The position numbers were made by a program, and so were the translations under genes. Positions 1-64,000 of a DNA stretch of 64,000 bases are shown in pieces. Position 1 is the stretch's first letter. Every line of letters starts with the position of its first letter. The stretch is from Bacteroidota bacterium (GTDB lineage Bacteria > Bacteroidota > Bacteroidia > Chitinophagales > Chitinophagaceae): NCBI GenBank assembly GCA_016866355.1, contig VGMN01000003.1:62001-126000 (forward strand), read 5' to 3'. The notes under the pieces are model-generated. The model was not told where the DNA came from and did not search any database. It was given only the letters and a program-made list of their open reading frames with translations.

Positions 1-588
1 CTAAATAGTAAAACAGGTGGCGTATTAACGGGTTGTTGGGGTTGCTTGCTGATGGCTTTCCAATATGGAGATATTTCACTTCATCAAAAGCAAGAAGCAA
101 TGGTGATCTACCAATCAAAGTCCGGCTCCATGCTCAGTTGGATCAAAGGAAATCAGGCCATACACCTGCTTGACAGTAATACCTACACAAAAGATTTTAA
201 AAAAAATGGATTGCTAATTTCCAGTAATCGATTTTATCGCATCCATCAGCAAAAAGAAATGCTGCTAACTCCTCACTTCCAAATTGGCCGATGGACAATG
301 CTGGTACCCCACCGGAAATATAAACCAACTATGCCTACCGAAAGCGAAAAAGAAATTCTACTCCTTGTCACAAAGTCTGCCCCCTATAATGGAGTAAGTT
401 GGATACAACACCACCCTATCTCCTTAGCCCTTTTGGATGGAACCCTTGGCACGCGAACCCGTGAAAACTGGAAAAAACTGCTACTTGCACAAAACATTCC
501 CATTCATGATATGTTAACCGATGGTGCTTTTGTATACTCCCCTCCATCAAGTACATTTGCTCTTCTTCCAACGCTCCACACTCCATGA
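1..588 (+). CDS. C-terminal end of a ComEC/Rec2-like competence membrane protein (5' truncated by the window)
   Basis: The reading frame is open from base 1, so only the last ~195 residues are present. The first ~15 visible residues are hydrophobic and look like the end of a membrane segment. The rest is a soluble tail with short beta-type stretches, ending in a pattern (DGT, ~16 residues with W and K, then GAFVYS) that resembles the tail of Bacteroidota ComEC proteins, where an ADGSN-type motif is followed by a GAYVL-type strand. ComEC is the inner-membrane channel for DNA uptake. Its stop overlaps the purH start as ATGA, so the two are probably co-transcribed. The assignment rests on tail resemblance only; the competence domain lies outside the window. 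Confidence 0.5.
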   Translation, partial: LNSKTGGVLTGCWGCLLMAFQYGDISLHQKQEAMVIYQSKSGSMLSWIKGNQAIHLLDSNTYTKDFKKNGLLISSNRFYRIHQQKEMLLTPHFQIGRWTMLVPHRKYKPTMPTESEKEILLLVTKSAPYNGVSWIQHHPISLALLDGTLGTRTRENWKKLLLAQNIPIHDMLTDGAFVYSPPSSTFALLPTLHTP

Positions 589-2096
589 ATAAAACCATTC
601 GCACCGCCCTCATTTCAGTTTTTTATAAAGACGGGTTGGAACCCTTAATTAGTTTGCTACACCAACAAGGAGTAACGATTTACTCCACCGGGGGTACACA
701 AACTTTTATCGAATCCCTGGGGGTACCGGTAGTCCCAGTTGAGCAATTAACGGGATACCCTTCCATTTTAGGAGGACGTGTAAAAACTTTACATCCTTCA
801 GTATTTGGAGGGATCTTAGGTAAACGCGAGGATGCCACGCATGTGCAGGAAATGGAGCAATACAAAATTCCCACGCTGGACTTAGTTATAGTTGATCTAT
901 ATCCATTCGAAGAAACTGTTGCTTCCACTACTGATGAAAAAGCAATTATTGAAAAAATTGATATAGGCGGGCCTTCCATGATTCGTGCAGCAGCAAAGAA
1001 CTTTAAAGATGTAATTGTCTTGGCAGCCAAAACAGAATACAATACACTCGTAACACTGCTTACGCAACAAGAGGGTGCTACCACACTGGAACAACGAAAA
1101 GAATTTGCTGCCAAAGCATTTCAAGTGGTGGCGCGTTATGATGTAGCCATTGCAAAATATTTTGATCCAGCTGCAACCTTACAATTTGTGGAAGCTGCCG
1201 GCAACCCACGTTCCTTACGCTATGGTGAAAATCCACACCAAGCAGCTACCTTTTATGGGGCGTTAACTTCTTTATTTACGCAATTAGGAGGCAAAGAACT
1301 TTCCTATAATAACTTGGTAGACGTAGATGCCGCTCTACAACTTATTCGCGAATTTGATACCACCACTTTTGCCATTATCAAACACACCAATGTTTGTGGA
1401 GTGGCGCAGCGAGCCACCGTAAGAGAAAGCTGGGAGGCAGCGCTGGCAGGTGATCCGGAGAGTGCTTTTGGCGGAGTGCTAATTACTAATAAAACCATCG
1501 ATATTGAAACGGCAACCGCAATCAATGCTATTTTCTTTGAGGTGTTAATAGCACCGGCATTTGATCCGGAAGCGCTGGCAATCTTGCAGAGCAAAAAGAA
1601 TCGGATTTTGCTGGAGCAAAAACAAAACTTAACCGACTCCGTTTCTTTTAAAAATGTATTAGGAGGTGTTCTGACACAAGTTCCTGATCAGGGTAATGCC
1701 GCCACCTGGAATGAGACAGGCGGACGCGCGTGTAATGAAATCGAAAAAGCAGATTTATTATTTGCTAATATTGTATGCAAGCATTTAAAATCAAATGCTA
1801 TTGCATTGGTAAAAAACAAACAATTAATTGGAAAGGGATGTGGACAGACTAGTCGAATTGATTCCTTAAGACAAGCCGTTGAAAAAGCAAAACAGTTCAG
1901 TGCAGATTTAAAGGGAGCGGTGATGGCCAGCGATGCTTTTTTCCCTTTTAATGACTGCGTAAGAATGGGACATGAAGCAGGCATTACTGCATTTATTCAA
2001 CCCGGAGGTTCTATCCGAGATCAAGACTCTATTGATTATTGCAAACAAAACGGACTAACCATGGTCATTACCGGGCTTCGTCACTTCAAACACTAA
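585..2096 (+). CDS. purH: Bifunctional AICAR transformylase / IMP cyclohydrolase PurH
   Basis: PurH catalyses the last two steps of purine synthesis: formylation of AICAR with 10-formyl-THF, then ring closure to IMP. The 503-residue length is normal for the family. Residues 1-~130 form the MGS-like cyclohydrolase domain, with STGGT near 34 and KTLHPSVFGG from 67. The transformylase domain follows, with LRYGENPHQ near 210 and the catalytic Lys-His pair in KHTNVCG near 265. The start overlaps the preceding ComEC-like stop (ATGA), which points to translational coupling. Cytosolic. No missing key residue was noticed. Confidence 0.97.
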   Translation: MNKTIRTALISVFYKDGLEPLISLLHQQGVTIYSTGGTQTFIESLGVPVVPVEQLTGYPSILGGRVKTLHPSVFGGILGKREDATHVQEMEQYKIPTLDLVIVDLYPFEETVASTTDEKAIIEKIDIGGPSMIRAAAKNFKDVIVLAAKTEYNTLVTLLTQQEGATTLEQRKEFAAKAFQVVARYDVAIAKYFDPAATLQFVEAAGNPRSLRYGENPHQAATFYGALTSLFTQLGGKELSYNNLVDVDAALQLIREFDTTTFAIIKHTNVCGVAQRATVRESWEAALAGDPESAFGGVLITNKTIDIETATAINAIFFEVLIAPAFDPEALAILQSKKNRILLEQKQNLTDSVSFKNVLGGVLTQVPDQGNAATWNETGGRACNEIEKADLLFANIVCKHLKSNAIALVKNKQLIGKGCGQTSRIDSLRQAVEKAKQFSADLKGAVMASDAFFPFNDCVRMGHEAGITAFIQPGGSIRDQDSIDYCKQNGLTMVITGLRHFKH

Positions 2097-3106
2097 TGGC
2101 AAGATTTGATTTCAACCAGCTATTCCTTCAAACTCCTGCAGAGACGCTTAGGAAGCTGGCTGAGTTCAACCCCTTCACCCTTCACAAAAAAGGAACACGA
2201 ACCAAAGCCATTTTTGCCTTAGCTGCAGTTTGTGTCTTATGGGGAACAACCTGGGTTGCTTCAAAAGAAGGCGTTCGTCATATACCTGCCTTGCAATTGG
2301 CTGGTTTAAGGCAATTGAGCGCAGGAATACTTTACGTTACCTATTTTTTAATTATCAGAGCCCCTTTCCCAAAAGGGAAAGAGTGGCGACCACTACTACT
2401 ATTAGCTCTCTTAAATTTTATTCTCAGCAATGGGCTTAGCACCTGGGGTGTAAAATATATTTCAGCGGGATTGGCTGCAATTATGGGAGCCATTTTTCCC
2501 ATCTGGTTAGTAGTAATTGGTTTATTTACTTCCAAAGAAAGATTACCCAAAAAAGCTATTACAGGTTTGCTGGTTGGATTTACCGGTGTCTGTATCATAT
2601 TTTATGATCACTTGCTGGATTTTCTGGATCCTTCTTTTCGATTTGGCATCATGCTTTCCTTGTTGGCTACCTGGAGTTGGGCCTTTGCCACTCTTTACAC
2701 GAAGCAGCAAGCAGCTCACTTCAATCCGTATTTCAGTATGGGAATCCAAATGCTTCTTTCGGGAACCGTTTTAACGGTGGGCACGCATGTTACCGGATTT
2801 GCTATTCCAATAGAATCAATCCCCTGGCAATCCTGGGCTGTAATTGGATACATGGTATTGATGGGATCCGTTTTTTCTTTCTTGTGTTATCTCTACGCAC
2901 TGCAACATTTACCAACGGAGCAGGTATCGATTTATGCTTATGTCAATCCCGTGGTAGCTCTTTTACTTGGAGCTTGGCTGTTTGATGAAAAAATTTCCTT
3001 CTTTATTATCATGGGAGGTGCGGTGGCATTACTGGGTGTATGGCTGGTGAATCAAGCTTTTAGAAATACTACCAGTGTTGAACAACCCGAAACAGAGGGC
3101 ATGTGA
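2096..3106 (+). CDS. EamA/DMT-family transporter
   Basis: This is an inner-membrane protein of 336 residues with about ten hydrophobic segments arranged as two EamA repeats. The first starts near residue 40 (VLWGTTWVASKEG) and the second near residue 190. EamA proteins export or import small metabolites, and the substrate cannot be read from the sequence. The ATG at 2096 shares one base with the purH TAA. A longer in-frame reading from 2039 would sit inside purH and is unlikely. The ~35 residues before the first membrane segment are hydrophilic, slightly longer than usual. It is convergent with lutB, with a 3-base gap. Confidence 0.85.
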   Translation: MARFDFNQLFLQTPAETLRKLAEFNPFTLHKKGTRTKAIFALAAVCVLWGTTWVASKEGVRHIPALQLAGLRQLSAGILYVTYFLIIRAPFPKGKEWRPLLLLALLNFILSNGLSTWGVKYISAGLAAIMGAIFPIWLVVIGLFTSKERLPKKAITGLLVGFTGVCIIFYDHLLDFLDPSFRFGIMLSLLATWSWAFATLYTKQQAAHFNPYFSMGIQMLLSGTVLTVGTHVTGFAIPIESIPWQSWAVIGYMVLMGSVFSFLCYLYALQHLPTEQVSIYAYVNPVVALLLGAWLFDEKISFFIIMGGAVALLGVWLVNQAFRNTTSVEQPETEGM

Positions 3107-3109
3107 GCG

Positions 3110-4495
3110 CTACTGATCGCCGTATTTATCACGCCATTGCTGATTGAACGTTCTATCCGGAAACGTGAGGGGTCCGCGTTGAGCGGTCCAGGCCGTGAAA
3201 ACTTTATTGACAAACCAATTTTTCATTTTTCCATTAGCCATATTCATAGCCGGTCGGAACAACATGGCCTGCTTCCAAGCTTGCCAGGCCGCTTTTTCTT
3301 TCCAATTATTCTTTTTCTCGCGCACGGATTGATTTCGATTCTCCAGTAGTAATTCGTGGAGATTTATTTTAACAGCACAGACAGCCGTACAATTTCCACA
3401 GAGTGAAGAGGCGTAGCTAAGGTGTTTGTATTCATCCAACCCTTGCAAGTGTGGTGTGATTACAGAACCAATCGGACCACTATAGGTAACACCGTACGCA
3501 TGTCCACCAATATTTTTATAAATCGGACAAGCATTCAAACAAGCACCACAACGGATACAGTATAAACTTTCACGCTGTCTTTCGTCCGCCAAAATAGTAG
3601 TGCGGCCGTTGTCCAATAAAATTACAATCATCTCCTGTGGGCCGTCTGTTTCCTGCGGCTGACGAGGACCCGTAAGTAGTGAATTATAAACCGTAACACG
3701 TTGGCCCGTTCCATAGGTAGCCAGCAGGGGCCAGAATAATTGAAGATCACTCCAAGAAGAAATTACTTTTTCAATTCCTACCACCACAATATGTGTGGAT
3801 GGCCATGCACAACTCAATCGAGCATTCCCTTCATTTTCAGTAACAGCAATTCCTCCTACATCCGCTACAATAAAATTTCCACCGGTCACACCCACCTCTG
3901 CCTGCACATATTTTTTACGTAGTACTTCGCGTGCTTTCAAGGTTAATTGCTCCGGAGTTGCATTAGGATCTGTGCCAAGTTTTTCTGCAAAAAGTTTAGC
4001 TACATCTTCCTTGCTTTTATGCATGGCAGGTGTAACAATATGATAAGGAGCCTCCCCATCTAATTGCTGGATGTATTCGCCCAAATCCGTTTCAACACTC
4101 TCCACTCCAATAGAAGCCAGATAATCGTTGAGATGAATCTCTTCGGTTACCATGCTTTTACTCTTTACCAGTGTTTTACAATTTTTTTCCCGACAAATTT
4201 TTCCAATTGCCTCTTGTGCTTGTGTAACATCTTCAGCCCAAATAACTTTTGCACCACGTGCCGTGATTATGGATTCAAAAAGTTCTAGCTGTTTATCCAG
4301 CGTGGCAATAGCTTTCCATTTTGCATTTTTTGCTTTTTCACGGGCCAGCTCAACATTCATGAATTGTTGCTTTCCTTTCGGCACCACCGCATTATACTTA
4401 CCAATATTAAAATTGATTTTACGACGATGTTCCCGATCAGCAGCCTTTACCGTACTACTTGCTAAAAATTGTTCCTGGATTTCCTTCACCTCCAT
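3110..4495 (-). CDS. lutB: LutB/LldF-type lactate-utilisation iron-sulfur protein
   Basis: LutB is the ferredoxin-like subunit of the LutABC L-lactate oxidation complex. Residues ~60-300 form the LUD domain. Two cysteine clusters follow: CIRCGACLNACP near residue 315 and CGNCTAVC near 365, which should hold two [4Fe-4S] centres. The second cluster ends CA rather than the usual CP. Length (461) is typical. LutA and LutC are not adjacent: the downstream neighbour is a convergent transporter and the upstream gene is DUF3109. A box reading TATCTTTG on the minus strand at 4515-4522 gives it its own promoter with a leader of ~15 bases. Confidence 0.9.
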   Translation of the reverse strand: MEVKEIQEQFLASSTVKAADREHRRKINFNIGKYNAVVPKGKQQFMNVELAREKAKNAKWKAIATLDKQLELFESIITARGAKVIWAEDVTQAQEAIGKICREKNCKTLVKSKSMVTEEIHLNDYLASIGVESVETDLGEYIQQLDGEAPYHIVTPAMHKSKEDVAKLFAEKLGTDPNATPEQLTLKAREVLRKKYVQAEVGVTGGNFIVADVGGIAVTENEGNARLSCAWPSTHIVVVGIEKVISSWSDLQLFWPLLATYGTGQRVTVYNSLLTGPRQPQETDGPQEMIVILLDNGRTTILADERQRESLYCIRCGACLNACPIYKNIGGHAYGVTYSGPIGSVITPHLQGLDEYKHLSYASSLCGNCTAVCAVKINLHELLLENRNQSVREKKNNWKEKAAWQAWKQAMLFRPAMNMANGKMKNWFVNKVFTAWTAQRGPLTFPDRTFNQQWRDKYGDQ

Positions 4496-4524
4496 AAATA
4501 TGCTACGATTCTTTCAAAGATAAA

Positions 4525-5118
4525 CTACTCTTTTTGTTTCCACTCACCTTTTGCCAGTGTATCCAACGCTTCCCAAAATGGTAACCCCCACTTACGGACA
4601 ATTGGTTCTTTTAAAAACTGATAAACCGGCACTTTTAGTTTCTTACCCAATTGGCAGGCCGGTGTGCATACTTTGGGACGGGGTTCGTAATTAATCCTTT
4701 CAGTATTGGCATACTCACTCTGCTCGGCAATGATGGGATAAAGGTGACAGCTAATGGGTTTTTTCCAATCTATTTTTTTCTCAGCATACGCTTTTTCAAA
4801 AGCACAGTGAATGGTGCCATCTTTTTCGCGTAGCCCATACACACATATTTCTTTATCACTGGGTAAGGTAGGCGTAACCCAACCAAATTCCTCATGCAAA
4901 ACATATTTACCATTTTTTTCAATCTCCTTCACAGCTGCCTTAGTTAAATAAGGCCGGACAATAGCATAGACTTTATTGATAATGGCTTTCTCTTCTTCTT
5001 CCAGCGGTGCGCCTGCATCGCCATCCTCACAACAAGCGCCTTTGCATTTAGTCAGATCACATACAAATTGCTTCTCGAGCACATCGTCACTAATTATTTT
5101 ATTGTCTACGAGTATCAT
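4525..5118 (-). CDS. DUF3109 family cysteine-rich protein
   Basis: This is a 197-residue soluble protein of the Bacteroidota DUF3109 family. Cysteines occur near the N-terminus (CDLTKCKGACC around residue 20), in the middle (ICVYG, IHCAF, SCHLYP) and near the end (VCTPAC). The pattern resembles the YkgJ/Fe-S or zinc-binding cluster family. The function is unknown. It ends 2 bases... upstream of nothing coding but lies 2 bases downstream of gldD's start-proximal gene order: gldE, gldD and this gene are read in that direction only if transcription passes through the gldD region on the minus strand, where its start (5118) is 2 bases from the gldD stop (5121). Likely the last gene of the gldE-gldD operon. 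Confidence 0.85.
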   Translation of the reverse strand: MILVDNKIISDDVLEKQFVCDLTKCKGACCEDGDAGAPLEEEEKAIINKVYAIVRPYLTKAAVKEIEKNGKYVLHEEFGWVTPTLPSDKEICVYGLREKDGTIHCAFEKAYAEKKIDWKKPISCHLYPIIAEQSEYANTERINYEPRPKVCTPACQLGKKLKVPVYQFLKEPIVRKWGLPFWEALDTLAKGEWKQKE

Positions 5119-5120
5119 AT

Positions 5121-5735
5121 TTATTTTTTAGGGTCCCCGTTTCTCCACCGGAGTGTTTGAATCAAATGCAATAAATCCTCTTTTAAAAAATTATTCACTA
5201 CTCCTAATGAATCCGCATTGGGAGTTGCGTCAAAGTAAAGGGCGCCTCTTAAAAAATGTTGTATGGAATCCGTTACAAAAAATTGGTTGGCGGTAGCTGT
5301 ATTACCACCTAAATCAAAATAAATACCCTCAATCCCCACTGGTGTACTGAATACACTGTCTTTAATACCGGTAGCCATATTAATGTGTTGTCGATATGCC
5401 ATTCTAAATCCATCCTCCACTAATGAATCAAGTTTATTCTTGTTATCAATTGGCTTATAACTAATATGAATTCTACCAGCAAATCGAGGAAACTCAATAT
5501 TGATCCACCAATCTTCTGCCCGATCCTGAAAAAAGGTAGAATCCTTTTTTACCTGAGCATATACCGGGTATTCAAACGTATAGGGATAGCCCGGCTGATC
5601 AAAAGTCTGGTATTGCTTGGCAGGGAATTCAATAGCAAAATAGCCTCGCTTTTTCCCCACGGTATAAGGACTGTTGCAGCTGCTGATTGCAATACCCACC
5701 ATAAAAACAAATCCTATGAAACGTATCAGTTGCAT
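5121..5735 (-). CDS. gldD: Gliding motility lipoprotein GldD
   Basis: GldD is an outer-envelope lipoprotein required for gliding in Flavobacterium. The chosen ATG at 5735 gives a short hydrophobic signal followed by SSC, a lipobox-like site at about residue 19. The mature part has the GldD pattern: KKRGYFAIEFP, a CPYTFEYP-like stretch (here YPYTFEYPVYA), and WWINIEFP followed by HISYKP. Length is 204 residues. A longer start at 5774 would overlap gldE by 35 bases and adds residues that are not signal-like, so it is rejected. The gap to the gldE stop is 4 bases. Presence of gldD does not by itself prove gliding. Confidence 0.88.
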   Translation of the reverse strand: MQLIRFIGFVFMVGIAISSCNSPYTVGKKRGYFAIEFPAKQYQTFDQPGYPYTFEYPVYAQVKKDSTFFQDRAEDWWINIEFPRFAGRIHISYKPIDNKNKLDSLVEDGFRMAYRQHINMATGIKDSVFSTPVGIEGIYFDLGGNTATANQFFVTDSIQHFLRGALYFDATPNADSLGVVNNFLKEDLLHLIQTLRWRNGDPKK

Positions 5736-5739
5736 TATT

Positions 5740-7071
5740 TTATAAAGAGGGATAATGAGTAGATACTTGAACACGTTGAATTCGATTTTGTTCTATTTCC
5801 AACACTTTAAATTCAAAATCTCCAAATACAATTACTTGATCCTTGGCAGGAAGTGCCCCTACGCGCTCTAATAATAATCCAGCCAACGAATCACTATCTC
5901 CTTTTACTTCCTCGAAGGTATCAGTGGGAACGGATAGGGCTCTGCATAAATCAGTTAGCAAGATTTTCCCTTCAAATAGATACGTATGATCATCCAGTTG
6001 TTGCCCCATTGCTTCCTCCTCATCAAATTCATCACGAATATCCCCAATTACTTCTTCCAGAATATCCTCCATAGTTACTATGCCACTGGTTCCTCCAAAC
6101 TCATCCACCACTACTGCAAAATGGATACGACGTTGCTGGAATGTTTTCAACAAATCTTCAATAAGCTTTGGTTCAGGAACAAAGTAAGGAGCTTGTAATA
6201 ATTTGTGCCAATCAAAATTAGCAGGCGCTTCCAGGCAAGGAAGTAGATCCTTTGTATAAAGTATCCCTACTACTTCGTCCAAACTTCCTTTATACACGGG
6301 CAATCTTGAATAATGCAACTCTTGCACACGTTGTAATAAATCCGGAAAAGAAAGTTGATAGTCAACACCAGATACATCTAATCTGCTTCGCATGATTTGT
6401 TTGACGGCAATGCCCCCAAACTTAACCACACCCCTCATGATATTTTTTTCTGCAACGGAAGCTTCCTGATCAGATTTAAATTCAATAGCGTCGTCTAATT
6501 CTTGTTTACTGATTTCTTGTGACCGATTGGCACCAGTAGTTCTAGCAATTTGATCCGCCAACTTCACTAGCCAATTACTAAGTCCAAATAAAAGTGCATG
6601 TAGTCCTGCCGCTACAAATGACCAATCATGGGCAAAACGAAGATTATGTTGGGTGCCCCAAATTTTGGGAAGTATTCTGGTGGTAAAAAAAACTAAAAAA
6701 ACAAGTAGTAAAATACGAACTAATACCGCCAGCCATCCCGCAGGGAACAAAGGAAGTATAAGATAATTAGCCAACAAGATGCTGCAAATATTTACAAAGG
6801 TCCCAGCCATGAGCAAGGTGGCGTACAGCTGCTTAGGTACTGATAGCAATTGCACAATACGTCTGGCAGATTCATGTTGCTTGGTTTTAAGCACATCAAT
6901 ATCTCTTTTGGAAAGGGAGAACAATGCAGCTTCATTACCTGCAATCACAAATGATAATAGCAGCAGTAATACCAATACTATAACCAGGAAAGTAACTCCC
7001 TGTGGCACTACAGCCAGGAAATGGAATAATAAATAAGAAACAATAAATAGTCCGTTTGACGGAGGCTCCAA
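5740..7071 (-). CDS. gldE: Gliding motility-associated protein GldE (CNNM/CBS/CorC family)
   Basis: GldE is a membrane protein paired with GldD. It has a DUF21/CNNM membrane domain (about residues 5-190, several hydrophobic segments), two CBS domains (about 215-330, with VVDEFGGTSGIVTMEDILEE) and a C-terminal CorC/HlyC domain. I place the start at the TTG at 7071, giving 443 residues beginning MEPPSNG. The open frame continues to 7218, but that portion lies inside mutY in another frame and contains no membrane segment. No in-frame ATG exists near 7071, so a TTG start is required. Located 53 bases after mutY and 4 bases before gldD. Confidence 0.88.
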   Translation of the reverse strand: MEPPSNGLFIVSYLLFHFLAVVPQGVTFLVIVLVLLLLLSFVIAGNEAALFSLSKRDIDVLKTKQHESARRIVQLLSVPKQLYATLLMAGTFVNICSILLANYLILPLFPAGWLAVLVRILLLVFLVFFTTRILPKIWGTQHNLRFAHDWSFVAAGLHALLFGLSNWLVKLADQIARTTGANRSQEISKQELDDAIEFKSDQEASVAEKNIMRGVVKFGGIAVKQIMRSRLDVSGVDYQLSFPDLLQRVQELHYSRLPVYKGSLDEVVGILYTKDLLPCLEAPANFDWHKLLQAPYFVPEPKLIEDLLKTFQQRRIHFAVVVDEFGGTSGIVTMEDILEEVIGDIRDEFDEEEAMGQQLDDHTYLFEGKILLTDLCRALSVPTDTFEEVKGDSDSLAGLLLERVGALPAKDQVIVFGDFEFKVLEIEQNRIQRVQVSTHYPSL

Positions 7072-7124
7072 GCGAAATGTTTTTGATGAACGCGTTACAA
7101 ATTTATTGAATTTAACGCGTTTGC

Positions 7125-8213
7125 TTAGAATAGAATAGTTTGTGTGGCGGATGCCTGCAAATATTGATTGATCAACTGTGGGAAAGCTTGGGCTTTCAAT
7201 GCTGTTGCATCCAGCCATTTCCAGTCTGTATCCAATATGGGCTTTTTCCGCAATCGGATTCGGATAAACTGCCCTACAATAATCTGATGTGACAATGTTT
7301 GCCGATAAAGTGGTGAAATAAACTCAACAGCATAGGCATTGGCAGGAATCAGTTTGTTTTTCTCTGCCAACTTCAATAAGGTTTTTATGGAAGCTTCTTT
7401 ATCCAATTCCAGCATGGGGAAAGTTGTCAGCCCCTGCCAAATATCCTTTTCAGTTCGAATCTTTACAGGCAATTTTCCTTGATAGGAAGGCAATAAAAAA
7501 TAAAACCAACGCTGCTTCAACACAATTTTTTTATGCTTGACGGGGAATTGACTAACTTTTTTTTCCTGAAAAGCCACACAGGTTTTTTTAAAAGGACAGC
7601 TTTGACAATGAGGGGCAAGCGGCTTACAAATGGTAGCACCAAAATCCATGATTGTCTGATTATAAATACCAGGTTGTTCGGGATCTAATAAGGTATTGGC
7701 TAATTCAGTAAACCTCTTTTTACCTTCCGTTGAGTCAATGGGAAGATCAATGCCAAAAACCCTGGCCAATACACGAAACACGTTACCATCCACCACAGCG
7801 TGTGGCAGATTGAAGGCAAAGGAGGCAATAGCCGCTGCTGTATAAGGCCCTACTCCCTTCAGTGACTTGAGGCCCTCAAAGGAATCGGGGAAAACTCCTT
7901 TTCTTTTTTCAGCAATAAACCGAGCTGTTTCCAACAAATTCCGGCATCGAGAGTAATATCCCAAGCCTTCCCAAAGCTTAAACACTTGATTATCATCAGC
8001 TTTTGCAAGTTTTTTAACTGTTGGGTACGCTTTTAATATCCGCTGGTAGTAGCCTAACCCCTGTTCCACCCTGGTTTGCTGTAAAATAATCTCACTTAAC
8101 CATATCCGATAGGGGTCTTTTTCCCCTTTCCAAGGCATTTTTCGGTGGTTTTTGGCCAAATTCCATGCAAAAAGCGTGGAAGAAAAGGAATTTTGGGACT
8201 TTTTGGCTGGCAT
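7125..8213 (-). CDS. mutY: A/G-specific adenine DNA glycosylase MutY
   Basis: MutY removes adenine mispaired with 8-oxoguanine. Catalytic Glu41 sits in SEIILQQTRV, the helix-hairpin-helix is at ~117-130 (LKGVGPYTAAAIA), and catalytic Asp142 is in VVDGNVFRVLA. The [4Fe-4S] ligands C196, C203, C206 and C212 have the canonical spacing C-x6-C-x2-C-x5-C. A C-terminal NUDIX-like domain for 8-oxoG recognition follows from about residue 235. Length is 362. In many Bacteroidota mutY, ssb, gldE and gldD are adjacent; here ssb is absent between mutY and gldE. Divergent from the HU-like gene with a 90-base spacer. Confidence 0.95.
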   Translation of the reverse strand: MPAKKSQNSFSSTLFAWNLAKNHRKMPWKGEKDPYRIWLSEIILQQTRVEQGLGYYQRILKAYPTVKKLAKADDNQVFKLWEGLGYYSRCRNLLETARFIAEKRKGVFPDSFEGLKSLKGVGPYTAAAIASFAFNLPHAVVDGNVFRVLARVFGIDLPIDSTEGKKRFTELANTLLDPEQPGIYNQTIMDFGATICKPLAPHCQSCPFKKTCVAFQEKKVSQFPVKHKKIVLKQRWFYFLLPSYQGKLPVKIRTEKDIWQGLTTFPMLELDKEASIKTLLKLAEKNKLIPANAYAVEFISPLYRQTLSHQIIVGQFIRIRLRKKPILDTDWKWLDATALKAQAFPQLINQYLQASATQTILF

Positions 8214-8303
8214 TAGATCATAAATCTAAAAAAAATATGTCTATTTATTTGATAATCACAATATTTTAGCTTAGATTGGCAGAGTAAACTCAAAACACGC
8301 ATC

Positions 8304-8621
8304 ATGAGAAAGGCCGACCTTGTAAATCAGATCGCGGAAAAAACTGGTATACCTAAGGTGGATGTACTTGTGGCTCTTGAAACTATGTTCAAGGAAGTCA
8401 AAGACACGCTTACCGGTGGCGAAAACATTTACATAAGGGGATTCGGCAGTTTCATCACAAAAAAGCGGGCTGCAAAAATTGGTCGTAACATCAAGAAAAA
8501 TGTAGCCGTTCATATTCCAGAACACTACATCCCCGCCTTTAAGCCTGCAAAAGAATTTGTTGCCGAGGTGAAGAAACTGAAAGAGCCCAAACCTGACACT
8601 GGACCTGGTGAGGAAGATTAA
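8304..8621 (+). CDS. HU/IHF-family DNA-binding protein
   Basis: A 105-residue histone-like protein that bends DNA and organises the nucleoid. The N-terminal helices (MRKADLVNQIAEKTG) and the beta-arm region (IYIRGFGSFITKKR, then the arm with GRNIKKN and the proline-containing tip) match HU/IHF. A short acidic tail (about ten residues ending GPGEED) is additional to the ~90-residue core. It is divergent from mutY. It is followed closely by a TPR protein that has its own -7 box at 8635-8642. Confidence 0.93.
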   Translation: MRKADLVNQIAEKTGIPKVDVLVALETMFKEVKDTLTGGENIYIRGFGSFITKKRAAKIGRNIKKNVAVHIPEHYIPAFKPAKEFVAEVKKLKEPKPDTGPGEED

Positions 8622-8634
8622 GCGATCAATCCGG

Positions 8635-8642
8635 TAACTTTG
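8635..8642 (+). promoter_or_regulatory. Putative -7 promoter box of the TPR gene
   Basis: TAACTTTG matches the Bacteroidota TAnnTTTG box, 18 bases before the GTG start at 8660. No clear -33 TTG is seen at the usual spacing. Confidence 0.4.
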
Positions 8643-8659
8643 CCCGGAAAATCTAGATC

Positions 8660-9508
8660 GTGAAAAAACCCCAATTAATATTGGCGGGCATTGGCTTGTC
8701 CCTTATAATTCTACTTTTTGTTTTTGGCCGTTTTGTACCTGAAAAAGAAAAGGTTAGTGATACACCATTGGCTGCAACTCCAGCTATCAATACGTATTCG
8801 ATTGATTCAGCACGTGTTTCGGCAGAAAAAAACCTGACCAGCCAACTTAATTTAGCACTGAAAAGTCTGGAAGAAAAACTAAAAACTGCAGCAACCCCCG
8901 CTGCACAACTCGCTGCCTATCAAGAACTTGCCCATTTTTGGTCCGAAGAATCCCCGCTTTTTGAACTGTATGCGTGGAACGAAGCTCTTGCTGCACGATT
9001 GGAAAATTCCGAAAAAAGCCTCACCTTCGCAGCCCGTTTGTTCCTAGATAACCTGCAAGAGGATCCGGATGGCCCACGACGCCAATGGAAAGCTTTGCAA
9101 GCCAAGGACCTATACGAGCGCTCTTTGAAGATCAATCCCAACAATGATTCCACCAAGGTAGGACTGGGTGCTTGCTATTTATTTGGCAACATCAGTACCA
9201 ACCCAATGGAAGGAATTGCACTTATCCGGGAAGTAGTACAGCAAGACAGCACCAATGTTTACGCTCAACTAACCCTAGTGAAAGCCTCCATAGTATCCGG
9301 ACAGTTTGATAAAGGAATCACTCGTTTACAAACTGTGATAAAAGTAGAACCCCAAAATATAGAAGCGCATTTGCTACTGGCAGATCTCTATGAAAGAACG
9401 GGCGAAAAAATGGAAGCCGTAAAGTGGTATGAAAAAAGCCTGCAACTGATTGAACAACCTGAAATCAGGCAAGCAATAAAGGATCGGATCGGAGCACTAA
9501 AACAATAG
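8660..9508 (+). CDS. Membrane-anchored tetratricopeptide-repeat protein
   Basis: A 282-residue protein with one N-terminal hydrophobic anchor (about residues 5-24), then a Thr/Ala-rich linker and helical repeats. TPR-like units are visible from about residue 150 to the end, for example YERSLKINPNNDSTKVGLGA and the LADLYERTGEKMEAVKWYEKS unit. TPR arrays mediate protein contacts; no enzymatic motif is present. The start is GTG at 8660, fixed by the anchor sequence MKKPQLILAG and by the promoter box just upstream. It lies between the HU-like gene and the RNase G region, an arrangement that looks conserved in related genomes (recollection, not checked). Confidence 0.8.
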   Translation: MKKPQLILAGIGLSLIILLFVFGRFVPEKEKVSDTPLAATPAINTYSIDSARVSAEKNLTSQLNLALKSLEEKLKTAATPAAQLAAYQELAHFWSEESPLFELYAWNEALAARLENSEKSLTFAARLFLDNLQEDPDGPRRQWKALQAKDLYERSLKINPNNDSTKVGLGACYLFGNISTNPMEGIALIREVVQQDSTNVYAQLTLVKASIVSGQFDKGITRLQTVIKVEPQNIEAHLLLADLYERTGEKMEAVKWYEKSLQLIEQPEIRQAIKDRIGALKQ

Positions 9509-9560
9509 TTCCAAAAACAAATTGAAAAACTAATTTTTAACAAATAAAAAAATTTCTGGT

Positions 9561-9656
9561 ATGCCTTGTGGTAAAAAGAGGAAGCGTCATAAGATTGCGA
9601 CGCACAAGCGTAAAAAAAGACTGAGAAAGAATCGTCATAAGAAGAGAAACAAATAA
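9561..9656 (+). CDS. Tiny basic ribosome-associated protein, mS38/AURKAIP1-COX24 type
   Basis: A 31-residue ORF beginning MPCGKKRKRHK and ending KKRNK. It is almost entirely Lys/Arg/His and matches the very short Bacteroidota proteins annotated as AURKAIP1/COX24-domain, the bacterial counterparts of mitochondrial small-subunit protein mS38. It probably binds 16S rRNA, like actinobacterial bS22. No acidic residues and no frameshift are present. It starts 52 bases after the TPR gene and lies upstream of the RNase G gene, after which a short GC hairpin occurs. Too short for standard ORF finders. Confidence 0.75.
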   Translation: MPCGKKRKRHKIATHKRKKRLRKNRHKKRNK

Positions 9657-9849
9657 GTAATCGGGCTTTCTTGGCCCGGTACTAACTTTTTGTTTTCAGT
9701 CCCCGGTTGTTTTCGACTATTTATTCGAAACTGTTCTCGAACATTGTAGCCGTTTACGCAATTGCGTATTTTATCAGCCGGTTTTTACCGTCTCCTGTTC
9801 CTATAATTAATGGAGCAGGTTCCATAGGTAATACAGTACCCAAGCTGTA
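9657..9849 (+). promoter_or_regulatory. 193-base structured leader upstream of RNase G
   Basis: No ORF is supported here. Visible inverted repeats: CGGGC/GCCCG at 9662-9678 followed after a few bases by a T-rich run (possible weak terminator of the small upstream gene), TTCGA/TCGAA at 9724-9741, and the perfect palindrome TACGCAATTGCGTA at 9755-9768. RNase E/G genes in other phyla carry autoregulatory leaders; whether this one does is inference. Confidence 0.35.
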
Positions 9850-11406
9850 ATGAACAAAGAATTAATCATCAATGTCACCGCGCAGGGTGTTGAGATAGCA
9901 CTGCTCGAGGACAAAAAACTCGTTGAGTTACATAACGAGAGAAGTGACGCCCGCTTTGCGGTGGGTGATCTCTACCTGGGGAAGGTGAAAAAATTAATCC
10001 CCGGTTTAAATGCCGCCTTTGTAGATGTAGGATTTGAAAAGGACGCCTTTCTCCATTATACAGATTTAAGCCCCTACATAAACTCACTGCTGAAGTTTAC
10101 TCACTTTTCAATTAATGATAAAACTGAAAAAGGACTGGACTTTAGCAAATTCACCGTTGAACCTGAAATTTTAAAAACAGGAAAAATCAGCGAGGTGATG
10201 AACGGAAAACCTTCCGTACTTGTACAGATACTGAAAGAACCCATTGCTGCAAAAGGACCTCGTTTAAGTTGTGAGATTTCATTACCCGGCCGTTTTGTGG
10301 TATTGACGCCCTTTAATGATGTGGTGGCTGTATCCAGAAAAATACATTCTGGCGAAGAAAGAAAACGTTTACAGAAACTGATTGAAGCAATTAAGCCCAA
10401 GAATTTTGGAGTAATTGTCCGTACGGCTGCAGAAGGTAAAAAAACAGCTGAACTGCACGAGGACCTGGCTACACTTACGGCCACCTGGGCTACCATTCAA
10501 CAGAATTTAAAAGGTGCCGTTCCTCCTGCAAAAATTCTAAGCGAACAAACCAAGACAACCAGTATCCTGCGAGATTTACTCAATGCTGATTTTAATAAAA
10601 TTGTAATCAACGATAAAACGCTGTACAACGATACAAAAAGTTATATCCAGCGAATAGCACCCGAAAAAGAAGAAATTGTTTCTTACTATGGAAACGGATC
10701 CTCTATTTATGATACCTATGGAATAACCAAGCAAGTAAAATCCGCATTTGGGAAAACCGTAAACCTGGATAGTGGAGCTTATATCATTATCGAACACACG
10801 GAAGCACTGCATGTAATTGATGTAAACAGCGGTTATAAAAGTGTAGGAAGTAATCAGGAGCAAAATGCTCTGGAAACAAATCTGGAAGCTGCAGAAGAAA
10901 TTGCACGTCAGTTACGCTTACGTGATCTAGGAGGCATCATTGTTGTAGACTTTATTGATATGAAGTTGCCGGAGAACAAACGTAAACTTCATGATAAAAT
11001 GGAAGCGTGTTTGTCTCAAGATCGGGCAAAGCATACCATACTTCCCATCTCCAAATTTGGCATCATGCAGATTACGCGTCAACGCATGAAGCCAGAGCTA
11101 ACCATCAACACACAAGAAGCTTGTCCTACTTGCAATGGCACAGGGAAAATCACGTCTACGCTATTGTTGGAAGACGAAATCGAAAAGAACCTAAGCTATT
11201 TGATTACACATAAGCATACACAACTTAAACTAGTTGTTCATCCAATTCTCTACGCTTATCTCACTAAAGGTTGGTTCTGGAAAACAAAGATGGCTGGTTG
11301 GAATAAAAAATTCAGCCAGAAAACAACTGTCGTTGCAGACAGCTCCTTTCATCTGACCGAATATCGTTTTTTTGATAAGAACGAAGAAGAGATCAAACTC
11401 TCCTGA
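9850..11406 (+). CDS. rng: Ribonuclease E/G family protein
   Basis: An endoribonuclease of the RNase G type (518 residues), acting on single-stranded RNA in rRNA maturation and mRNA decay. An S1 RNA-binding domain spans ~35-125 (GDLYLGKVKKLIPGLNAAFV). The catalytic DNase I-like part carries the Mg-binding aspartates in HVIDVNSGYKS (~320) and GIIVVDFIDMK (~362). The Zn-link CPTCNGTG is near residue 428. There is no long C-terminal scaffold, so it is G-like rather than E-like. A 193-base leader with several inverted repeats precedes it. Convergent with the Zn peptidase gene. Confidence 0.93.
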   Translation: MNKELIINVTAQGVEIALLEDKKLVELHNERSDARFAVGDLYLGKVKKLIPGLNAAFVDVGFEKDAFLHYTDLSPYINSLLKFTHFSINDKTEKGLDFSKFTVEPEILKTGKISEVMNGKPSVLVQILKEPIAAKGPRLSCEISLPGRFVVLTPFNDVVAVSRKIHSGEERKRLQKLIEAIKPKNFGVIVRTAAEGKKTAELHEDLATLTATWATIQQNLKGAVPPAKILSEQTKTTSILRDLLNADFNKIVINDKTLYNDTKSYIQRIAPEKEEIVSYYGNGSSIYDTYGITKQVKSAFGKTVNLDSGAYIIIEHTEALHVIDVNSGYKSVGSNQEQNALETNLEAAEEIARQLRLRDLGGIIVVDFIDMKLPENKRKLHDKMEACLSQDRAKHTILPISKFGIMQITRQRMKPELTINTQEACPTCNGTGKITSTLLLEDEIEKNLSYLITHKHTQLKLVVHPILYAYLTKGWFWKTKMAGWNKKFSQKTTVVADSSFHLTEYRFFDKNEEEIKLS

Positions 11407-11416
11407 TCTAATTAAA

Positions 11417-12109
11417 TTATCGTTCGCGACTGTTCAGGTAAATCATGATATACTGAATCAGTGTAACCACTGCAGCAAGTGCTGCTACCACGTATGTGGT
11501 GGCTGCCCATTTCAATGCATCTTTTGCCAAGGGGTACTCTTCTGAATTAGTAACATTTGTTTGCTCCAACCAAGCAAGTGCGCGCTTACTAGCATCAAAC
11601 TCCACAGGTAAGGTCACCAAACTAAATAAAACTGTAAGAGACATCATGATGATCCCAATCAACAACACCGTAGCGTTGTTGCTCACAGCCAACATAATAA
11701 TCCCTGCCATCAATATCCAGTTAACAATGGTAGCACTAAACTGAACTACCGGTACCATACGGCTTCTGAAAACCAAGGGACCATAGGCTGTGGCATGTTG
11801 TACAGCATGACCACACTCATGGGCGGCTACTGCAGCAGCTGAAACAGATACTCCGTTGTACACATCTGGGCTTAGGTTTACTGTTTTATTGAGTGGGTTA
11901 TAATGATCGGAAAGAAACCCATCTACAGAAGTAACGGTAACGTCATATATACCATTTTCGCGCAGCATTTTTTCAGCTATCTCCTTGCCTGACAAGCCTT
12001 TAGATAGTTGAAGCTTACTGTAACGGCTAAATTTCCCCTTTAAGATAGAAGACACTAAAAAGCTGATCCCCAGAAATAGGAGGGATACGAGCATAATTTC
12101 GTTGGTCAT
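11417..12109 (-). CDS. Membrane zinc metallopeptidase (YugP-like, Zn_peptidase_2)
   Basis: A 230-residue membrane protein with an N-terminal hydrophobic segment (4-22) and two or three more in the C-terminal half. The zinc motif HECGH is at 97-101, preceded by an Ala-rich helix. It matches the YugP family of predicted membrane-bound metallopeptidases, whose physiological substrate is unknown. Its stop is 10 bases from the RNase G stop (convergent). Promoter boxes TAATTTTG and TAAATTTG on the minus strand lie at 12132-12139 and 12143-12150. It faces radA across a 352-base non-coding interval. Confidence 0.88.
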   Translation of the reverse strand: MTNEIMLVSLLFLGISFLVSSILKGKFSRYSKLQLSKGLSGKEIAEKMLRENGIYDVTVTSVDGFLSDHYNPLNKTVNLSPDVYNGVSVSAAAVAAHECGHAVQHATAYGPLVFRSRMVPVVQFSATIVNWILMAGIIMLAVSNNATVLLIGIIMMSLTVLFSLVTLPVEFDASKRALAWLEQTNVTNSEEYPLAKDALKWAATTYVVAALAAVVTLIQYIMIYLNSRER

Positions 12110-12131
12110 GAAAATTGATTGTTTTAATATT

Positions 12132-12139
12132 CAAAATTA
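12132..12139 (-). promoter_or_regulatory. Putative -7 box of the Zn peptidase gene
   Basis: Minus strand reads TAATTTTG, matching TAnnTTTG, 22 bases before the ATG at 12109. A second match (TAAATTTG) lies at 12143-12150. No -33 TTG at ideal distance. Confidence 0.35.
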
Positions 12140-12300
12140 CTACAAATTTATCGCCACCCGCTCAGGCACTTTTGAATACGTCTTTTTGTCATCCCAAAGG
12201 GGGTAAAAAATATTTAAAGCTGAGGGTTACCTCGATTTCGTCCGTATAAAAAATCATATTTTATTATTGATTATCAATTACTTAAGTATATAGTTTGCCC

Positions 12301-12333
12301 TCATTTATCCCCCCTGTCAGGGAGGGGGAATGA
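12301..12333. repeat. Strong inverted repeat (hairpin A) in radA leader
   Basis: Outer arms TCATT/AATGA and inner C-run/G-run (CCCCC with GGGGG), with an alternative inner CCCT-GTC-AGGG stem. The G-rich arm AGGGAGGGG (12319-12327) can instead pair perfectly for 9 bp with CCCCTCCCT at 12376-12384. It could also be a dispersed REP-like element, since similar C/G-rich inverted repeats occur in Bacteroidota genomes (recollection). Confidence 0.6.
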
Positions 12334-12341
12334 ACCAAAAG

Positions 12342-12350
12342 TTATGCACA
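12342..12350 (+). promoter_or_regulatory. DnaA-box match TTATGCACA
   Basis: Fits the E. coli-type consensus TTATNCACA. It is a single box, not a cluster, so it is not an origin; it may be chance or a DnaA regulatory site. Confidence 0.3.
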
Positions 12351-12383
12351 ACAATTAAATTTAATTTTAAAATCACCCCTCCC

Positions 12384-12398
12384 TTGCTAATTTAGCAA
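12384..12398. repeat. Hairpin B in radA leader
   Basis: TTGCTA-ATT-TAGCAA, a perfect 6-bp stem with a 3-base loop, directly after the C-rich strand that can pair with hairpin A. Confidence 0.5.
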
Positions 12399-12407
12399 TA
12401 GAATTTA

Positions 12408-12422
12408 ATGGGTTAGTAAGTA
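12408..12422 (+). repeat. 15-nt segment complementary to the 29.9-kb sRNA candidate
   Basis: ATGGGTTAGTAAGTA. Its exact reverse complement occurs at 29943-29957, inside the sRNA-like unit before yicC. Here it sits immediately 5' of the terminator-like hairpin of the radA leader. Confidence 0.6.
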
Positions 12423-12457
12423 AAAGGGTCAGTCGAAAGATTGGCCCTTTTCATTTT
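12423..12457 (+). terminator. Terminator-like hairpin just upstream of radA
   Basis: AAAGGGTCA pairs with TGGCCCTTT (one U-G pair) around a loop containing CGAAAGA, at 12423-12450. It is followed by TCATTTT. It lies 11 bases before the radA ATG at 12462, in an interval with no upstream gene on this strand, so it would act on a leader transcript (attenuator) or end a small RNA. Confidence 0.5.
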
Positions 12458-12461
12458 AAGT

Positions 12462-13853
12462 ATGAGTAAAACTAAAACATCATTTTTCTGCCAACACTGC
12501 GGTCATCAAAGCGTAAAGTGGTTGGGTCAATGTCCTGGATGCGGCACATGGAATAGTTATGTAGAGGAGATAGTACACAAAGACAATGCAAAAGAATATC
12601 AGGATTGGTCTGCCTACGGCGAAGAAAAAAGAAAAGGAAAAATAACTACGCTTGATCAGGTTAAAAGCAATCAGGAGCGTCGTATTGTAACGTGCGATGC
12701 GGAGTTGAATCGTGTACTCGGCGGTGGCATTGTGCTAGGAAGTTTGATATTGGTTGCTGGTGAACCAGGAATTGGAAAATCTACTTTGTTTTTACAAACT
12801 GGTCTTTGGTTAAAAAATGTTTCCGTACTCTATATAAGCGGTGAAGAAAGTGAACAGCAGATAAAGATGAGAGCGGATCGATTACAATTACAAAACCCGG
12901 ATTTTTATTTATTGACTGAGACCAACACCAGTGTAATTTTTCAGGAGATAAAAAAATTAAAACCGGGATTGATTATTGTTGATTCAATTCAAACGCTTCA
13001 AACTCCTTTTCTGGATGCATCAGCAGGTTCAGTATCCCAGATCCGCGAATGTGCAGCAGAATTTCAACGCTTTGCAAAAGAAACTAACACACCGGTATTT
13101 TTGATTGGTCATATTACTAAAGAAGGGCAGATTGCAGGTCCCAAAGTATTGGAGCATATGGTAGATACCGTATTGCAATTTGAAGGGGACCGACACTATG
13201 CATACAGGATACTGCGTACACTCAAAAATCGCTTTGGGAGTGCTGCCGAGTTGGGTATTTATGAGATGAATGAAACGGGTATGCGAGGCGTTCTTAATCC
13301 CAGTGAAATTTTACTCACACAAAAAGAAGAAGCACTAAGTGGTATTGCCATTGCTGCCACGCTTGAAGGAATGCGGCCCTTATTGATTGAAGTGCAAGCA
13401 TTAGTTACGCAATCTGTTTACGGTACTCCTCAGCGAACAGTAAGTGGGTTTGATCTGCGTCGCTTACAATTATTATTGGCAGTATTAGAAAAAAGAGGCG
13501 GGTTTCAATTTGGCAACAAAGATGTATTTCTAAATATTGCGGGCGGGTTGAAGGTTGAAGATCCTTCCATTGATTTAGCAGTATTGTGTGCGTTACTATC
13601 CTCCTACGAAGATATACCACTCCCCTCCTCGATTTGTTTTGCTGGCGAAGTGGGATTGAGTGGAGAAATCAGAGCGGTTAATCGGATTGAGCAACGTATT
13701 GCAGAAGGTGCCAAATTAGGCTTTGAAAAAATTATTGTTTCCCGATATAATTACAAAGAGAAAAAAAATAGACCTGCTTCCAAACAAAGTGGTATTGAAG
13801 TAGTGGCATTAGCCCGGGTCGAAGAACTCTATCGTTACTTATTCGAAAGATAA
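12462..13853 (+). CDS. radA: DNA repair protein RadA/Sms
   Basis: RadA is a RecA-like ATPase and helicase that promotes branch migration in recombination and transformation. Zn-finger cysteines C10, C13, C24 and C27 are at the N-terminus. Walker A GEPGIGKST is at 100-108, the RadA-specific KNRFG motif near 254, and a C-terminal Lon-like domain follows (KVEDPSIDLAVLCALLSS). Length 463. I use the ATG at 12462 because a longer reading from TTG 12441 would start inside the terminator-like hairpin. comF follows after 7 bases, giving a recombination/competence operon under an unusual structured leader. Confidence 0.96.
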   Translation: MSKTKTSFFCQHCGHQSVKWLGQCPGCGTWNSYVEEIVHKDNAKEYQDWSAYGEEKRKGKITTLDQVKSNQERRIVTCDAELNRVLGGGIVLGSLILVAGEPGIGKSTLFLQTGLWLKNVSVLYISGEESEQQIKMRADRLQLQNPDFYLLTETNTSVIFQEIKKLKPGLIIVDSIQTLQTPFLDASAGSVSQIRECAAEFQRFAKETNTPVFLIGHITKEGQIAGPKVLEHMVDTVLQFEGDRHYAYRILRTLKNRFGSAAELGIYEMNETGMRGVLNPSEILLTQKEEALSGIAIAATLEGMRPLLIEVQALVTQSVYGTPQRTVSGFDLRRLQLLLAVLEKRGGFQFGNKDVFLNIAGGLKVEDPSIDLAVLCALLSSYEDIPLPSSICFAGEVGLSGEIRAVNRIEQRIAEGAKLGFEKIIVSRYNYKEKKNRPASKQSGIEVVALARVEELYRYLFER

Positions 13854-13860
13854 ACTTGCA

Positions 13861-14559
13861 GTGGGCGTACTTACTAATTGGGCAGCCGCAGCTGCCAGTC
13901 TTTTTTATCCGCATTATTGTGCAGGTTGTGGTTCAGATCGATTGGATCCACAAACTGAAATTTGTTTACGTTGTTTACACCGACTCCCGCAAACTCATTT
14001 TACGGAACATGCTGATAACCCCGTTGAAAAAATTTTTTGGGGACGAATACAGGTACAAGCAGCCACCAGCCTTTTTTTCTACTCGCAGGACGCTATCACG
14101 CAAACATTATTACATGAATTAAAATACCGTGGTAATCAGGCGTTGGGGATTCAATTAGGAAGTTTATTAGGAGCAGCACTTAACAATAATAGTCGCTTTA
14201 CAGTGGACGTATTGGTTCCTGTTCCCCTTCATCCCTCCAAAGAAAAGAGCAGAGGGTTTAATCAGGCTACACTTATTTGCCAGGGGATTGCTGCCGTGAC
14301 CGGACTACCCGTTTGCGAAAGCTTACTTCGAAGAAATGCCAAGCGTAGCACACAAACAAAAAAAGACCGGGCTGAACGTTGGGAAAATATGTTGGGCATT
14401 TTTGAAGCAACGCTTCCTGATCAGTTGAATTACAAGAATATACTATTGGTGGATGACGTAATCACAACCGGTGCCACATTGGAAGCCTGCGGGCAGGCTT
14501 TGCTAGAAGGCGGAAATCGGAAATTATGGATAGCCAGTGTTTGTTATAGCAATCGTTAA
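13861..14559 (+). CDS. comF: ComF-family phosphoribosyltransferase-like protein
   Basis: ComF family (232 residues). An N-terminal zinc finger has C20, C23, C35 and C38. A PRTase type-I domain follows, with the PRPP-binding loop ILLVDDVITTGATLEAC near residue 198-214. ComF assists DNA uptake in competent bacteria, probably together with helicase and PriA-type partners; enzymatic substrate unknown. The start is GTG at 13861, 7 bases after radA's stop, the first usable start in frame. The pairing with radA supports a role in handling incoming or broken DNA. Confidence 0.88.
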   Translation: MGVLTNWAAAAASLFYPHYCAGCGSDRLDPQTEICLRCLHRLPQTHFTEHADNPVEKIFWGRIQVQAATSLFFYSQDAITQTLLHELKYRGNQALGIQLGSLLGAALNNNSRFTVDVLVPVPLHPSKEKSRGFNQATLICQGIAAVTGLPVCESLLRRNAKRSTQTKKDRAERWENMLGIFEATLPDQLNYKNILLVDDVITTGATLEACGQALLEGGNRKLWIASVCYSNR

Positions 14560-14599
14560 CCTTTTTTGAACTAAATTGTTAATATACAAATTCACCATT

Positions 14600-15121
14600 A
14601 TGAAACTTATTCTTCTATTGGTTTCCACCCTTTTTATGATCAACACAGAAAATTCTATCTATCAGTTCTCCGTACCCGGATTAGAGGGGAATACCATCGA
14701 CTTTGCCAGTTTCAAAGGCAAGAAAATATTAATTGTAAACACGGCTTCAAAGTGTGGGCTGACTCCGCAATATGAAGGGCTTGAGCAACTCCACAAGACC
14801 TACGGAAAAAAACTAGTGATTGTGGGTTTCCCTGCTAATAATTTCATGGGACAGGAGCCTGGTTCTAATGAAGAGATCAGTGCATTTTGTAAGCGCAATT
14901 ACGGCGTTAGCTTTCCGATGGCAGCAAAGGTTTCTGTAAAAGGAGGTGATGTTCATCCGTTATTTAAATACCTCAAGGAACAGGCAAAGGCCAAAAAATT
15001 GGAAGACCCTGTAACCTGGAACTTTGGAAAATTTTTACTGGACGAAAAAGGAGAACTCATTGCAACTTTTTCTCCCCGTACCACCCCAATGAGCGAGGAT
15101 ATTACAAGCCGACTACAATAA
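14600..15121 (+). CDS. Glutathione peroxidase family protein (Cys type)
   Basis: A 173-residue thiol peroxidase. A hydrophobic N-terminus (residues 1-14) suggests export to the periplasm. Peroxidatic Cys52 is in NTASKCGLT, and the conserved FPANNFMGQEP (Gln) and WNFGKFL (Trp, Asn) complete the active site. It uses cysteine, not selenocysteine, and probably reduces lipid or alkyl hydroperoxides using thioredoxin-like donors. The in-frame extension to 14576 has no ATG and is rejected. A second homologue lies at 38098-38778. Confidence 0.9.
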   Translation: MKLILLLVSTLFMINTENSIYQFSVPGLEGNTIDFASFKGKKILIVNTASKCGLTPQYEGLEQLHKTYGKKLVIVGFPANNFMGQEPGSNEEISAFCKRNYGVSFPMAAKVSVKGGDVHPLFKYLKEQAKAKKLEDPVTWNFGKFLLDEKGELIATFSPRTTPMSEDITSRLQ

Positions 15122-15184
15122 GTTGTAATAATTGAGGGGTACTGCCCTTTGATTTAGGGAAGGGAAACCCTACATTCGCCTTCC

Positions 15185-16330
15185 ATGAACTGGGATGCAC
15201 TGATAGGTCAGGAGCCACTAAAAAAACAATTAACTGAGTTGGTATTACAAAACCGACTTAGTCATGCACTTCTTTTTATTGGAAAAGAAGGAGTGGGAGC
15301 TTTGCCACTTGCCATTTCTTTTGCACAATACCTGGTTTGTGAGAAAGCCGTCTCCGCAAACCTCTCTGCACCTTGTGGAGTTTGTCCTGCCTGTAAAAAA
15401 GCCAGCGAACTGGTTCATCCTGATATTCATTTTTCTTATCCAACCGTAACAAAAAAACCTGGCGAAAAACCGATTGCCACTGATTTTATAAAAGAGTGGC
15501 GAGAGTTCATGACACAACATCCCTATGGAAATCTCTTTGACTGGATTGAATTCATCAAAGAAAAAGATAATAGCCAAGGGAAAATTACAGCCGAAGAGTG
15601 CAATGATATAGTGCGAAAGCTAAGTTTGAAAAGCTTTGAAAGTCCTTGGAAAATTTTGATACTATGGTTGCCTGAGTTGATGGGAAATGAAGGAAACAAG
15701 TTGCTCAAATTGATTGAGGAGCCTCCTGCGCAAACACTTTTATTATTGGTAAGTGAAAATGAGAGTGGCATACTTTCCACCATTGTGAGTCGTTGCCAAC
15801 TCATCAAAGTGCCCGCGCTGGAAACAGATGTGATTGAAAAGGCGCTGATCGAAAAAAATAAAACCGCTCCCGCAATTGCCGGACAAATTGCTGCATTGGC
15901 AGATGGTAACTACCGCGAAGCGTTGATGCTGGTACAACATGCCGAAGAAGATTGGCAAGAATTAGTAAGAAACTGGTTGAATTCCATTTTAAAGACTGGT
16001 CCGGTTGCCCAAACAAAATGGGTGGAGGAAGTTGCCAAACTAGGAAGGGAGAAACAAAAACAATTTTTACGGTACTTCAATCATTTATTGGAGCAAGCAG
16101 TTCATTACAAGATTCAAGGAGAAAATTTACTAATCAGCGATACAGAAAAGGACTTTGCAGCCAGATTAAATAGAATCGCCGGTTTTGAACAACAAGAAGC
16201 CATGATGCGTGAAATTGACCAAGCGCACTACCATGTTGAAAGAAATGCAAACGCTAAGATTCTCTTTCATGCCTTGACAATCAAGCTCTACCACATCATT
16301 CAGGACAATACCGTACTTTTGTTGGAATGA
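15185..16330 (+). CDS. holB: DNA polymerase III subunit delta' (HolB-like)
   Basis: A clamp-loader AAA+ subunit of 381 residues. The N-terminal ATPase fold has a degenerate P-loop (GKEGVGALPLA, lacking the Lys-Ser/Thr), as expected for the non-hydrolysing delta' subunit. A zinc cluster with cysteines near residues 52-70 (CGVCPAC) and the SRC-like motif (IVSRCQLI near residue 200) are present. It partners with delta and DnaX to load the beta clamp. Its TGA overlaps the ricT ATG (ATGA), so the two are translationally coupled. Confidence 0.9.
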   Translation: MNWDALIGQEPLKKQLTELVLQNRLSHALLFIGKEGVGALPLAISFAQYLVCEKAVSANLSAPCGVCPACKKASELVHPDIHFSYPTVTKKPGEKPIATDFIKEWREFMTQHPYGNLFDWIEFIKEKDNSQGKITAEECNDIVRKLSLKSFESPWKILILWLPELMGNEGNKLLKLIEEPPAQTLLLLVSENESGILSTIVSRCQLIKVPALETDVIEKALIEKNKTAPAIAGQIAALADGNYREALMLVQHAEEDWQELVRNWLNSILKTGPVAQTKWVEEVAKLGREKQKQFLRYFNHLLEQAVHYKIQGENLLISDTEKDFAARLNRIAGFEQQEAMMREIDQAHYHVERNANAKILFHALTIKLYHIIQDNTVLLLE

Positions 16331-17607
16331 GTTGTTCTGGATGTGGGACCGCAACTGGCGGAAAACCAAATGGATGTAAAAGTAACGGCGGATGTAGTTC
16401 AGGCGGTTGTAACCGTATGAACGCACATGATTGGTTACGTAATCTTCCTTTGGTGGACACAGACAGCCAATGCCGGGTAATTGAAGTAAGCTTTAGCCAA
16501 GGCACCCGCAAAGATTTTTTCCGCAACCCCTCTTTACAGCAATTTGAAAAAGGAGACCTGATAGCCGTTGAAGGCGTGGGTGGATTTGATGTGGGAGAGG
16601 TTTCACTCACCGGAGAGATTGTTCGTTTGCAATTGAAAAAAAGAGGCGTTAAGGAAGATAATCCCGAAATGAAAAAAGTTTTACGACTAGCTACTGATCG
16701 GGATATTGAATTACTCAAACAAAATAAAGCGCGGGAACCTGAAGCAGTTATTCGTAGCCGAGCCATTGCTAAGCAACTCCGACTGGATATGAAAATTAGT
16801 CAGGTAGAAATGCAAGCGGATGGTCGTAAAGCCACCTTCTTCTATATTGCCGATGGACGTGTAGATTTTCGTGAATTGATTAAAGTGTACGCATCAGAGT
16901 TCAAAGTAAAAGTTGAGATGCGTCAAATTGGAGCCAGACAAGAAGCTGGTAAAGTAGGTGGAATTGGAAGTTGTGGTCGAGAACTCTGTTGCAGTACCTG
17001 GTTAACTGAGTTTAAATCTGTCAACACAGCAGCGGCTCGTTATCAAAATTTATCGATCAATCAAACTAAGTTGAGTGGACAATGTGGCCGTCTCAAATGT
17101 TGTTTGAATTACGAACTAGATACCTATTTGGATGCGCTCCAGCATTTTCCTGACAATTGTGATGTGTTACAGGTTGCAAAAGGAAATGCATTCTTAATTA
17201 AGAAAGATATTTTCAAAAATCTAATGTGGTACACGTTGCCAGATAGCAACAAACAATACCCGTTGACACTGGAGCGTGTAAGAAAAATAAAAGAACTCAA
17301 TAAGCAAGGTGTTCGTCCGGAAGAACTCGAACCAGTAGAAATTACTTCATCCAAACCCAAAGAGGATGTGCCCGAATTTGTGGAATTGGTTGGACAGTTC
17401 AGTCTTAAAACACTGGATCGTGCGGCACAACGTAAAAGACAACAGCAGCAACAACAGCGGAATCCTCGCAACAATAATAGTAACAGTGGAAACAAACCAG
17501 GTGGCCCGCAACGCCCTTCAGGCCCTTCTAATCGCGGACCACAACGCCCACCACAAAATCAACCCCGCGGCCCGCGTGGGAATACACCTCCGAGGAAGGA
17601 GAACTAA
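16327..17607 (+). CDS. ricT: PSP1-domain protein, RicT/YaaT-like
   Basis: A 426-residue protein with three parts. Residues 1-32 are a Gly/Cys-rich extension with several cysteines; ~35-330 is the PSP1 core; the last ~60 residues are a Gln-run followed by Asn/Gly/Pro/Arg-rich disorder. The core carries the family cysteine motifs CGRELCCSTW and CGRLKCCLNYE. In Bacillus, RicT acts with RicA and RicF as a [4Fe-4S] complex that steers RNase Y; a comparable role here is inference, since the organism's main RNase appears to be G-type. Coupled to holB by an ATGA overlap; convergent 4-base overlap with the SGNH gene. Confidence 0.88.
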   Translation: MSCSGCGTATGGKPNGCKSNGGCSSGGCNRMNAHDWLRNLPLVDTDSQCRVIEVSFSQGTRKDFFRNPSLQQFEKGDLIAVEGVGGFDVGEVSLTGEIVRLQLKKRGVKEDNPEMKKVLRLATDRDIELLKQNKAREPEAVIRSRAIAKQLRLDMKISQVEMQADGRKATFFYIADGRVDFRELIKVYASEFKVKVEMRQIGARQEAGKVGGIGSCGRELCCSTWLTEFKSVNTAAARYQNLSINQTKLSGQCGRLKCCLNYELDTYLDALQHFPDNCDVLQVAKGNAFLIKKDIFKNLMWYTLPDSNKQYPLTLERVRKIKELNKQGVRPEELEPVEITSSKPKEDVPEFVELVGQFSLKTLDRAAQRKRQQQQQQRNPRNNNSNSGNKPGGPQRPSGPSNRGPQRPPQNQPRGPRGNTPPRKEN

Positions 17608-18608
17608 TTTATATTTAATTCATTGAGTAAGGCGTTGGATACTAGTTGGTGTCCTTGATCATTCCAATGTACATCGCCAGGTATAAAATATGAACGAATA
17701 ACGCGAGCAGCTTGCGCAGGATCGGTTTCTATAAAATATCCATACAGATTAATCAATGGGATTTTTTCCTGCTTACAAAAATTAGTCCAGGCTTTCACAT
17801 AACTATCCGATAAATTTCCTCTGCGAATTTGCTCCGGTCGTGGAAAGATTACCAAGGTCAGCTTTCTTTGGTTAGACAGACATAATTGCTGTAGTTTTTT
17901 TATGTTCTGCAAGGCCAACGAAAATCCCCGGCTAGCCCATTTATGGTAAAGAGCAGGTTCGTGTAGCCACTTATCACGTTCCTTGTAATAATCTTCCTGA
18001 TCCCAGCTTATTGAAGGAGTTATGATTTTATTAAACCGAATTTGCGCCTTCTCATATACGCTAAGTGTTGTTGAATAATGCCAAAATCCAGGAGTCCAGT
18101 TTTCATATACAATTTCATCCTGAATATCTGCATTATCAAGTACCACCACTAAGTGATCAAAAGTTAGTTGCTGGTTCTCTATCCATTCCTTCATTTTTAA
18201 ATAATACAAACGAGGGGAATAGGTAACAACTCCAGCATTGAGCACTTCAATATTTTGTGTCTGGTAGGTTGCCGCTATTCTACCCACAAAACTAGAGTCA
18301 AATGATACACCCACTCCTTCAGTAAATGAATCTCCAATAAAAACAATACGTTTCTTAGAAGCACCTGATATAGATATAGCACCCGTATCCCTAGCTCGAA
18401 ATCCCAATGAATTAGTTCGATAGGATTGTTTAAAATCACCCCAAAGATCAATTCCTGAAAATTGAGAACGAAGGTCATGATGATAACGCGTACTCTTGAT
18501 TCGAAGTTTTGACTTGTCGGCAAGGACTCCATGATAAATATAACCAACACCCCCATCAAGCAAGAGGAATACCAAAAGAAAATAAAACGGATAAAGTATT
18601 TTCTTCAT
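17604..18608 (-). CDS. SGNH/GDSL-family hydrolase, membrane-anchored
   Basis: A 334-residue protein with an N-terminal hydrophobic anchor (residues ~4-24) and an SGNH hydrolase fold. Block I is IGDSFTEGVG with Ser94; the C-terminal block is GDVHWNDQGH with the Asp and His of the triad. SGNH enzymes remove acyl or acetyl groups from lipids or polysaccharides; the AlgX/acetyltransferase-associated branch is possible. I prefer the ATG at 18608; ATG 18629 would overlap the upstream gene's stop by 8 bases and is also possible. The preceding gene on this strand is the NagZ/beta-lactamase fusion. Confidence 0.8.
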   Translation of the reverse strand: MKKILYPFYFLLVFLLLDGGVGYIYHGVLADKSKLRIKSTRYHHDLRSQFSGIDLWGDFKQSYRTNSLGFRARDTGAISISGASKKRIVFIGDSFTEGVGVSFDSSFVGRIAATYQTQNIEVLNAGVVTYSPRLYYLKMKEWIENQQLTFDHLVVVLDNADIQDEIVYENWTPGFWHYSTTLSVYEKAQIRFNKIITPSISWDQEDYYKERDKWLHEPALYHKWASRGFSLALQNIKKLQQLCLSNQRKLTLVIFPRPEQIRRGNLSDSYVKAWTNFCKQEKIPLINLYGYFIETDPAQAARVIRSYFIPGDVHWNDQGHQLVSNALLNELNIN

Positions 18609-18621
18609 GAGCACAGCGTCC

Positions 18622-21525
18622 TTATTCATCAACACCAATAGCCCGATAGATCGCGTCTTGGATGCGTCCTCTGATTTGCAGTTGGCCTAGTAAATTATTG
18701 GCACGAGTGGGATTAACTCGGTTGGAAAGAAATACATAAACCAGCTCTTGTTTGGGGTCAACCCAAACACAGGTACCTGTAAAACCAGTATGACCAAAAG
18801 TAGCAGGAGAAGCTAAAAGAGAAGGATAGGGATCTTTTTTGAACTGATTATCTTTTTCAGGTTTATCAAATCCCAGACCACGACGACTATTTTCCAATTG
18901 ATAATTGCTAAACTGTTGAATAGTGGATTCCTTTAGATATCGTCTACCATTAAACTTTCCTCCTTGTAATAGCATTTGATAAAGTATGGCCAAATCATAC
19001 GCATTAGAAAATAACCCGGCATGGCCTGCTACACCACCAAACAAGGAAGCGCCTTCGTCATGAACATCCCCGCGCATTGTTTGCTTTCTGAACTGAGTCT
19101 CAGTTTCTGTAGGCACAACCGATTGCACCGGAAAACGTCCGCGTGGCGTAAAACCAGTAGTATACATTCCTAATGGACGGTAAAAATTATCCTGTACATA
19201 TTGTTCCAATGTTTTTCCAGTGAGCTGTTCAACAATCAATCCCAAAAAAATAAAATCATTATCACTATAAACATATTTGCCTTGTGGTCCAAGTGGACTT
19301 TTTAAAATACGCGCAAGTAAAGTATCCCTCCAATCATCTCTTCGATATAAATTTTCTGCAACCCGTACGGTGAACCCTTTTTTAGCTACCGTAGCATATA
19401 AGCTGGTGTCGGGGTTACCATTTGCATCGATAGTTTCTTTATAAAATGGAATGAAAGGAACCAGTCCTGCCTGATGCAACAGAATGTCCTTAATACTCAA
19501 TGCTTCCTTGTCTGATCCCTTGACCCATGGCAGGTAATCTTTGAGTTGCCCTGACAACTTCAATTTTCCTTCTTCTACTAATTTCATAACGGCCACTGTG
19601 GTAGCTGAAATTTTTGTCACTGAGGCCAGATCAAAAATATGCTCAGGTTTAATAGGCGTAGCATCAGTAACTGCTTGCTGCCCTACTGATTTTTGGTAGA
19701 GAATTGTACCACGTTGAACAGCAAGCACCACTGCACCTGGATATGCTTTTTTTGCAAGTCCCTCCTCCAATATGTAATCAACTTCTGCTAACCGCTTTCT
19801 GAGTTGAACGGAAGAATGCTTCACCTTGGGTTGCTGCACTCCATCTCCCAATGTAAAATCGCAAACTTCCACTTGTAATCTACCTCGAGCCGCAAAATCA
19901 CCTTGTAGCCAATCTGCTGCAATTTGATTAGTGATTGAATCATCTTGTTGTAATGCAACCAATGAGTTGGCGGTGCAGAAATTTTTTGCAGCTAATACGT
20001 TTCCAAAAAGTAACGTGAGGGTGATATCTCCCTGTAATGCATTACCCAGGTATGTAGCAGCCGTACTGATATTAAAATTATTCATTGGCTTATTGGCATA
20101 ATCATGTAAGCCCACTAATACAATATCATAGCCGTTTGTTTTTACTGCTGTCAAGATAGAGTCGGCCTTACCAATAGAATCACGATAACTTAAATGATAG
20201 AAAGCAGCGTTCCAATCTTGCTGTAACCGTTTTCCAAAAACAGTAAGTTCTTTTCCGCCTAATTGCACATAAGCCACACGTGGCTGCTCTTTTTTGAGTT
20301 GCGTACGTAAGGCAGCAGGCATTTGTCTTAGCAGCGTAAGGCTCTTACGTGCTGCTTCCTGACGTAATGCATTAGAACGCTCATTCAGGTCTGCAATCAA
20401 ATTGGTAGTATCTACAAATTGTGGACGACTTAACCCCAATCCATATTTTGCACTCAGTAATTTTTTAACCTTAGCATCTACTTCTGCTTGTGTTAATCTT
20501 CCATCAGTGATAGCCTGTTGTATAACCTGGATAGATTCTGAAACACTGGCAGGTAAACATAGCATATCATTTCCTGCAATAATTGCTTCTACGGCAATGG
20601 TTCCGCCTGGATAATATTTTGCAATTCCTTTCATTTCCAACGCATCCGTAAAAGTGAGACCTTGAAAATTCAACCGATTACGTAATACGCCGGTGATTGC
20701 AGGTTTTGAAATAGAAGTCGGCCTATTTGTAGCCGTATCTATAGCAGGCACCGAAAGATGTGCCACCATGGCACTACCAATTCCTGCTTCAAAAACTTTT
20801 TTAAACGGATACAATTCTACAGCATCCAGTTGATCTAGCGATTTGCTAATGATGGGTAAATCATAATGTGAATCAACATCAACATCGCCATGACCAGGAA
20901 AATGTTTTGCGCAAGCCATGATTCCTGCGTCTTGCATTCCCTTTGTAATGGCCACACCATATCGTGCCACTTTTTCTTTATCAGCCCCAAAGGATCTAAA
21001 TCCAATAACGGGATTATTTGGATTATTATTTACATCTACCACGGGTGCATAGTTGACATGAATACCTAAGCGTTTGCATTGTTCGCCCATGGCTATTCCA
21101 ATACGATATGATAAAGAAGCATCATTGACAGCCCCCAGGCTAAGTTGATAGGGTAATCTATCTACGCTATCTAATCGCATGCCCAAACCCCACTCCCCAT
21201 CAATAGTAATGAGTAATGGGGTTTGAGCAATAGATTGGTAATGATTAGTGAGTAACGCCTGACGAACCGGACCGCCTTGAAAAAAACAAAGTCCACCCAC
21301 ATTATAATTTCTAATATCACTTTCTACTTTGGCAATATGATCAGCTCCCAGGTTAGAATGTGCTCGAATTACCATGAGCTGAGCAATGCGTTGATCAGGA
21401 GTTAAACTATTAAAAATACTATCCACCCACTTTTGCTGGGCGCGCTCCCGATTGCCTTGTGCATTGGCACTTAAAGTGGCTGCCAGTACCAGTAGTAGAC
21501 AGGCCTGCTGAATGAATGTCCTCAT
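18622..21525 (-). CDS. Fusion of GH3 beta-N-acetylglucosaminidase (NagZ-like) and serine beta-lactamase-like domain
   Basis: A 967-residue exported protein with a signal peptide ending near ANAQG (residue ~24). Residues ~35-400 are a GH3 domain with the NagZ signature KHFPGHGDVDVDSH at 207-220, including the His/Asp catalytic dyad. Residues ~400-580 are a linker/GH3 C-terminal-like region. Residues ~590-960 are a class C beta-lactamase/PBP-like domain with SVTK near 634, YSDN near 754 and HTG near 911. NagZ cleaves GlcNAc from muropeptides and the second domain may cleave a peptide or ester bond, so both would act on peptidoglycan fragments. The stop lies 13 bases before the SGNH ATG. Confidence 0.9.
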   Translation of the reverse strand: MRTFIQQACLLLVLAATLSANAQGNRERAQQKWVDSIFNSLTPDQRIAQLMVIRAHSNLGADHIAKVESDIRNYNVGGLCFFQGGPVRQALLTNHYQSIAQTPLLITIDGEWGLGMRLDSVDRLPYQLSLGAVNDASLSYRIGIAMGEQCKRLGIHVNYAPVVDVNNNPNNPVIGFRSFGADKEKVARYGVAITKGMQDAGIMACAKHFPGHGDVDVDSHYDLPIISKSLDQLDAVELYPFKKVFEAGIGSAMVAHLSVPAIDTATNRPTSISKPAITGVLRNRLNFQGLTFTDALEMKGIAKYYPGGTIAVEAIIAGNDMLCLPASVSESIQVIQQAITDGRLTQAEVDAKVKKLLSAKYGLGLSRPQFVDTTNLIADLNERSNALRQEAARKSLTLLRQMPAALRTQLKKEQPRVAYVQLGGKELTVFGKRLQQDWNAAFYHLSYRDSIGKADSILTAVKTNGYDIVLVGLHDYANKPMNNFNISTAATYLGNALQGDITLTLLFGNVLAAKNFCTANSLVALQQDDSITNQIAADWLQGDFAARGRLQVEVCDFTLGDGVQQPKVKHSSVQLRKRLAEVDYILEEGLAKKAYPGAVVLAVQRGTILYQKSVGQQAVTDATPIKPEHIFDLASVTKISATTVAVMKLVEEGKLKLSGQLKDYLPWVKGSDKEALSIKDILLHQAGLVPFIPFYKETIDANGNPDTSLYATVAKKGFTVRVAENLYRRDDWRDTLLARILKSPLGPQGKYVYSDNDFIFLGLIVEQLTGKTLEQYVQDNFYRPLGMYTTGFTPRGRFPVQSVVPTETETQFRKQTMRGDVHDEGASLFGGVAGHAGLFSNAYDLAILYQMLLQGGKFNGRRYLKESTIQQFSNYQLENSRRGLGFDKPEKDNQFKKDPYPSLLASPATFGHTGFTGTCVWVDPKQELVYVFLSNRVNPTRANNLLGQLQIRGRIQDAIYRAIGVDE

Positions 21526-21559
21526 TGGCTAAAAGTACTTCATTTGAGGCAAGTATTTA

Positions 21560-21589
21560 TTGGTGGCAGGGGGCAAAGCCGTATTTTTG
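21560..21589 (+). promoter_or_regulatory. Putative mutL promoter
   Basis: TTG at 21560-21562, a 19-base spacer, then TATTTTTG at 21582-21589. Both elements and the spacing fit the Bacteroidota -33/-7 consensus. Transcription would start near 21594, ~18 bases before the TTG start. Confidence 0.55.
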
Positions 21590-21611
21590 AAGGCTCGATA
21601 ATTGCCACCCC

Positions 21612-23438
21612 TTGATACAGATTTTACCCGACCATATTGCCAATCAGATTGCTGCCGGTGAGGTCATTCAACGCCCTGCCAGCGCGGTCAAGGAGTTATT
21701 GGAGAATGCAGTGGATGCAGGTGCCAGCTCAATTGATTTGATCATTCAGGATGCAGGTAAATCCTTGGTACAAGTAGTTGATAATGGAAAGGGGATGTCA
21801 GTGGAGGATGCCCGTCTTTGTATTGCCCGACACGCCACTTCCAAAATAAGCAGTATTGAAGATCTGTTCCATATCCGAACCATGGGTTTTCGTGGGGAGG
21901 CACTGGCCAGTATTGCCGCTGTGGCACAGGTGGAGCTAAAAACAAAACAAGCTACCAACCAAGCAGGTATTTTTATAGAAGTTGAGCATAGTGCTATTAC
22001 TCGTGAGGAGCCAATAGGTGTGGCTACCGGCACCAGCCTGGCCATGAAGAATTTGTTTTTCAATATTCCAGCTCGACGAAATTTTTTGAAGAGTAATGCA
22101 GCGGAGATGCGTCATATTGTGGAGGAGTTTACAAGAGTGGCGCTGGCTTTTCCTGCTATTCAATTTTCACTGCACGCCAATAACCAGCAGCTCTATCAAC
22201 TGGAATCCGGTAGTTTAAAACAACGCATAGTCCAATTACTCGGCAACAATTATGCTTCCAAATTAGTAGGCGTTCAAGAGGAAACAGATTATTTAACCAT
22301 TCGTGGTTTTGTAGGTAAGCCAGATTCAGCACGCAAAACAAGAGGAGATCAATACTTTTTTGTCAATAACCGATTTATTAAAAGTTCGTATCTCCATCAT
22401 GCCGTGATGAACGCTTTTCAGGCGTTATTACCAGCTGATCATTTTCCGCTCTACGTATTATTTATTGATCTGGATCCACAACAAGTAGATATCAATGTTC
22501 ATCCGACCAAACAAGAAATAAAGTTTGAGGACGAAAAAATTGTGTACGCGTTTGTCCAAGCGGCCATCCGTCATGCCTTGGCACAATTTAGTATCACCCC
22601 TACTCTTGATTTTGAATTAGATGCTTCCATACAGCAACTTGATTCCATACAACAACCTTTTACTGCGCAAACACGTTCAGCTATTCAAGAAGGTAACTTG
22701 TACCAGCATTTTACCAAAAAAAATCAAGCGCATCGGATTGAACCAGACTCCATGCAGCCGGCTAAAAATTGGAAACCATTTCAATCAGTTGCTGCAGCAT
22801 ACAATAGCAATATAAAAGAAGATGCAATAGCAGTAACTAAGTTGGATTTGCATCCGGCAACTGCCTCGGATTCAATTTCCGTATTTCAACTTTTAAACTC
22901 TTATATCCTTTTTTCACAAGCCAGCACATGCACGTTGATCGATCAGCAAGCAGCGCATGAAAGAATTCTCTATGAAAAATTTATTCAACAACGTGCAAAT
23001 AAAAAAGCCACTACACAGCCGTCACTTTTCCCTTCTACGCTCTCACTCAATGCCGCTGATGCCAGCTTACTGGAGGAGTTGCTATTGGATTTGACAGCGG
23101 TAGGTTTTTTAATTCAAAAAATAGAGACCACTAAGTTTCAAATCCAAGGTATTCCTGCCGGATTTGAAAACGGAAAAGAAGAAAGCATCTTGGAGGCGGT
23201 GCTGGAGGAATACAAGCACTTTAATACGGCGTTGGCCTTGCCGCTTCATGAAAAATTATGTAGAAGTTTAGCCAGACAACAGGCCCTCAAATTAGGAACA
23301 GTATTGAGTGAGCGTGAAATGAAACAATTAATCACCGATTTATTTGCATGTAACCAGCCACATATGTCTCCTTTTGGTGTACCGGTATTTAGAACACTAC
23401 AAAAAGATGAGATAGAGCAGCTCTTGGCAAACCGTTGA
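21612..23438 (+). CDS. mutL: DNA mismatch repair protein MutL
   Basis: MutL couples mismatch recognition by MutS to strand removal. The GHKL ATPase motifs are intact: ELLENAVDAG near 29, DNGKGM near 58 and GFRGEALAS near 95. The C-terminal dimerisation domain has DQQAAHERILYE from residue 444, where the nicking-endonuclease motif of most non-enteric MutL proteins is DQHA-x2-E-x4-E; the His is Gln here. The usual CPHGRP end motif is also replaced (MSPFGVPVF). Length 608. The start is TTG at 21612: an in-frame stop at 21588 leaves no upstream ATG, and family proteins begin just here. Confidence 0.95.
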   Translation: MIQILPDHIANQIAAGEVIQRPASAVKELLENAVDAGASSIDLIIQDAGKSLVQVVDNGKGMSVEDARLCIARHATSKISSIEDLFHIRTMGFRGEALASIAAVAQVELKTKQATNQAGIFIEVEHSAITREEPIGVATGTSLAMKNLFFNIPARRNFLKSNAAEMRHIVEEFTRVALAFPAIQFSLHANNQQLYQLESGSLKQRIVQLLGNNYASKLVGVQEETDYLTIRGFVGKPDSARKTRGDQYFFVNNRFIKSSYLHHAVMNAFQALLPADHFPLYVLFIDLDPQQVDINVHPTKQEIKFEDEKIVYAFVQAAIRHALAQFSITPTLDFELDASIQQLDSIQQPFTAQTRSAIQEGNLYQHFTKKNQAHRIEPDSMQPAKNWKPFQSVAAAYNSNIKEDAIAVTKLDLHPATASDSISVFQLLNSYILFSQASTCTLIDQQAAHERILYEKFIQQRANKKATTQPSLFPSTLSLNAADASLLEELLLDLTAVGFLIQKIETTKFQIQGIPAGFENGKEESILEAVLEEYKHFNTALALPLHEKLCRSLARQQALKLGTVLSEREMKQLITDLFACNQPHMSPFGVPVFRTLQKDEIEQLLANR

Positions 23439-24770
23439 TCAATAGGTTGCCCGGATATGGGTCAAGAACTTTTCAATTTGCTTTCTGATCTCCGCTGAAC
23501 TGGAACGATGATTATTTACTAAGGTTGAAAATAAAAGCAATTTTCCTTTTTTAGTATAGAGATAGCCACTTAAGGCAACTACACCACTGAGTGTTCCCGT
23601 TTTTGCATAGATCGCTCCACTTTCTTGTTTGTAATAGCTAGCCAAGGTACCCTCTCCACCGGTAGGAAAAATTACTTTGATTCGGTCCATGCCAAATTGA
23701 TCCTTCATTTTTTCCAGGATACGCACAAAGTCCTGTGGTGAAAAAAGATTATATCGACTCAATCCGGATCCATCGGCCCAACGAGGTTGTTGAGGCAAAT
23801 CGGCAAAATCTGTTTTTAGTAAGGTATCGATAAGTTGTTGATCACTCATTCGATCTAATAATCGTTGACTGACCATCAGCAGGGATTGTTCTGCAAAAAA
23901 ATTATCGCTTTGATGCATGAGCGGCTTGAGTAATGAATCAGTAGGGATGGAATAAATTAATTTTCCAGCAGGCTTTCTACTGGATAATTGTACGGTGGAA
24001 TTAATTCCAATTTTATTCAGGGTGTCTTGTAAAAATTGAAAAGCTGTAACACCATTTGTAGTTTTGAAGGGTATGGTAGCGCCCCTAAAAGAGCGGCTGG
24101 CAGCAACAACACTAAATTGATTTTGATCGAGCAACCGCTTTACTTCAAATTGATCGCCCTTCCCTAACTGCTGCATCATCGATTCATTCATAAATGGTGG
24201 GCGCATTGCCAAGGATGGAACTGCTTGAAGCTGGTTATTTTTCCGAAGAAAACTAACTACATTCCCATAAATGGGAAAAGCACTTCGCTCTGCCAGATAC
24301 GCTTCTTGATAATCATCCCAGGACCATCCACTACCATAGGGCGTAAATACATGTTGCGTAGAATAGTCAATGACTACTGGTCTATTTTCCAGCCGCATTT
24401 TATCCCAGAGTGGCTGAAAGCTAAATTCTGCTAATAAAAAAGTAGGATCCCCCAATGGATTAACATAAATGACTCCTGCACTATCTCTCACATAAGCACT
24501 GGGTATACTATCTCCTAGATACTTCATAGCAGCATAACAAGTAGGGATCTTGGTATTACTTGCCGGAACAAAATAATTGTCCCCTTGATAGTTGAACCAA
24601 TATTTTTTAGTGGTGGGATCGTAGATGCTGATACCAACATGAGCCGTTTGAAAAGAAGCCTGTTTAATAATTTCTTTATTCGCTTTGCGTTGTAACGCTT
24701 GCGGAATACTACATCCTACTAAAAAGCTACTAAGCAGGATTATTAAAAACTGTATGTTGTATTTATTCAT
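23439..24770 (-). CDS. dacB: D-alanyl-D-alanine carboxypeptidase/endopeptidase (PBP4, DacB type)
   Basis: A peptidase S13 family enzyme (443 residues) that trims or cleaves peptidoglycan cross-bridges. The three penicillin-binding motifs are visible: SNTK at 71-74, SGLSRYN near 330 and KTGT near 395. The N-terminus is a lipoprotein signal with LVGC, placing Cys20 as the lipidated residue, so it should be membrane-anchored in the periplasm. The ATG at 24770 is chosen because the longer reading adds a charged, non-signal N-terminus. It directly abuts mutL (convergent, stop to stop without a gap). The ureohydrolase homologue lies 7 bases upstream. Confidence 0.9.
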   Translation of the reverse strand: MNKYNIQFLIILLSSFLVGCSIPQALQRKANKEIIKQASFQTAHVGISIYDPTTKKYWFNYQGDNYFVPASNTKIPTCYAAMKYLGDSIPSAYVRDSAGVIYVNPLGDPTFLLAEFSFQPLWDKMRLENRPVVIDYSTQHVFTPYGSGWSWDDYQEAYLAERSAFPIYGNVVSFLRKNNQLQAVPSLAMRPPFMNESMMQQLGKGDQFEVKRLLDQNQFSVVAASRSFRGATIPFKTTNGVTAFQFLQDTLNKIGINSTVQLSSRKPAGKLIYSIPTDSLLKPLMHQSDNFFAEQSLLMVSQRLLDRMSDQQLIDTLLKTDFADLPQQPRWADGSGLSRYNLFSPQDFVRILEKMKDQFGMDRIKVIFPTGGEGTLASYYKQESGAIYAKTGTLSGVVALSGYLYTKKGKLLLFSTLVNNHRSSSAEIRKQIEKFLTHIRATY

Positions 24771-24777
24771 GGGGTTA

Positions 24778-25914
24778 TTATCCTCTTTCTTGCGCGCGTA
24801 ACCAACGCTCAGGAATTTCATTACTACTTGCTAAAAGATAATCTTTATAGCTGCAGGCAATGAATTTTTTATCGGGTAATTGCATCCACCAACGTCCGGT
24901 TTTTTTACTTTGTAAAAACACGGTTTCCACTTCGGCAAAAGCCATATAGTACTCATTGAAAGAATCTTTTTCAGTGAGCGAGGCTTCTCGTTTGCCTCGG
25001 CTTCTTCCGTCTAATAAATACCAGAGCTGTTGGGCAATTTGTTTAGCGGTAAGTTCCTGCCGATCCAATCGCGGATCATATCCATACACCCCCACCGTAT
25101 TTACAGTAGGACTCATACCGGCATAGCGGAATAAAGTACAGGCTTCTTCGCCCGTTAATCCATTGGGAGAAATTGTGCTTGCCGGAGAATGTGCGTTACT
25201 CAATGCGCTCATATCAAAACTAAAAAGATGGCTATTACGAATCACAGGTTCCATTTCGTCCAATGCTTCTTTTACATTGCCCACCCGATAGCAATCAAAT
25301 CGTAATTTATCGAGGGTTTCTAAAACAGTAGGATGAACGTAGTAACTCTGAAACGCAATATGATTATAATGTTTGAGGTAGTTAGGCATACCCGTGAGCA
25401 TTTCCATCAAAAAATGTTCAACTGGTAAAATGGCATCCGGATGCAAATCAATCAAGGCGTCTACACAGGTAGCTTCAATCAACTGTCGGGTGCTGGCATA
25501 AGACTGGTATTGTGCCAAGGTAAGATCATGCGAACCGCCCAGTATAATAACTGTTTTCCCTTCTGCACTAAGCGCTTGTACTACGGTTCGAAGTGCAGCA
25601 TAGGTATCAGTGATACTAGCACCCATACGAACATTACCTACATCAGCAAGCTTTAAATCCGCATGCCAGTAGTACAATGAATAAAATTGACGACGAATGG
25701 CATCCGGTGCTTCCTCTTGTTGTTGTTCAATTCCAGCACCTCGGTGTTCCGGACATCCTACCAGAACAAAGGAAGCATCCTCCAATTCCGGCATATATTC
25801 CTCATAGGTGGCAATTGAATACCCTATCTGACCTTCTTTATATCCCGCATCCTGCGAAAGAAAGGCTTTATTAACCGGCGATAAAAAATCGGCAATTCCA
25901 AGCTGATCGGACAT
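24778..25914 (-). CDS. Ureohydrolase-fold protein (arginase/formimidoylglutamase-like)
   Basis: A 378-residue protein of the arginase/agmatinase/HutG superfamily. The first metal-site motif is GGSHDLT with His129, the second is DLHPD (D156, H158, D160). The third motif, normally SxDxD, reads SFDMSAL: Asp234 is kept but the second ligand is Ser236. The bimetal site is therefore incomplete or altered. Bacteroidota homologues annotated as formimidoylglutamase appear to share this change (recollection). No hut genes are nearby. It lies 7 bases upstream of the DacB-type gene, so it may be co-transcribed. Confidence 0.8.
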   Translation of the reverse strand: MSDQLGIADFLSPVNKAFLSQDAGYKEGQIGYSIATYEEYMPELEDASFVLVGCPEHRGAGIEQQQEEAPDAIRRQFYSLYYWHADLKLADVGNVRMGASITDTYAALRTVVQALSAEGKTVIILGGSHDLTLAQYQSYASTRQLIEATCVDALIDLHPDAILPVEHFLMEMLTGMPNYLKHYNHIAFQSYYVHPTVLETLDKLRFDCYRVGNVKEALDEMEPVIRNSHLFSFDMSALSNAHSPASTISPNGLTGEEACTLFRYAGMSPTVNTVGVYGYDPRLDRQELTAKQIAQQLWYLLDGRSRGKREASLTEKDSFNEYYMAFAEVETVFLQSKKTGRWWMQLPDKKFIACSYKDYLLASSNEIPERWLRAQERG

Positions 25915-25946
25915 AGACGCAAGATACTTAATTGAAGGTTTGGACT

Positions 25947-25954
25947 TACTTTTG
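25947..25954 (+). promoter_or_regulatory. Putative -7 box of pheS, leaderless geometry
   Basis: TACTTTTG followed by 4 bases and then the pheS ATG at 25959, so the predicted transcript start coincides with the start codon. Confidence 0.45.
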
Positions 25955-25958
25955 TCAG

Positions 25959-26990
25959 ATGAAGAATCTCCGGGATCAAATTGAAAATCTTCGTCAGGAA
26001 ATCAGTGCATTTCAAACACAAGACCCTGCACAGGTCGAGGAGTTTCGTATTAAGTACCTGGGCACAAAGGGGCTGCTCAAAAATTTGATGGGGTTACTAA
26101 AAGAGGTTGCTCCCAAGCAAAAGAAGGAAGCCGGTCAACTATTGAATGAATTCAAACAGTTTACCGAGGCACATTATGAATCACTTTGTGCTGCATCAAC
26201 GCCAAAGGCTTCAGCAAAAGATGCCCCTGCAGATTTATCCTTACCTGGGGATTCCTTTCCGGTAGGATCCCGTCATCCGGTTACCTTAATGCGCAATCAG
26301 ATTGTATCCATTTTTCAGCGGCTGGGATTTGCAGTAGCTGAAGGACCTGAAATTGAAGATGATTGGCACAACTTTGGTGCTTTGAATTTACCGGCCCATC
26401 ACCCTGCCAGAGACATGCAGGACACTTTTTATATCCAACAAAATCCTGATTGGGTTTTACGCACGCATACCAGTAGTGTACAAATTCGGGAAATGGAAAA
26501 AGGAAAACTTCCGATTCGTATGCTAATGCCGGGTCGTGTTTATAGAAATGAAACTATCAGCGCACGCAGTCATTGCTTTTTTCATCAAATTGAAGGACTG
26601 TATATCGATAAGGATGTTTCATTTGCAGACCTGAAACAAACGCTTTACTTTTTTGTACAAGAAATGTATGGCCCACAAGCAAAAGTTCGTTTTAGACCTT
26701 CTTATTTCCCATTCACAGAACCCAGTGCTGAAATGGATGTGAGTTGTTTTATTTGCGAGAGCAAGGGTTGTCATGTTTGTAAAAAAACAGGATGGGTTGA
26801 AATTTTGGGTTGTGGTATGGTTCATCCTAACGTTTTATCTAATTGTGGTATTGATCCGGAACAATACACGGGATTTGCTTTTGGCATGGGTGTTGAGCGC
26901 CCTGCTATGTTGAAATATGGCGTTAATGATCTCCGCCTCTTCAGTGAAAATGATGTTCGCTTTTTAAAACAGTTTACAGCCGCTACCTGA
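25959..26990 (+). CDS. pheS: Phenylalanyl-tRNA synthetase alpha subunit
   Basis: PheS is the catalytic class-II subunit of the (alpha-beta)2 enzyme that charges tRNA-Phe. A coiled-coil N-terminus (residues 1-85) contacts tRNA. The catalytic core includes EGPEIEDDWHNFGALN and PARDMQDTFYI, motif 2 (RVYRNETISARS, then FHQIEGLY) and motif 3 (FGMGVERPAMLKYG near the end). A CxxC pair lies in ESKGCHVCKKTGW. Length 343. The ATG at 25959 is chosen because the in-frame TTG-type start at 25932 lies upstream of the promoter box. pheT is not adjacent. Confidence 0.97.
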   Translation: MKNLRDQIENLRQEISAFQTQDPAQVEEFRIKYLGTKGLLKNLMGLLKEVAPKQKKEAGQLLNEFKQFTEAHYESLCAASTPKASAKDAPADLSLPGDSFPVGSRHPVTLMRNQIVSIFQRLGFAVAEGPEIEDDWHNFGALNLPAHHPARDMQDTFYIQQNPDWVLRTHTSSVQIREMEKGKLPIRMLMPGRVYRNETISARSHCFFHQIEGLYIDKDVSFADLKQTLYFFVQEMYGPQAKVRFRPSYFPFTEPSAEMDVSCFICESKGCHVCKKTGWVEILGCGMVHPNVLSNCGIDPEQYTGFAFGMGVERPAMLKYGVNDLRLFSENDVRFLKQFTAAT

Positions 26991-27003
26991 TAAACCAGTG
27001 CAT

Positions 27004-27855
27004 ATGGATATCCATACAATTGGGGTTTGCGGTGCTGGTACTATGGGAAGGGGTATTGCGCTGACCATGGCTGGTGCTGGTTTCTCTACAGTTCTTTTTG
27101 ATTTAAATCCACAGGCATTGGAACTAGCCAAGCAAGAGCATGAAAAAGAATTAGCAAAATCAGTTGAAAAAGGAAAGATTACCGAGGCAGCCAAAGCAAA
27201 AACCTTGGCATTGATCCGCTATACTCCTGAACTGGAGGAATGTTTAGCGGAATTGTTCATTGAAGCCATTGTAGAAAAGCCGGGAGCTAAGGTGGCACTG
27301 TTCAATCAACTGGCAGAATTGAATCATGGTGATTGCATTTTTGCAAGTAATACTTCTTCCCTGTCAATTACTGAGCTAGCCAAACAAATTTTACATCCGG
27401 AACGAGTAATTGGTTTGCATTTTTTTAATCCTGCCACCTTGATGAAATTGGTAGAGGTAGTTCAAACTCCATTTACCAAACCTGAAATTCTTGAAACAGC
27501 AATTGCACTCATCCAACAAATTGGGAAAACGGCTGTTGTCTGTTCGGATGCGCCTGGTTTTATAGTTAATCGCGTTGCCCGTCCCTATTATATTGAATCC
27601 TTACGGTTGGCTGAAAATAAGGCCAGTAGTTTTGAACAAATTGACCGTTTATTAGAATCAGCTGGTTTTAGAATGGGGCCTTTCCGACTAATGGATTTAA
27701 TTGGGAACGATATTAATTATGCTGTTAGCTGTTCAGTGTATGAACAATTAGGAAAACCAGAAAGACTGGAACCCTCCTGGATACAACAACAATTAGTGCA
27801 ACAAGGTAAATGGGGTAAAAAATCCGGAGAGGGCTATTACACGTATCATTCATGA
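27004..27855 (+). CDS. 3-hydroxyacyl-CoA (3-hydroxybutyryl-CoA) dehydrogenase
   Basis: A 283-residue NAD-dependent dehydrogenase that interconverts 3-hydroxyacyl-CoA and 3-ketoacyl-CoA. The Rossmann motif is GAGTMGRGIAL (residues 10-20). The catalytic block has SNTSSLSIT, then GLHFFNPATLMKLVEV with the active-site His, and SDAPGFIVNRV before the C-terminal dimer domain. Length matches the single-domain Hbd/PaaH type rather than FadB. The ATG at 27004 is preferred to the GTG two codons earlier. It overlaps the next gene by ATGA. Confidence 0.92.
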   Translation: MDIHTIGVCGAGTMGRGIALTMAGAGFSTVLFDLNPQALELAKQEHEKELAKSVEKGKITEAAKAKTLALIRYTPELEECLAELFIEAIVEKPGAKVALFNQLAELNHGDCIFASNTSSLSITELAKQILHPERVIGLHFFNPATLMKLVEVVQTPFTKPEILETAIALIQQIGKTAVVCSDAPGFIVNRVARPYYIESLRLAENKASSFEQIDRLLESAGFRMGPFRLMDLIGNDINYAVSCSVYEQLGKPERLEPSWIQQQLVQQGKWGKKSGEGYYTYHS

Positions 27856-28844
27856 CAAAAAACATTCTGCTTACCGGTGGTACTGGCTTTCTTGGCTCTT
27901 ATATTTTAGCAGCCTTAGTACAACAAGGTTATACTGTTTATGCGTTGCGGCGTGGCTCAACTACTCCAAACTGGATCGATCCAGTCTTATTGGAAAAAGT
28001 GCAATGGATCACGGGAGACGTACTGGATATTGTAGGACTGGAAGATGCCATGGAAAATATGGATGCCGTAATTCATGCAGCCGCTATGGTATCTTTTAAT
28101 CCAAGCGAAAGAAAACAACTATATCAGGTCAATGTAGAGGGCACCGCCAATGTGATCAATGCTTGTCTTGAAAAAAATATAAAACGATTGGTGCATATTA
28201 GCTCCGTTGCAGCACTGGGAAGAAAAGTAGGTGGTGGGCTGGTTGATGAAACAGCAAAATGGGAAGAAAATCCTTTACAAACGCATTATGCGCGTAGCAA
28301 ATACAAAGCCGAATTGCATGTATGGCGGGGACATTCCGAGGGACTAGATACAGTTATCCTCAACCCAAGTACTATTCTCGGTTTTGGCGACTGGACCAAG
28401 AGTAGCTGCGCTATTTTTAAGCAATTGCACGATGGATTCAAATGGTATACGCCCGGACTCAACGGATTTGTGGACGTACAGGATGTGGCAAAAGCAACAC
28501 TATTATTATTGGAAGACGGAAAAAATGGGCATCGTTATGTTGTGAATGGAGATACTTGGGCCTTTCGGCAATTACAAGAGCAAATTGCAAGCGGTTTTAA
28601 TAAACCGATTCCTCAATTAAAAGCTAATGCGTTTATTTTAGGGCTGGCCTGGCGGATTGAAGCTGTTCGTTCTATAATCACTGGCAAAAAACCGCTACTT
28701 ACCAGGGAAAGTGCTGGCGTAGCGCAAAGCAAAACTGAATTTGATAACCGAAAACTACTTTCAGCTTTTCCTTCTTTTCAATATACTCCGCTTGCTAAAA
28801 CCATTGAGCAGGCCTGTGCACGATATCGTACGCACTACACTTGA
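27852..28844 (+). CDS. Extended SDR, NAD-dependent epimerase/dehydratase family
   Basis: A 330-residue extended short-chain dehydrogenase. The nucleotide-binding motif is TGGTGFLGSYI at residues 8-18. The catalytic Ser is in HISSVAALG and the Tyr-Lys pair in YARSKYK near residue 150-156. It resembles dihydroflavonol-reductase/3-beta-HSD-like enzymes; the substrate cannot be told. It is coupled to the preceding hydroxyacyl-CoA dehydrogenase (ATGA overlap), hinting at a shared acyl or ketone pathway. Its end overlaps the convergent lpxD by 10 bases. Confidence 0.88.
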   Translation: MTKNILLTGGTGFLGSYILAALVQQGYTVYALRRGSTTPNWIDPVLLEKVQWITGDVLDIVGLEDAMENMDAVIHAAAMVSFNPSERKQLYQVNVEGTANVINACLEKNIKRLVHISSVAALGRKVGGGLVDETAKWEENPLQTHYARSKYKAELHVWRGHSEGLDTVILNPSTILGFGDWTKSSCAIFKQLHDGFKWYTPGLNGFVDVQDVAKATLLLLEDGKNGHRYVVNGDTWAFRQLQEQIASGFNKPIPQLKANAFILGLAWRIEAVRSIITGKKPLLTRESAGVAQSKTEFDNRKLLSAFPSFQYTPLAKTIEQACARYRTHYT

Positions 28845-29785
28845 GTACCTTTGATTTTTTCCCAGAGTTCAGGGATGCGTTTGATCCAAATTCGTTCTCT
28901 TTTCTTTTTCATGGCTGTTTCAGTAGGCGTGCCAAAGTAAATTTGATTGCCGGCCAGGTCACCTGGTACACCACTTTGTGCTAATACTGTTGCCCCTTTA
29001 CCAATTCGAAGCGTTTTATTTATACCAACCTGACCCCATAAGGTTACCTCATCTTCAATGGTTACCGCTCCCGCAATGGCTACCTGTGCTGCCAACAAGC
29101 AATTGCGGCCAATAACAGTATCATGCCCCACATGAACCTGATTATCGAGTTTAGTTCCTGCGCCTATGATAGTATCGGAGGTTACGCCCCTATCAATAGT
29201 ACAGCTGGCTCCTATTTCCACCTCATCATGTATCAATACACGTCCACAGCTATTCATTTTTTTATAATGCACCGGACGATTTGTTTTTCGGTTGTAATAA
29301 AATGCATCGCTTCCAATAACGGTGCCTGCCTGAATCACTACATTATTACCAATTACACAATGATCCAAAATAGTTACGTTTGGATGAATAATACAATTAG
29401 TGCCAATTGTAACATGATTACCCACATAAACGCCAGGTAGTAATAAGGTGTCCTTTCCAATTACAGCAGTTGGACTGATTGGCTGCTGCGATGGATTAAA
29501 AGGGCGATAAGTTTCTACAATACGTAAATAGGCCTCAAATGGGTTCTCCACAACCAGCAATACTTTTCCTTCGGGCACTTCCACTTCCTGGTTTATGATT
29601 ATAAAACTCGCTGCAGATTGGATACAAGTAGTGTAATATTTGGGATGGTCAACAAAAACTAAATCACCTGCTTGCACACGATGAATTTCATTGATACCAG
29701 TTGCAGCAAATCCATTATCTCCAATGAGTGTTGCATGAATTAACTGTGCAATTGTTGTAAGCGGAATGGGATTTTCAAATTGCAT
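28835..29785 (-). CDS. lpxD: UDP-3-O-(3-hydroxyacyl)glucosamine N-acyltransferase, LpxD
   Basis: LpxD adds the second hydroxyacyl chain in lipid A synthesis, using acyl-ACP. The N-terminal uridine-binding domain spans ~1-100. A left-handed beta helix of hexapeptide repeats follows (~105-290), with the likely catalytic His221 in QVHVGHDTVIG. A C-terminal helix closes the protein. Length 316. In many Bacteroidota a paralogue of this family sits apart from the lpx operon, as here, so a dedicated lpxD elsewhere is possible. The promoter box TACCTTTG (minus) is at 29801-29808. Confidence 0.85.
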   Translation of the reverse strand: MQFENPIPLTTIAQLIHATLIGDNGFAATGINEIHRVQAGDLVFVDHPKYYTTCIQSAASFIIINQEVEVPEGKVLLVVENPFEAYLRIVETYRPFNPSQQPISPTAVIGKDTLLLPGVYVGNHVTIGTNCIIHPNVTILDHCVIGNNVVIQAGTVIGSDAFYYNRKTNRPVHYKKMNSCGRVLIHDEVEIGASCTIDRGVTSDTIIGAGTKLDNQVHVGHDTVIGRNCLLAAQVAIAGAVTIEDEVTLWGQVGINKTLRIGKGATVLAQSGVPGDLAGNQIYFGTPTETAMKKKRERIWIKRIPELWEKIKGTQV

Positions 29786-29800
29786 GTGATTTGATTTTTA

Positions 29801-29808
29801 CAAAGGTA
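29801..29808 (-). promoter_or_regulatory. Putative -7 box of lpxD
   Basis: Minus strand TACCTTTG, 15 bases before the ATG at 29785. No -33 TTG at the usual spacing was found. Confidence 0.4.
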
Positions 29809-29840
29809 GTAGTGATAGCAATGCAGCCTTTTGATTACGC

Positions 29841-29849
29841 TTATCCACA
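29841..29849 (+). promoter_or_regulatory. Perfect DnaA box TTATCCACA
   Basis: A single consensus DnaA box in the lpxD-yicC divergent interval, 94 bases upstream of the 15-nt element. No box cluster is present, so it is not an origin. Confidence 0.4.
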
Positions 29850-29942
29850 TGGATTTTTAAAATGTTGATAAAATGGATGCGAAAAAATTTTTTTAATAAA
29901 CAAATAAGTTCTTAATATTGTGTAGGGAAATTCGTTTCCCAG

Positions 29943-29957
29943 TACTTACTAACCCAT
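29943..29957 (+). repeat. 15-nt element, reverse complement of radA-leader segment
   Basis: TACTTACTAACCCAT matches 12408-12422 exactly in the opposite orientation. In both places a GGG/CCC hairpin with TTCG in its apical part (reading the minus strand at radA) precedes the element by 2-3 bases. Confidence 0.6.
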
Positions 29958-29965
29958 CCATATAG

Positions 29966-29992
29966 ATCCCTCCGGTTTCGGAGGGATTTTTT
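29966..29992 (+). terminator. Rho-independent terminator
   Basis: ATCCCTCCG-GTTT-CGGAGGGAT, a 9-bp perfect stem followed by TTTTTTATTT. It lies between divergent genes, so it must end a short plus-strand transcript starting in the same interval. Confidence 0.8.
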
Positions 29993-30029
29993 ATTTATCA
30001 ATTCTGATACCTTTACACAAAGCAATTCT

Positions 30030-30905
30030 ATGCTTAAATCAATGACCGGCTTTGGTAGAGCTTCTGTTTCCGTAGGAGATAAAGTTCTTTCCATTGACCT
30101 CAAATCGCTCAATGGCAAACAGTTTGAACTACAGTTAAAAATGCCAGCCATACTCAAACCGTATGAGTTTGAAATCCGAAAATGTTTAGCGGAAAATTTA
30201 GGACGGGGCACTGTAGATTGTCAAATCAGTTTGAAAGAAGCCGGCCCTTCTGTTCCTGTTTCAATCAATACGCAGGTGGCTCGTTCGTACTACCAACCGT
30301 TAGCACAATTAGCCACTGAACTAGGTTTAGATACCACTCATTTGCTGCCTTCACTATTGAAACTGCCTGATGTAATAGTTTCCGGAGGTGATGGTCTGAA
30401 AGAAGAAGAATGGGAATTATTTAAAAAAGGATTACAGGAGGCCATCAAGGCAATTAATAAGCATCGTAATGAGGAGGGGAAAGCCCTGGAAGTTGATTTA
30501 CTAGAGCGAATCAACCAAATTGAGAAGCGACAAACTGCCATCACTGCTTTAGATCCGGTGCGTCGAGAAAAATTACGCGCTTCCATGAATAAGTCAATGC
30601 AAGAGCATCTCAAAGAAGAAGCCATTGATCGAAACAGGCTCGAGCAAGAGCTGATCTATTATATCGAAAAGATGGATATAACCGAGGAGTTGGTTCGCCT
30701 TAGCAATCATTGCAGTTATTTTAGGGAGCAGGTAGCAACAGCCGAAGAGGGAAAAGGGAAAAAACTCTCTTTTATACTACAAGAAATAGGCCGCGAGATC
30801 AATACCACGGGCTCCAAAGCGTATGATGCCGGCATCCAGCGGTTAGTGGTAGAAATGAAGGACGAACTGGAAAAGGCAAAAGAACAGGTGCTTAATATAC
30901 TCTAG
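30030..30905 (+). CDS. YicC/YloC-family endoribonuclease
   Basis: A 291-residue protein beginning MLKSMTGFGRA, the hallmark of the YicC family. The C-terminal DUF1732 region has the conserved stretch RLEQELIYYIEKMDITEE and GKKLSFILQEIGREINTTGSKA. YicC proteins are hexameric endoribonucleases; in E. coli YicC promotes decay of the small RNA RyhB. That link is notable because an sRNA-like unit lies directly upstream. The ATG at 30030 fits the family start. gldH follows after 34 bases with its own -7 box. Confidence 0.92.
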   Translation: MLKSMTGFGRASVSVGDKVLSIDLKSLNGKQFELQLKMPAILKPYEFEIRKCLAENLGRGTVDCQISLKEAGPSVPVSINTQVARSYYQPLAQLATELGLDTTHLLPSLLKLPDVIVSGGDGLKEEEWELFKKGLQEAIKAINKHRNEEGKALEVDLLERINQIEKRQTAITALDPVRREKLRASMNKSMQEHLKEEAIDRNRLEQELIYYIEKMDITEELVRLSNHCSYFREQVATAEEGKGKKLSFILQEIGREINTTGSKAYDAGIQRLVVEMKDELEKAKEQVLNIL

Positions 30906-30927
30906 CAGAATCCCTCTCTTTTCCGCT

Positions 30928-30935
30928 TAATTTTG
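30928..30935 (+). promoter_or_regulatory. Putative -7 box of gldH, leaderless geometry
   Basis: TAATTTTG followed by CCAG and the gldH ATG at 30940, giving the same 4-base spacing as pheS. Confidence 0.45.
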
Positions 30936-30939
30936 CCAG

Positions 30940-31434
30940 ATGCGGCAATGTGGTTTTCTTTTTAATCTGGTGCTTTTTTTCCTGCTTACTATAGGTAACT
31001 TTTCTTGTACCCCTATAAATTTATACGAGCAAACCGTTGCTATTCCCGCCCACCGATGGAGTAGCCGCTTTATTCCTCAATTTGCTTTTGTAATTAATGA
31101 TACAGCCGCCCGCTATGATCTTTCAATTACACTACGTCATAGGGACCTGTATCACTATAATAATATTTGGCTGGAAATAGATTTGGAGAGCCCAGATGGA
31201 AAAAAATATAAGTTCAAGACTGAAAAACAACTAGGCACTAATCAAGCGGGCTGGCTGGGCACCGGAATGGATGATATTTATGCGCATCGCATTCCCCTAC
31301 TCAATGAGTTAATTGAAAAACAGGTATCACTTCGAAAAAAAGGACGGTATATCGTTTCCTTCAAACAAATTATGCGCGAAGACCCACTGGAGCAAGTGAT
31401 GAATATTGGACTTCGAATTGAAAAAAGACCCTGA
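30940..31434 (+). CDS. gldH: Gliding motility lipoprotein GldH
   Basis: GldH is a lipoprotein needed for gliding and associated with the type IX secretion/gliding machinery. The signal peptide ends in NFSC, with Cys23 as lipidation site. The mature region has the GldH pattern: LSITLRHRDLYHYNNIWLEI, TEKQLGTNQAGWLGTGMDDI and an MREDPLEQVMNIGLRIEK end. Length 164. Its TGA shares one base with the ATG of a sensor kinase, an unusual neighbour: in flavobacteria gldH is commonly next to ricT/holB genes (recollection). Confidence 0.88.
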   Translation: MRQCGFLFNLVLFFLLTIGNFSCTPINLYEQTVAIPAHRWSSRFIPQFAFVINDTAARYDLSITLRHRDLYHYNNIWLEIDLESPDGKKYKFKTEKQLGTNQAGWLGTGMDDIYAHRIPLLNELIEKQVSLRKKGRYIVSFKQIMREDPLEQVMNIGLRIEKRP

Positions 31435-32426
31435 TGGCTACCGATACTCGTAAGCTAAAACTCAGAAGAACTACCATTGTTTACTGGTCCTTATTGGTCT
31501 ATATTCTTGCTGCACTACTATGGTGGTTAATTTCACTTGAAAAGCAAAATCAACGTATCCGTGCTGAGCAACTTCAGTTATTAGAATTGCAGGCGCCACA
31601 ATTAAACCCCATTGAAAAAGAAAAAAGGGTAGCCGTTATTGAATCACTGGCCAGCAGGAACAGTACAAAATACATAAGTGAAGGAATTACTTTTTTAATA
31701 GTAATACTGATTGGTGCAGTAGGTGTATTTAGAGCTGTACGCAGGCAGTTACGCGCACAACAACAACAACAGCAATTTATGATGGCGGTTACACACGAGT
31801 TAAAAACTCCCATTGCTGTAACCCGGTTAAATCTGGAAACCATGCAACGCTATAAGTTGGAGCCAGAAAAACAAGAGAAATTGATCCGTATTGCACTAGA
31901 CGAAACCAGCCGTTTGAATTTTTTAACTAATAATATCCTGGTATCCTCACAATTGGAAAATAAAGGTTTTGCCGGCGAAAAGGAAGAACTGGATTTTTCA
32001 TTGCTGGTTACTGACTGTATCAAAGACATGGGGAATCGATTCCCGGGCCGGATCATTGATTCGGTTATTGAGCCTGAGATAGATTTACTGGGAGATGCGC
32101 TGCTGCTTCAAATTCTTTTGAACAACCTATTGGAAAACGCAATCAAGTATTCGCCGGCAACATCTATCATTACGGTACAGTTAAGAAAAGTGGGAAAACA
32201 AGTGGTGTTGGAAGTAGCCGACCAAGGGGAAGGGATCGCTGATGCTGAAAAGAAAAAAATATTTGAACGATTTTACCGAATCGGTAATGAGGCTACGCGT
32301 ACCACCAAGGGTACCGGCCTGGGATTATATTTATGCGAACGTATTGCTAGTCATCACCAGGCCACCTTGGGTGTGAGTGATAATTCTCCAAAAGGCAGTG
32401 TGTTCCACGTTAACTTTGCTCCATGA
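31434..32426 (+). CDS. Sensor histidine kinase (two TM segments, no HAMP seen)
   Basis: A 330-residue membrane kinase. TM segments are at ~14-35 and ~84-100, with only ~45 residues of periplasmic domain between them. A Gln-rich linker leads straight to the H-box THELKTPI with phospho-accepting His121. The ATPase domain has the N-box (NNLLENAIKYS), G1 (DQGEGI), F-box (FERFYR) and G2 (GTGLGLYL). It passes phosphate to the response regulator encoded next, whose ATG overlaps its stop (ATGA). Signal unknown; the coupling to gldH suggests an envelope cue. Confidence 0.92.
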   Translation: MATDTRKLKLRRTTIVYWSLLVYILAALLWWLISLEKQNQRIRAEQLQLLELQAPQLNPIEKEKRVAVIESLASRNSTKYISEGITFLIVILIGAVGVFRAVRRQLRAQQQQQQFMMAVTHELKTPIAVTRLNLETMQRYKLEPEKQEKLIRIALDETSRLNFLTNNILVSSQLENKGFAGEKEELDFSLLVTDCIKDMGNRFPGRIIDSVIEPEIDLLGDALLLQILLNNLLENAIKYSPATSIITVQLRKVGKQVVLEVADQGEGIADAEKKKIFERFYRIGNEATRTTKGTGLGLYLCERIASHHQATLGVSDNSPKGSVFHVNFAP

Positions 32427-33130
32427 ATCAGCCGGAAAAAGGATCCATACTATTAGTGGAGGATGAAGAAAACTTACATGAAGCACTCAAGTTAAATCTT
32501 GAGTTAGAAGGGTATGGTGTTAGTTCAGCTTTTGATGGTGCAGCTGCTTTAAAAGCAATAGCCAACGAATATTTTGACTTGCTTATTCTGGATATTATGC
32601 TTCCAGAGATGGATGGACTAGCCGTTACCGAGTCAATTCGTATCAGCAATAACGAAATTCCCATTTTAATCCTGAGTGCCAAAAATACCAGTGCAGACCG
32701 GGTCAGTGGGTTAAAAAAAGGGGCAGATGATTATCTCACAAAACCCTTTAATCTGGAGGAGCTTTTATTACGCGTACACAAACTCATAGATAAAAATAAA
32801 CGACTCCAGGACAGAAATTCGGTGGACGAAAAATACCAGTTTGGATCTAATACCATTGATTTCAAAGCACAAGAAGCCATTGGAGTTACGGGGGAACGTA
32901 TTCAACTTTCCAAGAAGGAATCCATGCTGCTGAAAATGCTTATTGAGAATAAGAACGAAGTTGTCCCTCGAGAAAAAATTTTACAAACGGTATGGGGCTA
33001 CCAGGTTTATCCTACCACCCGCACCATTGATAACTTTATCCTGAATTTCAGAAAGTACTTTGAAACAGATAGCCGTAATCCACGCTATTTTCATTCTGTA
33101 CGCGGTGTAGGATATAAATACGCAGAGTAA
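32423..33130 (+). CDS. OmpR/PhoB-family response regulator
   Basis: A 235-residue transcription factor. The receiver domain (1-~120) has the acidic pair VEDEE, phospho-acceptor Asp57 in LLILDIMLPEMDG, and the conserved Lys in YLTKPFNLEE. The C-terminal winged helix (~135-235) contains the usual RTIDNFILNFRKYFE recognition region and ends RGVGYKYAE. It is coupled to the upstream histidine kinase by a 4-base overlap. Targets unknown. Confidence 0.94.
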   Translation: MNQPEKGSILLVEDEENLHEALKLNLELEGYGVSSAFDGAAALKAIANEYFDLLILDIMLPEMDGLAVTESIRISNNEIPILILSAKNTSADRVSGLKKGADDYLTKPFNLEELLLRVHKLIDKNKRLQDRNSVDEKYQFGSNTIDFKAQEAIGVTGERIQLSKKESMLLKMLIENKNEVVPREKILQTVWGYQVYPTTRTIDNFILNFRKYFETDSRNPRYFHSVRGVGYKYAE

Positions 33131-33134
33131 TTAA

Positions 33135-33839
33135 TTACAGATCCCCTAATCGAGGACGTATTACAATTTGTTCAACGCAAGCCTGCGGGGATAGCTGTGC
33201 AGCCTGTAGCACCATTTTGGCTACATCGTCCGTTTCCATAATTCGTCCTGCAGAATTATCAAAATTGCCCCAGGAATCTGTTAATACCGCCCCGGGATAC
33301 ACGCCTGTTACTTTAACACCGGTAGATTTTAGCTCCTCTCGCAGATTTTGAGTAAATCCGTGCAATGCATACTTGCTGATACTATACGAACCCCCATTGG
33401 GATAAGGCTGAAGTGAAGCAATGGAGCAGATATTAAAAATATGCCCAGTACCGCGTTGTAACATGGAAGGGAGTAAGGCACGTGTTAGGTGATAAGCGCT
33501 ACCTAAGTTTACGTGTAATTGATTTTCGAGTTGACCCATTGGTTCATCGGCGAGTGATCCAGGCTGAAAGAGTCCTGCATTATTGATTAAAATATCAGGA
33601 GCAGAAAAAGATAAACACCAGCGTCCCAATTCGGTTGCCTGTTCAGGAATAGACAGATCCGCCGCTTTGCCATGAATAGTAATGCCGGGAAATTGCTCGC
33701 GCAAAGCGTTGATGGTAGCTTCTAATCCTTGTGCTTGTCTGGCCGATAACAATAATTCATAACCCGATGCAGCAAAGTGTTGAGCCAATGCCTTACCAAT
33801 TCCGCGCGATGCGCCTGTAATAACTACTGTTAGAGCCAT
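33135..33839 (-). CDS. Classical SDR-family NAD(P)-dependent oxidoreductase
   Basis: A 234-residue short-chain dehydrogenase. The cofactor motif is TGASRGIGKAL (residues 8-18), followed by NNAGLF, a catalytic Ser in ICSIASL and the Tyr-Lys pair in YSISKYALHGF. The substrate cannot be assigned. It is convergent with the response regulator (4-base gap) and divergent from the HAD gene. A minus-strand TACCTTTG box at 33863-33870 serves as its promoter, 23 bases before the ATG. Confidence 0.9.
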   Translation of the reverse strand: MALTVVITGASRGIGKALAQHFAASGYELLLSARQAQGLEATINALREQFPGITIHGKAADLSIPEQATELGRWCLSFSAPDILINNAGLFQPGSLADEPMGQLENQLHVNLGSAYHLTRALLPSMLQRGTGHIFNICSIASLQPYPNGGSYSISKYALHGFTQNLREELKSTGVKVTGVYPGAVLTDSWGNFDNSAGRIMETDDVAKMVLQAAQLSPQACVEQIVIRPRLGDL

Positions 33840-33862
33840 ACCGATTGTTTATACGTATTTTG

Positions 33863-33870
33863 CAAAGGTA
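33863..33870 (-). promoter_or_regulatory. Putative -7 box of the SDR gene
   Basis: Minus-strand TACCTTTG 23 bases before the ATG; a TTG (minus) lies 17 bases upstream at 33888-33890, slightly short of the usual 19. Confidence 0.4.
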
Positions 33871-33895
33871 TCAACCCACTATTAAATCAACCCAT

Positions 33896-34618
33896 TTGTC
33901 TTTACAAGCTGTCTACAAACATATTTTCTTTGATCTGGATCACACCCTCTGGGATTTTGAAGCCAACGCCAAAGCAACCCTGCAACATCTTTACACAGCG
34001 CTAGACTTAGCTAAGCGTGGAGTAAATGACTTTGAGTTGTTCTATCGGAACTATCTTCTACATAATGAAAAACTATGGGAACGTTACCGAAATGGTTTTA
34101 TACGCCAAGATGAACTACGGATCAAACGCATGTGGTTAAGCTTATTGGATTTTAAAATTGCAGACGAACCCTTAGCTGAGGCATTAAGTACAGGATTCTT
34201 GGCTTTACTTCCAAGCCGGACCTTGCTTTTCCCACATACCATTGAAGTATTGGATTACTTACATAACAAAGGATATGCCCTGCATTTAATTACAAATGGC
34301 TTTGAAAAAACGCAGCACAGCAAGTTAGAATACTCAGGTCTTACACCCTATTTTAAGGCAGTGGTTACTTCAGAAGCTTCCGGGAGTTTGAAACCAAAAC
34401 CAGAAATTTTTACTTACGCCCTCGATAAAGCAGGAGCAACCGCAACAGAGAGCATCATGATTGGAGATACCTTAGAAGTAGATATTCTGGGTGCACGTAA
34501 TGCGGGTATTCATCAGATTCATGTGAACCACATTTCGCAAGTAAAAGAATCACTTGCTGACGGAAGTTTTCCCACTTACACTGTATTTTCTTTGCTGGAA
34601 CTTAAAGCGATTCTCTAA
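33896..34618 (+). CDS. HAD hydrolase, YjjG-type noncanonical pyrimidine nucleotidase
   Basis: A haloacid-dehalogenase phosphatase of ~240 residues with motif I FFDLDHTLWDFE near the N-terminus, motif II LITNGFEKTQ, motif III Lys in GSLKPKPEIF and motif IV IGDTLEVDILGARNAG. YjjG enzymes dephosphorylate modified pyrimidine nucleotides and so clean the nucleotide pool. The frame is open from TTG 33845; I prefer the TTG at 33896, which places motif I about 12 residues in, as is usual. The upstream extension overlaps the divergent promoter region. No ATG is available in this part of the frame. Confidence 0.85.
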   Translation: MSLQAVYKHIFFDLDHTLWDFEANAKATLQHLYTALDLAKRGVNDFELFYRNYLLHNEKLWERYRNGFIRQDELRIKRMWLSLLDFKIADEPLAEALSTGFLALLPSRTLLFPHTIEVLDYLHNKGYALHLITNGFEKTQHSKLEYSGLTPYFKAVVTSEASGSLKPKPEIFTYALDKAGATATESIMIGDTLEVDILGARNAGIHQIHVNHISQVKESLADGSFPTYTVFSLLELKAIL

Positions 34619-35269
34619 TCAAAGCGTAGCAAGTACAGTTACACCACCTTGGGGTTTGTCTCCCAACTTGACTAAAATTTTTGCATCAAGCGGAAGCAAT
34701 AGATCTACTCTTGATCCAAATTTTATAAAACCCATTTCCTCGGTTTGCTTTACCTGTTGGCCAGGTTTTAAATAATTGACAATACGCTTTGCTAATGCAC
34801 CGGCAATCTGCTTAACCAGAATCTCTTTGCCTTGTGTATTATAAACCACACTGTGTCTTTCGTTTTCAGTAGAGGACTTTGGATGCCAAGCTACCAGGTA
34901 TTTACCGGGATGATATTGACTATAGACTACCTGGCCGCTAATAGGATTTCGGTTGACGTGTACATTAAGCGGACTCATAAAAATAGACACCTGAATACGG
35001 CGATCTGTAAAATATTCATCTGCCTGCACTTCTTCAATCACCACTACTTCGCCATCCGCAGGTGCAATCACAGCTCCCTCTTGTATAGTATGAACGCGGG
35101 AAGGAATTCGAAAGAAAGAAAGGATGAAAAGCCAAAAGCCAGTGGTAATAAATAAGGTAAGACCCATCACAAGAGTATTGGCAGTTGCATAACAAACTCC
35201 AGTATTAATTAAAACAACTAGGGTTGTAACCAATAAAATAGTAGGAGTTCCCTCGCGATGTAAAGTCAT
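34619..35269 (-). CDS. psd: Phosphatidylserine decarboxylase family protein
   Basis: A short-type (PSD-A) enzyme of 216 residues making phosphatidylethanolamine. Two hydrophobic segments lie at ~10-55. Conserved pieces include APADGEVV, FMSPLNVHVNRNP and the C-terminal processing site region GFIKFGSRVDLLLP, where self-cleavage at Gly-Ser creates the pyruvoyl group. A -7 box at 35291-35298 (TATATTTG, minus strand) sits over the longer in-frame TTG start at 35293, so the ATG at 35269 is the start. cdsA lies 42 bases upstream on the same strand, giving a phospholipid gene pair. Confidence 0.92.
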   Translation of the reverse strand: MTLHREGTPTILLVTTLVVLINTGVCYATANTLVMGLTLFITTGFWLFILSFFRIPSRVHTIQEGAVIAPADGEVVVIEEVQADEYFTDRRIQVSIFMSPLNVHVNRNPISGQVVYSQYHPGKYLVAWHPKSSTENERHSVVYNTQGKEILVKQIAGALAKRIVNYLKPGQQVKQTEEMGFIKFGSRVDLLLPLDAKILVKLGDKPQGGVTVLATL

Positions 35270-35290
35270 TGCATTTTCATTTATTGGACG

Positions 35291-35298
35291 CAAATATA
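35291..35298 (-). promoter_or_regulatory. Putative -7 box of psd (decides start codon)
   Basis: Minus-strand TATATTTG; it overlaps the alternative TTG start at 35293 and therefore excludes it. The ATG at 35269 follows after 21 bases. Confidence 0.45.
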
Positions 35299-35311
35299 GG
35301 TATTGCCTTTT

Positions 35312-36025
35312 CTAGGAAAGGAACAATCGAATATAGAGCCAAATAACAGGTGTGGTAACCAAGACGGAGTCAAATCGATCTAAAAATCCACCATGCCCAG
35401 GTAAGATTGAACCGCTATCCTTGATGCCAGCCATTCGTTTAAACTTTGACTCTAACAGATCTCCCAGTGTTCCCGCAATGGCAGCTAGCATAGCAATTAC
35501 ATACCAATGATAAGAGTCAATAGGAGTCAATTGTCCCGGCATCAACAGATCTCCCAGCAAATAATCCGCCGTGATGCCTCCTGCCAATAAAGTGAGTAAT
35601 ATACCGCCTAATGTACCCTCCCAGGTTTTTTTAGGTGATATAGGCGAGAAAGGTGTTTTTCCAATAAATGAACCCACGAGATAGGCCATGGTATCATTGA
35701 TCCACATACACACAAAAATAAATAGGGGCCACTGACTCCAGGCTGGAGCAGTAATCCCAGTTGCTGCATTGGAAAATTTAAAATGATGTAGATCCAAAAA
35801 AAATACCCAGCTCAGCGTGATATAAACCAGACCCAGCAGAATATACAGCAGTGAACGATTGAACCCCTCAATAATTTTTTGATACTCCACCCAACAACCG
35901 GCATGAATGACTACGACCAAGATCCAAAAAATAGTATCATTCCATAAAAGAGCATAAAGCATCACCGCCACAAAGAAAAAAGCAGTGATGGCCCTTGTAG
36001 TAAATATGGAACGATTGAATGGCAT
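35312..36025 (-). CDS. cdsA: Phosphatidate cytidylyltransferase
   Basis: CdsA makes CDP-diacylglycerol from phosphatidate and CTP, the branch point of phospholipid synthesis. It is an integral membrane protein (237 residues, about six hydrophobic segments). The family signature is complete near the C-terminus: ESKFKRMAGIKDSG followed by LPGHGGFLDRFDS. It lies 11 bases downstream of the CPBP protease gene and upstream of psd on the same strand. Confidence 0.94.
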   Translation of the reverse strand: MPFNRSIFTTRAITAFFFVAVMLYALLWNDTIFWILVVVIHAGCWVEYQKIIEGFNRSLLYILLGLVYITLSWVFFLDLHHFKFSNAATGITAPAWSQWPLFIFVCMWINDTMAYLVGSFIGKTPFSPISPKKTWEGTLGGILLTLLAGGITADYLLGDLLMPGQLTPIDSYHWYVIAMLAAIAGTLGDLLESKFKRMAGIKDSGSILPGHGGFLDRFDSVLVTTPVIWLYIRLFLS

Positions 36026-36036
36026 TAATTATATAA

Positions 36037-36981
36037 TTACTCCTCAATAATTTCCTCCGTTGTTTCAATTTGTTGGTCCGATACAGGATTGCCATGTTTG
36101 ATCATCCAATGCAAATTCATGGTTACCATTAGTGCGCTGACTAAACCAGCATAGAGCAATGCGTCCTGCGCAACCACAGGTTCTTCATTTAACATAGCTG
36201 GATCAAAATATACCAGTGTGATAAGTATAGCATCGTATACAAAATGAGCAAGTATAGCAACCCATAAACTACCACTGTACCAATAAATAGCCCCTAACAG
36301 AATCCCTAATGCCAAGCGTGGAAAGAAACCATAAAACTGCATATGCAAAGCCGCAAATAAAAATGCAGAAAAAATGATCGCAGGCCAAGCTTGTCTAAAC
36401 TGTCTTACAAAAATGCGTTGTACTACTCCTCTGAATAATAGCTCCTCTCCCACTGCCGCCAATCCTGCTACAAAAAATAAATTCAATAAAAGATCTTTTA
36501 CCGTATGACGAGATAGTAATGCTTTTACCGTTTCATTAGCCTCATCTTCCTTAGAGCGAATCCAATGGGTGAGTTCAGCCGGAAATTCAATAGCGCGATT
36601 GATCTCTCCTAACCATTGTACCATGGGAAGAGCAATTAAAATAGCAACGGTACCTACCAACCAAAAACCTGGATAATTTGGTTTACGCAGACCCAGGTAT
36701 GTTGAAGTTGCCACTGTTGTAAAATATTTTCCTGCAAACCAACTGGGAATTAAAAAAAGTCCAATAAACTGAACAGCCTGCATTCCTCGAATAAAGAAAG
36801 GAAGCCAGGGATGTTTTGGATCGATCGTATCTAAAGCACTAACCTGCTCCAGAGATATACCCGTAATAATTGTCAACGCGTAGGTGCCGAGCAACCCAAC
36901 TGCAAAAAAACTAAATAGTGAGATGCTGAGTAATAAAAAAAACTGTTGACCGGCTGTTTTATACTGAAAAAGTCCCTTCAT
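36037..36981 (-). CDS. CPBP-family intramembrane metalloprotease
   Basis: A 314-residue membrane protein with about seven hydrophobic segments and the Abi/CPBP motifs: EELLFRG (motif 1, catalytic Glu pair and Arg), FAALHMQF (motif 2 His) and HFVYD (motif 3). These families include Rce1-like prenyl-protein proteases and bacteriocin-immunity proteins; the substrate here is unknown. It lies 11 bases upstream of cdsA, so it is probably the first gene of a lipid/membrane operon. Divergent from dusB. Confidence 0.9.
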   Translation of the reverse strand: MKGLFQYKTAGQQFFLLLSISLFSFFAVGLLGTYALTIITGISLEQVSALDTIDPKHPWLPFFIRGMQAVQFIGLFLIPSWFAGKYFTTVATSTYLGLRKPNYPGFWLVGTVAILIALPMVQWLGEINRAIEFPAELTHWIRSKEDEANETVKALLSRHTVKDLLLNLFFVAGLAAVGEELLFRGVVQRIFVRQFRQAWPAIIFSAFLFAALHMQFYGFFPRLALGILLGAIYWYSGSLWVAILAHFVYDAILITLVYFDPAMLNEEPVVAQDALLYAGLVSALMVTMNLHWMIKHGNPVSDQQIETTEEIIEE

Positions 36982-37060
36982 GAATCCGTGGCTGTTTAGG
37001 TTGTAAATTTGTGCGTTCTTACTGAACTACGTAATAATCAAAAATAGGTAAAACCCAACG

Positions 37061-38101
37061 ATGGTCAGAATTGGCACCACTTCCTTACCCGACTTTCCAC
37101 TCTTGTTGGCACCCATGGAGGATGTAAGTGATCCCCCTTTTCGTGCGGTTTGCAAGGATAATGGAGCTGATCTGATGTATACGGAGTTTATTTCCTCTGA
37201 AGGATTGATTCGAGATGCTATCAAAAGCAGGAAAAAGCTGGACATTTTTGATTACGAACGTCCCATTGGCATACAAATTTTTGGAGGGGATAAAGAAAGC
37301 TTGGCGCTTGCGGCCAAAATTGTAGAAGTAACTCAACCTGATTTACTGGATATAAATTTTGGTTGCCCGGTCAAAAAAGTGGCTATGAAAGGAGCCGGTG
37401 CCGGAGTATTGCGTGATATAGATTTGATGGTACGATTAACAGAAGCTGTTGTGAAATCTACTTCCTTGCCCGTTACTGTTAAAACACGTTTAGGGTGGGA
37501 TCACGATAGCAAAAACATTGAGGAAGTAGCGGAACGTTTACAAGATGTAGGAATTCAGGCATTGGCTATTCACGGAAGAACAAGAATGCAACTTTACAAA
37601 GGAGAGGCCGACTGGACACTGATTGGTAAAGTCAAAAATAATCTTCGAATCAAAATACCCATTTTTGGAAATGGCGATATCGATTCGCCTGAAAAAGCAT
37701 TGGCCTACAAGAATCGATATGGAGTAGATGGGATCATGATTGGAAGAGCTGCTATTGGTTATCCTTGGATTTTTCGTGAGATCAAACATTTTTTTGAAAC
37801 CGGGCAACACTTAAATCCACCCAGCGTAGAAGAAAGAGTAGCCGTATGTCGTAAACATTTGCGTCGCTCCATTGAATGGAAAAATCCGGTAGTTGGTATC
37901 AATGAAATGAGAAGACATTATGCCAATTATCTCAAAGGGCTTCCTAACATAAAAGATTTCCGCAACCAATTAGTTACCTTGAAAACAGAGGAAGAGATTA
38001 ATGCGGTCCTTGACAAGGTTGCTAGCACCTATGCCGGCTATCAATTTGAAAAAACATCCATTGAGTTAATCAACTATCATCAACATTGTGCTGTTAATTA
38101 A
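37061..38101 (+). CDS. dusB: tRNA-dihydrouridine synthase
   Basis: An FMN-dependent enzyme (346 residues) that reduces specific uridines in the D-loop of tRNA. The TIM-barrel start is LAPMEDVSDPPFRAVC near residue 16. Catalytic Cys102 is in NFGCPVKKV, and the phosphate-binding end is IMIGRAAIGYPWIFREI. A C-terminal helical RNA-binding domain follows (~250-330). Subfamily B is the common bacterial type and is the best guess. It ends with a 4-base convergent overlap with the peroxidase gene. Confidence 0.92.
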   Translation: MVRIGTTSLPDFPLLLAPMEDVSDPPFRAVCKDNGADLMYTEFISSEGLIRDAIKSRKKLDIFDYERPIGIQIFGGDKESLALAAKIVEVTQPDLLDINFGCPVKKVAMKGAGAGVLRDIDLMVRLTEAVVKSTSLPVTVKTRLGWDHDSKNIEEVAERLQDVGIQALAIHGRTRMQLYKGEADWTLIGKVKNNLRIKIPIFGNGDIDSPEKALAYKNRYGVDGIMIGRAAIGYPWIFREIKHFFETGQHLNPPSVEERVAVCRKHLRRSIEWKNPVVGINEMRRHYANYLKGLPNIKDFRNQLVTLKTEEEINAVLDKVASTYAGYQFEKTSIELINYHQHCAVN

Positions 38102-38778
38102 GGAACAATCGCTTTGATCAATCGAGGATCAAGCGGAGATATAGAAGGGTCCATATAATGCGTGAGTCTCCCCTCCTCGTCAATTAGATATTTAGAAAAA
38201 TTCCAAACAGGCTCCTGCTTATTCCATCCATTTCTTGCAGGATCAGTGAGCCATTGGTATACGGGATGCTGATTGATCCCTTTTTTTACATCTGCTTTTT
38301 GAAACAAGGGAAACGTAACTCCATAATTCACCTGGCAAAAAGAAGCAATATCCTGTTGGTTCCCCTTTTCCTGTTCTTTAAATTGATTGCATGGGAATCC
38401 AAGAATTACTAAGCGATCAGCATACTGTGTATATAAACTTTGTAAGTCTGCATACTGTGCCGTGTACCCACAATCACTGGCGGTATTTACAATCAATACT
38501 TTCTTCCCCTTCAATCCAGCCCAATCAAATGAGGCGCCGTTGAGTCCCGTTGCTTGTAGTGAGTAAAAAGATACCGGTGCCGGCGTTGCTGCTTGTACAA
38601 CAAACTGTGTGTTTTTATTTCCAGCCTTGGTAAGCCAAAGCAAAGCAGGATAAAAAGTTTTTAATAATTGTTGCCGAAAAGTCATAGCACGGTTGTTACG
38701 GTTTTGCCAGAAAAAATATAAAATACCTGTCAACAGGGCTACGCCTAACACTGTTTTTAAAGGAAAGCGCTTGTTCAT
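38098..38778 (-). CDS. Glutathione peroxidase family protein, membrane-anchored
   Basis: A 226-residue thiol peroxidase. One N-terminal hydrophobic segment (~9-25) suggests an inner-membrane anchor with the domain in the periplasm, followed by a ~45-residue linker. Peroxidatic Cys103 is in NTASDCGYT, with FPCNQFKEQE (Gln) and WNFSKYLI completing the site. It is longer than the homologue at 14600 because of the anchor. The start overlaps the ALDH stop by 4 bases, so the two are coupled; both detoxify products of lipid oxidation (inference). Confidence 0.9.
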   Translation of the reverse strand: MNKRFPLKTVLGVALLTGILYFFWQNRNNRAMTFRQQLLKTFYPALLWLTKAGNKNTQFVVQAATPAPVSFYSLQATGLNGASFDWAGLKGKKVLIVNTASDCGYTAQYADLQSLYTQYADRLVILGFPCNQFKEQEKGNQQDIASFCQVNYGVTFPLFQKADVKKGINQHPVYQWLTDPARNGWNKQEPVWNFSKYLIDEEGRLTHYMDPSISPLDPRLIKAIVP

Positions 38779-40148
38779 CCTATTAATTTTTTAAATAAGC
38801 CCAGCTTTCCACGAAAAGGCGGATACTTAATGGAGGGATCTGGCCAAGTGGGTGTTCGTAAAACACTTTTCTGATGACTGAATGTATCGAAAGAGTATTT
38901 GCCATGATAGGCACCTACTCCACTGGTTCCGCGACCTCCAAATGGCAAACGGTGATTTAACAAATGTAATACCGAATTATTGACACAGGCTCCTCCTGCC
39001 GGAATTCGTTGTAACCATTGCTTTTCATTTTCCTTACTTTCTGTGTAGACATAGAATGCAAGAGGATCCGGATTACGCGCTATAATGGAACAAGCCTCTT
39101 CAAAAGAGGTATATGAAAGAATTGGTAGTAAGGGCCCAAAAATTTCTTCCTGCATCAATGGAGAATCCAGTTTCACATCCGTCAATAAAGTAGGAGCTAT
39201 ATAACGCGTGTCTCGATCATAAGTACCGCCTGCCAGCACGGTTCCCATCGATAGATAATTGACTAGCCGATCAAATTGACGGGTATTGATGATTCGCCCG
39301 TAATGCCCACACTGCGATGGATCTGCTGAAAAAAACTGTTCCATCACTTTTTGCAATGCAGCAATAAACCGATCCCGTACTGACGCGTGTACTAAAATAT
39401 AATCTGGTGCAACACAAATTTGTCCGGCATTATTCCATTTGGCTAAAGCAATTCGTTTGGCAGCTACTTCAATGGAGGCATCCTCTTCTACTACGCATGG
39501 ACTTTTTCCGCCAAGCTCCAAGGTGACGGGCGTTAGTTTATCTGCGGCCATCCGGTAGATAATTCGTCCAACAGCCGTACTGCCGGTATAAAACACATGA
39601 TCAAATCGGAATGAATCCATCAACGAGGGCACCACCGTAGCGCCGTCTCCCTCTGTGAAGTAAACATAGGAGGACTCAAATACAGCCGTAACAATTGTTT
39701 TCATGATAGCTGCTGTTGCTGGCGCAAATTCACTAGGCTTTAGCACTACACAGTTACCGGCAGCAATGGCTCCTACCAATGGATTAAATAAAAGTTGAAA
39801 AGGATAATTCCAAGGCGCAATGATCAAAACCACACCCAGTGGCTCAGCCATGATACGGCTGGAGGAAGGAAGATTAAGTAGATTAGTACGAACGTTTTGC
39901 GGCTGTACCCATTGATCCAGTTTCTTTATAGCAAGATTAATTTCAGCGATCACTAATCCTGTTTCAGCCACCCAAACTTCTTCCGGGCTTTTGTGTAGAT
40001 CTTGATACAATGCGGTATTAATAGCTTGTTCATGTTGCAGAATCGAATCACGCAATAATCGTAACTGCTGTTTTCTAAATTCAACTGATTGCGTTACGCC
40101 AGATGCAAAATATTCCCGCATCTTTGTTAAAGTTGGGACATGGTCCAT
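38775..40148 (-). CDS. Aldehyde dehydrogenase family protein
   Basis: A 457-residue NAD(P)-dependent aldehyde dehydrogenase of the short class 3 type (length below 480, hydrophobic-aldehyde type). The glycine/Glu site is LELGGKSPCVVEED near 210, and catalytic Cys ~246 lies in NNAGQICVAPD. The PWNYPFQL cofactor region is near 110. The longer open frame to 40199 would overlap tadA; the ATG at 40148 is preferred, and an ATG nine codons further in is possible. Coupled to the downstream peroxidase; divergent from tadA with a 36-base spacer. Confidence 0.92.
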   Translation of the reverse strand: MDHVPTLTKMREYFASGVTQSVEFRKQQLRLLRDSILQHEQAINTALYQDLHKSPEEVWVAETGLVIAEINLAIKKLDQWVQPQNVRTNLLNLPSSSRIMAEPLGVVLIIAPWNYPFQLLFNPLVGAIAAGNCVVLKPSEFAPATAAIMKTIVTAVFESSYVYFTEGDGATVVPSLMDSFRFDHVFYTGSTAVGRIIYRMAADKLTPVTLELGGKSPCVVEEDASIEVAAKRIALAKWNNAGQICVAPDYILVHASVRDRFIAALQKVMEQFFSADPSQCGHYGRIINTRQFDRLVNYLSMGTVLAGGTYDRDTRYIAPTLLTDVKLDSPLMQEEIFGPLLPILSYTSFEEACSIIARNPDPLAFYVYTESKENEKQWLQRIPAGGACVNNSVLHLLNHRLPFGGRGTSGVGAYHGKYSFDTFSHQKSVLRTPTWPDPSIKYPPFRGKLGLFKKLIG

Positions 40149-40184
40149 ATCTAAAATTTGAACCAAGTTAGGAAAACCTCCACT

Positions 40185-40622
40185 ATGGATGATGCACATT
40201 TCATGAAGATGGCGCTACAGGAAGCAAAAAATGCTATGCAGGAGGAAGAAGTTCCCGTTGGTGCAGTGGTGGTGCAAGACGGGAAAGTGATTGCAAGAGG
40301 ACATAACATGACAGAACGTCTTCAGGACCCAACGGCACATGCGGAAATGATTGCCCTCACCGCTGCTTTTAATGCCTTGGGTAGTAAATACCTGCCTGAG
40401 GCCACTTTATATGTAACAGTTGAGCCCTGCCCTATGTGTGCAGGTGCATTGTTTTGGAGTAAAATAGGTCGTGTGGTATATGGCACTGCCGACGAAAAAA
40501 ATGGATATAAGCGGTTGGTGGGATCAAATTGGGCACTGCATCCTCAAACAAAATTATCTATGGGTTGCTGTGCAGAGGAAGCCGCACAATTAATGAAGGA
40601 TTTTTTTAAAGCCCGTCGTTGA
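40185..40622 (+). CDS. tadA: Nucleoside deaminase, TadA-like tRNA adenosine-34 deaminase
   Basis: A zinc-dependent cytidine/deoxycytidylate deaminase-fold enzyme of 145 residues. The zinc ligands and proton shuttle are His52-Ala-Glu54 (HAEMIA) and Cys82/Cys85 (PCPMCAGAL). TadA converts A34 to inosine in tRNA-Arg(ACG). A guanine or cytosine deaminase is an alternative. The ATG at 40185 places the first helix correctly; the earlier frame to 40158 lacks an ATG. Divergent from the ALDH gene. Confidence 0.9.
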   Translation: MDDAHFMKMALQEAKNAMQEEEVPVGAVVVQDGKVIARGHNMTERLQDPTAHAEMIALTAAFNALGSKYLPEATLYVTVEPCPMCAGALFWSKIGRVVYGTADEKNGYKRLVGSNWALHPQTKLSMGCCAEEAAQLMKDFFKARR

Positions 40623-40637
40623 CCAACCAGTCTGTCG

Positions 40638-40645
40638 TAATTTTG
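40638..40645 (+). promoter_or_regulatory. Putative -7 box of the superoxide dismutase gene
   Basis: TAATTTTG, 20 bases before the ATG at 40666. A TTG lies 16 bases upstream, shorter than the usual 19. Confidence 0.4.
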
Positions 40646-40665
40646 TATTTCTAAAAAAATAATAC

Positions 40666-41271
40666 ATGCCGTTTACACTTGCGCCCCTTCCATACGCTCA
40701 TGAAGCATTGGAACCACACATTGATACACTTACCATGCAAATTCATCATGGAAAGCACCACCAAGCTTATGTCGATAACCTGAACAAAGCAATTGCAGGG
40801 ACCCCTCATGAAAATAAAACAATCGAGCAGTTAATAAAAGAGGCAGGTAGCATTTCTCCTGCAGTTCGTAATAATGGAGGGGGACATTGGAATCATACAT
40901 TCTTTTGGGAGAGCTTAGCACCACAAGCAGGTGGTGAGCCCACGGGTAAATTAGGAGAAGCTATCCAAGCAACATTTGGATCCTATGCATCATTCCAGGA
41001 AAAATTTGCTGCTGCTGGCATGACACGTTTTGGAAGTGGTTGGGCTTGGTTGATTGTAAAAGAAGGGAAACTGGAAATCTGTTCAACTCCTAACCAAGAC
41101 AATCCACTCATGGATATTGCAGAAGTAAAAGGAACTCCAATAGTAGGTGTTGATGTTTGGGAACATGCCTATTATTTAAAATACCAGAATAGAAGAGCTG
41201 ATTATTTAAGTGCCTTTTGGAATGTGATCAATTGGAATACCATTGCTGCGCGTTTCGAAAAAGCACTGTAA
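40666..41271 (+). CDS. Superoxide dismutase, Fe/Mn type
   Basis: A 201-residue SOD converting superoxide to oxygen and peroxide. Metal ligands are His27 ([12 protein letters not shown]), His77 (WNHTFFW), Asp163 and His167 (DVWEHAYYL). The sequence does not decide clearly between iron and manganese; cambialistic enzymes are common in this phylum. No signal peptide, so cytosolic. Its -7 box is at 40638-40645. Convergent with yidD, 9 bases apart. Confidence 0.95.
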
Positions 41272-41280
41272 GAAATTACA

Positions 41281-41505
41281 TTAAGGAACAGGATCATAGC
41301 CGCTGCTTCCCCAAGGATGACAGCGGCTAATTCTTTTTACAGCCAAGCCTAATCCCTTCCAGAGGCCATGTTTTTGTAAAGCCTCAGCGGCATAGTGTGA
41401 ACAGGTAGGCGTGAATCTGCATTTAGGCCCCAGCCATGGTGAAATCACCCATTGATAGATTCGAATGAGTACTAAAAAAGGGAATATCAAAATCCTTTTT
41501 ATCAT
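41281..41505 (-). CDS. yidD: Membrane protein insertion efficiency factor YidD
   Basis: A 74-residue protein with an N-terminal amphipathic/hydrophobic segment ([17 protein letters not shown]) and the YidD core: [19 protein letters not shown] and [15 protein letters not shown] at the end. YidD aids YidC-dependent membrane insertion. It follows rnpA by 8 bases in the usual rpmH-rnpA-yidD order; yidC is not next in line here. Confidence 0.93.
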
Positions 41506-41513
41506 ACAAACAA

Positions 41514-41885
41514 TTAACCGAGATTGGCTTTTATTTTTTGCAGTGCCTTGGCTACTGCTTGATATAATTCCTGAAAATCAGTAAAATCTTTTGCAGTATA
41601 GATTAAAAAAAGATCCAATCCTTTAGTGGTGGTTGCTGACAAAGCTAGTGCCTGCTTTTGCAAACGATACGCCTCTCGAAGTTGACGCTTGATACGATTG
41701 CGGTCTACTGCTTTTTTAAATAAACGAGCCGAAACTCCTACCCCGGCACGAACCCCCGGTTGTTCTACTGTATTATAGAACACTCGAATCATCCCTACGT
41801 TAAAGCGTTGTCCTTCTTTGAAAAGTTGATCGATGGACTTGCGGGATTTTAGTCGCTCAGTTTTGCCAAATGTATTTCGGATCAT
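41514..41885 (-). CDS. rnpA: Ribonuclease P protein component
   Basis: RnpA (123 residues) is the protein cofactor of RNase P, which matures tRNA 5' ends. The family features are the basic N-terminal [32 protein letters not shown] and the RNR-like motif [15 protein letters not shown]. It sits between rpmH and yidD. A strong terminator (41891-41922) separates it from rpmH, so it depends on read-through or on an unseen promoter. Confidence 0.93.
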
Positions 41886-41890
41886 TCGGT

Positions 41891-41922
41891 AGAAATAAAA
41901 AAGCTCCGGTTTTTCCGGAGCT
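41891..41922 (-). terminator. Rho-independent terminator after rpmH
   Basis: On the minus strand: AGCTCCGG-AAAAA-CCGGAGCT, an 8-bp perfect stem followed by TTTTTTATTTCT. It lies between rpmH and rnpA on the strand of both genes and would make rnpA expression a fraction of rpmH expression. Confidence 0.8.
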
Positions 41923-41954
41923 ATAAAGTTATCAAAACCTCGATAGAGGTTCTA

Positions 41955-42110
41955 TTATTTCAGTTTGCTCTCGTCAGAAACTGTTAGCTTCTTGCGACCT
42001 TTTGCACGGCGGCTGGCTAACACTTTACGACCATTAGCGGTTTGCATACGCTTACGAAATCCGTGTACTGTTTTACGGCGTTTACGATGCGGTTGAAATG
42101 TACGTTTCAT
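41955..42110 (-). CDS. rpmH: 50S ribosomal protein L34
   Basis: A 51-residue, highly basic ribosomal protein. It starts [18 protein letters not shown] and contains [20 protein letters not shown], the L34 signature; a short C-terminal tail ends SKLK. It is located upstream of rnpA and yidD, the conserved order. The gene is just too short for common ORF length limits. A minus-strand TACCTTTG box at 42217-42224 suggests a ~100-base leader. Confidence 0.95.
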
Positions 42111-42216
42111 AATATTCTCAGTTTTTCACGTTTGATGAAAGATGAATCGGGAGAACGATTCGGATTTCCATTTTCCTGCGGCAGGTCACCACACCCGACG
42201 CTTTGTGAAAGGACGG

Positions 42217-42224
42217 CAAAGGTA
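42217..42224 (-). promoter_or_regulatory. Putative -7 box of rpmH
   Basis: Minus-strand TACCTTTG about 107 bases before the rpmH ATG at 42110. The intervening leader contains an AATCG/CGATT repeat (42145-42160) and no ORF. Confidence 0.35.
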
Positions 42225-42271
42225 AGGCTTTCAAGGGAGGTGAAAAAGAAAAATAAGCTCTTATTAATCAG

Positions 42272-43129
42272 CTATTTAGCACCCCCGGGTATTAGTTGGA
42301 CTTCTTGTGAGCTAACAGGGGCCCCAAAAAAATGAGCAGCCTGTTTATCAAAGGCAACAGCGCTATCTGTGGTATTAAAAGTAAGTGTTGACTGCTGTAA
42401 GCAACGGTTAGCAATTTCAGGATGTCTTTTGAGATAATCAACCAAGCTATTAGCTACAATTTCACCTTGCGAAAGTAGCTGCACAGTGGGAGGAAGATAT
42501 TGTCTAATTTTTTGCTCTAACAAAGGATAATGGGTGCAGGCCAACAATAAAAGATCAATAACAGGATCTTTTTTAAAAATGGCATCGAGATGTTTTTTTA
42601 CAAAATAGTCAGCACCAGGTCCTTCCTGTTCGTTATTCTCAATCAAGGGCACCCACATGGGGCAAGCTTCTTGATACACTTTTAACTGCGGATAAAATTT
42701 TTCTATTTCTATTGGATAGGACTGGGATTGTACGGTTCCTTCCGTAGCCAGTATTCCTACGGCCCCTGTTTTTGTGTACTGCCTCAACACTTCGGTGGTG
42801 GGTCTGATTACTCCTAACACGCGATTAGCAGGAGCCAGTTGCGCCAGCTCTTTTTGTTGAATAGAGCGTAATGCTTTTGCAGATGCGGTATTACACGCCA
42901 AGATTACCAAGGGACAGCCCTGATTGAAAAACCACTGTACAGCTTCGAGCGTGTACTGGTAAACAGCCTCAAATGATCGATTGCCATAGGGCGAACGGGC
43001 ACTATCCCCCAAATAGTAAAAATCATATTGTGGAAGTTGTTTCACTAAACTGCGAAGGACAGTCAGCCCTCCATAGCCAGAGTCAAAAACACCAATCGGT
43101 CCTTTAGAAGTTGTAAGAGGCTGCAGCAT
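42272..43129 (-). CDS. murI: Glutamate racemase
   Basis: MurI supplies D-glutamate for peptidoglycan. It is 285 residues from the ATG at 43129. The two catalytic cysteines are Cys79 (LACNTASAKA) and Cys198 (LLACTHYPLL), and the N-terminal IGVFDSGYGGLTVL holds the substrate-binding Asp-Ser. The longer in-frame reading to 43198 runs through a terminator hairpin and the -7 box (TACATTTG, minus, 43134-43141), so it is rejected. The box is only 4 bases from the ATG. Downstream of the ompH genes on the same strand but separated by that terminator. Confidence 0.94.
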   Translation of the reverse strand: MLQPLTTSKGPIGVFDSGYGGLTVLRSLVKQLPQYDFYYLGDSARSPYGNRSFEAVYQYTLEAVQWFFNQGCPLVILACNTASAKALRSIQQKELAQLAPANRVLGVIRPTTEVLRQYTKTGAVGILATEGTVQSQSYPIEIEKFYPQLKVYQEACPMWVPLIENNEQEGPGADYFVKKHLDAIFKKDPVIDLLLLACTHYPLLEQKIRQYLPPTVQLLSQGEIVANSLVDYLKRHPEIANRCLQQSTLTFNTTDSAVAFDKQAAHFFGAPVSSQEVQLIPGGAK

Positions 43130-43133
43130 ACTA

Positions 43134-43141
43134 CAAATGTA
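43134..43141 (-). promoter_or_regulatory. Putative -7 box of murI, leaderless geometry
   Basis: Minus-strand TACATTTG, then TAGT, then the murI ATG: the same 4-base spacing as pheS and gldH. Confidence 0.45.
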
Positions 43142-43147
43142 TGCACC

Positions 43148-43183
43148 GAAAAGTAAAGCGCCCGATCCTATGGATCGGGCGCT
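43148..43183 (-). terminator. Terminator of the ompH/bamA operon
   Basis: A 12-bp perfect inverted repeat (AGCGCCCGATCC with GGATCGGGCGCT, loop of 3) at 43157-43183. On the minus strand it is followed by TTACTTTTC. It lies 20 bases after the last ompH stop and before the murI promoter. Confidence 0.75.
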
Positions 43184-43202
43184 ACTTATACCTATCAAAA
43201 AT

Positions 43203-43742
43203 TTATTTAGCGGCCGGAGCTGCGGGAGCCTTTGGCAAGGTCAACTTTAGCTTTGCTGCAACAGCGGCAATCATATCATCCGCATCAGGTGCTACTAGTA
43301 AAGATTCCTTATTCATCACATGCGTATACCCTTTTTCTTTAGCTACTGCACGGATAGCATCATAGATTTTTCTATAAAGAGGAGCCAGCAATTCATTTTG
43401 CTTTGCTTCCATAGCCTGGTTTACAATTTGCTGCCAGTTCTGAATAGTATTAATCAATTGAGGCAACTCTTCTTCCAATTGCTTTTTCACAGCAGCTGGC
43501 GGCGGCTTCAACGTGTCTTTATATACACTGTCCTTGTACTGGTAAGTTTGAATCAAAGAGGCATACTGAGGATTGATAGAATCCTGCTGATAACGCGTGA
43601 GGATAGAATCAAATTTGCTGATCTCAGGCATTAAAGAGAGAACGTTCTCCACATTAATATAGCCAATCTTGATCTGCGCCTGGGATGTATTTGTAAACCC
43701 AAGCAAACCGATCAACGCCATAATAGCTACGTACTTTTTCAT
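43203..43742 (-). CDS. OmpH/Skp-family periplasmic chaperone (second copy)
   Basis: A 179-residue exported protein; the signal peptide ends near TSQAQ (residue ~22). The mature part begins IKIGYINVENVLSLMPE, the Skp/OmpH opening, then forms a long helical hairpin (residues ~40-150) typical of the jellyfish-like trimer. It ends in an Ala/Pro/Lys tail. Skp-type chaperones hold unfolded outer-membrane proteins for the BAM complex. Tandem with another ompH and bamA upstream on the same strand; a strong terminator follows. Confidence 0.9.
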   Translation of the reverse strand: MKKYVAIMALIGLLGFTNTSQAQIKIGYINVENVLSLMPEISKFDSILTRYQQDSINPQYASLIQTYQYKDSVYKDTLKPPPAAVKKQLEEELPQLINTIQNWQQIVNQAMEAKQNELLAPLYRKIYDAIRAVAKEKGYTHVMNKESLLVAPDADDMIAAVAAKLKLTLPKAPAAPAAK

Positions 43743-43771
43743 GTTTTGGTTTTTATAAATAGAAGTTGGTG

Positions 43772-44281
43772 TTAGCGTATTCCTAATTCTTTCAGGACCT
43801 CCTCGCTTTTATCAAGTTTGGGGTCGGCAAATATAATGGTAATTCCCTCACTTTTGTCCAGGACAAAATCGTACCCCCGACTGGCAGCCAGCTTTTGAAT
43901 TGCATTATAAACCTTATCCTGTACTGGCTTTACAAGCTCTTGTCTTTTTCTAAAAAGATCCCCTTCAAACCCAAAGCGCTTGCGCTGCAGATCCCGTAAT
44001 TCTTTTTCTTTATTAAAAAGCTGATCCTCTTTTCTTTTTTTCAATTCCGCCGTTAGCATCACTTGCTCTGCATCAAACTCACGATACATACGATCCAATG
44101 AGGTTTGCATACTATCGATTTGTTTTTGCCAGGTTGCGGCCATGACATCCAACTGCTGCTGAGCCGTTCTGTACTCAGGCATCTTTTCAAGGATGTAGCG
44201 TGTATCAACTATTGCATATTTCTGTGCAGCTCCAAAGAGTGCTGTAATCAGAAAACCGAATACTAGTAAGCTTTTTTTCAT
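43772..44281 (-). CDS. OmpH/Skp-family periplasmic chaperone (first copy)
   Basis: A 169-residue exported protein; the signal peptide ends around ALFGAAQ (residue ~20). Mature part starts KYAIVDTRYILEKMPEY, followed by a long charged coiled-coil region (EFDAEQVMLTAELKKRKEDQ and neighbours) and a C-terminal strand. It lies 9 bases after bamA and 29 bases before the second ompH gene. The pairing with bamA fits a role as chaperone for outer-membrane protein delivery. Confidence 0.91.
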   Translation of the reverse strand: MKKSLLVFGFLITALFGAAQKYAIVDTRYILEKMPEYRTAQQQLDVMAATWQKQIDSMQTSLDRMYREFDAEQVMLTAELKKRKEDQLFNKEKELRDLQRKRFGFEGDLFRKRQELVKPVQDKVYNAIQKLAASRGYDFVLDKSEGITIIFADPKLDKSEEVLKELGIR

Positions 44282-44290
44282 ACTATATAT

Positions 44291-47044
44291 TTATTCTGGT
44301 TCAAATCCTAGCATAAAGGTGAAGCGAGAAATTCCTTTCAATCCATTGGACTGTCCGGGAATAGCACGATCTAAACCAATTCCATAGTCAAATCCAAGTA
44401 GTCCAAACATGGGAAGGAAAAAGCGCATACCCACTCCTACACTACGACGTAAACGGAAAGGATTATAATCTTTGTAATTATACCATCCATTGGCTGCTTC
44501 AAAAAAGCTAAGCGCATAAATAGTGCTGCTGGGATTAGTTACCAATGGGAAGCGAGCCTCTAACTGATATTTGTTGAAAATAGTAAAGAACTGACTGGCA
44601 CTTTGTTGATCCGGATTGATCGTAGGATCTGATGTTTGATAAACCGGATAACCACGATGTGCAACAATATCATAACCTAGTAAACCAAAGTTGTTTGTCA
44701 AGCCGGCATCACCCACTTGGAAACGTTCAAATGGGGAGTAAGGAAGATCCGGATTGTAACGTCCCATGAATCCGTACTTAGCAGCCAACTTCACTACAAG
44801 CTGTTTGTTCTTTTCGGTGCCTGCACCCAATGGTTTTCCAATGGGAATATACCACTCCGCATTAAAACGCCATTTGTGATATTCAGGTCTGCGATACGCA
44901 TTGTAGCCCGATCCAACATTTCCCAAAATAGAATAAGGAGGTGTCAATTGTACACTGGCCAGAAAATTAGATCCACTGGTAGGAAATATAGGATTGAATA
45001 CGGACGAACGCTGTAATGCAATTTTAACACTCACATTATTGGAGGTTCCGGAGGTAAAGTCAGCACTGAAAATTGGATAATTGGCAAGCTTATAGCGCGT
45101 GTAATTAAAAGTGAGTACCAGGTTAAAATAGTCATCAGGCCATTTCAATTGTTTACCAAACGCAACAGAGAAACCACTAGTGCTGAGATAATTGGTATCA
45201 GAACGTGCTTTATCAATTCGTCCGGTAAATGGATCAAATGCATTGGAGAAACGACTGCTATTGAAACCAAGTGTCAATGAATTTCTTTTCTTTCCTCCTA
45301 GCCAGGGCTCCGTAAAGGATGCACTGTACGAACGATACGCGCGCCCATTGGACTGTAATCGTACACTTAATTTTTGTCCATCCCCTGTTGGAAGTGGATC
45401 CCAGGCCGATTTTTTCCAAATATTTTTTACAGAAAAATTATTAAAGGTTACACCCAGTGTACCGGTCAAACCAATACCACCACCCCAACCGGCAGAAAGT
45501 TCAAGCTGATCAGCTGATTTTTCTTCTAACTGCCAATTGATATCTACTGTTCCATCATCCTGATTAGGAACTACACCCGGATTAATTTTTTCCTGGTTAA
45601 AGAACTGCAGGTTTCCCAATTCGCGTTGTGAACGAATCAACTGGGCACGACTGAACAATTCACCAGGTACGGTACGTAACTCACGACGTACCACATGATC
45701 TTTTGTTTTTTCATTTCCCGCAATGGTTACGTTTTTGATACGCGCTTGCGGTCCTTCCATCATTCTTATTTCATAGTCGATGGTATCATTATAAACAGCA
45801 ACCTCTACTGGTTCGGCACGGAAAAACAAATAACCATCGTCCATGTAGTATCCGCTGATATCACCACCTTCTTGCGAAGCTTCTTTTCCCAACCTTTTAT
45901 TCAATATGGCTACGTTGTAAATATCTCCTTTATTAATGCCCAACAATTGATTGAGCAGTGAATCAGAGAATTTAGCATTGCCCTTCCAAACGATATTTCC
46001 GAAATAATAACGATGCCCTTCGTTGATTTTAAAATCTACATTTAAATTTCCTTTTGCAGTGAGATATTGTGTATCGGCAATAATCTGCGCATCGCGATAT
46101 CCCAAGGAATTGTAATGATTGAGTAACTTCTCTTTGTCTTCTTCGTACTTCTTATCATCAAATTTTGCAGAGCTTAATAATTTCAGTCTAACGTAGGGAT
46201 CTAATACGCGTTTAGTACGGCTAGGTGATAGAAAACCCAGAGTTTTAAAATAATCACGAACACTGGCACGTGTGTTTGTTCCGTAAGGACCTGCTTCCTG
46301 ATCAGGTGATAATGTGATTCGTGTGGATTCCTTGGTGCCTTTAAATTGTTTTTTCAAACGCAAGTCATCTACCTGCTCATTCCCATAAAAATTAATATCG
46401 CCAATTCTAACGCGGTTTCCCTTGGCAACATTAATGAATAGCATATTTGAGTTGGCAAAAGTGGGATCTGGCTTTTCTTCTAATTTAACTGCTACATTTC
46501 TGAAACCTTTCTCCGCGTAATGCTTGGTAATTTTCTCAATGATTTCCCGACGTGTATTCTCCGTGATAATGGTCTGTTTGGTCAAACTGATTTTAGTAAG
46601 GATATCTTCTTCCTCCGTTTTGCGAATTCCTGTGAATTTATAATTTCCAAGACGGGGTCTTTCTTGCACGTTGATCTCCACCCATACTTTATCATCTTCC
46701 AGTTTGGTTACAAAAACCTGCGCACCAGAAAATAATTTCTGTCTCCATAAATTACTAATGGCTTTACCAAAAAGTTCAGCGCCGGGATGTACAAACTTAT
46801 CTCCGGGCTGCAGGTTTGCAATGGAGTAAACAATGGAAGTATCGAGATAGCGAAGACCAGTAATTTTTACATCAGCAACGGTATATTCTTTTACAATGCG
46901 GGCTTTTTCCCATTCTAATAAGCGGGGATCTACTGAAGTAGGTTTAGTGGTGTCCGGTTTCTCCTGCGCTTGAGCAGTAGAAAAAAAGCTTAAAAAAGTA
47001 AGCCCGAGGAGCCATAAAAAAGGGGGCAAGGAATTTAAACGCAT
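44291..47044 (-). CDS. bamA: Outer membrane protein assembly factor BamA
   Basis: BamA (917 residues) is the core of the beta-barrel assembly machine. A signal peptide ends at STAQAQ. Five POTRA domains cover ~60-480, each with a short glycine-containing beta-alpha-alpha-beta pattern, and a 16-stranded barrel follows to the end. The barrel contains the conserved loop-6 region, probably around RGYPVY. The ATG at 47044 is preferred because it opens the signal peptide directly. It ends FEPE rather than with the terminal aromatic residue typical of proteobacterial barrels. Between uppS and the ompH genes. Confidence 0.94.
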   Translation of the reverse strand: MRLNSLPPFLWLLGLTFLSFFSTAQAQEKPDTTKPTSVDPRLLEWEKARIVKEYTVADVKITGLRYLDTSIVYSIANLQPGDKFVHPGAELFGKAISNLWRQKLFSGAQVFVTKLEDDKVWVEINVQERPRLGNYKFTGIRKTEEEDILTKISLTKQTIITENTRREIIEKITKHYAEKGFRNVAVKLEEKPDPTFANSNMLFINVAKGNRVRIGDINFYGNEQVDDLRLKKQFKGTKESTRITLSPDQEAGPYGTNTRASVRDYFKTLGFLSPSRTKRVLDPYVRLKLLSSAKFDDKKYEEDKEKLLNHYNSLGYRDAQIIADTQYLTAKGNLNVDFKINEGHRYYFGNIVWKGNAKFSDSLLNQLLGINKGDIYNVAILNKRLGKEASQEGGDISGYYMDDGYLFFRAEPVEVAVYNDTIDYEIRMMEGPQARIKNVTIAGNEKTKDHVVRRELRTVPGELFSRAQLIRSQRELGNLQFFNQEKINPGVVPNQDDGTVDINWQLEEKSADQLELSAGWGGGIGLTGTLGVTFNNFSVKNIWKKSAWDPLPTGDGQKLSVRLQSNGRAYRSYSASFTEPWLGGKKRNSLTLGFNSSRFSNAFDPFTGRIDKARSDTNYLSTSGFSVAFGKQLKWPDDYFNLVLTFNYTRYKLANYPIFSADFTSGTSNNVSVKIALQRSSVFNPIFPTSGSNFLASVQLTPPYSILGNVGSGYNAYRRPEYHKWRFNAEWYIPIGKPLGAGTEKNKQLVVKLAAKYGFMGRYNPDLPYSPFERFQVGDAGLTNNFGLLGYDIVAHRGYPVYQTSDPTINPDQQSASQFFTIFNKYQLEARFPLVTNPSSTIYALSFFEAANGWYNYKDYNPFRLRRSVGVGMRFFLPMFGLLGFDYGIGLDRAIPGQSNGLKGISRFTFMLGFEPE

Positions 47045-47116
47045 CAGTTTCAGTGTATTATATAATACCAGCGCCTGGCCGGTCGGCAAATTAAGGCTTA
47101 AAATCGAAAGTCTTTG

Positions 47117-47860
47117 TTAAAGCTGCTCACTGATTTTTCCAAAACGCCTCTCCCGTTGTTGGTAATCCAACAGGGCCTCATACAGGTTTTGCTTTCTAAA
47201 GTCCGGCCAACACACATCTGTGAAGTACAATTCAGCATAAGCCAACTGAAAAAGCAAGAAATTACTTATTCGGTATTCACCACTGGTTCTGATCATTAAC
47301 TCGGGGTCTGGAAAAGCATGTGTAGAGAGATGGTCTTGAAGAGTTTGTTCAGTTATTTGGGTAGATTTAAGGTCTCCTTCTTCAACAGAATAAGCAATTC
47401 GACGAACAGCCTCAACTAATTCCCAACGTCCACTATAACTAAGTGCCATTACTAAATTCAACCCCGTGTTAGGGGCGGTCATCTCCAATGCTTCGGCTAA
47501 TTCATCCCGTGCAAATTCGGGCAACATATTCAGGTCTCCAATCACATGCAAACGAATATTATTCTTATTGAGTGTTGGAACTTCTTTTCGAATAGTTGTT
47601 ACCAGTAATTGCATCAGACCTGAAACTTCCTCTGCCGGACGATCCCAATTTTCTGTAGAAAAAGCATAGAGGGTCAAGTACTCGATACCCAGTTCAGCAG
47701 CGCCCTCCACGATATCACGTACACTTTCCACACCGTGGTAGTGACCAAACAATCGGTCTTCCCCTTTATCCTTAGCCCAACGACCATTCCCATCCATGAT
47801 GATGGCAATGTGGCGAGGCAACCGGTCCTTATCTAATTGGGTGGGAGCAAGAGCTGACAT
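47117..47860 (-). CDS. uppS: Isoprenyl transferase (undecaprenyl diphosphate synthase)
   Basis: UppS builds the C55 lipid carrier for peptidoglycan and O-antigen. It has 247 residues. Catalytic Asp23 is in IAIIMDGNGRWAK, and the C-terminal signature TSGEYRISNFLLFQ and ELYFTD block is complete. A cytosolic enzyme at the membrane. A -7 box TAACTTTG lies at 47880-47887 (minus), 20 bases before the ATG, so it can be transcribed independently of the DUF6089 gene upstream. bamA follows after 72 bases. Confidence 0.96.
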   Translation of the reverse strand: MSALAPTQLDKDRLPRHIAIIMDGNGRWAKDKGEDRLFGHYHGVESVRDIVEGAAELGIEYLTLYAFSTENWDRPAEEVSGLMQLLVTTIRKEVPTLNKNNIRLHVIGDLNMLPEFARDELAEALEMTAPNTGLNLVMALSYSGRWELVEAVRRIAYSVEEGDLKSTQITEQTLQDHLSTHAFPDPELMIRTSGEYRISNFLLFQLAYAELYFTDVCWPDFRKQNLYEALLDYQQRERRFGKISEQL

Positions 47861-47879
47861 AGAAGGTTTCGATCAGTTG

Positions 47880-47887
47880 CAAAGTTA
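47880..47887 (-). promoter_or_regulatory. Putative -7 box of uppS
   Basis: Minus-strand TAACTTTG, 19 bases before the uppS ATG at 47860, in the gap after the DUF6089 gene. Confidence 0.4.
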
Positions 47888-47893
47888 CCCATT

Positions 47894-48766
47894 TTAGTCG
47901 GCAGCCGGGCATTTATAACTAAACAAGTTGAAACTGAATGTAAGCTGCGCGGTAACAAATTGATCACGCTGTTTGCTGCCATTTCCGCGTTGTCTGCCAG
48001 GAATTCCAATGGGAGTGCCCAACTCGTATGACCTATCACTTAGTAATTGTGCAACAGAGACCCCTCCGGGTGGCTTTGGAAATGCAGCAGGATCTACATA
48101 GGTAGTACTGACATCATCCAAATAGTCTGTAGTAGTAAAACGGTGGACTATTTCCAACCCAATATTGTAACGGCCTCCACTGATTGCATATTTAAATCCT
48201 CCTCCAAAAGGAATACTCAACGCTGTTGTACTATACATTTTTCGATCGGGGTAAAAGGGACTATTCTGTCCTTCTGTCCCAATGGGTAACTCTCTAAAAT
48301 AAACACGCTGGTCATTTAAGAAAGTGTAAGGATCGTAATTGAAAAGTCCTACTCCCAATGTTATGTAAGGTGTAAAGTTGAAACCTGGTTCCTGTGGATC
48401 AAATCGAAAAAAATTAAAATCCCCTTGTAGCGCTACTTCCCATATTGATGAATTAAAACTCAGATTTCGTTTTACTTGAAAAGCATTTTGTGTATTGTAT
48501 TTATCAGCATAGCCCAGCTCCGCATAACTCACGCCTACTCTTGCGGCAATGTAGTTGCCTAGGTTCTTTTTAAAATAAAAGCTGGCGGCAGGTTTGGGTC
48601 TGTTTAGTCGGGTGGTTGTGTTCAAGTCTCCAAAATAATGGGCAGAACCCGCTCCTATTCCCACTTCCCCCAACAGATAATCACCTTGTTGGGCTTGTAC
48701 GGTGACAATGGAACTTGAAAAAAGAAAAACTCCAATCAGCAATAACCAATAATTTATCCGCAGCAT
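47894..48766 (-). CDS. DUF6089 outer-membrane beta-barrel protein
   Basis: A 290-residue exported protein of a Bacteroidota family without known function. The signal peptide ends at VQAQQ (~26). The mature part alternates hydrophobic residues in beta-barrel fashion (EVGIGAGSAHYFGDL, then AARVGVSYAELGYAD, then QLTFSFNLF at the end). About eight to ten strands look likely. Its place between nadK and uppS is a recurrent Bacteroidota arrangement (recollection). No catalytic motif is seen. Confidence 0.82.
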   Translation of the reverse strand: MLRINYWLLLIGVFLFSSSIVTVQAQQGDYLLGEVGIGAGSAHYFGDLNTTTRLNRPKPAASFYFKKNLGNYIAARVGVSYAELGYADKYNTQNAFQVKRNLSFNSSIWEVALQGDFNFFRFDPQEPGFNFTPYITLGVGLFNYDPYTFLNDQRVYFRELPIGTEGQNSPFYPDRKMYSTTALSIPFGGGFKYAISGGRYNIGLEIVHRFTTTDYLDDVSTTYVDPAAFPKPPGGVSVAQLLSDRSYELGTPIGIPGRQRGNGSKQRDQFVTAQLTFSFNLFSYKCPAAD

Positions 48767-48802
48767 ACAAGAGAAACGTTTAAAAAAGAGATTTGGTATT
48801 TA

Positions 48803-49681
48803 TCAATTACGCTTATCGAGCCCCCAGGTAAGTTTATTGTGGAGCGTTTGTAAGAAATTATTCTCACTCAACCGTAACAAGCTGATAGTAAATTGTTCCT
48901 TTCGTATGGCCAGCTGAACATCTTTATGTATAATTTCCCGACGGGCATCCAACGAACAAATTACTTGCTCAGCCCTGCTTTCTACCTCAAAAGAAATAAC
49001 ATGATCATCAGGAACCACAATCGGACGAACATTGAGATTATGGGGTGCTACCGGGGTGATTACAAAACTCTGTGAATCCGGGAAAACAATAGGTCCGTTA
49101 CAACTCAATGAATAACCAGTAGAGCCCGTTGGGGTTGCTACAATTAAACCGTCTGCCCAATACGTATTTAAGAACTCGCCATTGAGATACGTGTGAATTT
49201 TTATCATCGAATTGATATCTCTTTTAAGAAGAGTGAACTCATTCAACGCATAGGGTACATCGCCAAACAAGGGAATATTTGCATCGAGATGAATCAATGT
49301 TCGATGATCCTCAACATAGGTCCGATTAACCAGTGAACGAACGGCTAACTCAACTTGTTCTTTACCAATACTGGCTAAAAAACCTAAGCGACCAAAATTG
49401 ATTCCCATCACTGCAATCTTTTTATTGCGGATCAACGCAATCGTATCCAACAAGGTGCCATCGCCTCCTAAACTAATGATGTGCTCAATATCCTCGGTTA
49501 ACTCAGCTGATTGCGAAAATGTTTTGGCTTGTGCTGATAGACGGACTTTATCCTTAATCTGTTCGTAGAGTGGTAAGTAAATAATTGGCTCGATCTGTTG
49601 CTGGTATAGCGCCTCAAAAAAAAGTTGCAGCGGAAGAAGTTGGGCTTCATCAAAAACCCGGCTGTATATCGCTGCTTTCAT
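48803..49681 (-). CDS. nadK: NAD kinase
   Basis: NadK phosphorylates NAD to NADP. It has 292 residues. The diagnostic GGDGTLLD is at 72-79, followed by the NE/D region FALNEFTLLKRD-like stretch (here PYALNEFTLLKRD) and the conserved TPTGSTGYSLS loop. Cytosolic. It lies 1 base from the stop of the upstream BamA-like gene and 36 bases before DUF6089, within the envelope operon run. Confidence 0.96.
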   Translation of the reverse strand: MKAAIYSRVFDEAQLLPLQLFFEALYQQQIEPIIYLPLYEQIKDKVRLSAQAKTFSQSAELTEDIEHIISLGGDGTLLDTIALIRNKKIAVMGINFGRLGFLASIGKEQVELAVRSLVNRTYVEDHRTLIHLDANIPLFGDVPYALNEFTLLKRDINSMIKIHTYLNGEFLNTYWADGLIVATPTGSTGYSLSCNGPIVFPDSQSFVITPVAPHNLNVRPIVVPDDHVISFEVESRAEQVICSLDARREIIHKDVQLAIRKEQFTISLLRLSENNFLQTLHNKLTWGLDKRN

Positions 49682-49682
49682 G

Positions 49683-51170
49683 TCAAAAACTACTGGTGCG
49701 GTGCAAAAATAGTCCGTTTTGACCGAAATTATTAAAGCTATACTCTATACGAATGGTTAAATCGTATAAGGAGAGTATATCAATTCCAAATCCAGCTGCA
49801 TGTAAAAACTTGTTTTGCAGAAAATTAAATCCTGGCTCCGGGCTGTATACATAGCCGGCATTTGAATAAAGTTTTCCAAAAACACGAAAGGGAACCGTAC
49901 TGATAGAAGCACGCTTTCGAACAAAACCGGGCAACGGAATATTGACGCGAAATAATTCACGTGCTATACTACTACGAACATACCCACCGGCAACTCCGTC
50001 TACTACATTGTATTCAAACCCTCGCATAAAAATTTCTTCATATCCTAAAAAACGTCTGTTCACATATGGTTGCTTGAAGGGAAGTTTTATTCCGGCATAG
50101 GATTCAAGTGTCAAGATATTTTTCAGTCCCAGCGGCCAAACCTTCATCGTTTGCCAATGCAATTGCCATAGGTTGAAAGCAGGCGTGATCCCTAATTTGC
50201 TAGCGCGAACACGTGTAGCAAAACCCTCACGCGGATAGGGGATATAATCCATCTTGGCGTACGTGAATTGATAATAAAATTCTGGGGATTGATTCAGCCG
50301 TCCAGGCACCCGAAAGTAATCAGGGTTAGCAAGAAGTACTGTGTCTTCCACTTTTTCACGGAAATAATAAATACCAAGATTATGTCTTGCAAATAATTTT
50401 TTTCGATAGGTGAGCTCCCCACCTACACTCGCAAAAGAGCGAATAAACCCAGGTGTTCGTAAAAAAACTTGTTTATCGGCGATAGTATTATAATTGATCT
50501 CACGTCCCCTACCGGTACGAGCTGCCAATCGAAAACCCCATTGCATTTTTCTGTCAAAATAGGGCTTCTCATAACTAATAGACAACTCTCGAGTATACCC
50601 ATTGATAAGCCATAATCGAAGTTTATCATTATGACCGGTTGTGTTATTATACAATAATTTTAATCCATAGTTTACCCGTTGTAAGCTGGCTTTTTGATCA
50701 ATCAACCATTGATTTATATTACGATCCACCAAATCAAAAAAAGGAAAAGGAAATAAATACCAGCGTTCAACCACCTCCACCTTTATCTCCAAACAGTTGC
50801 CTTCAAACTTACTGGCGTAAATACGAGCGGAATGAAATAATGCCGTATTCATAAGTTGCTGTTCGCCCTGCTGAAACAGCTCAATCAATTGCGATAATGA
50901 AAATGACAGGCCGGGTTTAAATGGCACTTCACGCAACACAATATTGGAACGCGTTTTCTTATTACCTGAAACGGTGATAGCCGCAATCAAAAATGTTGAT
51001 CCGGTATTGGCTTGCGGAAGTGTATAGTTTGGGATGTACCGAAGTACCGTAGCACTTTGTTCGGTAGCAGGAAGTGAATCAACTGCATTATCAGCTTGCT
51101 GCGCCCGTAGCAGATTTACAGACAGCGCAAAAACAGTGGCCAGTATAATATATGATTTCCATTGGTACAT
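49683..51170 (-). CDS. BamA/TamA-family outer membrane protein (short, single POTRA)
   Basis: A 495-residue exported protein; signal peptide ends near LLRAQ (~24). One POTRA-like unit is visible (~70-150: IAAITVSGNKKTRSNIVLREV...), followed by a barrel of about 320 residues. The shortened POTRA region and the position beside nadK set it apart from BamA. Homologues are annotated as surface-antigen (D15) family proteins; role unknown, possibly in lipid or protein insertion. The ATG at 51170 begins the signal peptide; the open frame to 51209 uses a TTG that overlaps the CBS stop and is less likely. Confidence 0.85.
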   Translation of the reverse strand: MYQWKSYIILATVFALSVNLLRAQQADNAVDSLPATEQSATVLRYIPNYTLPQANTGSTFLIAAITVSGNKKTRSNIVLREVPFKPGLSFSLSQLIELFQQGEQQLMNTALFHSARIYASKFEGNCLEIKVEVVERWYLFPFPFFDLVDRNINQWLIDQKASLQRVNYGLKLLYNNTTGHNDKLRLWLINGYTRELSISYEKPYFDRKMQWGFRLAARTGRGREINYNTIADKQVFLRTPGFIRSFASVGGELTYRKKLFARHNLGIYYFREKVEDTVLLANPDYFRVPGRLNQSPEFYYQFTYAKMDYIPYPREGFATRVRASKLGITPAFNLWQLHWQTMKVWPLGLKNILTLESYAGIKLPFKQPYVNRRFLGYEEIFMRGFEYNVVDGVAGGYVRSSIARELFRVNIPLPGFVRKRASISTVPFRVFGKLYSNAGYVYSPEPGFNFLQNKFLHAAGFGIDILSLYDLTIRIEYSFNNFGQNGLFLHRTSSF

Positions 51171-51205
51171 ACGGATCTGTCTCCAAAGCAGAATAAAGGG
51201 AAACG

Positions 51206-51868
51206 TCAAATCTTTAGATAATGAATCAAATGATCGTAATTACTTTTTAATTCGTTTGCATACTGTTCTTCACCTACATAAAACCGAACTGTATAGTCAT
51301 AGCGCTGAAAAGTGGCAATGATGTCAGAAACTTCATATTTATTTAATCGAATAGTCAATTGAATGATTCCTGTTTGTGCATTCACTACTGTATTCAACTG
51401 TACTAACTGGGCATCATTGGACTCCACTAGTTTGGCAACCTCACTGGCCGTATAATGTTGGGCTTCTTTTTCGAGTACCAGCAAGGCCCCTCCCTCTTGT
51501 AGCCCTAAAAACTTTCCAACCGCAGTAGTTAATTCATGCACACTAATGATAGCAATCAACTCTTGCTGATCCGTGACTACAGGTACTAGTGTAAGACTTT
51601 GTTCGCCCATCACTTGAATAGCTGCTAGAAAATGATCCGTAGGTTTCACAGCAGGACGGGGCAGTGGCCAAGCTAATTGTTGCAGAGCTGTTGAATCATC
51701 CATTACTTCATACAAAGCTTCTTTGCTCACCAACCCCAAATAGGTATTCCCTTCCACCACTGGCAGATGACTCAACTGTTCGTCCTCCATTATAGCAAGG
51801 GCTGTGGCAACAGATTCAGTGTGTTGCACCCAGGGGTATCCAGCGTAATTAAGATCCTGTATTTGCAT
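51206..51868 (-). CDS. CBS-pair protein with ACT-like C-terminus
   Basis: A 220-residue cytosolic protein. Two CBS domains lie at ~10-60 and ~75-125 (LGLVSKEALYEV and ELIAIISVHELTT). The C-terminal ~85 residues look ACT-like (GGALLVLEKEAQHYTASEVAKL, then IIQLTIRLNKYEVSDII). CBS domains bind adenosyl ligands and regulate other domains, so this looks like a stand-alone sensor. In Bacteroidota it often neighbours nadK and pdxJ; pdxJ is not in this window. Confidence 0.85.
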   Translation of the reverse strand: MQIQDLNYAGYPWVQHTESVATALAIMEDEQLSHLPVVEGNTYLGLVSKEALYEVMDDSTALQQLAWPLPRPAVKPTDHFLAAIQVMGEQSLTLVPVVTDQQELIAIISVHELTTAVGKFLGLQEGGALLVLEKEAQHYTASEVAKLVESNDAQLVQLNTVVNAQTGIIQLTIRLNKYEVSDIIATFQRYDYTVRFYVGEEQYANELKSNYDHLIHYLKI

Positions 51869-51878
51869 CGACCAATGG

Positions 51879-52643
51879 TTAGGGATGCTGTAATTTATTT
51901 AAAAAACCATGAAGAATTTTATTGAATTCATCAGGCACTTCCATCATGGGAGCGTGTCCGCACTTATCAATAAAATGTAATTCGCTGTTTGGTATCAACT
52001 TATTAAACTCGTGTCCTACAAATGGGGGCGTAATAGTGTCATTGTTTCCCCAAATCAATAAAGTAGGTTTACTGATTTGATTCAATTCCTCCCCCAGGTT
52101 ATTTCTAATAGCACTTTTAGCCAGTGCAATGATTTTAATGACCTTCAAGCGATTGTTAGTAATACTGTATACTTCGTCCACTAACTCCTTGGTTGCAACG
52201 GCAGGATCATAAAAAGTCAAGGCCGTTTTATTTTTTATATACTCATAGTCCCCACGTCTGGGATAACTATCTCCCATTCCATTTTCAAAGAGTCCAGAGC
52301 TACCTGTAAGGATTAATGACTTTACACGTTCAGGATTCTTCAACGTATGCACCAAGGCCACGTGGCCACCCAAGGAGTTACCCAGCAAATGAACTGCACG
52401 CAAATCCAGTGTCTCCAAAAATCGATTTACATATTTAGCTAAACCGCCTACAGAAGTATGGAGGATATCCATATCTAACAGCGGCAGTAATGGAACAATC
52501 ACTCGATTATGAGAACGGAAATATTCAATAAGGCCTGAAAAATTACTCAGGGCACCAAACAGACCGTGAAGTAGAATCAAGGGTTCACCTGTTCCTTCCT
52601 CCACAAATCTGAACTTCTCTTTTTGTTTGATCTCGTATTGCAT
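51879..52643 (-). CDS. Alpha/beta-hydrolase family protein
   Basis: A 254-residue cytosolic hydrolase. The oxyanion motif is LLHGLFGALSN near residue 24, the nucleophile elbow GNSLGGHVAL has Ser90, the acid lies in LLIWGNNDTITP and His in DKCGHAPMME. It resembles haloalkane/C-C bond hydrolases, but the substrate is unknown. The ATG at 52643 is preferred to a TTG five codons upstream. It sits in the long minus-strand run between cvpA and the CBS gene. Confidence 0.88.
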   Translation of the reverse strand: MQYEIKQKEKFRFVEEGTGEPLILLHGLFGALSNFSGLIEYFRSHNRVIVPLLPLLDMDILHTSVGGLAKYVNRFLETLDLRAVHLLGNSLGGHVALVHTLKNPERVKSLILTGSSGLFENGMGDSYPRRGDYEYIKNKTALTFYDPAVATKELVDEVYSITNNRLKVIKIIALAKSAIRNNLGEELNQISKPTLLIWGNNDTITPPFVGHEFNKLIPNSELHFIDKCGHAPMMEVPDEFNKILHGFLNKLQHP

Positions 52644-52707
52644 GGGTTCGCTGGTCAATCGCTCCTTGCTAAATTAGTCGTTTTCAGTCAATACCCAAGA
52701 TGGGCAA

Positions 52708-53250
52708 TCAAGGTGCAGGAATCTGCTCTTTGACTTGCTCAAAAAAATCTTGTAATTGCTGATACATACCCTTGAATACAGGAAATAATTTTGCAAAACT
52801 ATCCATTACCCAAGGACCAATTTCTTTTAAATAAGGGTACGTGATTGATTCCTCCATTCCAGCTGTGGGAAAGAAAGGAAGTTGTAGTAAATAAAATAAA
52901 ACAATACTGCAGGATAGTAAGTAGATAGCCCAATAAAATAAAATACCTCCTATTGTGTTAAGCCATCCCAGTGTAACCAGTTGCACTCCTTTTTCCAATG
53001 CGTTAGCCCCTAATCGTATCAGCAAAATCACACCCACTAACACTAATAAAAAAGATAAAGGAGGAACCCATTTACCCTCCCAAGAAAAATAAGCACGTAG
53101 GTAGGCGGTTGCCACCACAGATAATTTCATAGCCGCAGCTAATCCTACAATTATGGCAACCAATGAAAAAATGCCAACAATCAATCCTCGCTTATAACCA
53201 GTATAAGTAGCAAGCACTAATAAGATTAATAGGAAGATGTCGAGGAACAT
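52708..53250 (-). CDS. CvpA-family membrane protein
   Basis: A 180-residue inner-membrane protein with four hydrophobic segments (~3-20, 24-48, 62-83, 98-125). The start MFLDIFLLILLVLATYTGYKRG has the CvpA pattern of an N-terminal helix followed by GxxRG. CvpA is linked to colicin V production and, more recently, bile or envelope stress in enteric bacteria. It follows yqeY by 9 bases. Confidence 0.88.
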   Translation of the reverse strand: MFLDIFLLILLVLATYTGYKRGLIVGIFSLVAIIVGLAAAMKLSVVATAYLRAYFSWEGKWVPPLSFLLVLVGVILLIRLGANALEKGVQLVTLGWLNTIGGILFYWAIYLLSCSIVLFYLLQLPFFPTAGMEESITYPYLKEIGPWVMDSFAKLFPVFKGMYQQLQDFFEQVKEQIPAP

Positions 53251-53259
53251 AATTACTAA

Positions 53260-53715
53260 TTATTGACCGCTTAATAATTCACGTACAATTGTTGCAATCA
53301 TTTTTCCTTCTGCTTTTCCTGCCAACTCTTTACTGGCCAGTCCCATCACTTTTCCCATATCAGCAGGAGAGCTGGCTCCTGCTTGTGCCACCAATTGTAC
53401 CAAAACAGCACGCACGGACGCCGCATCCATTTGTTGAGGAAGAAATTTTTCAATTATTACAATTTCTTCTCTTTCCTTCTGTGCTAAATCTTCACGTCCT
53501 TGCTGTGTGAAAATTTCCAAGGAATCTTTTCGTTGTTTGACCATTTTCTGCAACAACTTAATCTCCCCGTCTTCAGAAAGTTCACCTGCGGCACCTTCTG
53601 CTGTTTTGGAAAGTAGAATAGCCGCTTTGATAGCGCGCAAGGAACGAAGTGCCGCTTCATCTTTTGCCAACATAGCTGCCTTTAATGCTGTCATGATTTG
53701 TTGTTCGAGTGCCAT
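53260..53715 (-). CDS. GatB/YqeY-domain protein
   Basis: A 151-residue helical protein of the YqeY family. It carries the conserved DEAALRSLRAIKAAIL start and LQKMVKQRKDSLEIF helix, then VARELLGQ-type end (here VRELLSGQ). The domain equals the tRNA-binding tail of GatB; stand-alone YqeY function is unsettled. It lies 6 bases after gldC and 9 bases before cvpA, so all three are likely one operon. Confidence 0.92.
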   Translation of the reverse strand: MALEQQIMTALKAAMLAKDEAALRSLRAIKAAILLSKTAEGAAGELSEDGEIKLLQKMVKQRKDSLEIFTQQGREDLAQKEREEIVIIEKFLPQQMDAASVRAVLVQLVAQAGASSPADMGKVMGLASKELAGKAEGKMIATIVRELLSGQ

Positions 53716-53721
53716 ATACTA

Positions 53722-54069
53722 TTATGCCTTGTTTTGTTGTAATTGTTTTTCTCTGAATCGAGCGTAAAATGATTTAGCAAAATTCTTCATATCCTCTACC
53801 TGATCAGCGTACTGTGTGGCGCGGCCATAGGTATCCGCCATAGTCATCAGTGTTTGATAAAAAAAATCTGCCATTTCATCAACCATCATTTCTTTGGTCC
53901 ATAAATCAATACGCAGTGCGGCTTTATCCGCCGGATCCCAGAAGGAAAGAAACATAGCACGTGCCGGCTGATTTTCTGCAGCTCCTGTATCACTGGCTTT
54001 CCAGCTAATAGAGGCAGGGATGCGATTTTCATCAGTTTTTACCTCGATATGAATGGTTGATTGTTGCAT
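53722..54069 (-). CDS. gldC: Gliding motility protein GldC
   Basis: GldC is a small soluble protein that stimulates gliding in Flavobacterium. The GldC pattern is clear: ISWKASDTG, AMFLSFWDP, LRIDLWTKEMMVDEMADFFYQTL and MADTYGRAT. It has 115 residues from ATG 54069. The longer reading to 54090 is ruled out because its first codon lies within the -7 box (TATCTTTG, minus, 54088-54095). First gene of the gldC-yqeY-cvpA operon. Confidence 0.93.
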   Translation of the reverse strand: MQQSTIHIEVKTDENRIPASISWKASDTGAAENQPARAMFLSFWDPADKAALRIDLWTKEMMVDEMADFFYQTLMTMADTYGRATQYADQVEDMKNFAKSFYARFREKQLQQNKA

Positions 54070-54087
54070 ACTAAAATTAATAAGTGA

Positions 54088-54095
54088 CAAAGATA
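54088..54095 (-). promoter_or_regulatory. Putative -7 box of gldC (decides start codon)
   Basis: Minus-strand TATCTTTG, 18 bases before the ATG at 54069, overlapping the rejected upstream start. Confidence 0.45.
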
Positions 54096-54126
54096 CGCAA
54101 GGGCTAAGTTGGTAGCAGGAATGCGT

Positions 54127-55119
54127 TTAATCGTTTTTGGCAATTGCTAGTAACTGCGTAAATGCAGCCTGGTTATCCAGCAGCAGAAAAAGTGACTGCT
54201 GGGTAATCACTACCTCTTTTCGGTAGAACTCATCCTTATAAACACGCATCAACTGCTCCGTTAATTGATCAATAGGGGTTACCCCCGCTACTTCTTTTTC
54301 TGGAAGCACTAGTAATGGGACTTGTAACTGACTGGCTTTACGATATTGAAAATCCAATTGATCGGTAGCATCCAGTGTGAGCAATGCATACGCACCTGCT
54401 TCCTGCAGCGCCTCTTGTTCTGGAGTTTGTACAGGATTAATCACTACCGCTGTTTTGTATTTATACGAGTTGAGTTTTTTAACAAGTGCAGGAAACCGGG
54501 TTGTTATGTCCTGTGAAAAAATAAGCTGTAGCGCAGATTGTTGCCGACGTTTAAAATGTGAAAAGGCTTTCAATACGTTTACTAATGCAACTTCACCAGG
54601 AATATTGCCTATTACTTTTATATAAAGCGCCGATGGTTGCAAAGATTGCGTCTCATAAATCGGAGCCAACACCGGTGGTATTATGGCAACCGCATCTGAG
54701 AGCAAACACTGCATTTTTTTGTAATGATCTACTAACAGAACAGAAGTAATTACAATTTTTTTTGCACTTGCAATTTGTTGTACTACTTGTTTGGAAATGG
54801 GTATTGCTGCTGGCTGACTAATCCACAACAGTTGATTGATAGCTGTTGGAATCGAAATGCCCAGTTCGGTGATTACTAAATCAGGACGCAAAGCAGCAAG
54901 TTGTTGGCCAAGCAAAAAAGAGCGTAAAAAAGTGAAATAATATCCCAACCGTGGTAATGGGTGGATTAAACGAGCGTCAATAAAAAAGGATGACTTCGCT
55001 GGTGCCAGCATGATACATTCATCCATGGGCCTTGCAGCCACCCATTTAGCCATCAGATTAACTAAGCCTGATTGCTCATAGTGTCTTCGATGCCAGGGGA
55101 TAAGAAAGATAACACGCAT
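54127..55119 (-). CDS. Glycosyltransferase-like protein
   Basis: A 330-residue protein with two Rossmann-like halves separated near residue 165, the look of a GT-B glycosyltransferase. It opens MRVIFLIPWHRRHYEQSG and has IKVIGNIPGEVALVNVLKAF and PEQEALQEAGAYALLTLDA, consistent with a nucleotide-sugar-binding C-half. Donor and acceptor are unknown. The ATG at 55119 is chosen because the open frame's first codon (55128) lies inside the -7 box at 55126-55133 (minus TACCTTTG). Divergent from DUF4290. Confidence 0.7.
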   Translation of the reverse strand: MRVIFLIPWHRRHYEQSGLVNLMAKWVAARPMDECIMLAPAKSSFFIDARLIHPLPRLGYYFTFLRSFLLGQQLAALRPDLVITELGISIPTAINQLLWISQPAAIPISKQVVQQIASAKKIVITSVLLVDHYKKMQCLLSDAVAIIPPVLAPIYETQSLQPSALYIKVIGNIPGEVALVNVLKAFSHFKRRQQSALQLIFSQDITTRFPALVKKLNSYKYKTAVVINPVQTPEQEALQEAGAYALLTLDATDQLDFQYRKASQLQVPLLVLPEKEVAGVTPIDQLTEQLMRVYKDEFYRKEVVITQQSLFLLLDNQAAFTQLLAIAKND

Positions 55120-55125
55120 GGTTGA

Positions 55126-55133
55126 CAAAGGTA
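55126..55133 (-). promoter_or_regulatory. Putative -7 box of the glycosyltransferase gene
   Basis: Minus-strand TACCTTTG, 6 bases before the ATG at 55119. Near-leaderless geometry. Confidence 0.45.
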
Positions 55134-55145
55134 GGCAGCCGTTAC

Positions 55146-55176
55146 TTGTCAGCTTACGAGCGGTTTATTACCTTTG
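55146..55176 (+). promoter_or_regulatory. Putative promoter of DUF4290-gmk
   Basis: TTG at 55146-55148, 20-base spacer, TACCTTTG at 55169-55176. The predicted start is about 55181-55183, at the ATG of 55182. Confidence 0.5.
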
Positions 55177-55181
55177 GTGTT

Positions 55182-55856
55182 ATGGATGTTACTAAAATGG
55201 AGTACAACACCACCCGCCAATACTTATCAATGCGGGAGTATGGTAGGCACGTACAAAGAATGGTTGATCATGTAAAAACTATTCAAGACCCCGAGAGAAG
55301 ACAGCGAAACGCAGAGGCCGTTATTGAGCTGATGGGATTTTTAAATCCTCAACTTAAGAACATGGAGGATTTCCGTCATAAACTTTGGGATCACTTGTTT
55401 TTGATTGCAGATTTTGACTTGGACGTAAAATCACCTTACCCAATCCCTACCAGAGAATCGCTGAAGGCAAAACCGCAACCACTTCCCTATCCAAAACGTC
55501 ACCCACGTTATTCGCATTTAGGTAAAAACCTGGAGTTGGTTCTTGATAAAGCGTTGAAAGAGGAAAATCCCGATAAAAAATTAGGTTTTGCCAATGCCAT
55601 AGCTTACTACATGAAGTTGGCGTACAACAACTGGCATAAAGAATTAATTTATGACGACGCTATCCAAAGCGAACTGGATAATTTAACCAACGGACAACTT
55701 ACATTCACCAATACTCCATATATCAAAGCGTATAGACCTCAACCGGAACGTGATATGGGAAGAGGTGGTTATGGAAAGGGAAGAGGAAAATACAGACCCC
55801 AGGGGAATGGACGTTCAAACCGTCCTGGAGGCAACTTTAAGAAAAAACGATATTGA
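55182..55856 (+). CDS. DUF4290-domain protein with basic Gly/Arg-rich tail
   Basis: A 224-residue Bacteroidota-specific protein of unknown role. The core begins MEYNTTRQYLSMREYGRHVQ and is helical with several conserved Trp/His (LWDHLFLIADFD). The last ~38 residues are Gly/Arg/Lys-rich with GRGG- and RPGG-type repeats, like RNA-binding RGG tails. Starts at 55182 (near-leaderless from the promoter) or 55197, which gives the family-like MEYN start. The longer frame to 55122 lies upstream of the promoter and is rejected. gmk follows after a hairpin. Confidence 0.82.
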   Translation: MDVTKMEYNTTRQYLSMREYGRHVQRMVDHVKTIQDPERRQRNAEAVIELMGFLNPQLKNMEDFRHKLWDHLFLIADFDLDVKSPYPIPTRESLKAKPQPLPYPKRHPRYSHLGKNLELVLDKALKEENPDKKLGFANAIAYYMKLAYNNWHKELIYDDAIQSELDNLTNGQLTFTNTPYIKAYRPQPERDMGRGGYGKGRGKYRPQGNGRSNRPGGNFKKKRY

Positions 55857-55875
55857 TCTTTCCTTGCGAAAGATC
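55855..55875. repeat. Hairpin between DUF4290 stop and gmk start
   Basis: GATCTTTC-CTTGC-GAAAGATC, a perfect 8-bp stem overlapping the DUF4290 TGA, 5 bases before the gmk ATG. No T-run follows, so it is not a terminator; it may affect gmk translation or mRNA processing. Confidence 0.45.
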
Positions 55876-55880
55876 TTCCT

Positions 55881-56453
55881 ATGTCGAATCCATCCGATAA
55901 GATTATAATTATTGCAGCACCATCGGGAGCTGGCAAAACATCTATTGTTCGCTTTTTATTAGCCCGCTTTGAACACCAACTTGGTTTTTCTATTTCCTGT
56001 GCTACCCGTAAACCCCGCATCAATGAAAAGGATGGCGTGGATTATTATTTTATCAACGCGGAAAACTTTCAACAAAAGATTAGTGAGGATCAATTTGCTG
56101 AATGGGAAATGGTTTACGAAGGAAAATACTATGGAACCCTACGAAGTGAATTGAATCGTATTTGGTCTGATAAAAAAGTCCCTCTCTTAGATATTGATGT
56201 CAAGGGGGGGCTGCGAGTAAAAGAAAATTATCCGCAAAGCCTTTGTCTCTTTATTCAACCTCCCTCACTGGAGGAGCTTAAAAAAAGATTAGAGGCAAGA
56301 GGAACTGAAACGGCCGCAAGTTTAGCCACAAGGCTGGACAAAGCATCCCTGGAGATGCGTTTTAGCATTCAATTTGACAATATCATTATCAATGATCAGC
56401 TGGATAAGGCTTGTGAAGAAGTAGCAAGACTGGTAGCTGCCTATATAGCGTAA
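55881..56453 (+). CDS. gmk: Guanylate kinase
   Basis: Gmk phosphorylates GMP to GDP. It has 190 residues. The P-loop is APSGAGKTSIV (13-23), the GMP-binding region has SCATRKPRINEKDGVDYYF, and the lid region includes RLEARGTET. Cytosolic and essential. It lies between DUF4290 and the CNNM-type gene, which starts 1 base after its stop. Confidence 0.96.
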   Translation: MSNPSDKIIIIAAPSGAGKTSIVRFLLARFEHQLGFSISCATRKPRINEKDGVDYYFINAENFQQKISEDQFAEWEMVYEGKYYGTLRSELNRIWSDKKVPLLDIDVKGGLRVKENYPQSLCLFIQPPSLEELKKRLEARGTETAASLATRLDKASLEMRFSIQFDNIIINDQLDKACEEVARLVAAYIA

Positions 56454-56454
56454 T

Positions 56455-57705
56455 ATGATTGCTTGGGATACACTTTTACTGTTTGTTTCTACGCTTCTAC
56501 TAATGGCCTTTTTTGCAGGTATTGAAATGGCGTTTTACAGCGCCAATCGACTAAGTCTTGAGATCAAAAGAAAAAAGCAAGAAAGCGTCGCTAAAACGGT
56601 GGGTACGTTCTTTGAAACCCCGGATCGATTCCTGGGGACTACTCAACTTGGTTTCATCCTTTTTTTAGTACTTCTCAGTTTACAGCTCAGCGATGTCATG
56701 CAATTAGTTTGGCAGCGCTTTCAAATTGGCACGGACCTATTTCGTTTGTTTGTTGAAGTGTTGCTGGCTACGTTGATTGTAATGATAGGGGGAGAATTTT
56801 TTCCCCGCGCTCTTTTTCGGGCAAATAGTACCACTTTATTATTACGATTTGCACCAGTTATACAATTATTCTATCGACTATTTTATCCAATTGCCACAGC
56901 ACAGATGGACGCCGCTGAATGGGTGCTGAAGTATGTATTCAACCTACGGCTGCAACCTCAAAAAGGTTCTTTACATCGAGCAGATCTTAAAAATCTATTT
57001 GAAGGAGTGGCTGAAGAAAGAAATGAACGAAGTGCCCAGTTGATGGAAAACGCCCAGGAGCTTCCTAAAATACGTGTCAGGCAGTGTCTGGTGCCAAGAA
57101 AAGAAGTAGTGGGTGTTGACAGCCGTTTATCTCTAAAACAATTACAACAAACATTTATAGACACTAAACTGAGCAAGCTGGTTGTATATGATGGAAACAT
57201 TGACCGTATCATTGGTTATGTACACCAACTTGATCTTTTTGCGCAACCAAAGCAGATTGCCGAGATACTGCATCCAATCCCCGCAGTTCCTGAAAGTATG
57301 AGTGCCTCAGACTTAATTGGGAAGTTTAGCCGAGAGCGAAAAAGTATTGCCTGGGTCGTAGATGAATTTGGAGGAACAGCCGGAATTGTAACTATGGAAG
57401 ATGTGTTGGAAGAACTTTTTGGAGAAATACAAGATGAATATGATACCGAGGAGTTTTTAGAACAAAAATTGGAAAATGGGGACTTTATTCTGTCCGGTCG
57501 TTTGGAATTAGATTATTTGCAAGAAAAATACGGGCTTGAGTTTCCCGGAGAGGAAGCGGAAACACTGTCTGGCTATATTATCAATTACCACGAAACCATC
57601 CCTACGCAAAAAGAATGTATCATCATTGCAGACTATGAATTTGAAATTCTGCATGTATCTGATACAAGGATAGAAACAGTTCGCTTGCATCGATTACAAC
57701 GTTGA
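56455..57705 (+). CDS. CNNM/CBS/CorC-type membrane protein (hemolysin family)
   Basis: A 416-residue membrane protein related to GldE at 5740-7071. The DUF21/CNNM domain covers ~1-175 with three or four hydrophobic segments. Two CBS domains (~200-320) follow, including VVDEFGGTAGIVTMEDVLEELFG, and a CorC/HlyC domain ends the protein. CNNM proteins are linked to Mg/Co efflux. Start is ATG, 1 base after the gmk stop, so it is probably co-transcribed. A tatC promoter lies just beyond its stop. Confidence 0.9.
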   Translation: MIAWDTLLLFVSTLLLMAFFAGIEMAFYSANRLSLEIKRKKQESVAKTVGTFFETPDRFLGTTQLGFILFLVLLSLQLSDVMQLVWQRFQIGTDLFRLFVEVLLATLIVMIGGEFFPRALFRANSTTLLLRFAPVIQLFYRLFYPIATAQMDAAEWVLKYVFNLRLQPQKGSLHRADLKNLFEGVAEERNERSAQLMENAQELPKIRVRQCLVPRKEVVGVDSRLSLKQLQQTFIDTKLSKLVVYDGNIDRIIGYVHQLDLFAQPKQIAEILHPIPAVPESMSASDLIGKFSRERKSIAWVVDEFGGTAGIVTMEDVLEELFGEIQDEYDTEEFLEQKLENGDFILSGRLELDYLQEKYGLEFPGEEAETLSGYIINYHETIPTQKECIIIADYEFEILHVSDTRIETVRLHRLQR

Positions 57706-57731
57706 TAAGACCTTTACGAGCCTTATCTTTG
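57702..57731 (+). promoter_or_regulatory. Putative tatC promoter (decides tatC start)
   Basis: TTG at 57702-57704, a 19-base spacer and TATCTTTG at 57724-57731: the best consensus match in the window. The ATG at 57733 is only 1 base after the box and so is unlikely to be in the transcript. Confidence 0.6.
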
Positions 57732-57747
57732 TATGAGATTTTTTGAC

Positions 57748-58602
57748 ATGTCCCTATTTGATTTCCTAAATAACAGAGAACCTGCAGCCGGTGAAATGAC
57801 ATTTATTGATCACCTGGAAGAACTGAGATGGCATATCATCCGCTCAGTGATTGCAGTGTTAGTTGCCGCTATTTTTATTTTTATTAATTCCGACTTTGTA
57901 GTAGATAAATTATTGTTTGGTCCTACTAAGCCCGATTTTATTTCAGCTCTTTGGCTTTGCAAAATTGGAAACCAACTTGGAATTGGAGATACACTGTGTT
58001 TTAAGCAGGTGGGAATTAAGTTTTTGGAAACAACCATGACAGGGCAATTCATTGCCTCTGTTACACTCTCTTTCATTGGCGGATTGATCCTTGCATTTCC
58101 CTATGTATTCTGGGAGTTTTGGCGTTTTATTAAACCGGCCCTTTCTCCCACGGAGCTTAAAAAAACCCGAGGTGTAATTTTTTGGGTGTCTCTTCTTTTT
58201 TTCACAGGAGTATTATTCGGCTACTATATTCTTACTCCTTTTATGATCAATTTTTATTTTAACTATAAATTGAGTGAACAGATTCAGATCATGCCTTCTT
58301 TTTCGGACTATTTAGAAAATCTGATTTACACCACATTTGGAATTGGGATTTTATTTCAACTTCCATTACTCATGAGCTTGCTTACCAGAATAGGAATTGT
58401 TTCTGCACGCTTTTTAAGACAATACCGTCGGCACGCATTTGTCATAATTCTAATTGCAGCTGCTGTAATCACTCCCTCCACCGATCCCTTTAGCTTAACC
58501 ATAGTGACCATTCCACTTTACTTACTCTTTGAAGCCAGTATTATTATTGCATCGCGTATTAATAAACGGCAGGAAAAAGAGCGAGCTGAAGAGTGGAGTT
58601 AA
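57748..58602 (+). CDS. tatC: Sec-independent protein translocase TatC
   Basis: TatC is the receptor subunit of the twin-arginine pathway for folded proteins. It has 284 residues with six membrane segments. The N-terminal signature FIDHLEELRWHIIRS and the FWRFIKPALSPTELKK loop are present. The start is set at ATG 57748 (MSLFDFLNN) because an upstream ATG at 57733 is too close to the -7 box. TatA/B are not in the window. rpiB follows after 10 bases. Confidence 0.95.
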   Translation: MSLFDFLNNREPAAGEMTFIDHLEELRWHIIRSVIAVLVAAIFIFINSDFVVDKLLFGPTKPDFISALWLCKIGNQLGIGDTLCFKQVGIKFLETTMTGQFIASVTLSFIGGLILAFPYVFWEFWRFIKPALSPTELKKTRGVIFWVSLLFFTGVLFGYYILTPFMINFYFNYKLSEQIQIMPSFSDYLENLIYTTFGIGILFQLPLLMSLLTRIGIVSARFLRQYRRHAFVIILIAAAVITPSTDPFSLTIVTIPLYLLFEASIIIASRINKRQEKERAEEWS

Positions 58603-58612
58603 ATTTTAATTC

Positions 58613-59068
58613 ATGACTAGTTCCTTTAATTTACAGTTGCCTGTTGCATTGGGAGGTGACCATGCTGGCTTTAATTATAAAGCACAATTAATTGCTTTCT
58701 TGGAAAAAGAAGGAATCCCCGTACTTGATCTGGGACCATTTAGCGAAGCTTCTGTTGATTATCCTGATTTTGCACATCCAGTTGCAAAGGCAGTAGAAGA
58801 AGGAAAAGCCGCTTGTGGCGTTTTAATTTGTGGTAGTGGAAATGGGGTTGCCATCACCGCTAATAAACATGCCGGTATTCGCGCCGCACTTTGTTGGGAA
58901 AAAGAATTAGCCCAATTGGCCCGTTCTCATAATAATGCAAATGTGCTTTGCTTACCAGCCCGATTTGTTTCAATAGAGGCTGCTACAGCCATGCTTGGAG
59001 CTTTTCTGGAAACTCCTTTTGAGGGTGGAAGACACGAAAACAGAGTACAGAAAATCGCATGTAGCTAA
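58613..59068 (+). CDS. rpiB: Ribose-5-phosphate isomerase B
   Basis: RpiB interconverts ribose 5-phosphate and ribulose 5-phosphate. It has 151 residues. The family motifs are GGDHAGF with Asp16 and His17, and LICGSGNG with the catalytic Cys73 as general base; the C-terminal NNANVLCLPARFVS block is present. It could act on allose 6-phosphate as well. It lies 10 bases after tatC. Confidence 0.94.
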   Translation: MTSSFNLQLPVALGGDHAGFNYKAQLIAFLEKEGIPVLDLGPFSEASVDYPDFAHPVAKAVEEGKAACGVLICGSGNGVAITANKHAGIRAALCWEKELAQLARSHNNANVLCLPARFVSIEAATAMLGAFLETPFEGGRHENRVQKIACS

Positions 59069-59143
59069 GATTAGCCGTTCATCCCAGTAACTAGGGCAAC
59101 CCATCAATTGGGAGTATATTTATCCTCTTCAAAACAATCCGCT

Positions 59144-60691
59144 ATGTACAAACTACTCTCGTTATTATTCCTGTTGGCTCCGCTGAGCCTACTGGCACAA
59201 AAAAAAGATAAAGCAGTTATAAAAGCTGCCTCCACCATCACCGCTGCAGATATGCAACGACACTTGTATATTATTGCTGGTGCAGAAATGGAAGGAAGAG
59301 ATACGCCTTCACCTGGACTTGAAAAAGCAGCCACGTATATCGAAAATCATTTTAGTTCGTTGGGATTAGTAGCAGGCAACAACGGCAGCTTTCGACAATA
59401 TTATCCACTCTATAAGGATTCCATGACAGCTGCTTCCTTAGAAATTAATGGAAACGCTTTAAAAATGGGAGAACAGTTTGCCCCCTTCCCTACAAATTAC
59501 AGTGCGAGTATGCGTTTTGCTGAAGTTGTGTTTGCCGGTTTTGGTATTGTAGATGGAGACACGCGAAATGATTATAAAGATTTAAATGTTGCCGGAAAAT
59601 TGGTGCTGATTGCTGATGGCACACCGGCTGATTACAAGCCAGCTGCAGGTAATGCCCGTTCTATGAATGCACCAGGTTCTCCCAATGGGAAATTAATGGC
59701 GGCTATGAGCAGAGGTGCGGCAGCAGTACTGGTGATCCAGGCTAATTTTCCTCGTAGAGCCGGCACTATGGGTAGTAATTGGAGTATGAACGGTTTCCGT
59801 GCTACACAGCCCGTATTTGGTTTCTACATAGCTGCAGAAAAAGCAGCTACGCTTTTACAAACAGAGGCAAGTGGTTTATTGGATCGAATCAAAAAAGGAG
59901 AAGTCCCTGCAAAAACCATTAAAGCAGAAGTAGTATTACAATATGCCAAGGAAACAGTAAAAACAGAAGTTTCCAACGTATTGGGAGTTTTAGAAGGAAC
60001 TGATAAAAAGGATGAATATGTAGTTATCACTTCCCACTATGATCACATTGGTAAGAGAGCTGATGGCACAATTTACTACGGAGCCGACGATGATGGAAGT
60101 GGTACAACCGGTATTCTGGAATTAGCAGAGGCGTTTGCGCTCGCTAAAAAAGAAGGAAAGGGACCTCGCCGTAGTATTCTTTTTATGACCGTGAGTGGAG
60201 AAGAAAAAGGATTATGGGGAAGCCGCTACTATTCAGAGCATCCCGTTTTTCCATTAGATAAAACTACTGTTGACTTGAATATTGATATGATTGGTCGTAT
60301 CGGTAGTGATTATCTTAAGGACAAAGATTCATTGAACTACGTATATATTATTGGGGATGATAAACTGAGCACCGACTTAGCGCCTATCACCGATCAGGTC
60401 AATACTACCTATGTAGGTATGAAACTAGACAGACGTTACAATGACCCCAATGATCCGAATCGTTTTTATTTTAGAAGCGATCATTACAATTTTGCTGACA
60501 AGGGCGTGCCCATTATTTTCTACTTCAATGGTGTGCATGCTGATTATCATAAACCTACCGATACGCCAGACAAAATAAATTATCCGCTTATGGCCAAGCG
60601 TGCACAACTAGTATATTATACTGCTTGGGAAATGGCCAATCGGAATGAGATGCTGAAAAGAGATTTGAAATTGGAGATACCTCCGCGATAA
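59144..60691 (+). CDS. M28-family zinc aminopeptidase with PA domain
   Basis: A 515-residue exported peptidase; signal peptide ends near LLAQK (~20). A PA insert occupies ~135-250. The zinc ligands are in SHYDHIG, GADDDGSGTTG, SGEEKGLWGS, NIDMIGR and the last His in FNGVHADYHKPTDT, so the bimetal site is complete. It releases N-terminal amino acids from peptides outside the cytoplasm. The ATG at 59144 is preferred over an upstream non-ATG frame. A bidirectional terminator follows at 60705-60743. Confidence 0.94.
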   Translation: MYKLLSLLFLLAPLSLLAQKKDKAVIKAASTITAADMQRHLYIIAGAEMEGRDTPSPGLEKAATYIENHFSSLGLVAGNNGSFRQYYPLYKDSMTAASLEINGNALKMGEQFAPFPTNYSASMRFAEVVFAGFGIVDGDTRNDYKDLNVAGKLVLIADGTPADYKPAAGNARSMNAPGSPNGKLMAAMSRGAAAVLVIQANFPRRAGTMGSNWSMNGFRATQPVFGFYIAAEKAATLLQTEASGLLDRIKKGEVPAKTIKAEVVLQYAKETVKTEVSNVLGVLEGTDKKDEYVVITSHYDHIGKRADGTIYYGADDDGSGTTGILELAEAFALAKKEGKGPRRSILFMTVSGEEKGLWGSRYYSEHPVFPLDKTTVDLNIDMIGRIGSDYLKDKDSLNYVYIIGDDKLSTDLAPITDQVNTTYVGMKLDRRYNDPNDPNRFYFRSDHYNFADKGVPIIFYFNGVHADYHKPTDTPDKINYPLMAKRAQLVYYTAWEMANRNEMLKRDLKLEIPPR

Positions 60692-60704
60692 GTAACAAAT
60701 CAAC

Positions 60705-60743
60705 TAAAAAAGTCCCGCCAACAACAGCGGGACTTTTTTTTAT
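60705..60743. terminator. Bidirectional rho-independent terminator
   Basis: AGTCCCGC (60711-60718) pairs with GCGGGACT (60727-60734) around an 8-base loop. A T-run follows on the plus strand, and an A-run precedes it, giving Ts on the minus strand. It serves both the M28 gene and the deoxyhypusine-synthase homologue. Confidence 0.85.
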
Positions 60744-60758
60744 AAGTGGTGCGCGTTA

Positions 60759-61733
60759 CTACCAACCTAAGATCCAAGCAAAGATCAACGGCGCTACAAT
60801 AGTCGCATCACTCTCCACAATGTACTTGGGTGTATGAATATCTAATTTACCCCAGGTAATTTTTTCATTGGGCACGGCACCAGAGTAAGAGCCATAGGAA
60901 GTAGTGGAATCACTGATCTGACAGAAATAACTCCAGAAAGGAACATCATGCCATTCTAAATCTTGGTACATCATGGGCACTACACAAATTGGGAAATCGC
61001 CTGCAATTCCACCCCCAATTTGAAAAAAGCCAACTCCTTTGCCCCCTGAATTCTGACGATACCAGTCGGTTAACCAAGCCATGTATTCAATACCGTTTTT
61101 AACGGTGCTGGCTTTTAGTTCGTTTTTAATAACATAGCTGGCAAAAATATTACCAGTTGTGCTATCCTCCCAGCCGGGTACTACAATGGGGAGGTTACGC
61201 TCCGCAGCGGCCACTATCCAGCTATCCTTGGGGTCTATTTCGTAATACTGTTTTAATTCTCCACTCAACACTACTTTATAAAGAAACTCGTGCGGGAAAT
61301 AACGTTCTCCTTTTGCCTCTGCCTCTTTCCATTGCTTTACCAAATGTTTTTGTAATCGACGGAATGCTTCTTCCTCAGGAATACATGTATCCGTTACACG
61401 GTTGTAATGATTCTCCAACAAGTCCCATTCTTCTTGTGGAGTGAGATCCCGATAATTAGGAATGCGCTTGTAATGAGAATGTGCTACCAGGTTCATCACA
61501 TCTTCTTCCAGATTAGCACCTGTGCAACTAATAATATCTACTTTACCTTGACGAATCATTTCGGCAAGTGATACTCCAAGTTCTGCCGTACTCATAGCAC
61601 CGGCAAGGGTAACCATCATTTTTCCGCCTTCCGTTAAGTGCTGTTCGTATCCTTTTGCGGCATCGAGTAACGCGGCAGCATTAAAGTGACGATAATGATG
61701 TTGAATAAATTGGGAAACCGGACCTTTACTCAT
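60759..61733 (-). CDS. Deoxyhypusine synthase family protein
   Basis: A 324-residue NAD-binding protein homologous to deoxyhypusine synthase/homospermidine synthase. Conserved stretches are MMVTLAGAMSTAELG, ISCTGANLEEDV and GWEDSTTGNIFASY, with SGAVPNEKITWGKL near the end. The position of the catalytic lysine (Lys329 in human DHS, three residues after GGG) is Gly245 here: GGGIAGDFP. So classic deoxyhypusine chemistry on a protein lysine is doubtful. The ATG at 61733 is chosen because the longer frame to 61805 starts upstream of the -7 box at 61789-61796. Bacteria lack eIF5A, so substrate and product are open. Confidence 0.88.
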   Translation of the reverse strand: MSKGPVSQFIQHHYRHFNAAALLDAAKGYEQHLTEGGKMMVTLAGAMSTAELGVSLAEMIRQGKVDIISCTGANLEEDVMNLVAHSHYKRIPNYRDLTPQEEWDLLENHYNRVTDTCIPEEEAFRRLQKHLVKQWKEAEAKGERYFPHEFLYKVVLSGELKQYYEIDPKDSWIVAAAERNLPIVVPGWEDSTTGNIFASYVIKNELKASTVKNGIEYMAWLTDWYRQNSGGKGVGFFQIGGGIAGDFPICVVPMMYQDLEWHDVPFWSYFCQISDSTTSYGSYSGAVPNEKITWGKLDIHTPKYIVESDATIVAPLIFAWILGW

Positions 61734-61788
61734 AGCTAAAATTTGATCCGCCTTCAGATCACAATACCGTGAGACATTGCGGGCGGTG

Positions 61789-61796
61789 CAAAGATA
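61789..61796 (-). promoter_or_regulatory. Putative -7 box of the deoxyhypusine-synthase homologue (decides start codon)
   Basis: Minus-strand TATCTTTG; the alternative ATG at 61805 lies upstream of it and cannot be in the transcript. The ATG at 61733 follows after ~51 bases of leader. Confidence 0.45.
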
Positions 61797-61836
61797 TAGT
61801 TTCACACAATTGCGAGAATGTTCAGACCTTTACAAC

Positions 61837-62802
61837 ATGCGATTTTTCCTATTTCCACTACTACTTATTATTTCTTGTTCTGCACTGGCGCAGGTATCAG
61901 AAAAGGATTCCATTGATTGCAGTATTCCCCTAAAAGAGGGTACGCTATCGGGTACATTGTTCACACCCCGTGGAATTATAAAACCACCCGTGGTGCTTAT
62001 CATTGCGGGATCGGGTCCCACGGATAGAGATGGAAACAGCACCATGATAAAAGGTAAGAACAACTCGCTGTTACAACTCGCGGATAGTTTAACCAAGTAT
62101 GGTATTGCCTCCTTACGTTATGATAAAAAAGGAATTGGCAAAAGTCAGGTTCGAGGTTTAAAGGAAGAGAATATGCGATTTGAGGATGGCGCTACTGATG
62201 CGTTAGCTTGTATTAATTGGTTACGTGAAAAGGGATTTAAAAAAATATATATCGCAGGGCATAGTGAAGGCTCACTGGTAGGACTGGTGGCAGCACAACA
62301 AACAAAACTCAAAGGATTCATTAGTATCGCAGGGGCAGGAAGACCCATTGACCAGGTACTACGCGAACAAATAAATAGTGGGGGCGGGCCTGACTCCATA
62401 AAATTATTAGCTAATCGCTATCTCGATACCTTGTTAGCTGGTCAACGGATTGCAAAGCCCAACCCAATTTTGTTCTCCATTTTCAGACCGTCTGTACAAC
62501 CTTATATGATTTCTTGGTTACGTTATGACCCGAGTAAATTAGTGCAAACGTTACGCTGCCCCGTTTTATTGGTGCAAGGCAATAAGGACATACAGGTGCA
62601 AGTTGCTGATGCCTTGCTGCTACAAAAAGCTAGACCCTCCGCTCGGTTAGCGGTGATAGAAAACATGAATCATATATTTAAGTTAGTTACTTCAATGAAT
62701 CCAGCTGATAATATTAAATCATACAGTGATCCTGCTTTACCTATAGCTTCCTCGCTGGTAGAGGAACTGATAAAATTTATTCATCCAAATCGTACTTTGT
62801 AA
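61837..62802 (+). CDS. Exported alpha/beta-hydrolase
   Basis: A 321-residue hydrolase; signal peptide ends near SCSALAQ (~19), possibly with lipidation of Cys14. The oxyanion region is GSGPTDRDGN, the nucleophile elbow GHSEGSLVG has Ser143, the acid is in LVQGNKDIQV and the His is in MNHIFK. It resembles the acyl-peptidase/lysophospholipase-like family with a GPTDRDGN motif. Start is ATG at 61837, opening the signal peptide. It is 2 bases before the trans-sulfuration gene. Confidence 0.85.
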   Translation: MRFFLFPLLLIISCSALAQVSEKDSIDCSIPLKEGTLSGTLFTPRGIIKPPVVLIIAGSGPTDRDGNSTMIKGKNNSLLQLADSLTKYGIASLRYDKKGIGKSQVRGLKEENMRFEDGATDALACINWLREKGFKKIYIAGHSEGSLVGLVAAQQTKLKGFISIAGAGRPIDQVLREQINSGGGPDSIKLLANRYLDTLLAGQRIAKPNPILFSIFRPSVQPYMISWLRYDPSKLVQTLRCPVLLVQGNKDIQVQVADALLLQKARPSARLAVIENMNHIFKLVTSMNPADNIKSYSDPALPIASSLVEELIKFIHPNRTL

Positions 62803-62804
62803 CT

Positions 62805-63959
62805 ATGAAAGCAACTAATTGGAAAGCCAACACTCGTTATGTGCATGCCGGAGCACATCCGGATCCCTCTACCGGAGCCATTATGACTCCCATTTATCAA
62901 ACGTCTACCTACGTGCAAGAAGCACCGGGTGTCAATCAAGGTTTTGAATATGCGAGAAGTCAAAACCCAACGCGCACCGCATTAGAGGAGGCACTTGCTG
63001 TGTTAGAAGGAGGTAATTATGGACTTTCCTTTAGTAGTGGGGTGGCCGCTACCGATGCGGTAATAAAACTATTATCCGTGGGTGACGAAGTAGTGTGTGG
63101 AAACGATATGTATGGAGGGACCTATAGACAGTTTACAAAAATATTTCAGCGTTTGGGTATCACTTTTCATATGGTGAATACCACCGATGCAAGCGAAGTA
63201 GCCAAAGCCATTACCCCAAAAACAAAATTGATCTGGTTGGAGACACCTACCAACCCGTTAATGAATATTAGTGACATTGAAGCGATTGCGGCATTGGCAA
63301 AAAAACAGGGCATTTTACTTGCTGTAGATAATACGTTTGCTTCTCCAGCCTTGCAACAACCTTTATTGTTGGGAGCAGATATTGTGATGCATTCAGCCAC
63401 CAAATACCTGGGTGGACATAGTGATGTGATTCAAGGTACCTTAGTTGTAAAAGATCAATCACTGCGCGATCAATTACATTTTATCCAAAAAAGTAGTGGT
63501 GCGGTACCCGGACCCATGGATTGTTTTTTGGTGTTACGTGGTATCAAAACATTGGGTATACGTATGAAAGCGCACTGTGAGAATGGAGAAAAAATTGCAA
63601 ACTGGCTAGCAGCGCATCCGAAAGTAAAAAAAGTTTATTGGCCCGGTTTTACAACGCATCCCAATCATCTTATTGCCAAAAAACAAATGAATGGATTTGG
63701 CGGTATGATTTCTTTTGAGTTGACCGGTGATTCAGTAGAAGAAACTAAAAAAGTACTGTCTGCAACCCGCTTATTTTCATTAGCTGAAAGTTTAGGTGGC
63801 GTAGAGTCCTTGATCAATCATCCCGCCACCATGACACACGCTTCGATTCCTCGTGAAGAGCGTATTAAAAATGGGTTGTCCGACACCTTAATCCGCTTGT
63901 CGGTAGGTATTGAAGATGCAGATGATCTGATTGCGGATCTGGCCCAAGCGATTGGATAA
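62805..63959 (+). CDS. Trans-sulfuration PLP enzyme (cystathionine gamma-synthase/lyase type)
   Basis: A 384-residue Cys/Met-metabolism PLP enzyme. The N-terminal block HAGAHPDPSTGAIMTPIYQ and YARSQNPTR are typical, and the PLP-binding Lys (~200) is in HSATKYLGGHSD. The family includes cystathionine gamma-synthase, gamma-lyase and beta-lyase; sequence alone does not settle which. Length is normal for a cystathionine gamma-synthase/lyase. It follows the hydrolase by 2 bases and overlaps no gene; another gene begins immediately after its stop. Confidence 0.93.
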   Translation: MKATNWKANTRYVHAGAHPDPSTGAIMTPIYQTSTYVQEAPGVNQGFEYARSQNPTRTALEEALAVLEGGNYGLSFSSGVAATDAVIKLLSVGDEVVCGNDMYGGTYRQFTKIFQRLGITFHMVNTTDASEVAKAITPKTKLIWLETPTNPLMNISDIEAIAALAKKQGILLAVDNTFASPALQQPLLLGADIVMHSATKYLGGHSDVIQGTLVVKDQSLRDQLHFIQKSSGAVPGPMDCFLVLRGIKTLGIRMKAHCENGEKIANWLAAHPKVKKVYWPGFTTHPNHLIAKKQMNGFGGMISFELTGDSVEETKKVLSATRLFSLAESLGGVESLINHPATMTHASIPREERIKNGLSDTLIRLSVGIEDADDLIADLAQAIG

Positions 63960-64000
63960 ATGGATCCACAACCTCTTTATAAATTGCTGGAAGAAAAACT
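63960..64000 (+). CDS. N-terminal fragment of an unidentified gene (3' truncated by the window)
   Basis: An ATG directly follows the TAA of the trans-sulfuration gene and opens a frame of 13 codons (starting MDPQPLYKLLEE) to the window end. Its immediate adjacency suggests operon membership. Too little is visible to name a family. Confidence 0.45.
   Translation, partial: MDPQPLYKLLEEK

Follow-up and report, generated by a model that had tools for sequence, protein, structure and literature searches.

A pair of conserved small RNA-like units with complementary unpaired segments in Chitinophagaceae, one of them resembled by phage-borne units

The window analyzed here, a 64,000-nucleotide stretch of a Chitinophagaceae draft genome, contains two small RNA-like units, designated RNA A and RNA B. 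Judged by sequence and folding, they are candidate RNA genes at two separate loci, and an accessible segment of one is complementary over a long stretch to an accessible segment of the other. We consider it somewhat probable that A and B are trans-encoded sRNAs that pair with each other and that B is a sponge dedicated to antagonizing A, one that phages imitate.

The initial annotation reported that ATGGGTTAGTAAGTA, at positions 12408 to 12422 of the plus strand, is the exact reverse complement of positions 29943 to 29957, and this was confirmed, as was the distance of 39 bases between the 12.4-kb site and the radA start codon at position 12462. The 15-mer also lies, as had been described, inside the unpaired part of the 29.9-kb unit (RNA A), which resembles an sRNA gene. 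The 12.4-kb site had been taken for the radA leader, but it is not simply that; it forms the unpaired 5′ portion of another sRNA-like unit (RNA B) that has a promoter-like box and a terminator of its own (Table 1).

Table 1. Predicted features of the two RNA units and their neighbors in the window
Feature	Position	Strand	Basis and remarks
B promoter-like boxes	12364–12395	+	ATTTT 12364–12368; TAATTTAG 12388–12395
RNA B, predicted extent	12398–12452	+	Model R2 match, 84.3 bits, E 9.9e-18; in 80/85 family genomes
B pairing segment	12408–12422	+	Core ATGGGTTAGTAAG 12408–12420, exact in 76/78 copies; complement of 29943–29957
B terminator-like hairpin and T-run	12422–12451	+	Folds; two-sided changes at 4/11 pairs
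radA, neighbor of B	12462–13853	+	ORF table; name from the initial annotation and a conserved-neighbor search with this ORF, not from a family scan
A promoter-like boxes	29888–29920	+	T-run 29888–29894; TAATATTG 29913–29920
RNA A, predicted extent	29924–29991	+	Model R1 match, 87.2 bits, E 4.6e-18; in 84/85 family genomes
A 5′ hairpin	29925–29940	+	Fold, alignments; absent or reduced in some divergent genera
A pairing segment, unpaired in fold	29943–29957	+	Core CTTACTAACCCAT 29945–29957, exact in 79/84 copies
A terminator hairpin and T-run	29964–29992	+	Fold, alignment
yicC, 3′ neighbor of A in the window	30030–30905	+	Pfam YicC-like domains

RNA B, with a predicted length of about 55 to 60 nt, consists of the unpaired AATTTAATGGGTTAGTAAGTA (also given as AGAATTTAATGGGTTAGTAAGT) between its promoter boxes and its terminator, and the folding z score for positions 12398 to 12456 is −5.27. 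A TAnnTTnG box occurs at most 20 bases upstream of B in all 78 copies, TAATTTAG being the most frequent form (58 copies), and an ATTTT-like box is kept across the aligned copies. RNA A, with a predicted length of about 70 nt, has a hairpin between its promoter box and the unpaired TACTTACTAACCCAT (also given as TACTTACTAACCCATCCATAT), which is followed by the terminator. The box upstream of the family copies of A reads TAATATTG in 80 of 84 and TATTATTG in 3, and is unrecognized in 1. The boxes of both units are promoter-like by their resemblance to TAnnTTTG, the reported consensus for the −7 box of flavobacterial sigma-A (PMC9723704), and we infer from them that the two units are transcribed. 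At five loci (L135, L138, L142, L144, and L146; genera g37, g53, g47, and g54), A appears without its 5′ hairpin in the model alignment, with core and terminator kept. A hairpin that pairs the B segment with upstream bases, obtained in a 91-nt fold, was set aside because it uses the promoter box and because the aligned sequences of the genus do not retain its upstream arm.

The match between the two regions had been assigned a chance probability of about 1e-4, which turned out to be an unfair test, since inverted 15-mers are frequent in the window. Pairs separated by more than 200 bases number 12 (8 distinct places after merging of those that overlap), whereas 20 first-order Markov windows had a mean of 3.75 and a range of 1 to 11. 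Among the seven other places is a 17-base inverted repeat at 53733–53749 and 57135–57151. The genome-wide search called for in the initial annotation revealed exactly two exact copies of the 15-mer in the 1.76-Mb draft genome (36 contigs), both in the window, while the reversed control 15-mer had none; with up to three mismatches allowed, the two pairing sites were the only places found in the window (mean of shuffles, 2.06). The extended 17-mer GGATGGGTTAGTAAGTA occurs, with up to three mismatches, at 9 places in the genome versus 8 for its reversed control. This near equality, together with the two exact 15-mer copies, ruled out a dispersed repeat.

The duplex of the two unpaired segments alone reached −22.7 kcal/mol, a value attained by none of 5,000 shuffles; since these segments had been picked for their match, significance rests on conservation and not on the shuffle test. 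Energies computed for the whole-RNA duplex separated real from shuffled sequences poorly (median of −32.0; best of 300 shuffles, −35.5), and cofolding of A with B left both terminators intact. The bare 15-nt match proves little, and it is conservation that carries the case.

Of the 35 genomes of the genus, 34 gave a match to A and 32 a match to B, and among the other 23 of the 58 relatives searched, the sole match, in G041, was limited to the start of yicC. Distant congeners showed a strong match to the RNA and then a separate, weaker match to the coding start, indicating that each RNA is under its own constraint. In the genus alignments (A1, 22 of 30 loci; A2, 23 of 30 loci), the A stem carries two-sided changes at 3 of 15 pairs, which was equaled by 47 of 500 shuffles (1 of 500 by covariation score), and the count for the B stem (Table 1) was equaled by none of 500.

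Covariance models R1 (for A) and R2 (for B) served to search 298 genomes of the order, and the family sample comprised 85 Chitinophagaceae genomes from 39 genera. Family matches to A had E values from 9.6e-20 to 0.023, and the core pattern was present in all 84 genomes with A. The 80 genomes with B are the 78 of the core-pattern set plus G014 and G024; those lacking a good R2 match are three g25 genomes, G218, and G291. On named contigs, A was found in at least 119 stretches, and among the 80 listed, the contigs are mostly from Chitinophagaceae or unclassified Bacteroidota; they include Sediminibacterium, Niabella, Niastella, Hydrotalea, and Ferruginibacter, as well as some metagenome-assembled genomes labeled Sphingomonadales or Sphingobacterium. 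Both segments were kept in relatives, contrary to the one-sided conservation that, in the initial annotation, would have spoken against the pairing.

Beyond the family, 27 genomes of the order matched A and 58 matched B at an E value of ≤0.05 (best, 4.9e-6 for each); the core was missing from all four A matches examined and from four of the five B matches examined, and the fifth, in G110, carries the B-like TTTAATGGTTTAATAAGTA. With family members excluded, 295 genomes of the class gave no A match and one B match (G470, without the core) at an E value of ≤1e-5. The G110 unit (L241, from another family of the order) and a further B-like unit in G210 (L251; TTTAATGAGTGAATACTTA) have altered cores and are possibly a distant relative and a paralogue, respectively, with partners of their own.

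In 74 of the 85 family genomes, A and B are perfectly complementary over the 13-bp core: both cores are exact in 72 of the 77 genomes with both RNAs in the alignments (36 genera) and in G014 and G024. Among the others, two genomes (G293 and G295) have one G·U pair in the core, three have a mismatch, and one (G315) has B with no A detected by R1. Standard pairs fill 998 of 1,001 cells over the 13 core columns, compared with fractions of 0.16 to 0.46 when the columns are slid by one to three, figures that are to be read with the selection in mind, as the pattern used to pick copies leaves just two columns of A and one of B free to vary and the core is also rewarded by the models. No A match in the family was lost to this pattern, nor was the best B match of any family genome with an E value below 1e-5; the second B-like unit of G210 was lost to it, and the second matches of G189 and G321 were left out.

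Where the pairing stretch ends, so does the constraint on A, the two bases that follow being conserved in 63 and 51 of 77, whereas the conserved block of B runs seven bases further upstream than the pairing stretch. In the three g25 genomes, B appears to have been rebuilt: TACGATGGGTTAGTAAGTA is followed by a terminator, and the upstream block is gone but the 13-bp core is kept. Thus, although the abundance of inverted 15-mers in the window would make a coincidence between two unrelated conserved RNAs conceivable, such a coincidence is largely disfavored and merits hardly any credence, as the two segments hardly vary within the family, the core is what they have in common, and it was retained where B was rebuilt. 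In G218 and G291, TAGATGGGTTAGTAA with a terminator stem is complementary to the genome's own A over 15 bp, extended in the other direction; RadA is absent from the 200 bases on either side, and the site may represent an RNA of its own or an mRNA end.

The initial annotation had proposed looking for co-conservation with compensatory changes. The co-conservation was borne out, but no true compensatory double change was seen. In genus g43, A has a C-to-A change and B a G-to-A change at the same pair. The resulting A·A mismatch is present in the two genomes of the alignment, and a pattern search found it in all six; this is not compensation and fits a relaxed constraint on both sides after the pair broke. 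These g43 mismatches and that of G297 are uncompensated, and they stand against a sponge role for B, as does the presence of B without a detected A in G315. In one g43 genome (G319), GTGTGTTAGTAAGTAT with a hairpin, located near base 1501 of L433 just after a gene reading as recA, pairs with the changed A of that genome over 17 contiguous pairs, with G·U allowed (−22.1 kcal/mol), which may be chance.

The g43 changes also bear on whether the shared 13- to 15-mer is a DNA operator of one protein, placed at both promoters, so that the complementarity would reflect opposite orientation only. Both copies do lie shortly downstream of a promoter-like box. An operator is nonetheless very improbable, given that the genome holds just two copies, that in both units, which have stems and terminators, the segment falls precisely within the unpaired part, and that the g43 copies have changed to different bases in the operator orientation.

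The neighborhoods of the two RNAs were then compared. RadA is encoded in the flank of 28 of the 30 B loci examined, whereas an LpxD-like gene lies near 28 of 30 A loci and YicC within 1.5 kb in 20 of 30. YicC is linked to sRNA decay, a link for which no support was found in the literature searched. At one g50 locus (L131), B stands beside rng with no RadA within 1.5 kb, and at another (L093), A has neither of its usual neighbors, indicating that both RNAs can stand alone. No RadA was found within 1.5 kb of B in the one g25 genome checked (L424) or in the examined stretches of the phage contigs described below (L380 to L382).

These contexts do not support the initial proposal that a trans-acting RNA controls radA-comF: B ends in its own terminator before radA, and B also occurs without RadA. 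The proposed effect of pairing on termination was not supported either, as the pairing segment lies beside, and not inside, the terminator stem, and no attenuation switch is apparent. Put in terms of the two RNAs, the initial proposal would make B a leader or attenuator acting in cis on radA, with A regulating radA-comF in trans. B does precede radA at nearly all loci, and read-through of its terminator could feed radA; however, B is not always located before radA, being found without RadA in g50 and g25 flanks and in the examined phage stretches, and pairing overlaps the terminator stem only at its first weak pair, so that no alteration of the terminator was found. We therefore regard a radA leader as very improbable. 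The initial annotation had also considered that the two loci belong to one RNA family on opposite strands. The hairpin on the radA minus strand is the reverse complement of the B terminator, and a single opposite-strand family was rejected, as the promoter box and T-run of both units point to transcription on the plus strand.

B-like units were also found in viral contigs. The B 21-mer occurs in L380 and L381, which represent one phage (1 difference in 4,525 bases) and whose B-like unit has a different terminator; L381 carries genes for ClpS and a D5-like regulator. In L382, GAATTTAATGGGTTAGTAAG follows TAATTTTG and precedes a terminator stem, with terminase and tail-lysozyme genes nearby. The box, judged by eye, is an exact TAnnTTTG in L382 and imperfect in L380. 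L380 and L381 passed the automatic terminator test, while the loop in L382 exceeds the limit of that test and its stem was revealed by folding. Thus, two unrelated phage contigs bear B look-alikes with a terminator. Of 28 viral stretches with a B 17-mer or 16-mer, only these three resemble B. Their model E values (2.7e-8 and 6.4e-6) overstate independence, since the units were found via the core; the terminator, the box, and the new context are the independent part. The extended A pattern was present in no viral contig searched, and nine viral stretches with an A 17-mer, having no terminator and weak model scores, were not counted as A. GenBank phages and plasmids gave only partial, weak short matches (E values of 2e-3 or worse). 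An unannotated stretch of Cellulophaga phage Nekkels_1 (MT732443.1; L490:1501–1523), CATTTAATGGGTTTGTAAGTAAA, agrees with the window's B at 22 of 23 bases (E value of 0.3) and by eye has no strong terminator; it may have arisen by chance or may mimic a flavobacterial relative.

The family-wide co-conservation and the phage look-alikes suggest a dedicated RNA-on-RNA switch and not control of radA. We propose that A and B would pair in the cell over the 13- to 15-bp core through their single-stranded segments. A would be the regulator, whose exposed segment may also bind mRNAs, and B a target mimic dedicated to inactivating A; some phages would carry a B look-alike to disable A during infection. 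A role for B as the mimic fits the phage copies, the loss of other B features in g25, and the constraint on A that ends with the pairing. Candidate mRNA targets of A did not stand out, near-full-length sites being no commoner in the genome than for the control (9 versus 8). Hfq (Pfam) was found in none of 12 genomes (8 of the genus and 4 of other families), with the control positive in 5 of 14. An Hfq-type chaperone is common, though not universal, among proteobacterial sponge systems, and its absence here, like the lack of an excess of target sites, speaks against the sponge reading.

The seven extra conserved bases of B are left unexplained by the sponge model, and they keep the opposite wiring in play: B may be the regulator, or carry a functional two-codon frame (AUG GGU UAG), with A as an antagonist covering the B start codon, or the control may be mutual. 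The conserved block of B reaches upstream to GAATTTA just before the ATG, and an active B could also benefit a phage. On the other hand, the upstream block has been lost in the three g25 genomes while the core stays, and the second codon differs in g43. We judge a reversed or mutual wiring unlikely, though worth keeping in view beside the proposed action of B on A. A still bolder extension of that action is that the pair forms a family-wide RNA-only switch in Bacteroidota that is attacked by phages: Chitinophagaceae phages would encode a B mimic neutralizing A, so that A would be either a master regulator relevant to infection or, in an RNA-RNA (type VIII-like) toxin-antitoxin or an anti-phage device, the active half to which B is the antidote. 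This is speculative, and we hold it to be rather doubtful.

Neither RNA corresponds to an entry found in the resources searched. Rfam 15 gave no match in the window at the gathering cutoff, permissive searches gave only matches far below it, and literature searches, with most subscription journals outside their coverage, found nothing on A or B. Type VIII RNA-RNA toxin-antitoxin pairs are encoded by neighboring loci. A and B would resemble them in that a small RNA is neutralized by a complementary small RNA, a likeness that is one of sequence, but they lie 17.5 kb apart. In Caulobacter crescentus, the sponge CrfA and the sRNAs SisA to SisD provide a case in which one sRNA inactivates others by pairing (PMC12559287). 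As proposed for A and B, one sRNA there disables another from a separate gene; unlike A and B, which are known from sequence and comprise a single partner each, the CrfA-SisA system was found via Hfq, was demonstrated by experiment, and has four partners, according to that source. AgvB of an E. coli prophage is described as an anti-sRNA against GcvB, and SprY as acting against RNAIII (PMC12197685). The putative phage B-like units are similar in being phage- or prophage-borne RNAs that mimic the targets of a host sRNA, but, unlike AgvB as described there, they resemble a host-encoded partner, B, that is conserved in the host family. GibS of Bacteroides thetaiotaomicron is a 145-nt RNA with mRNA targets, reported with a remark that no obvious Hfq or ProQ homologue was noted (PMC7366714). 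Like GibS as presented in that report, A and B would be conserved Bacteroidota sRNAs with a long unpaired conserved segment; their sequences are different, and the Rfam match of B is at chance level (19.6 bits versus a cutoff of 115). The A-B pair would thus work like sponge systems and phage anti-sRNAs, but it is a separate pair.

sRNA regulation in Bacteroidota is little understood, and Hfq is missing in the genomes searched. Two near-perfect partner RNAs, kept almost letter for letter over 39 genera, offer a test case for Hfq-free RNA-RNA control. Models R1 and R2 would permit the pair to be annotated where Rfam has nothing, and the circuit would be of importance in infection should the phage copies act as mimics.
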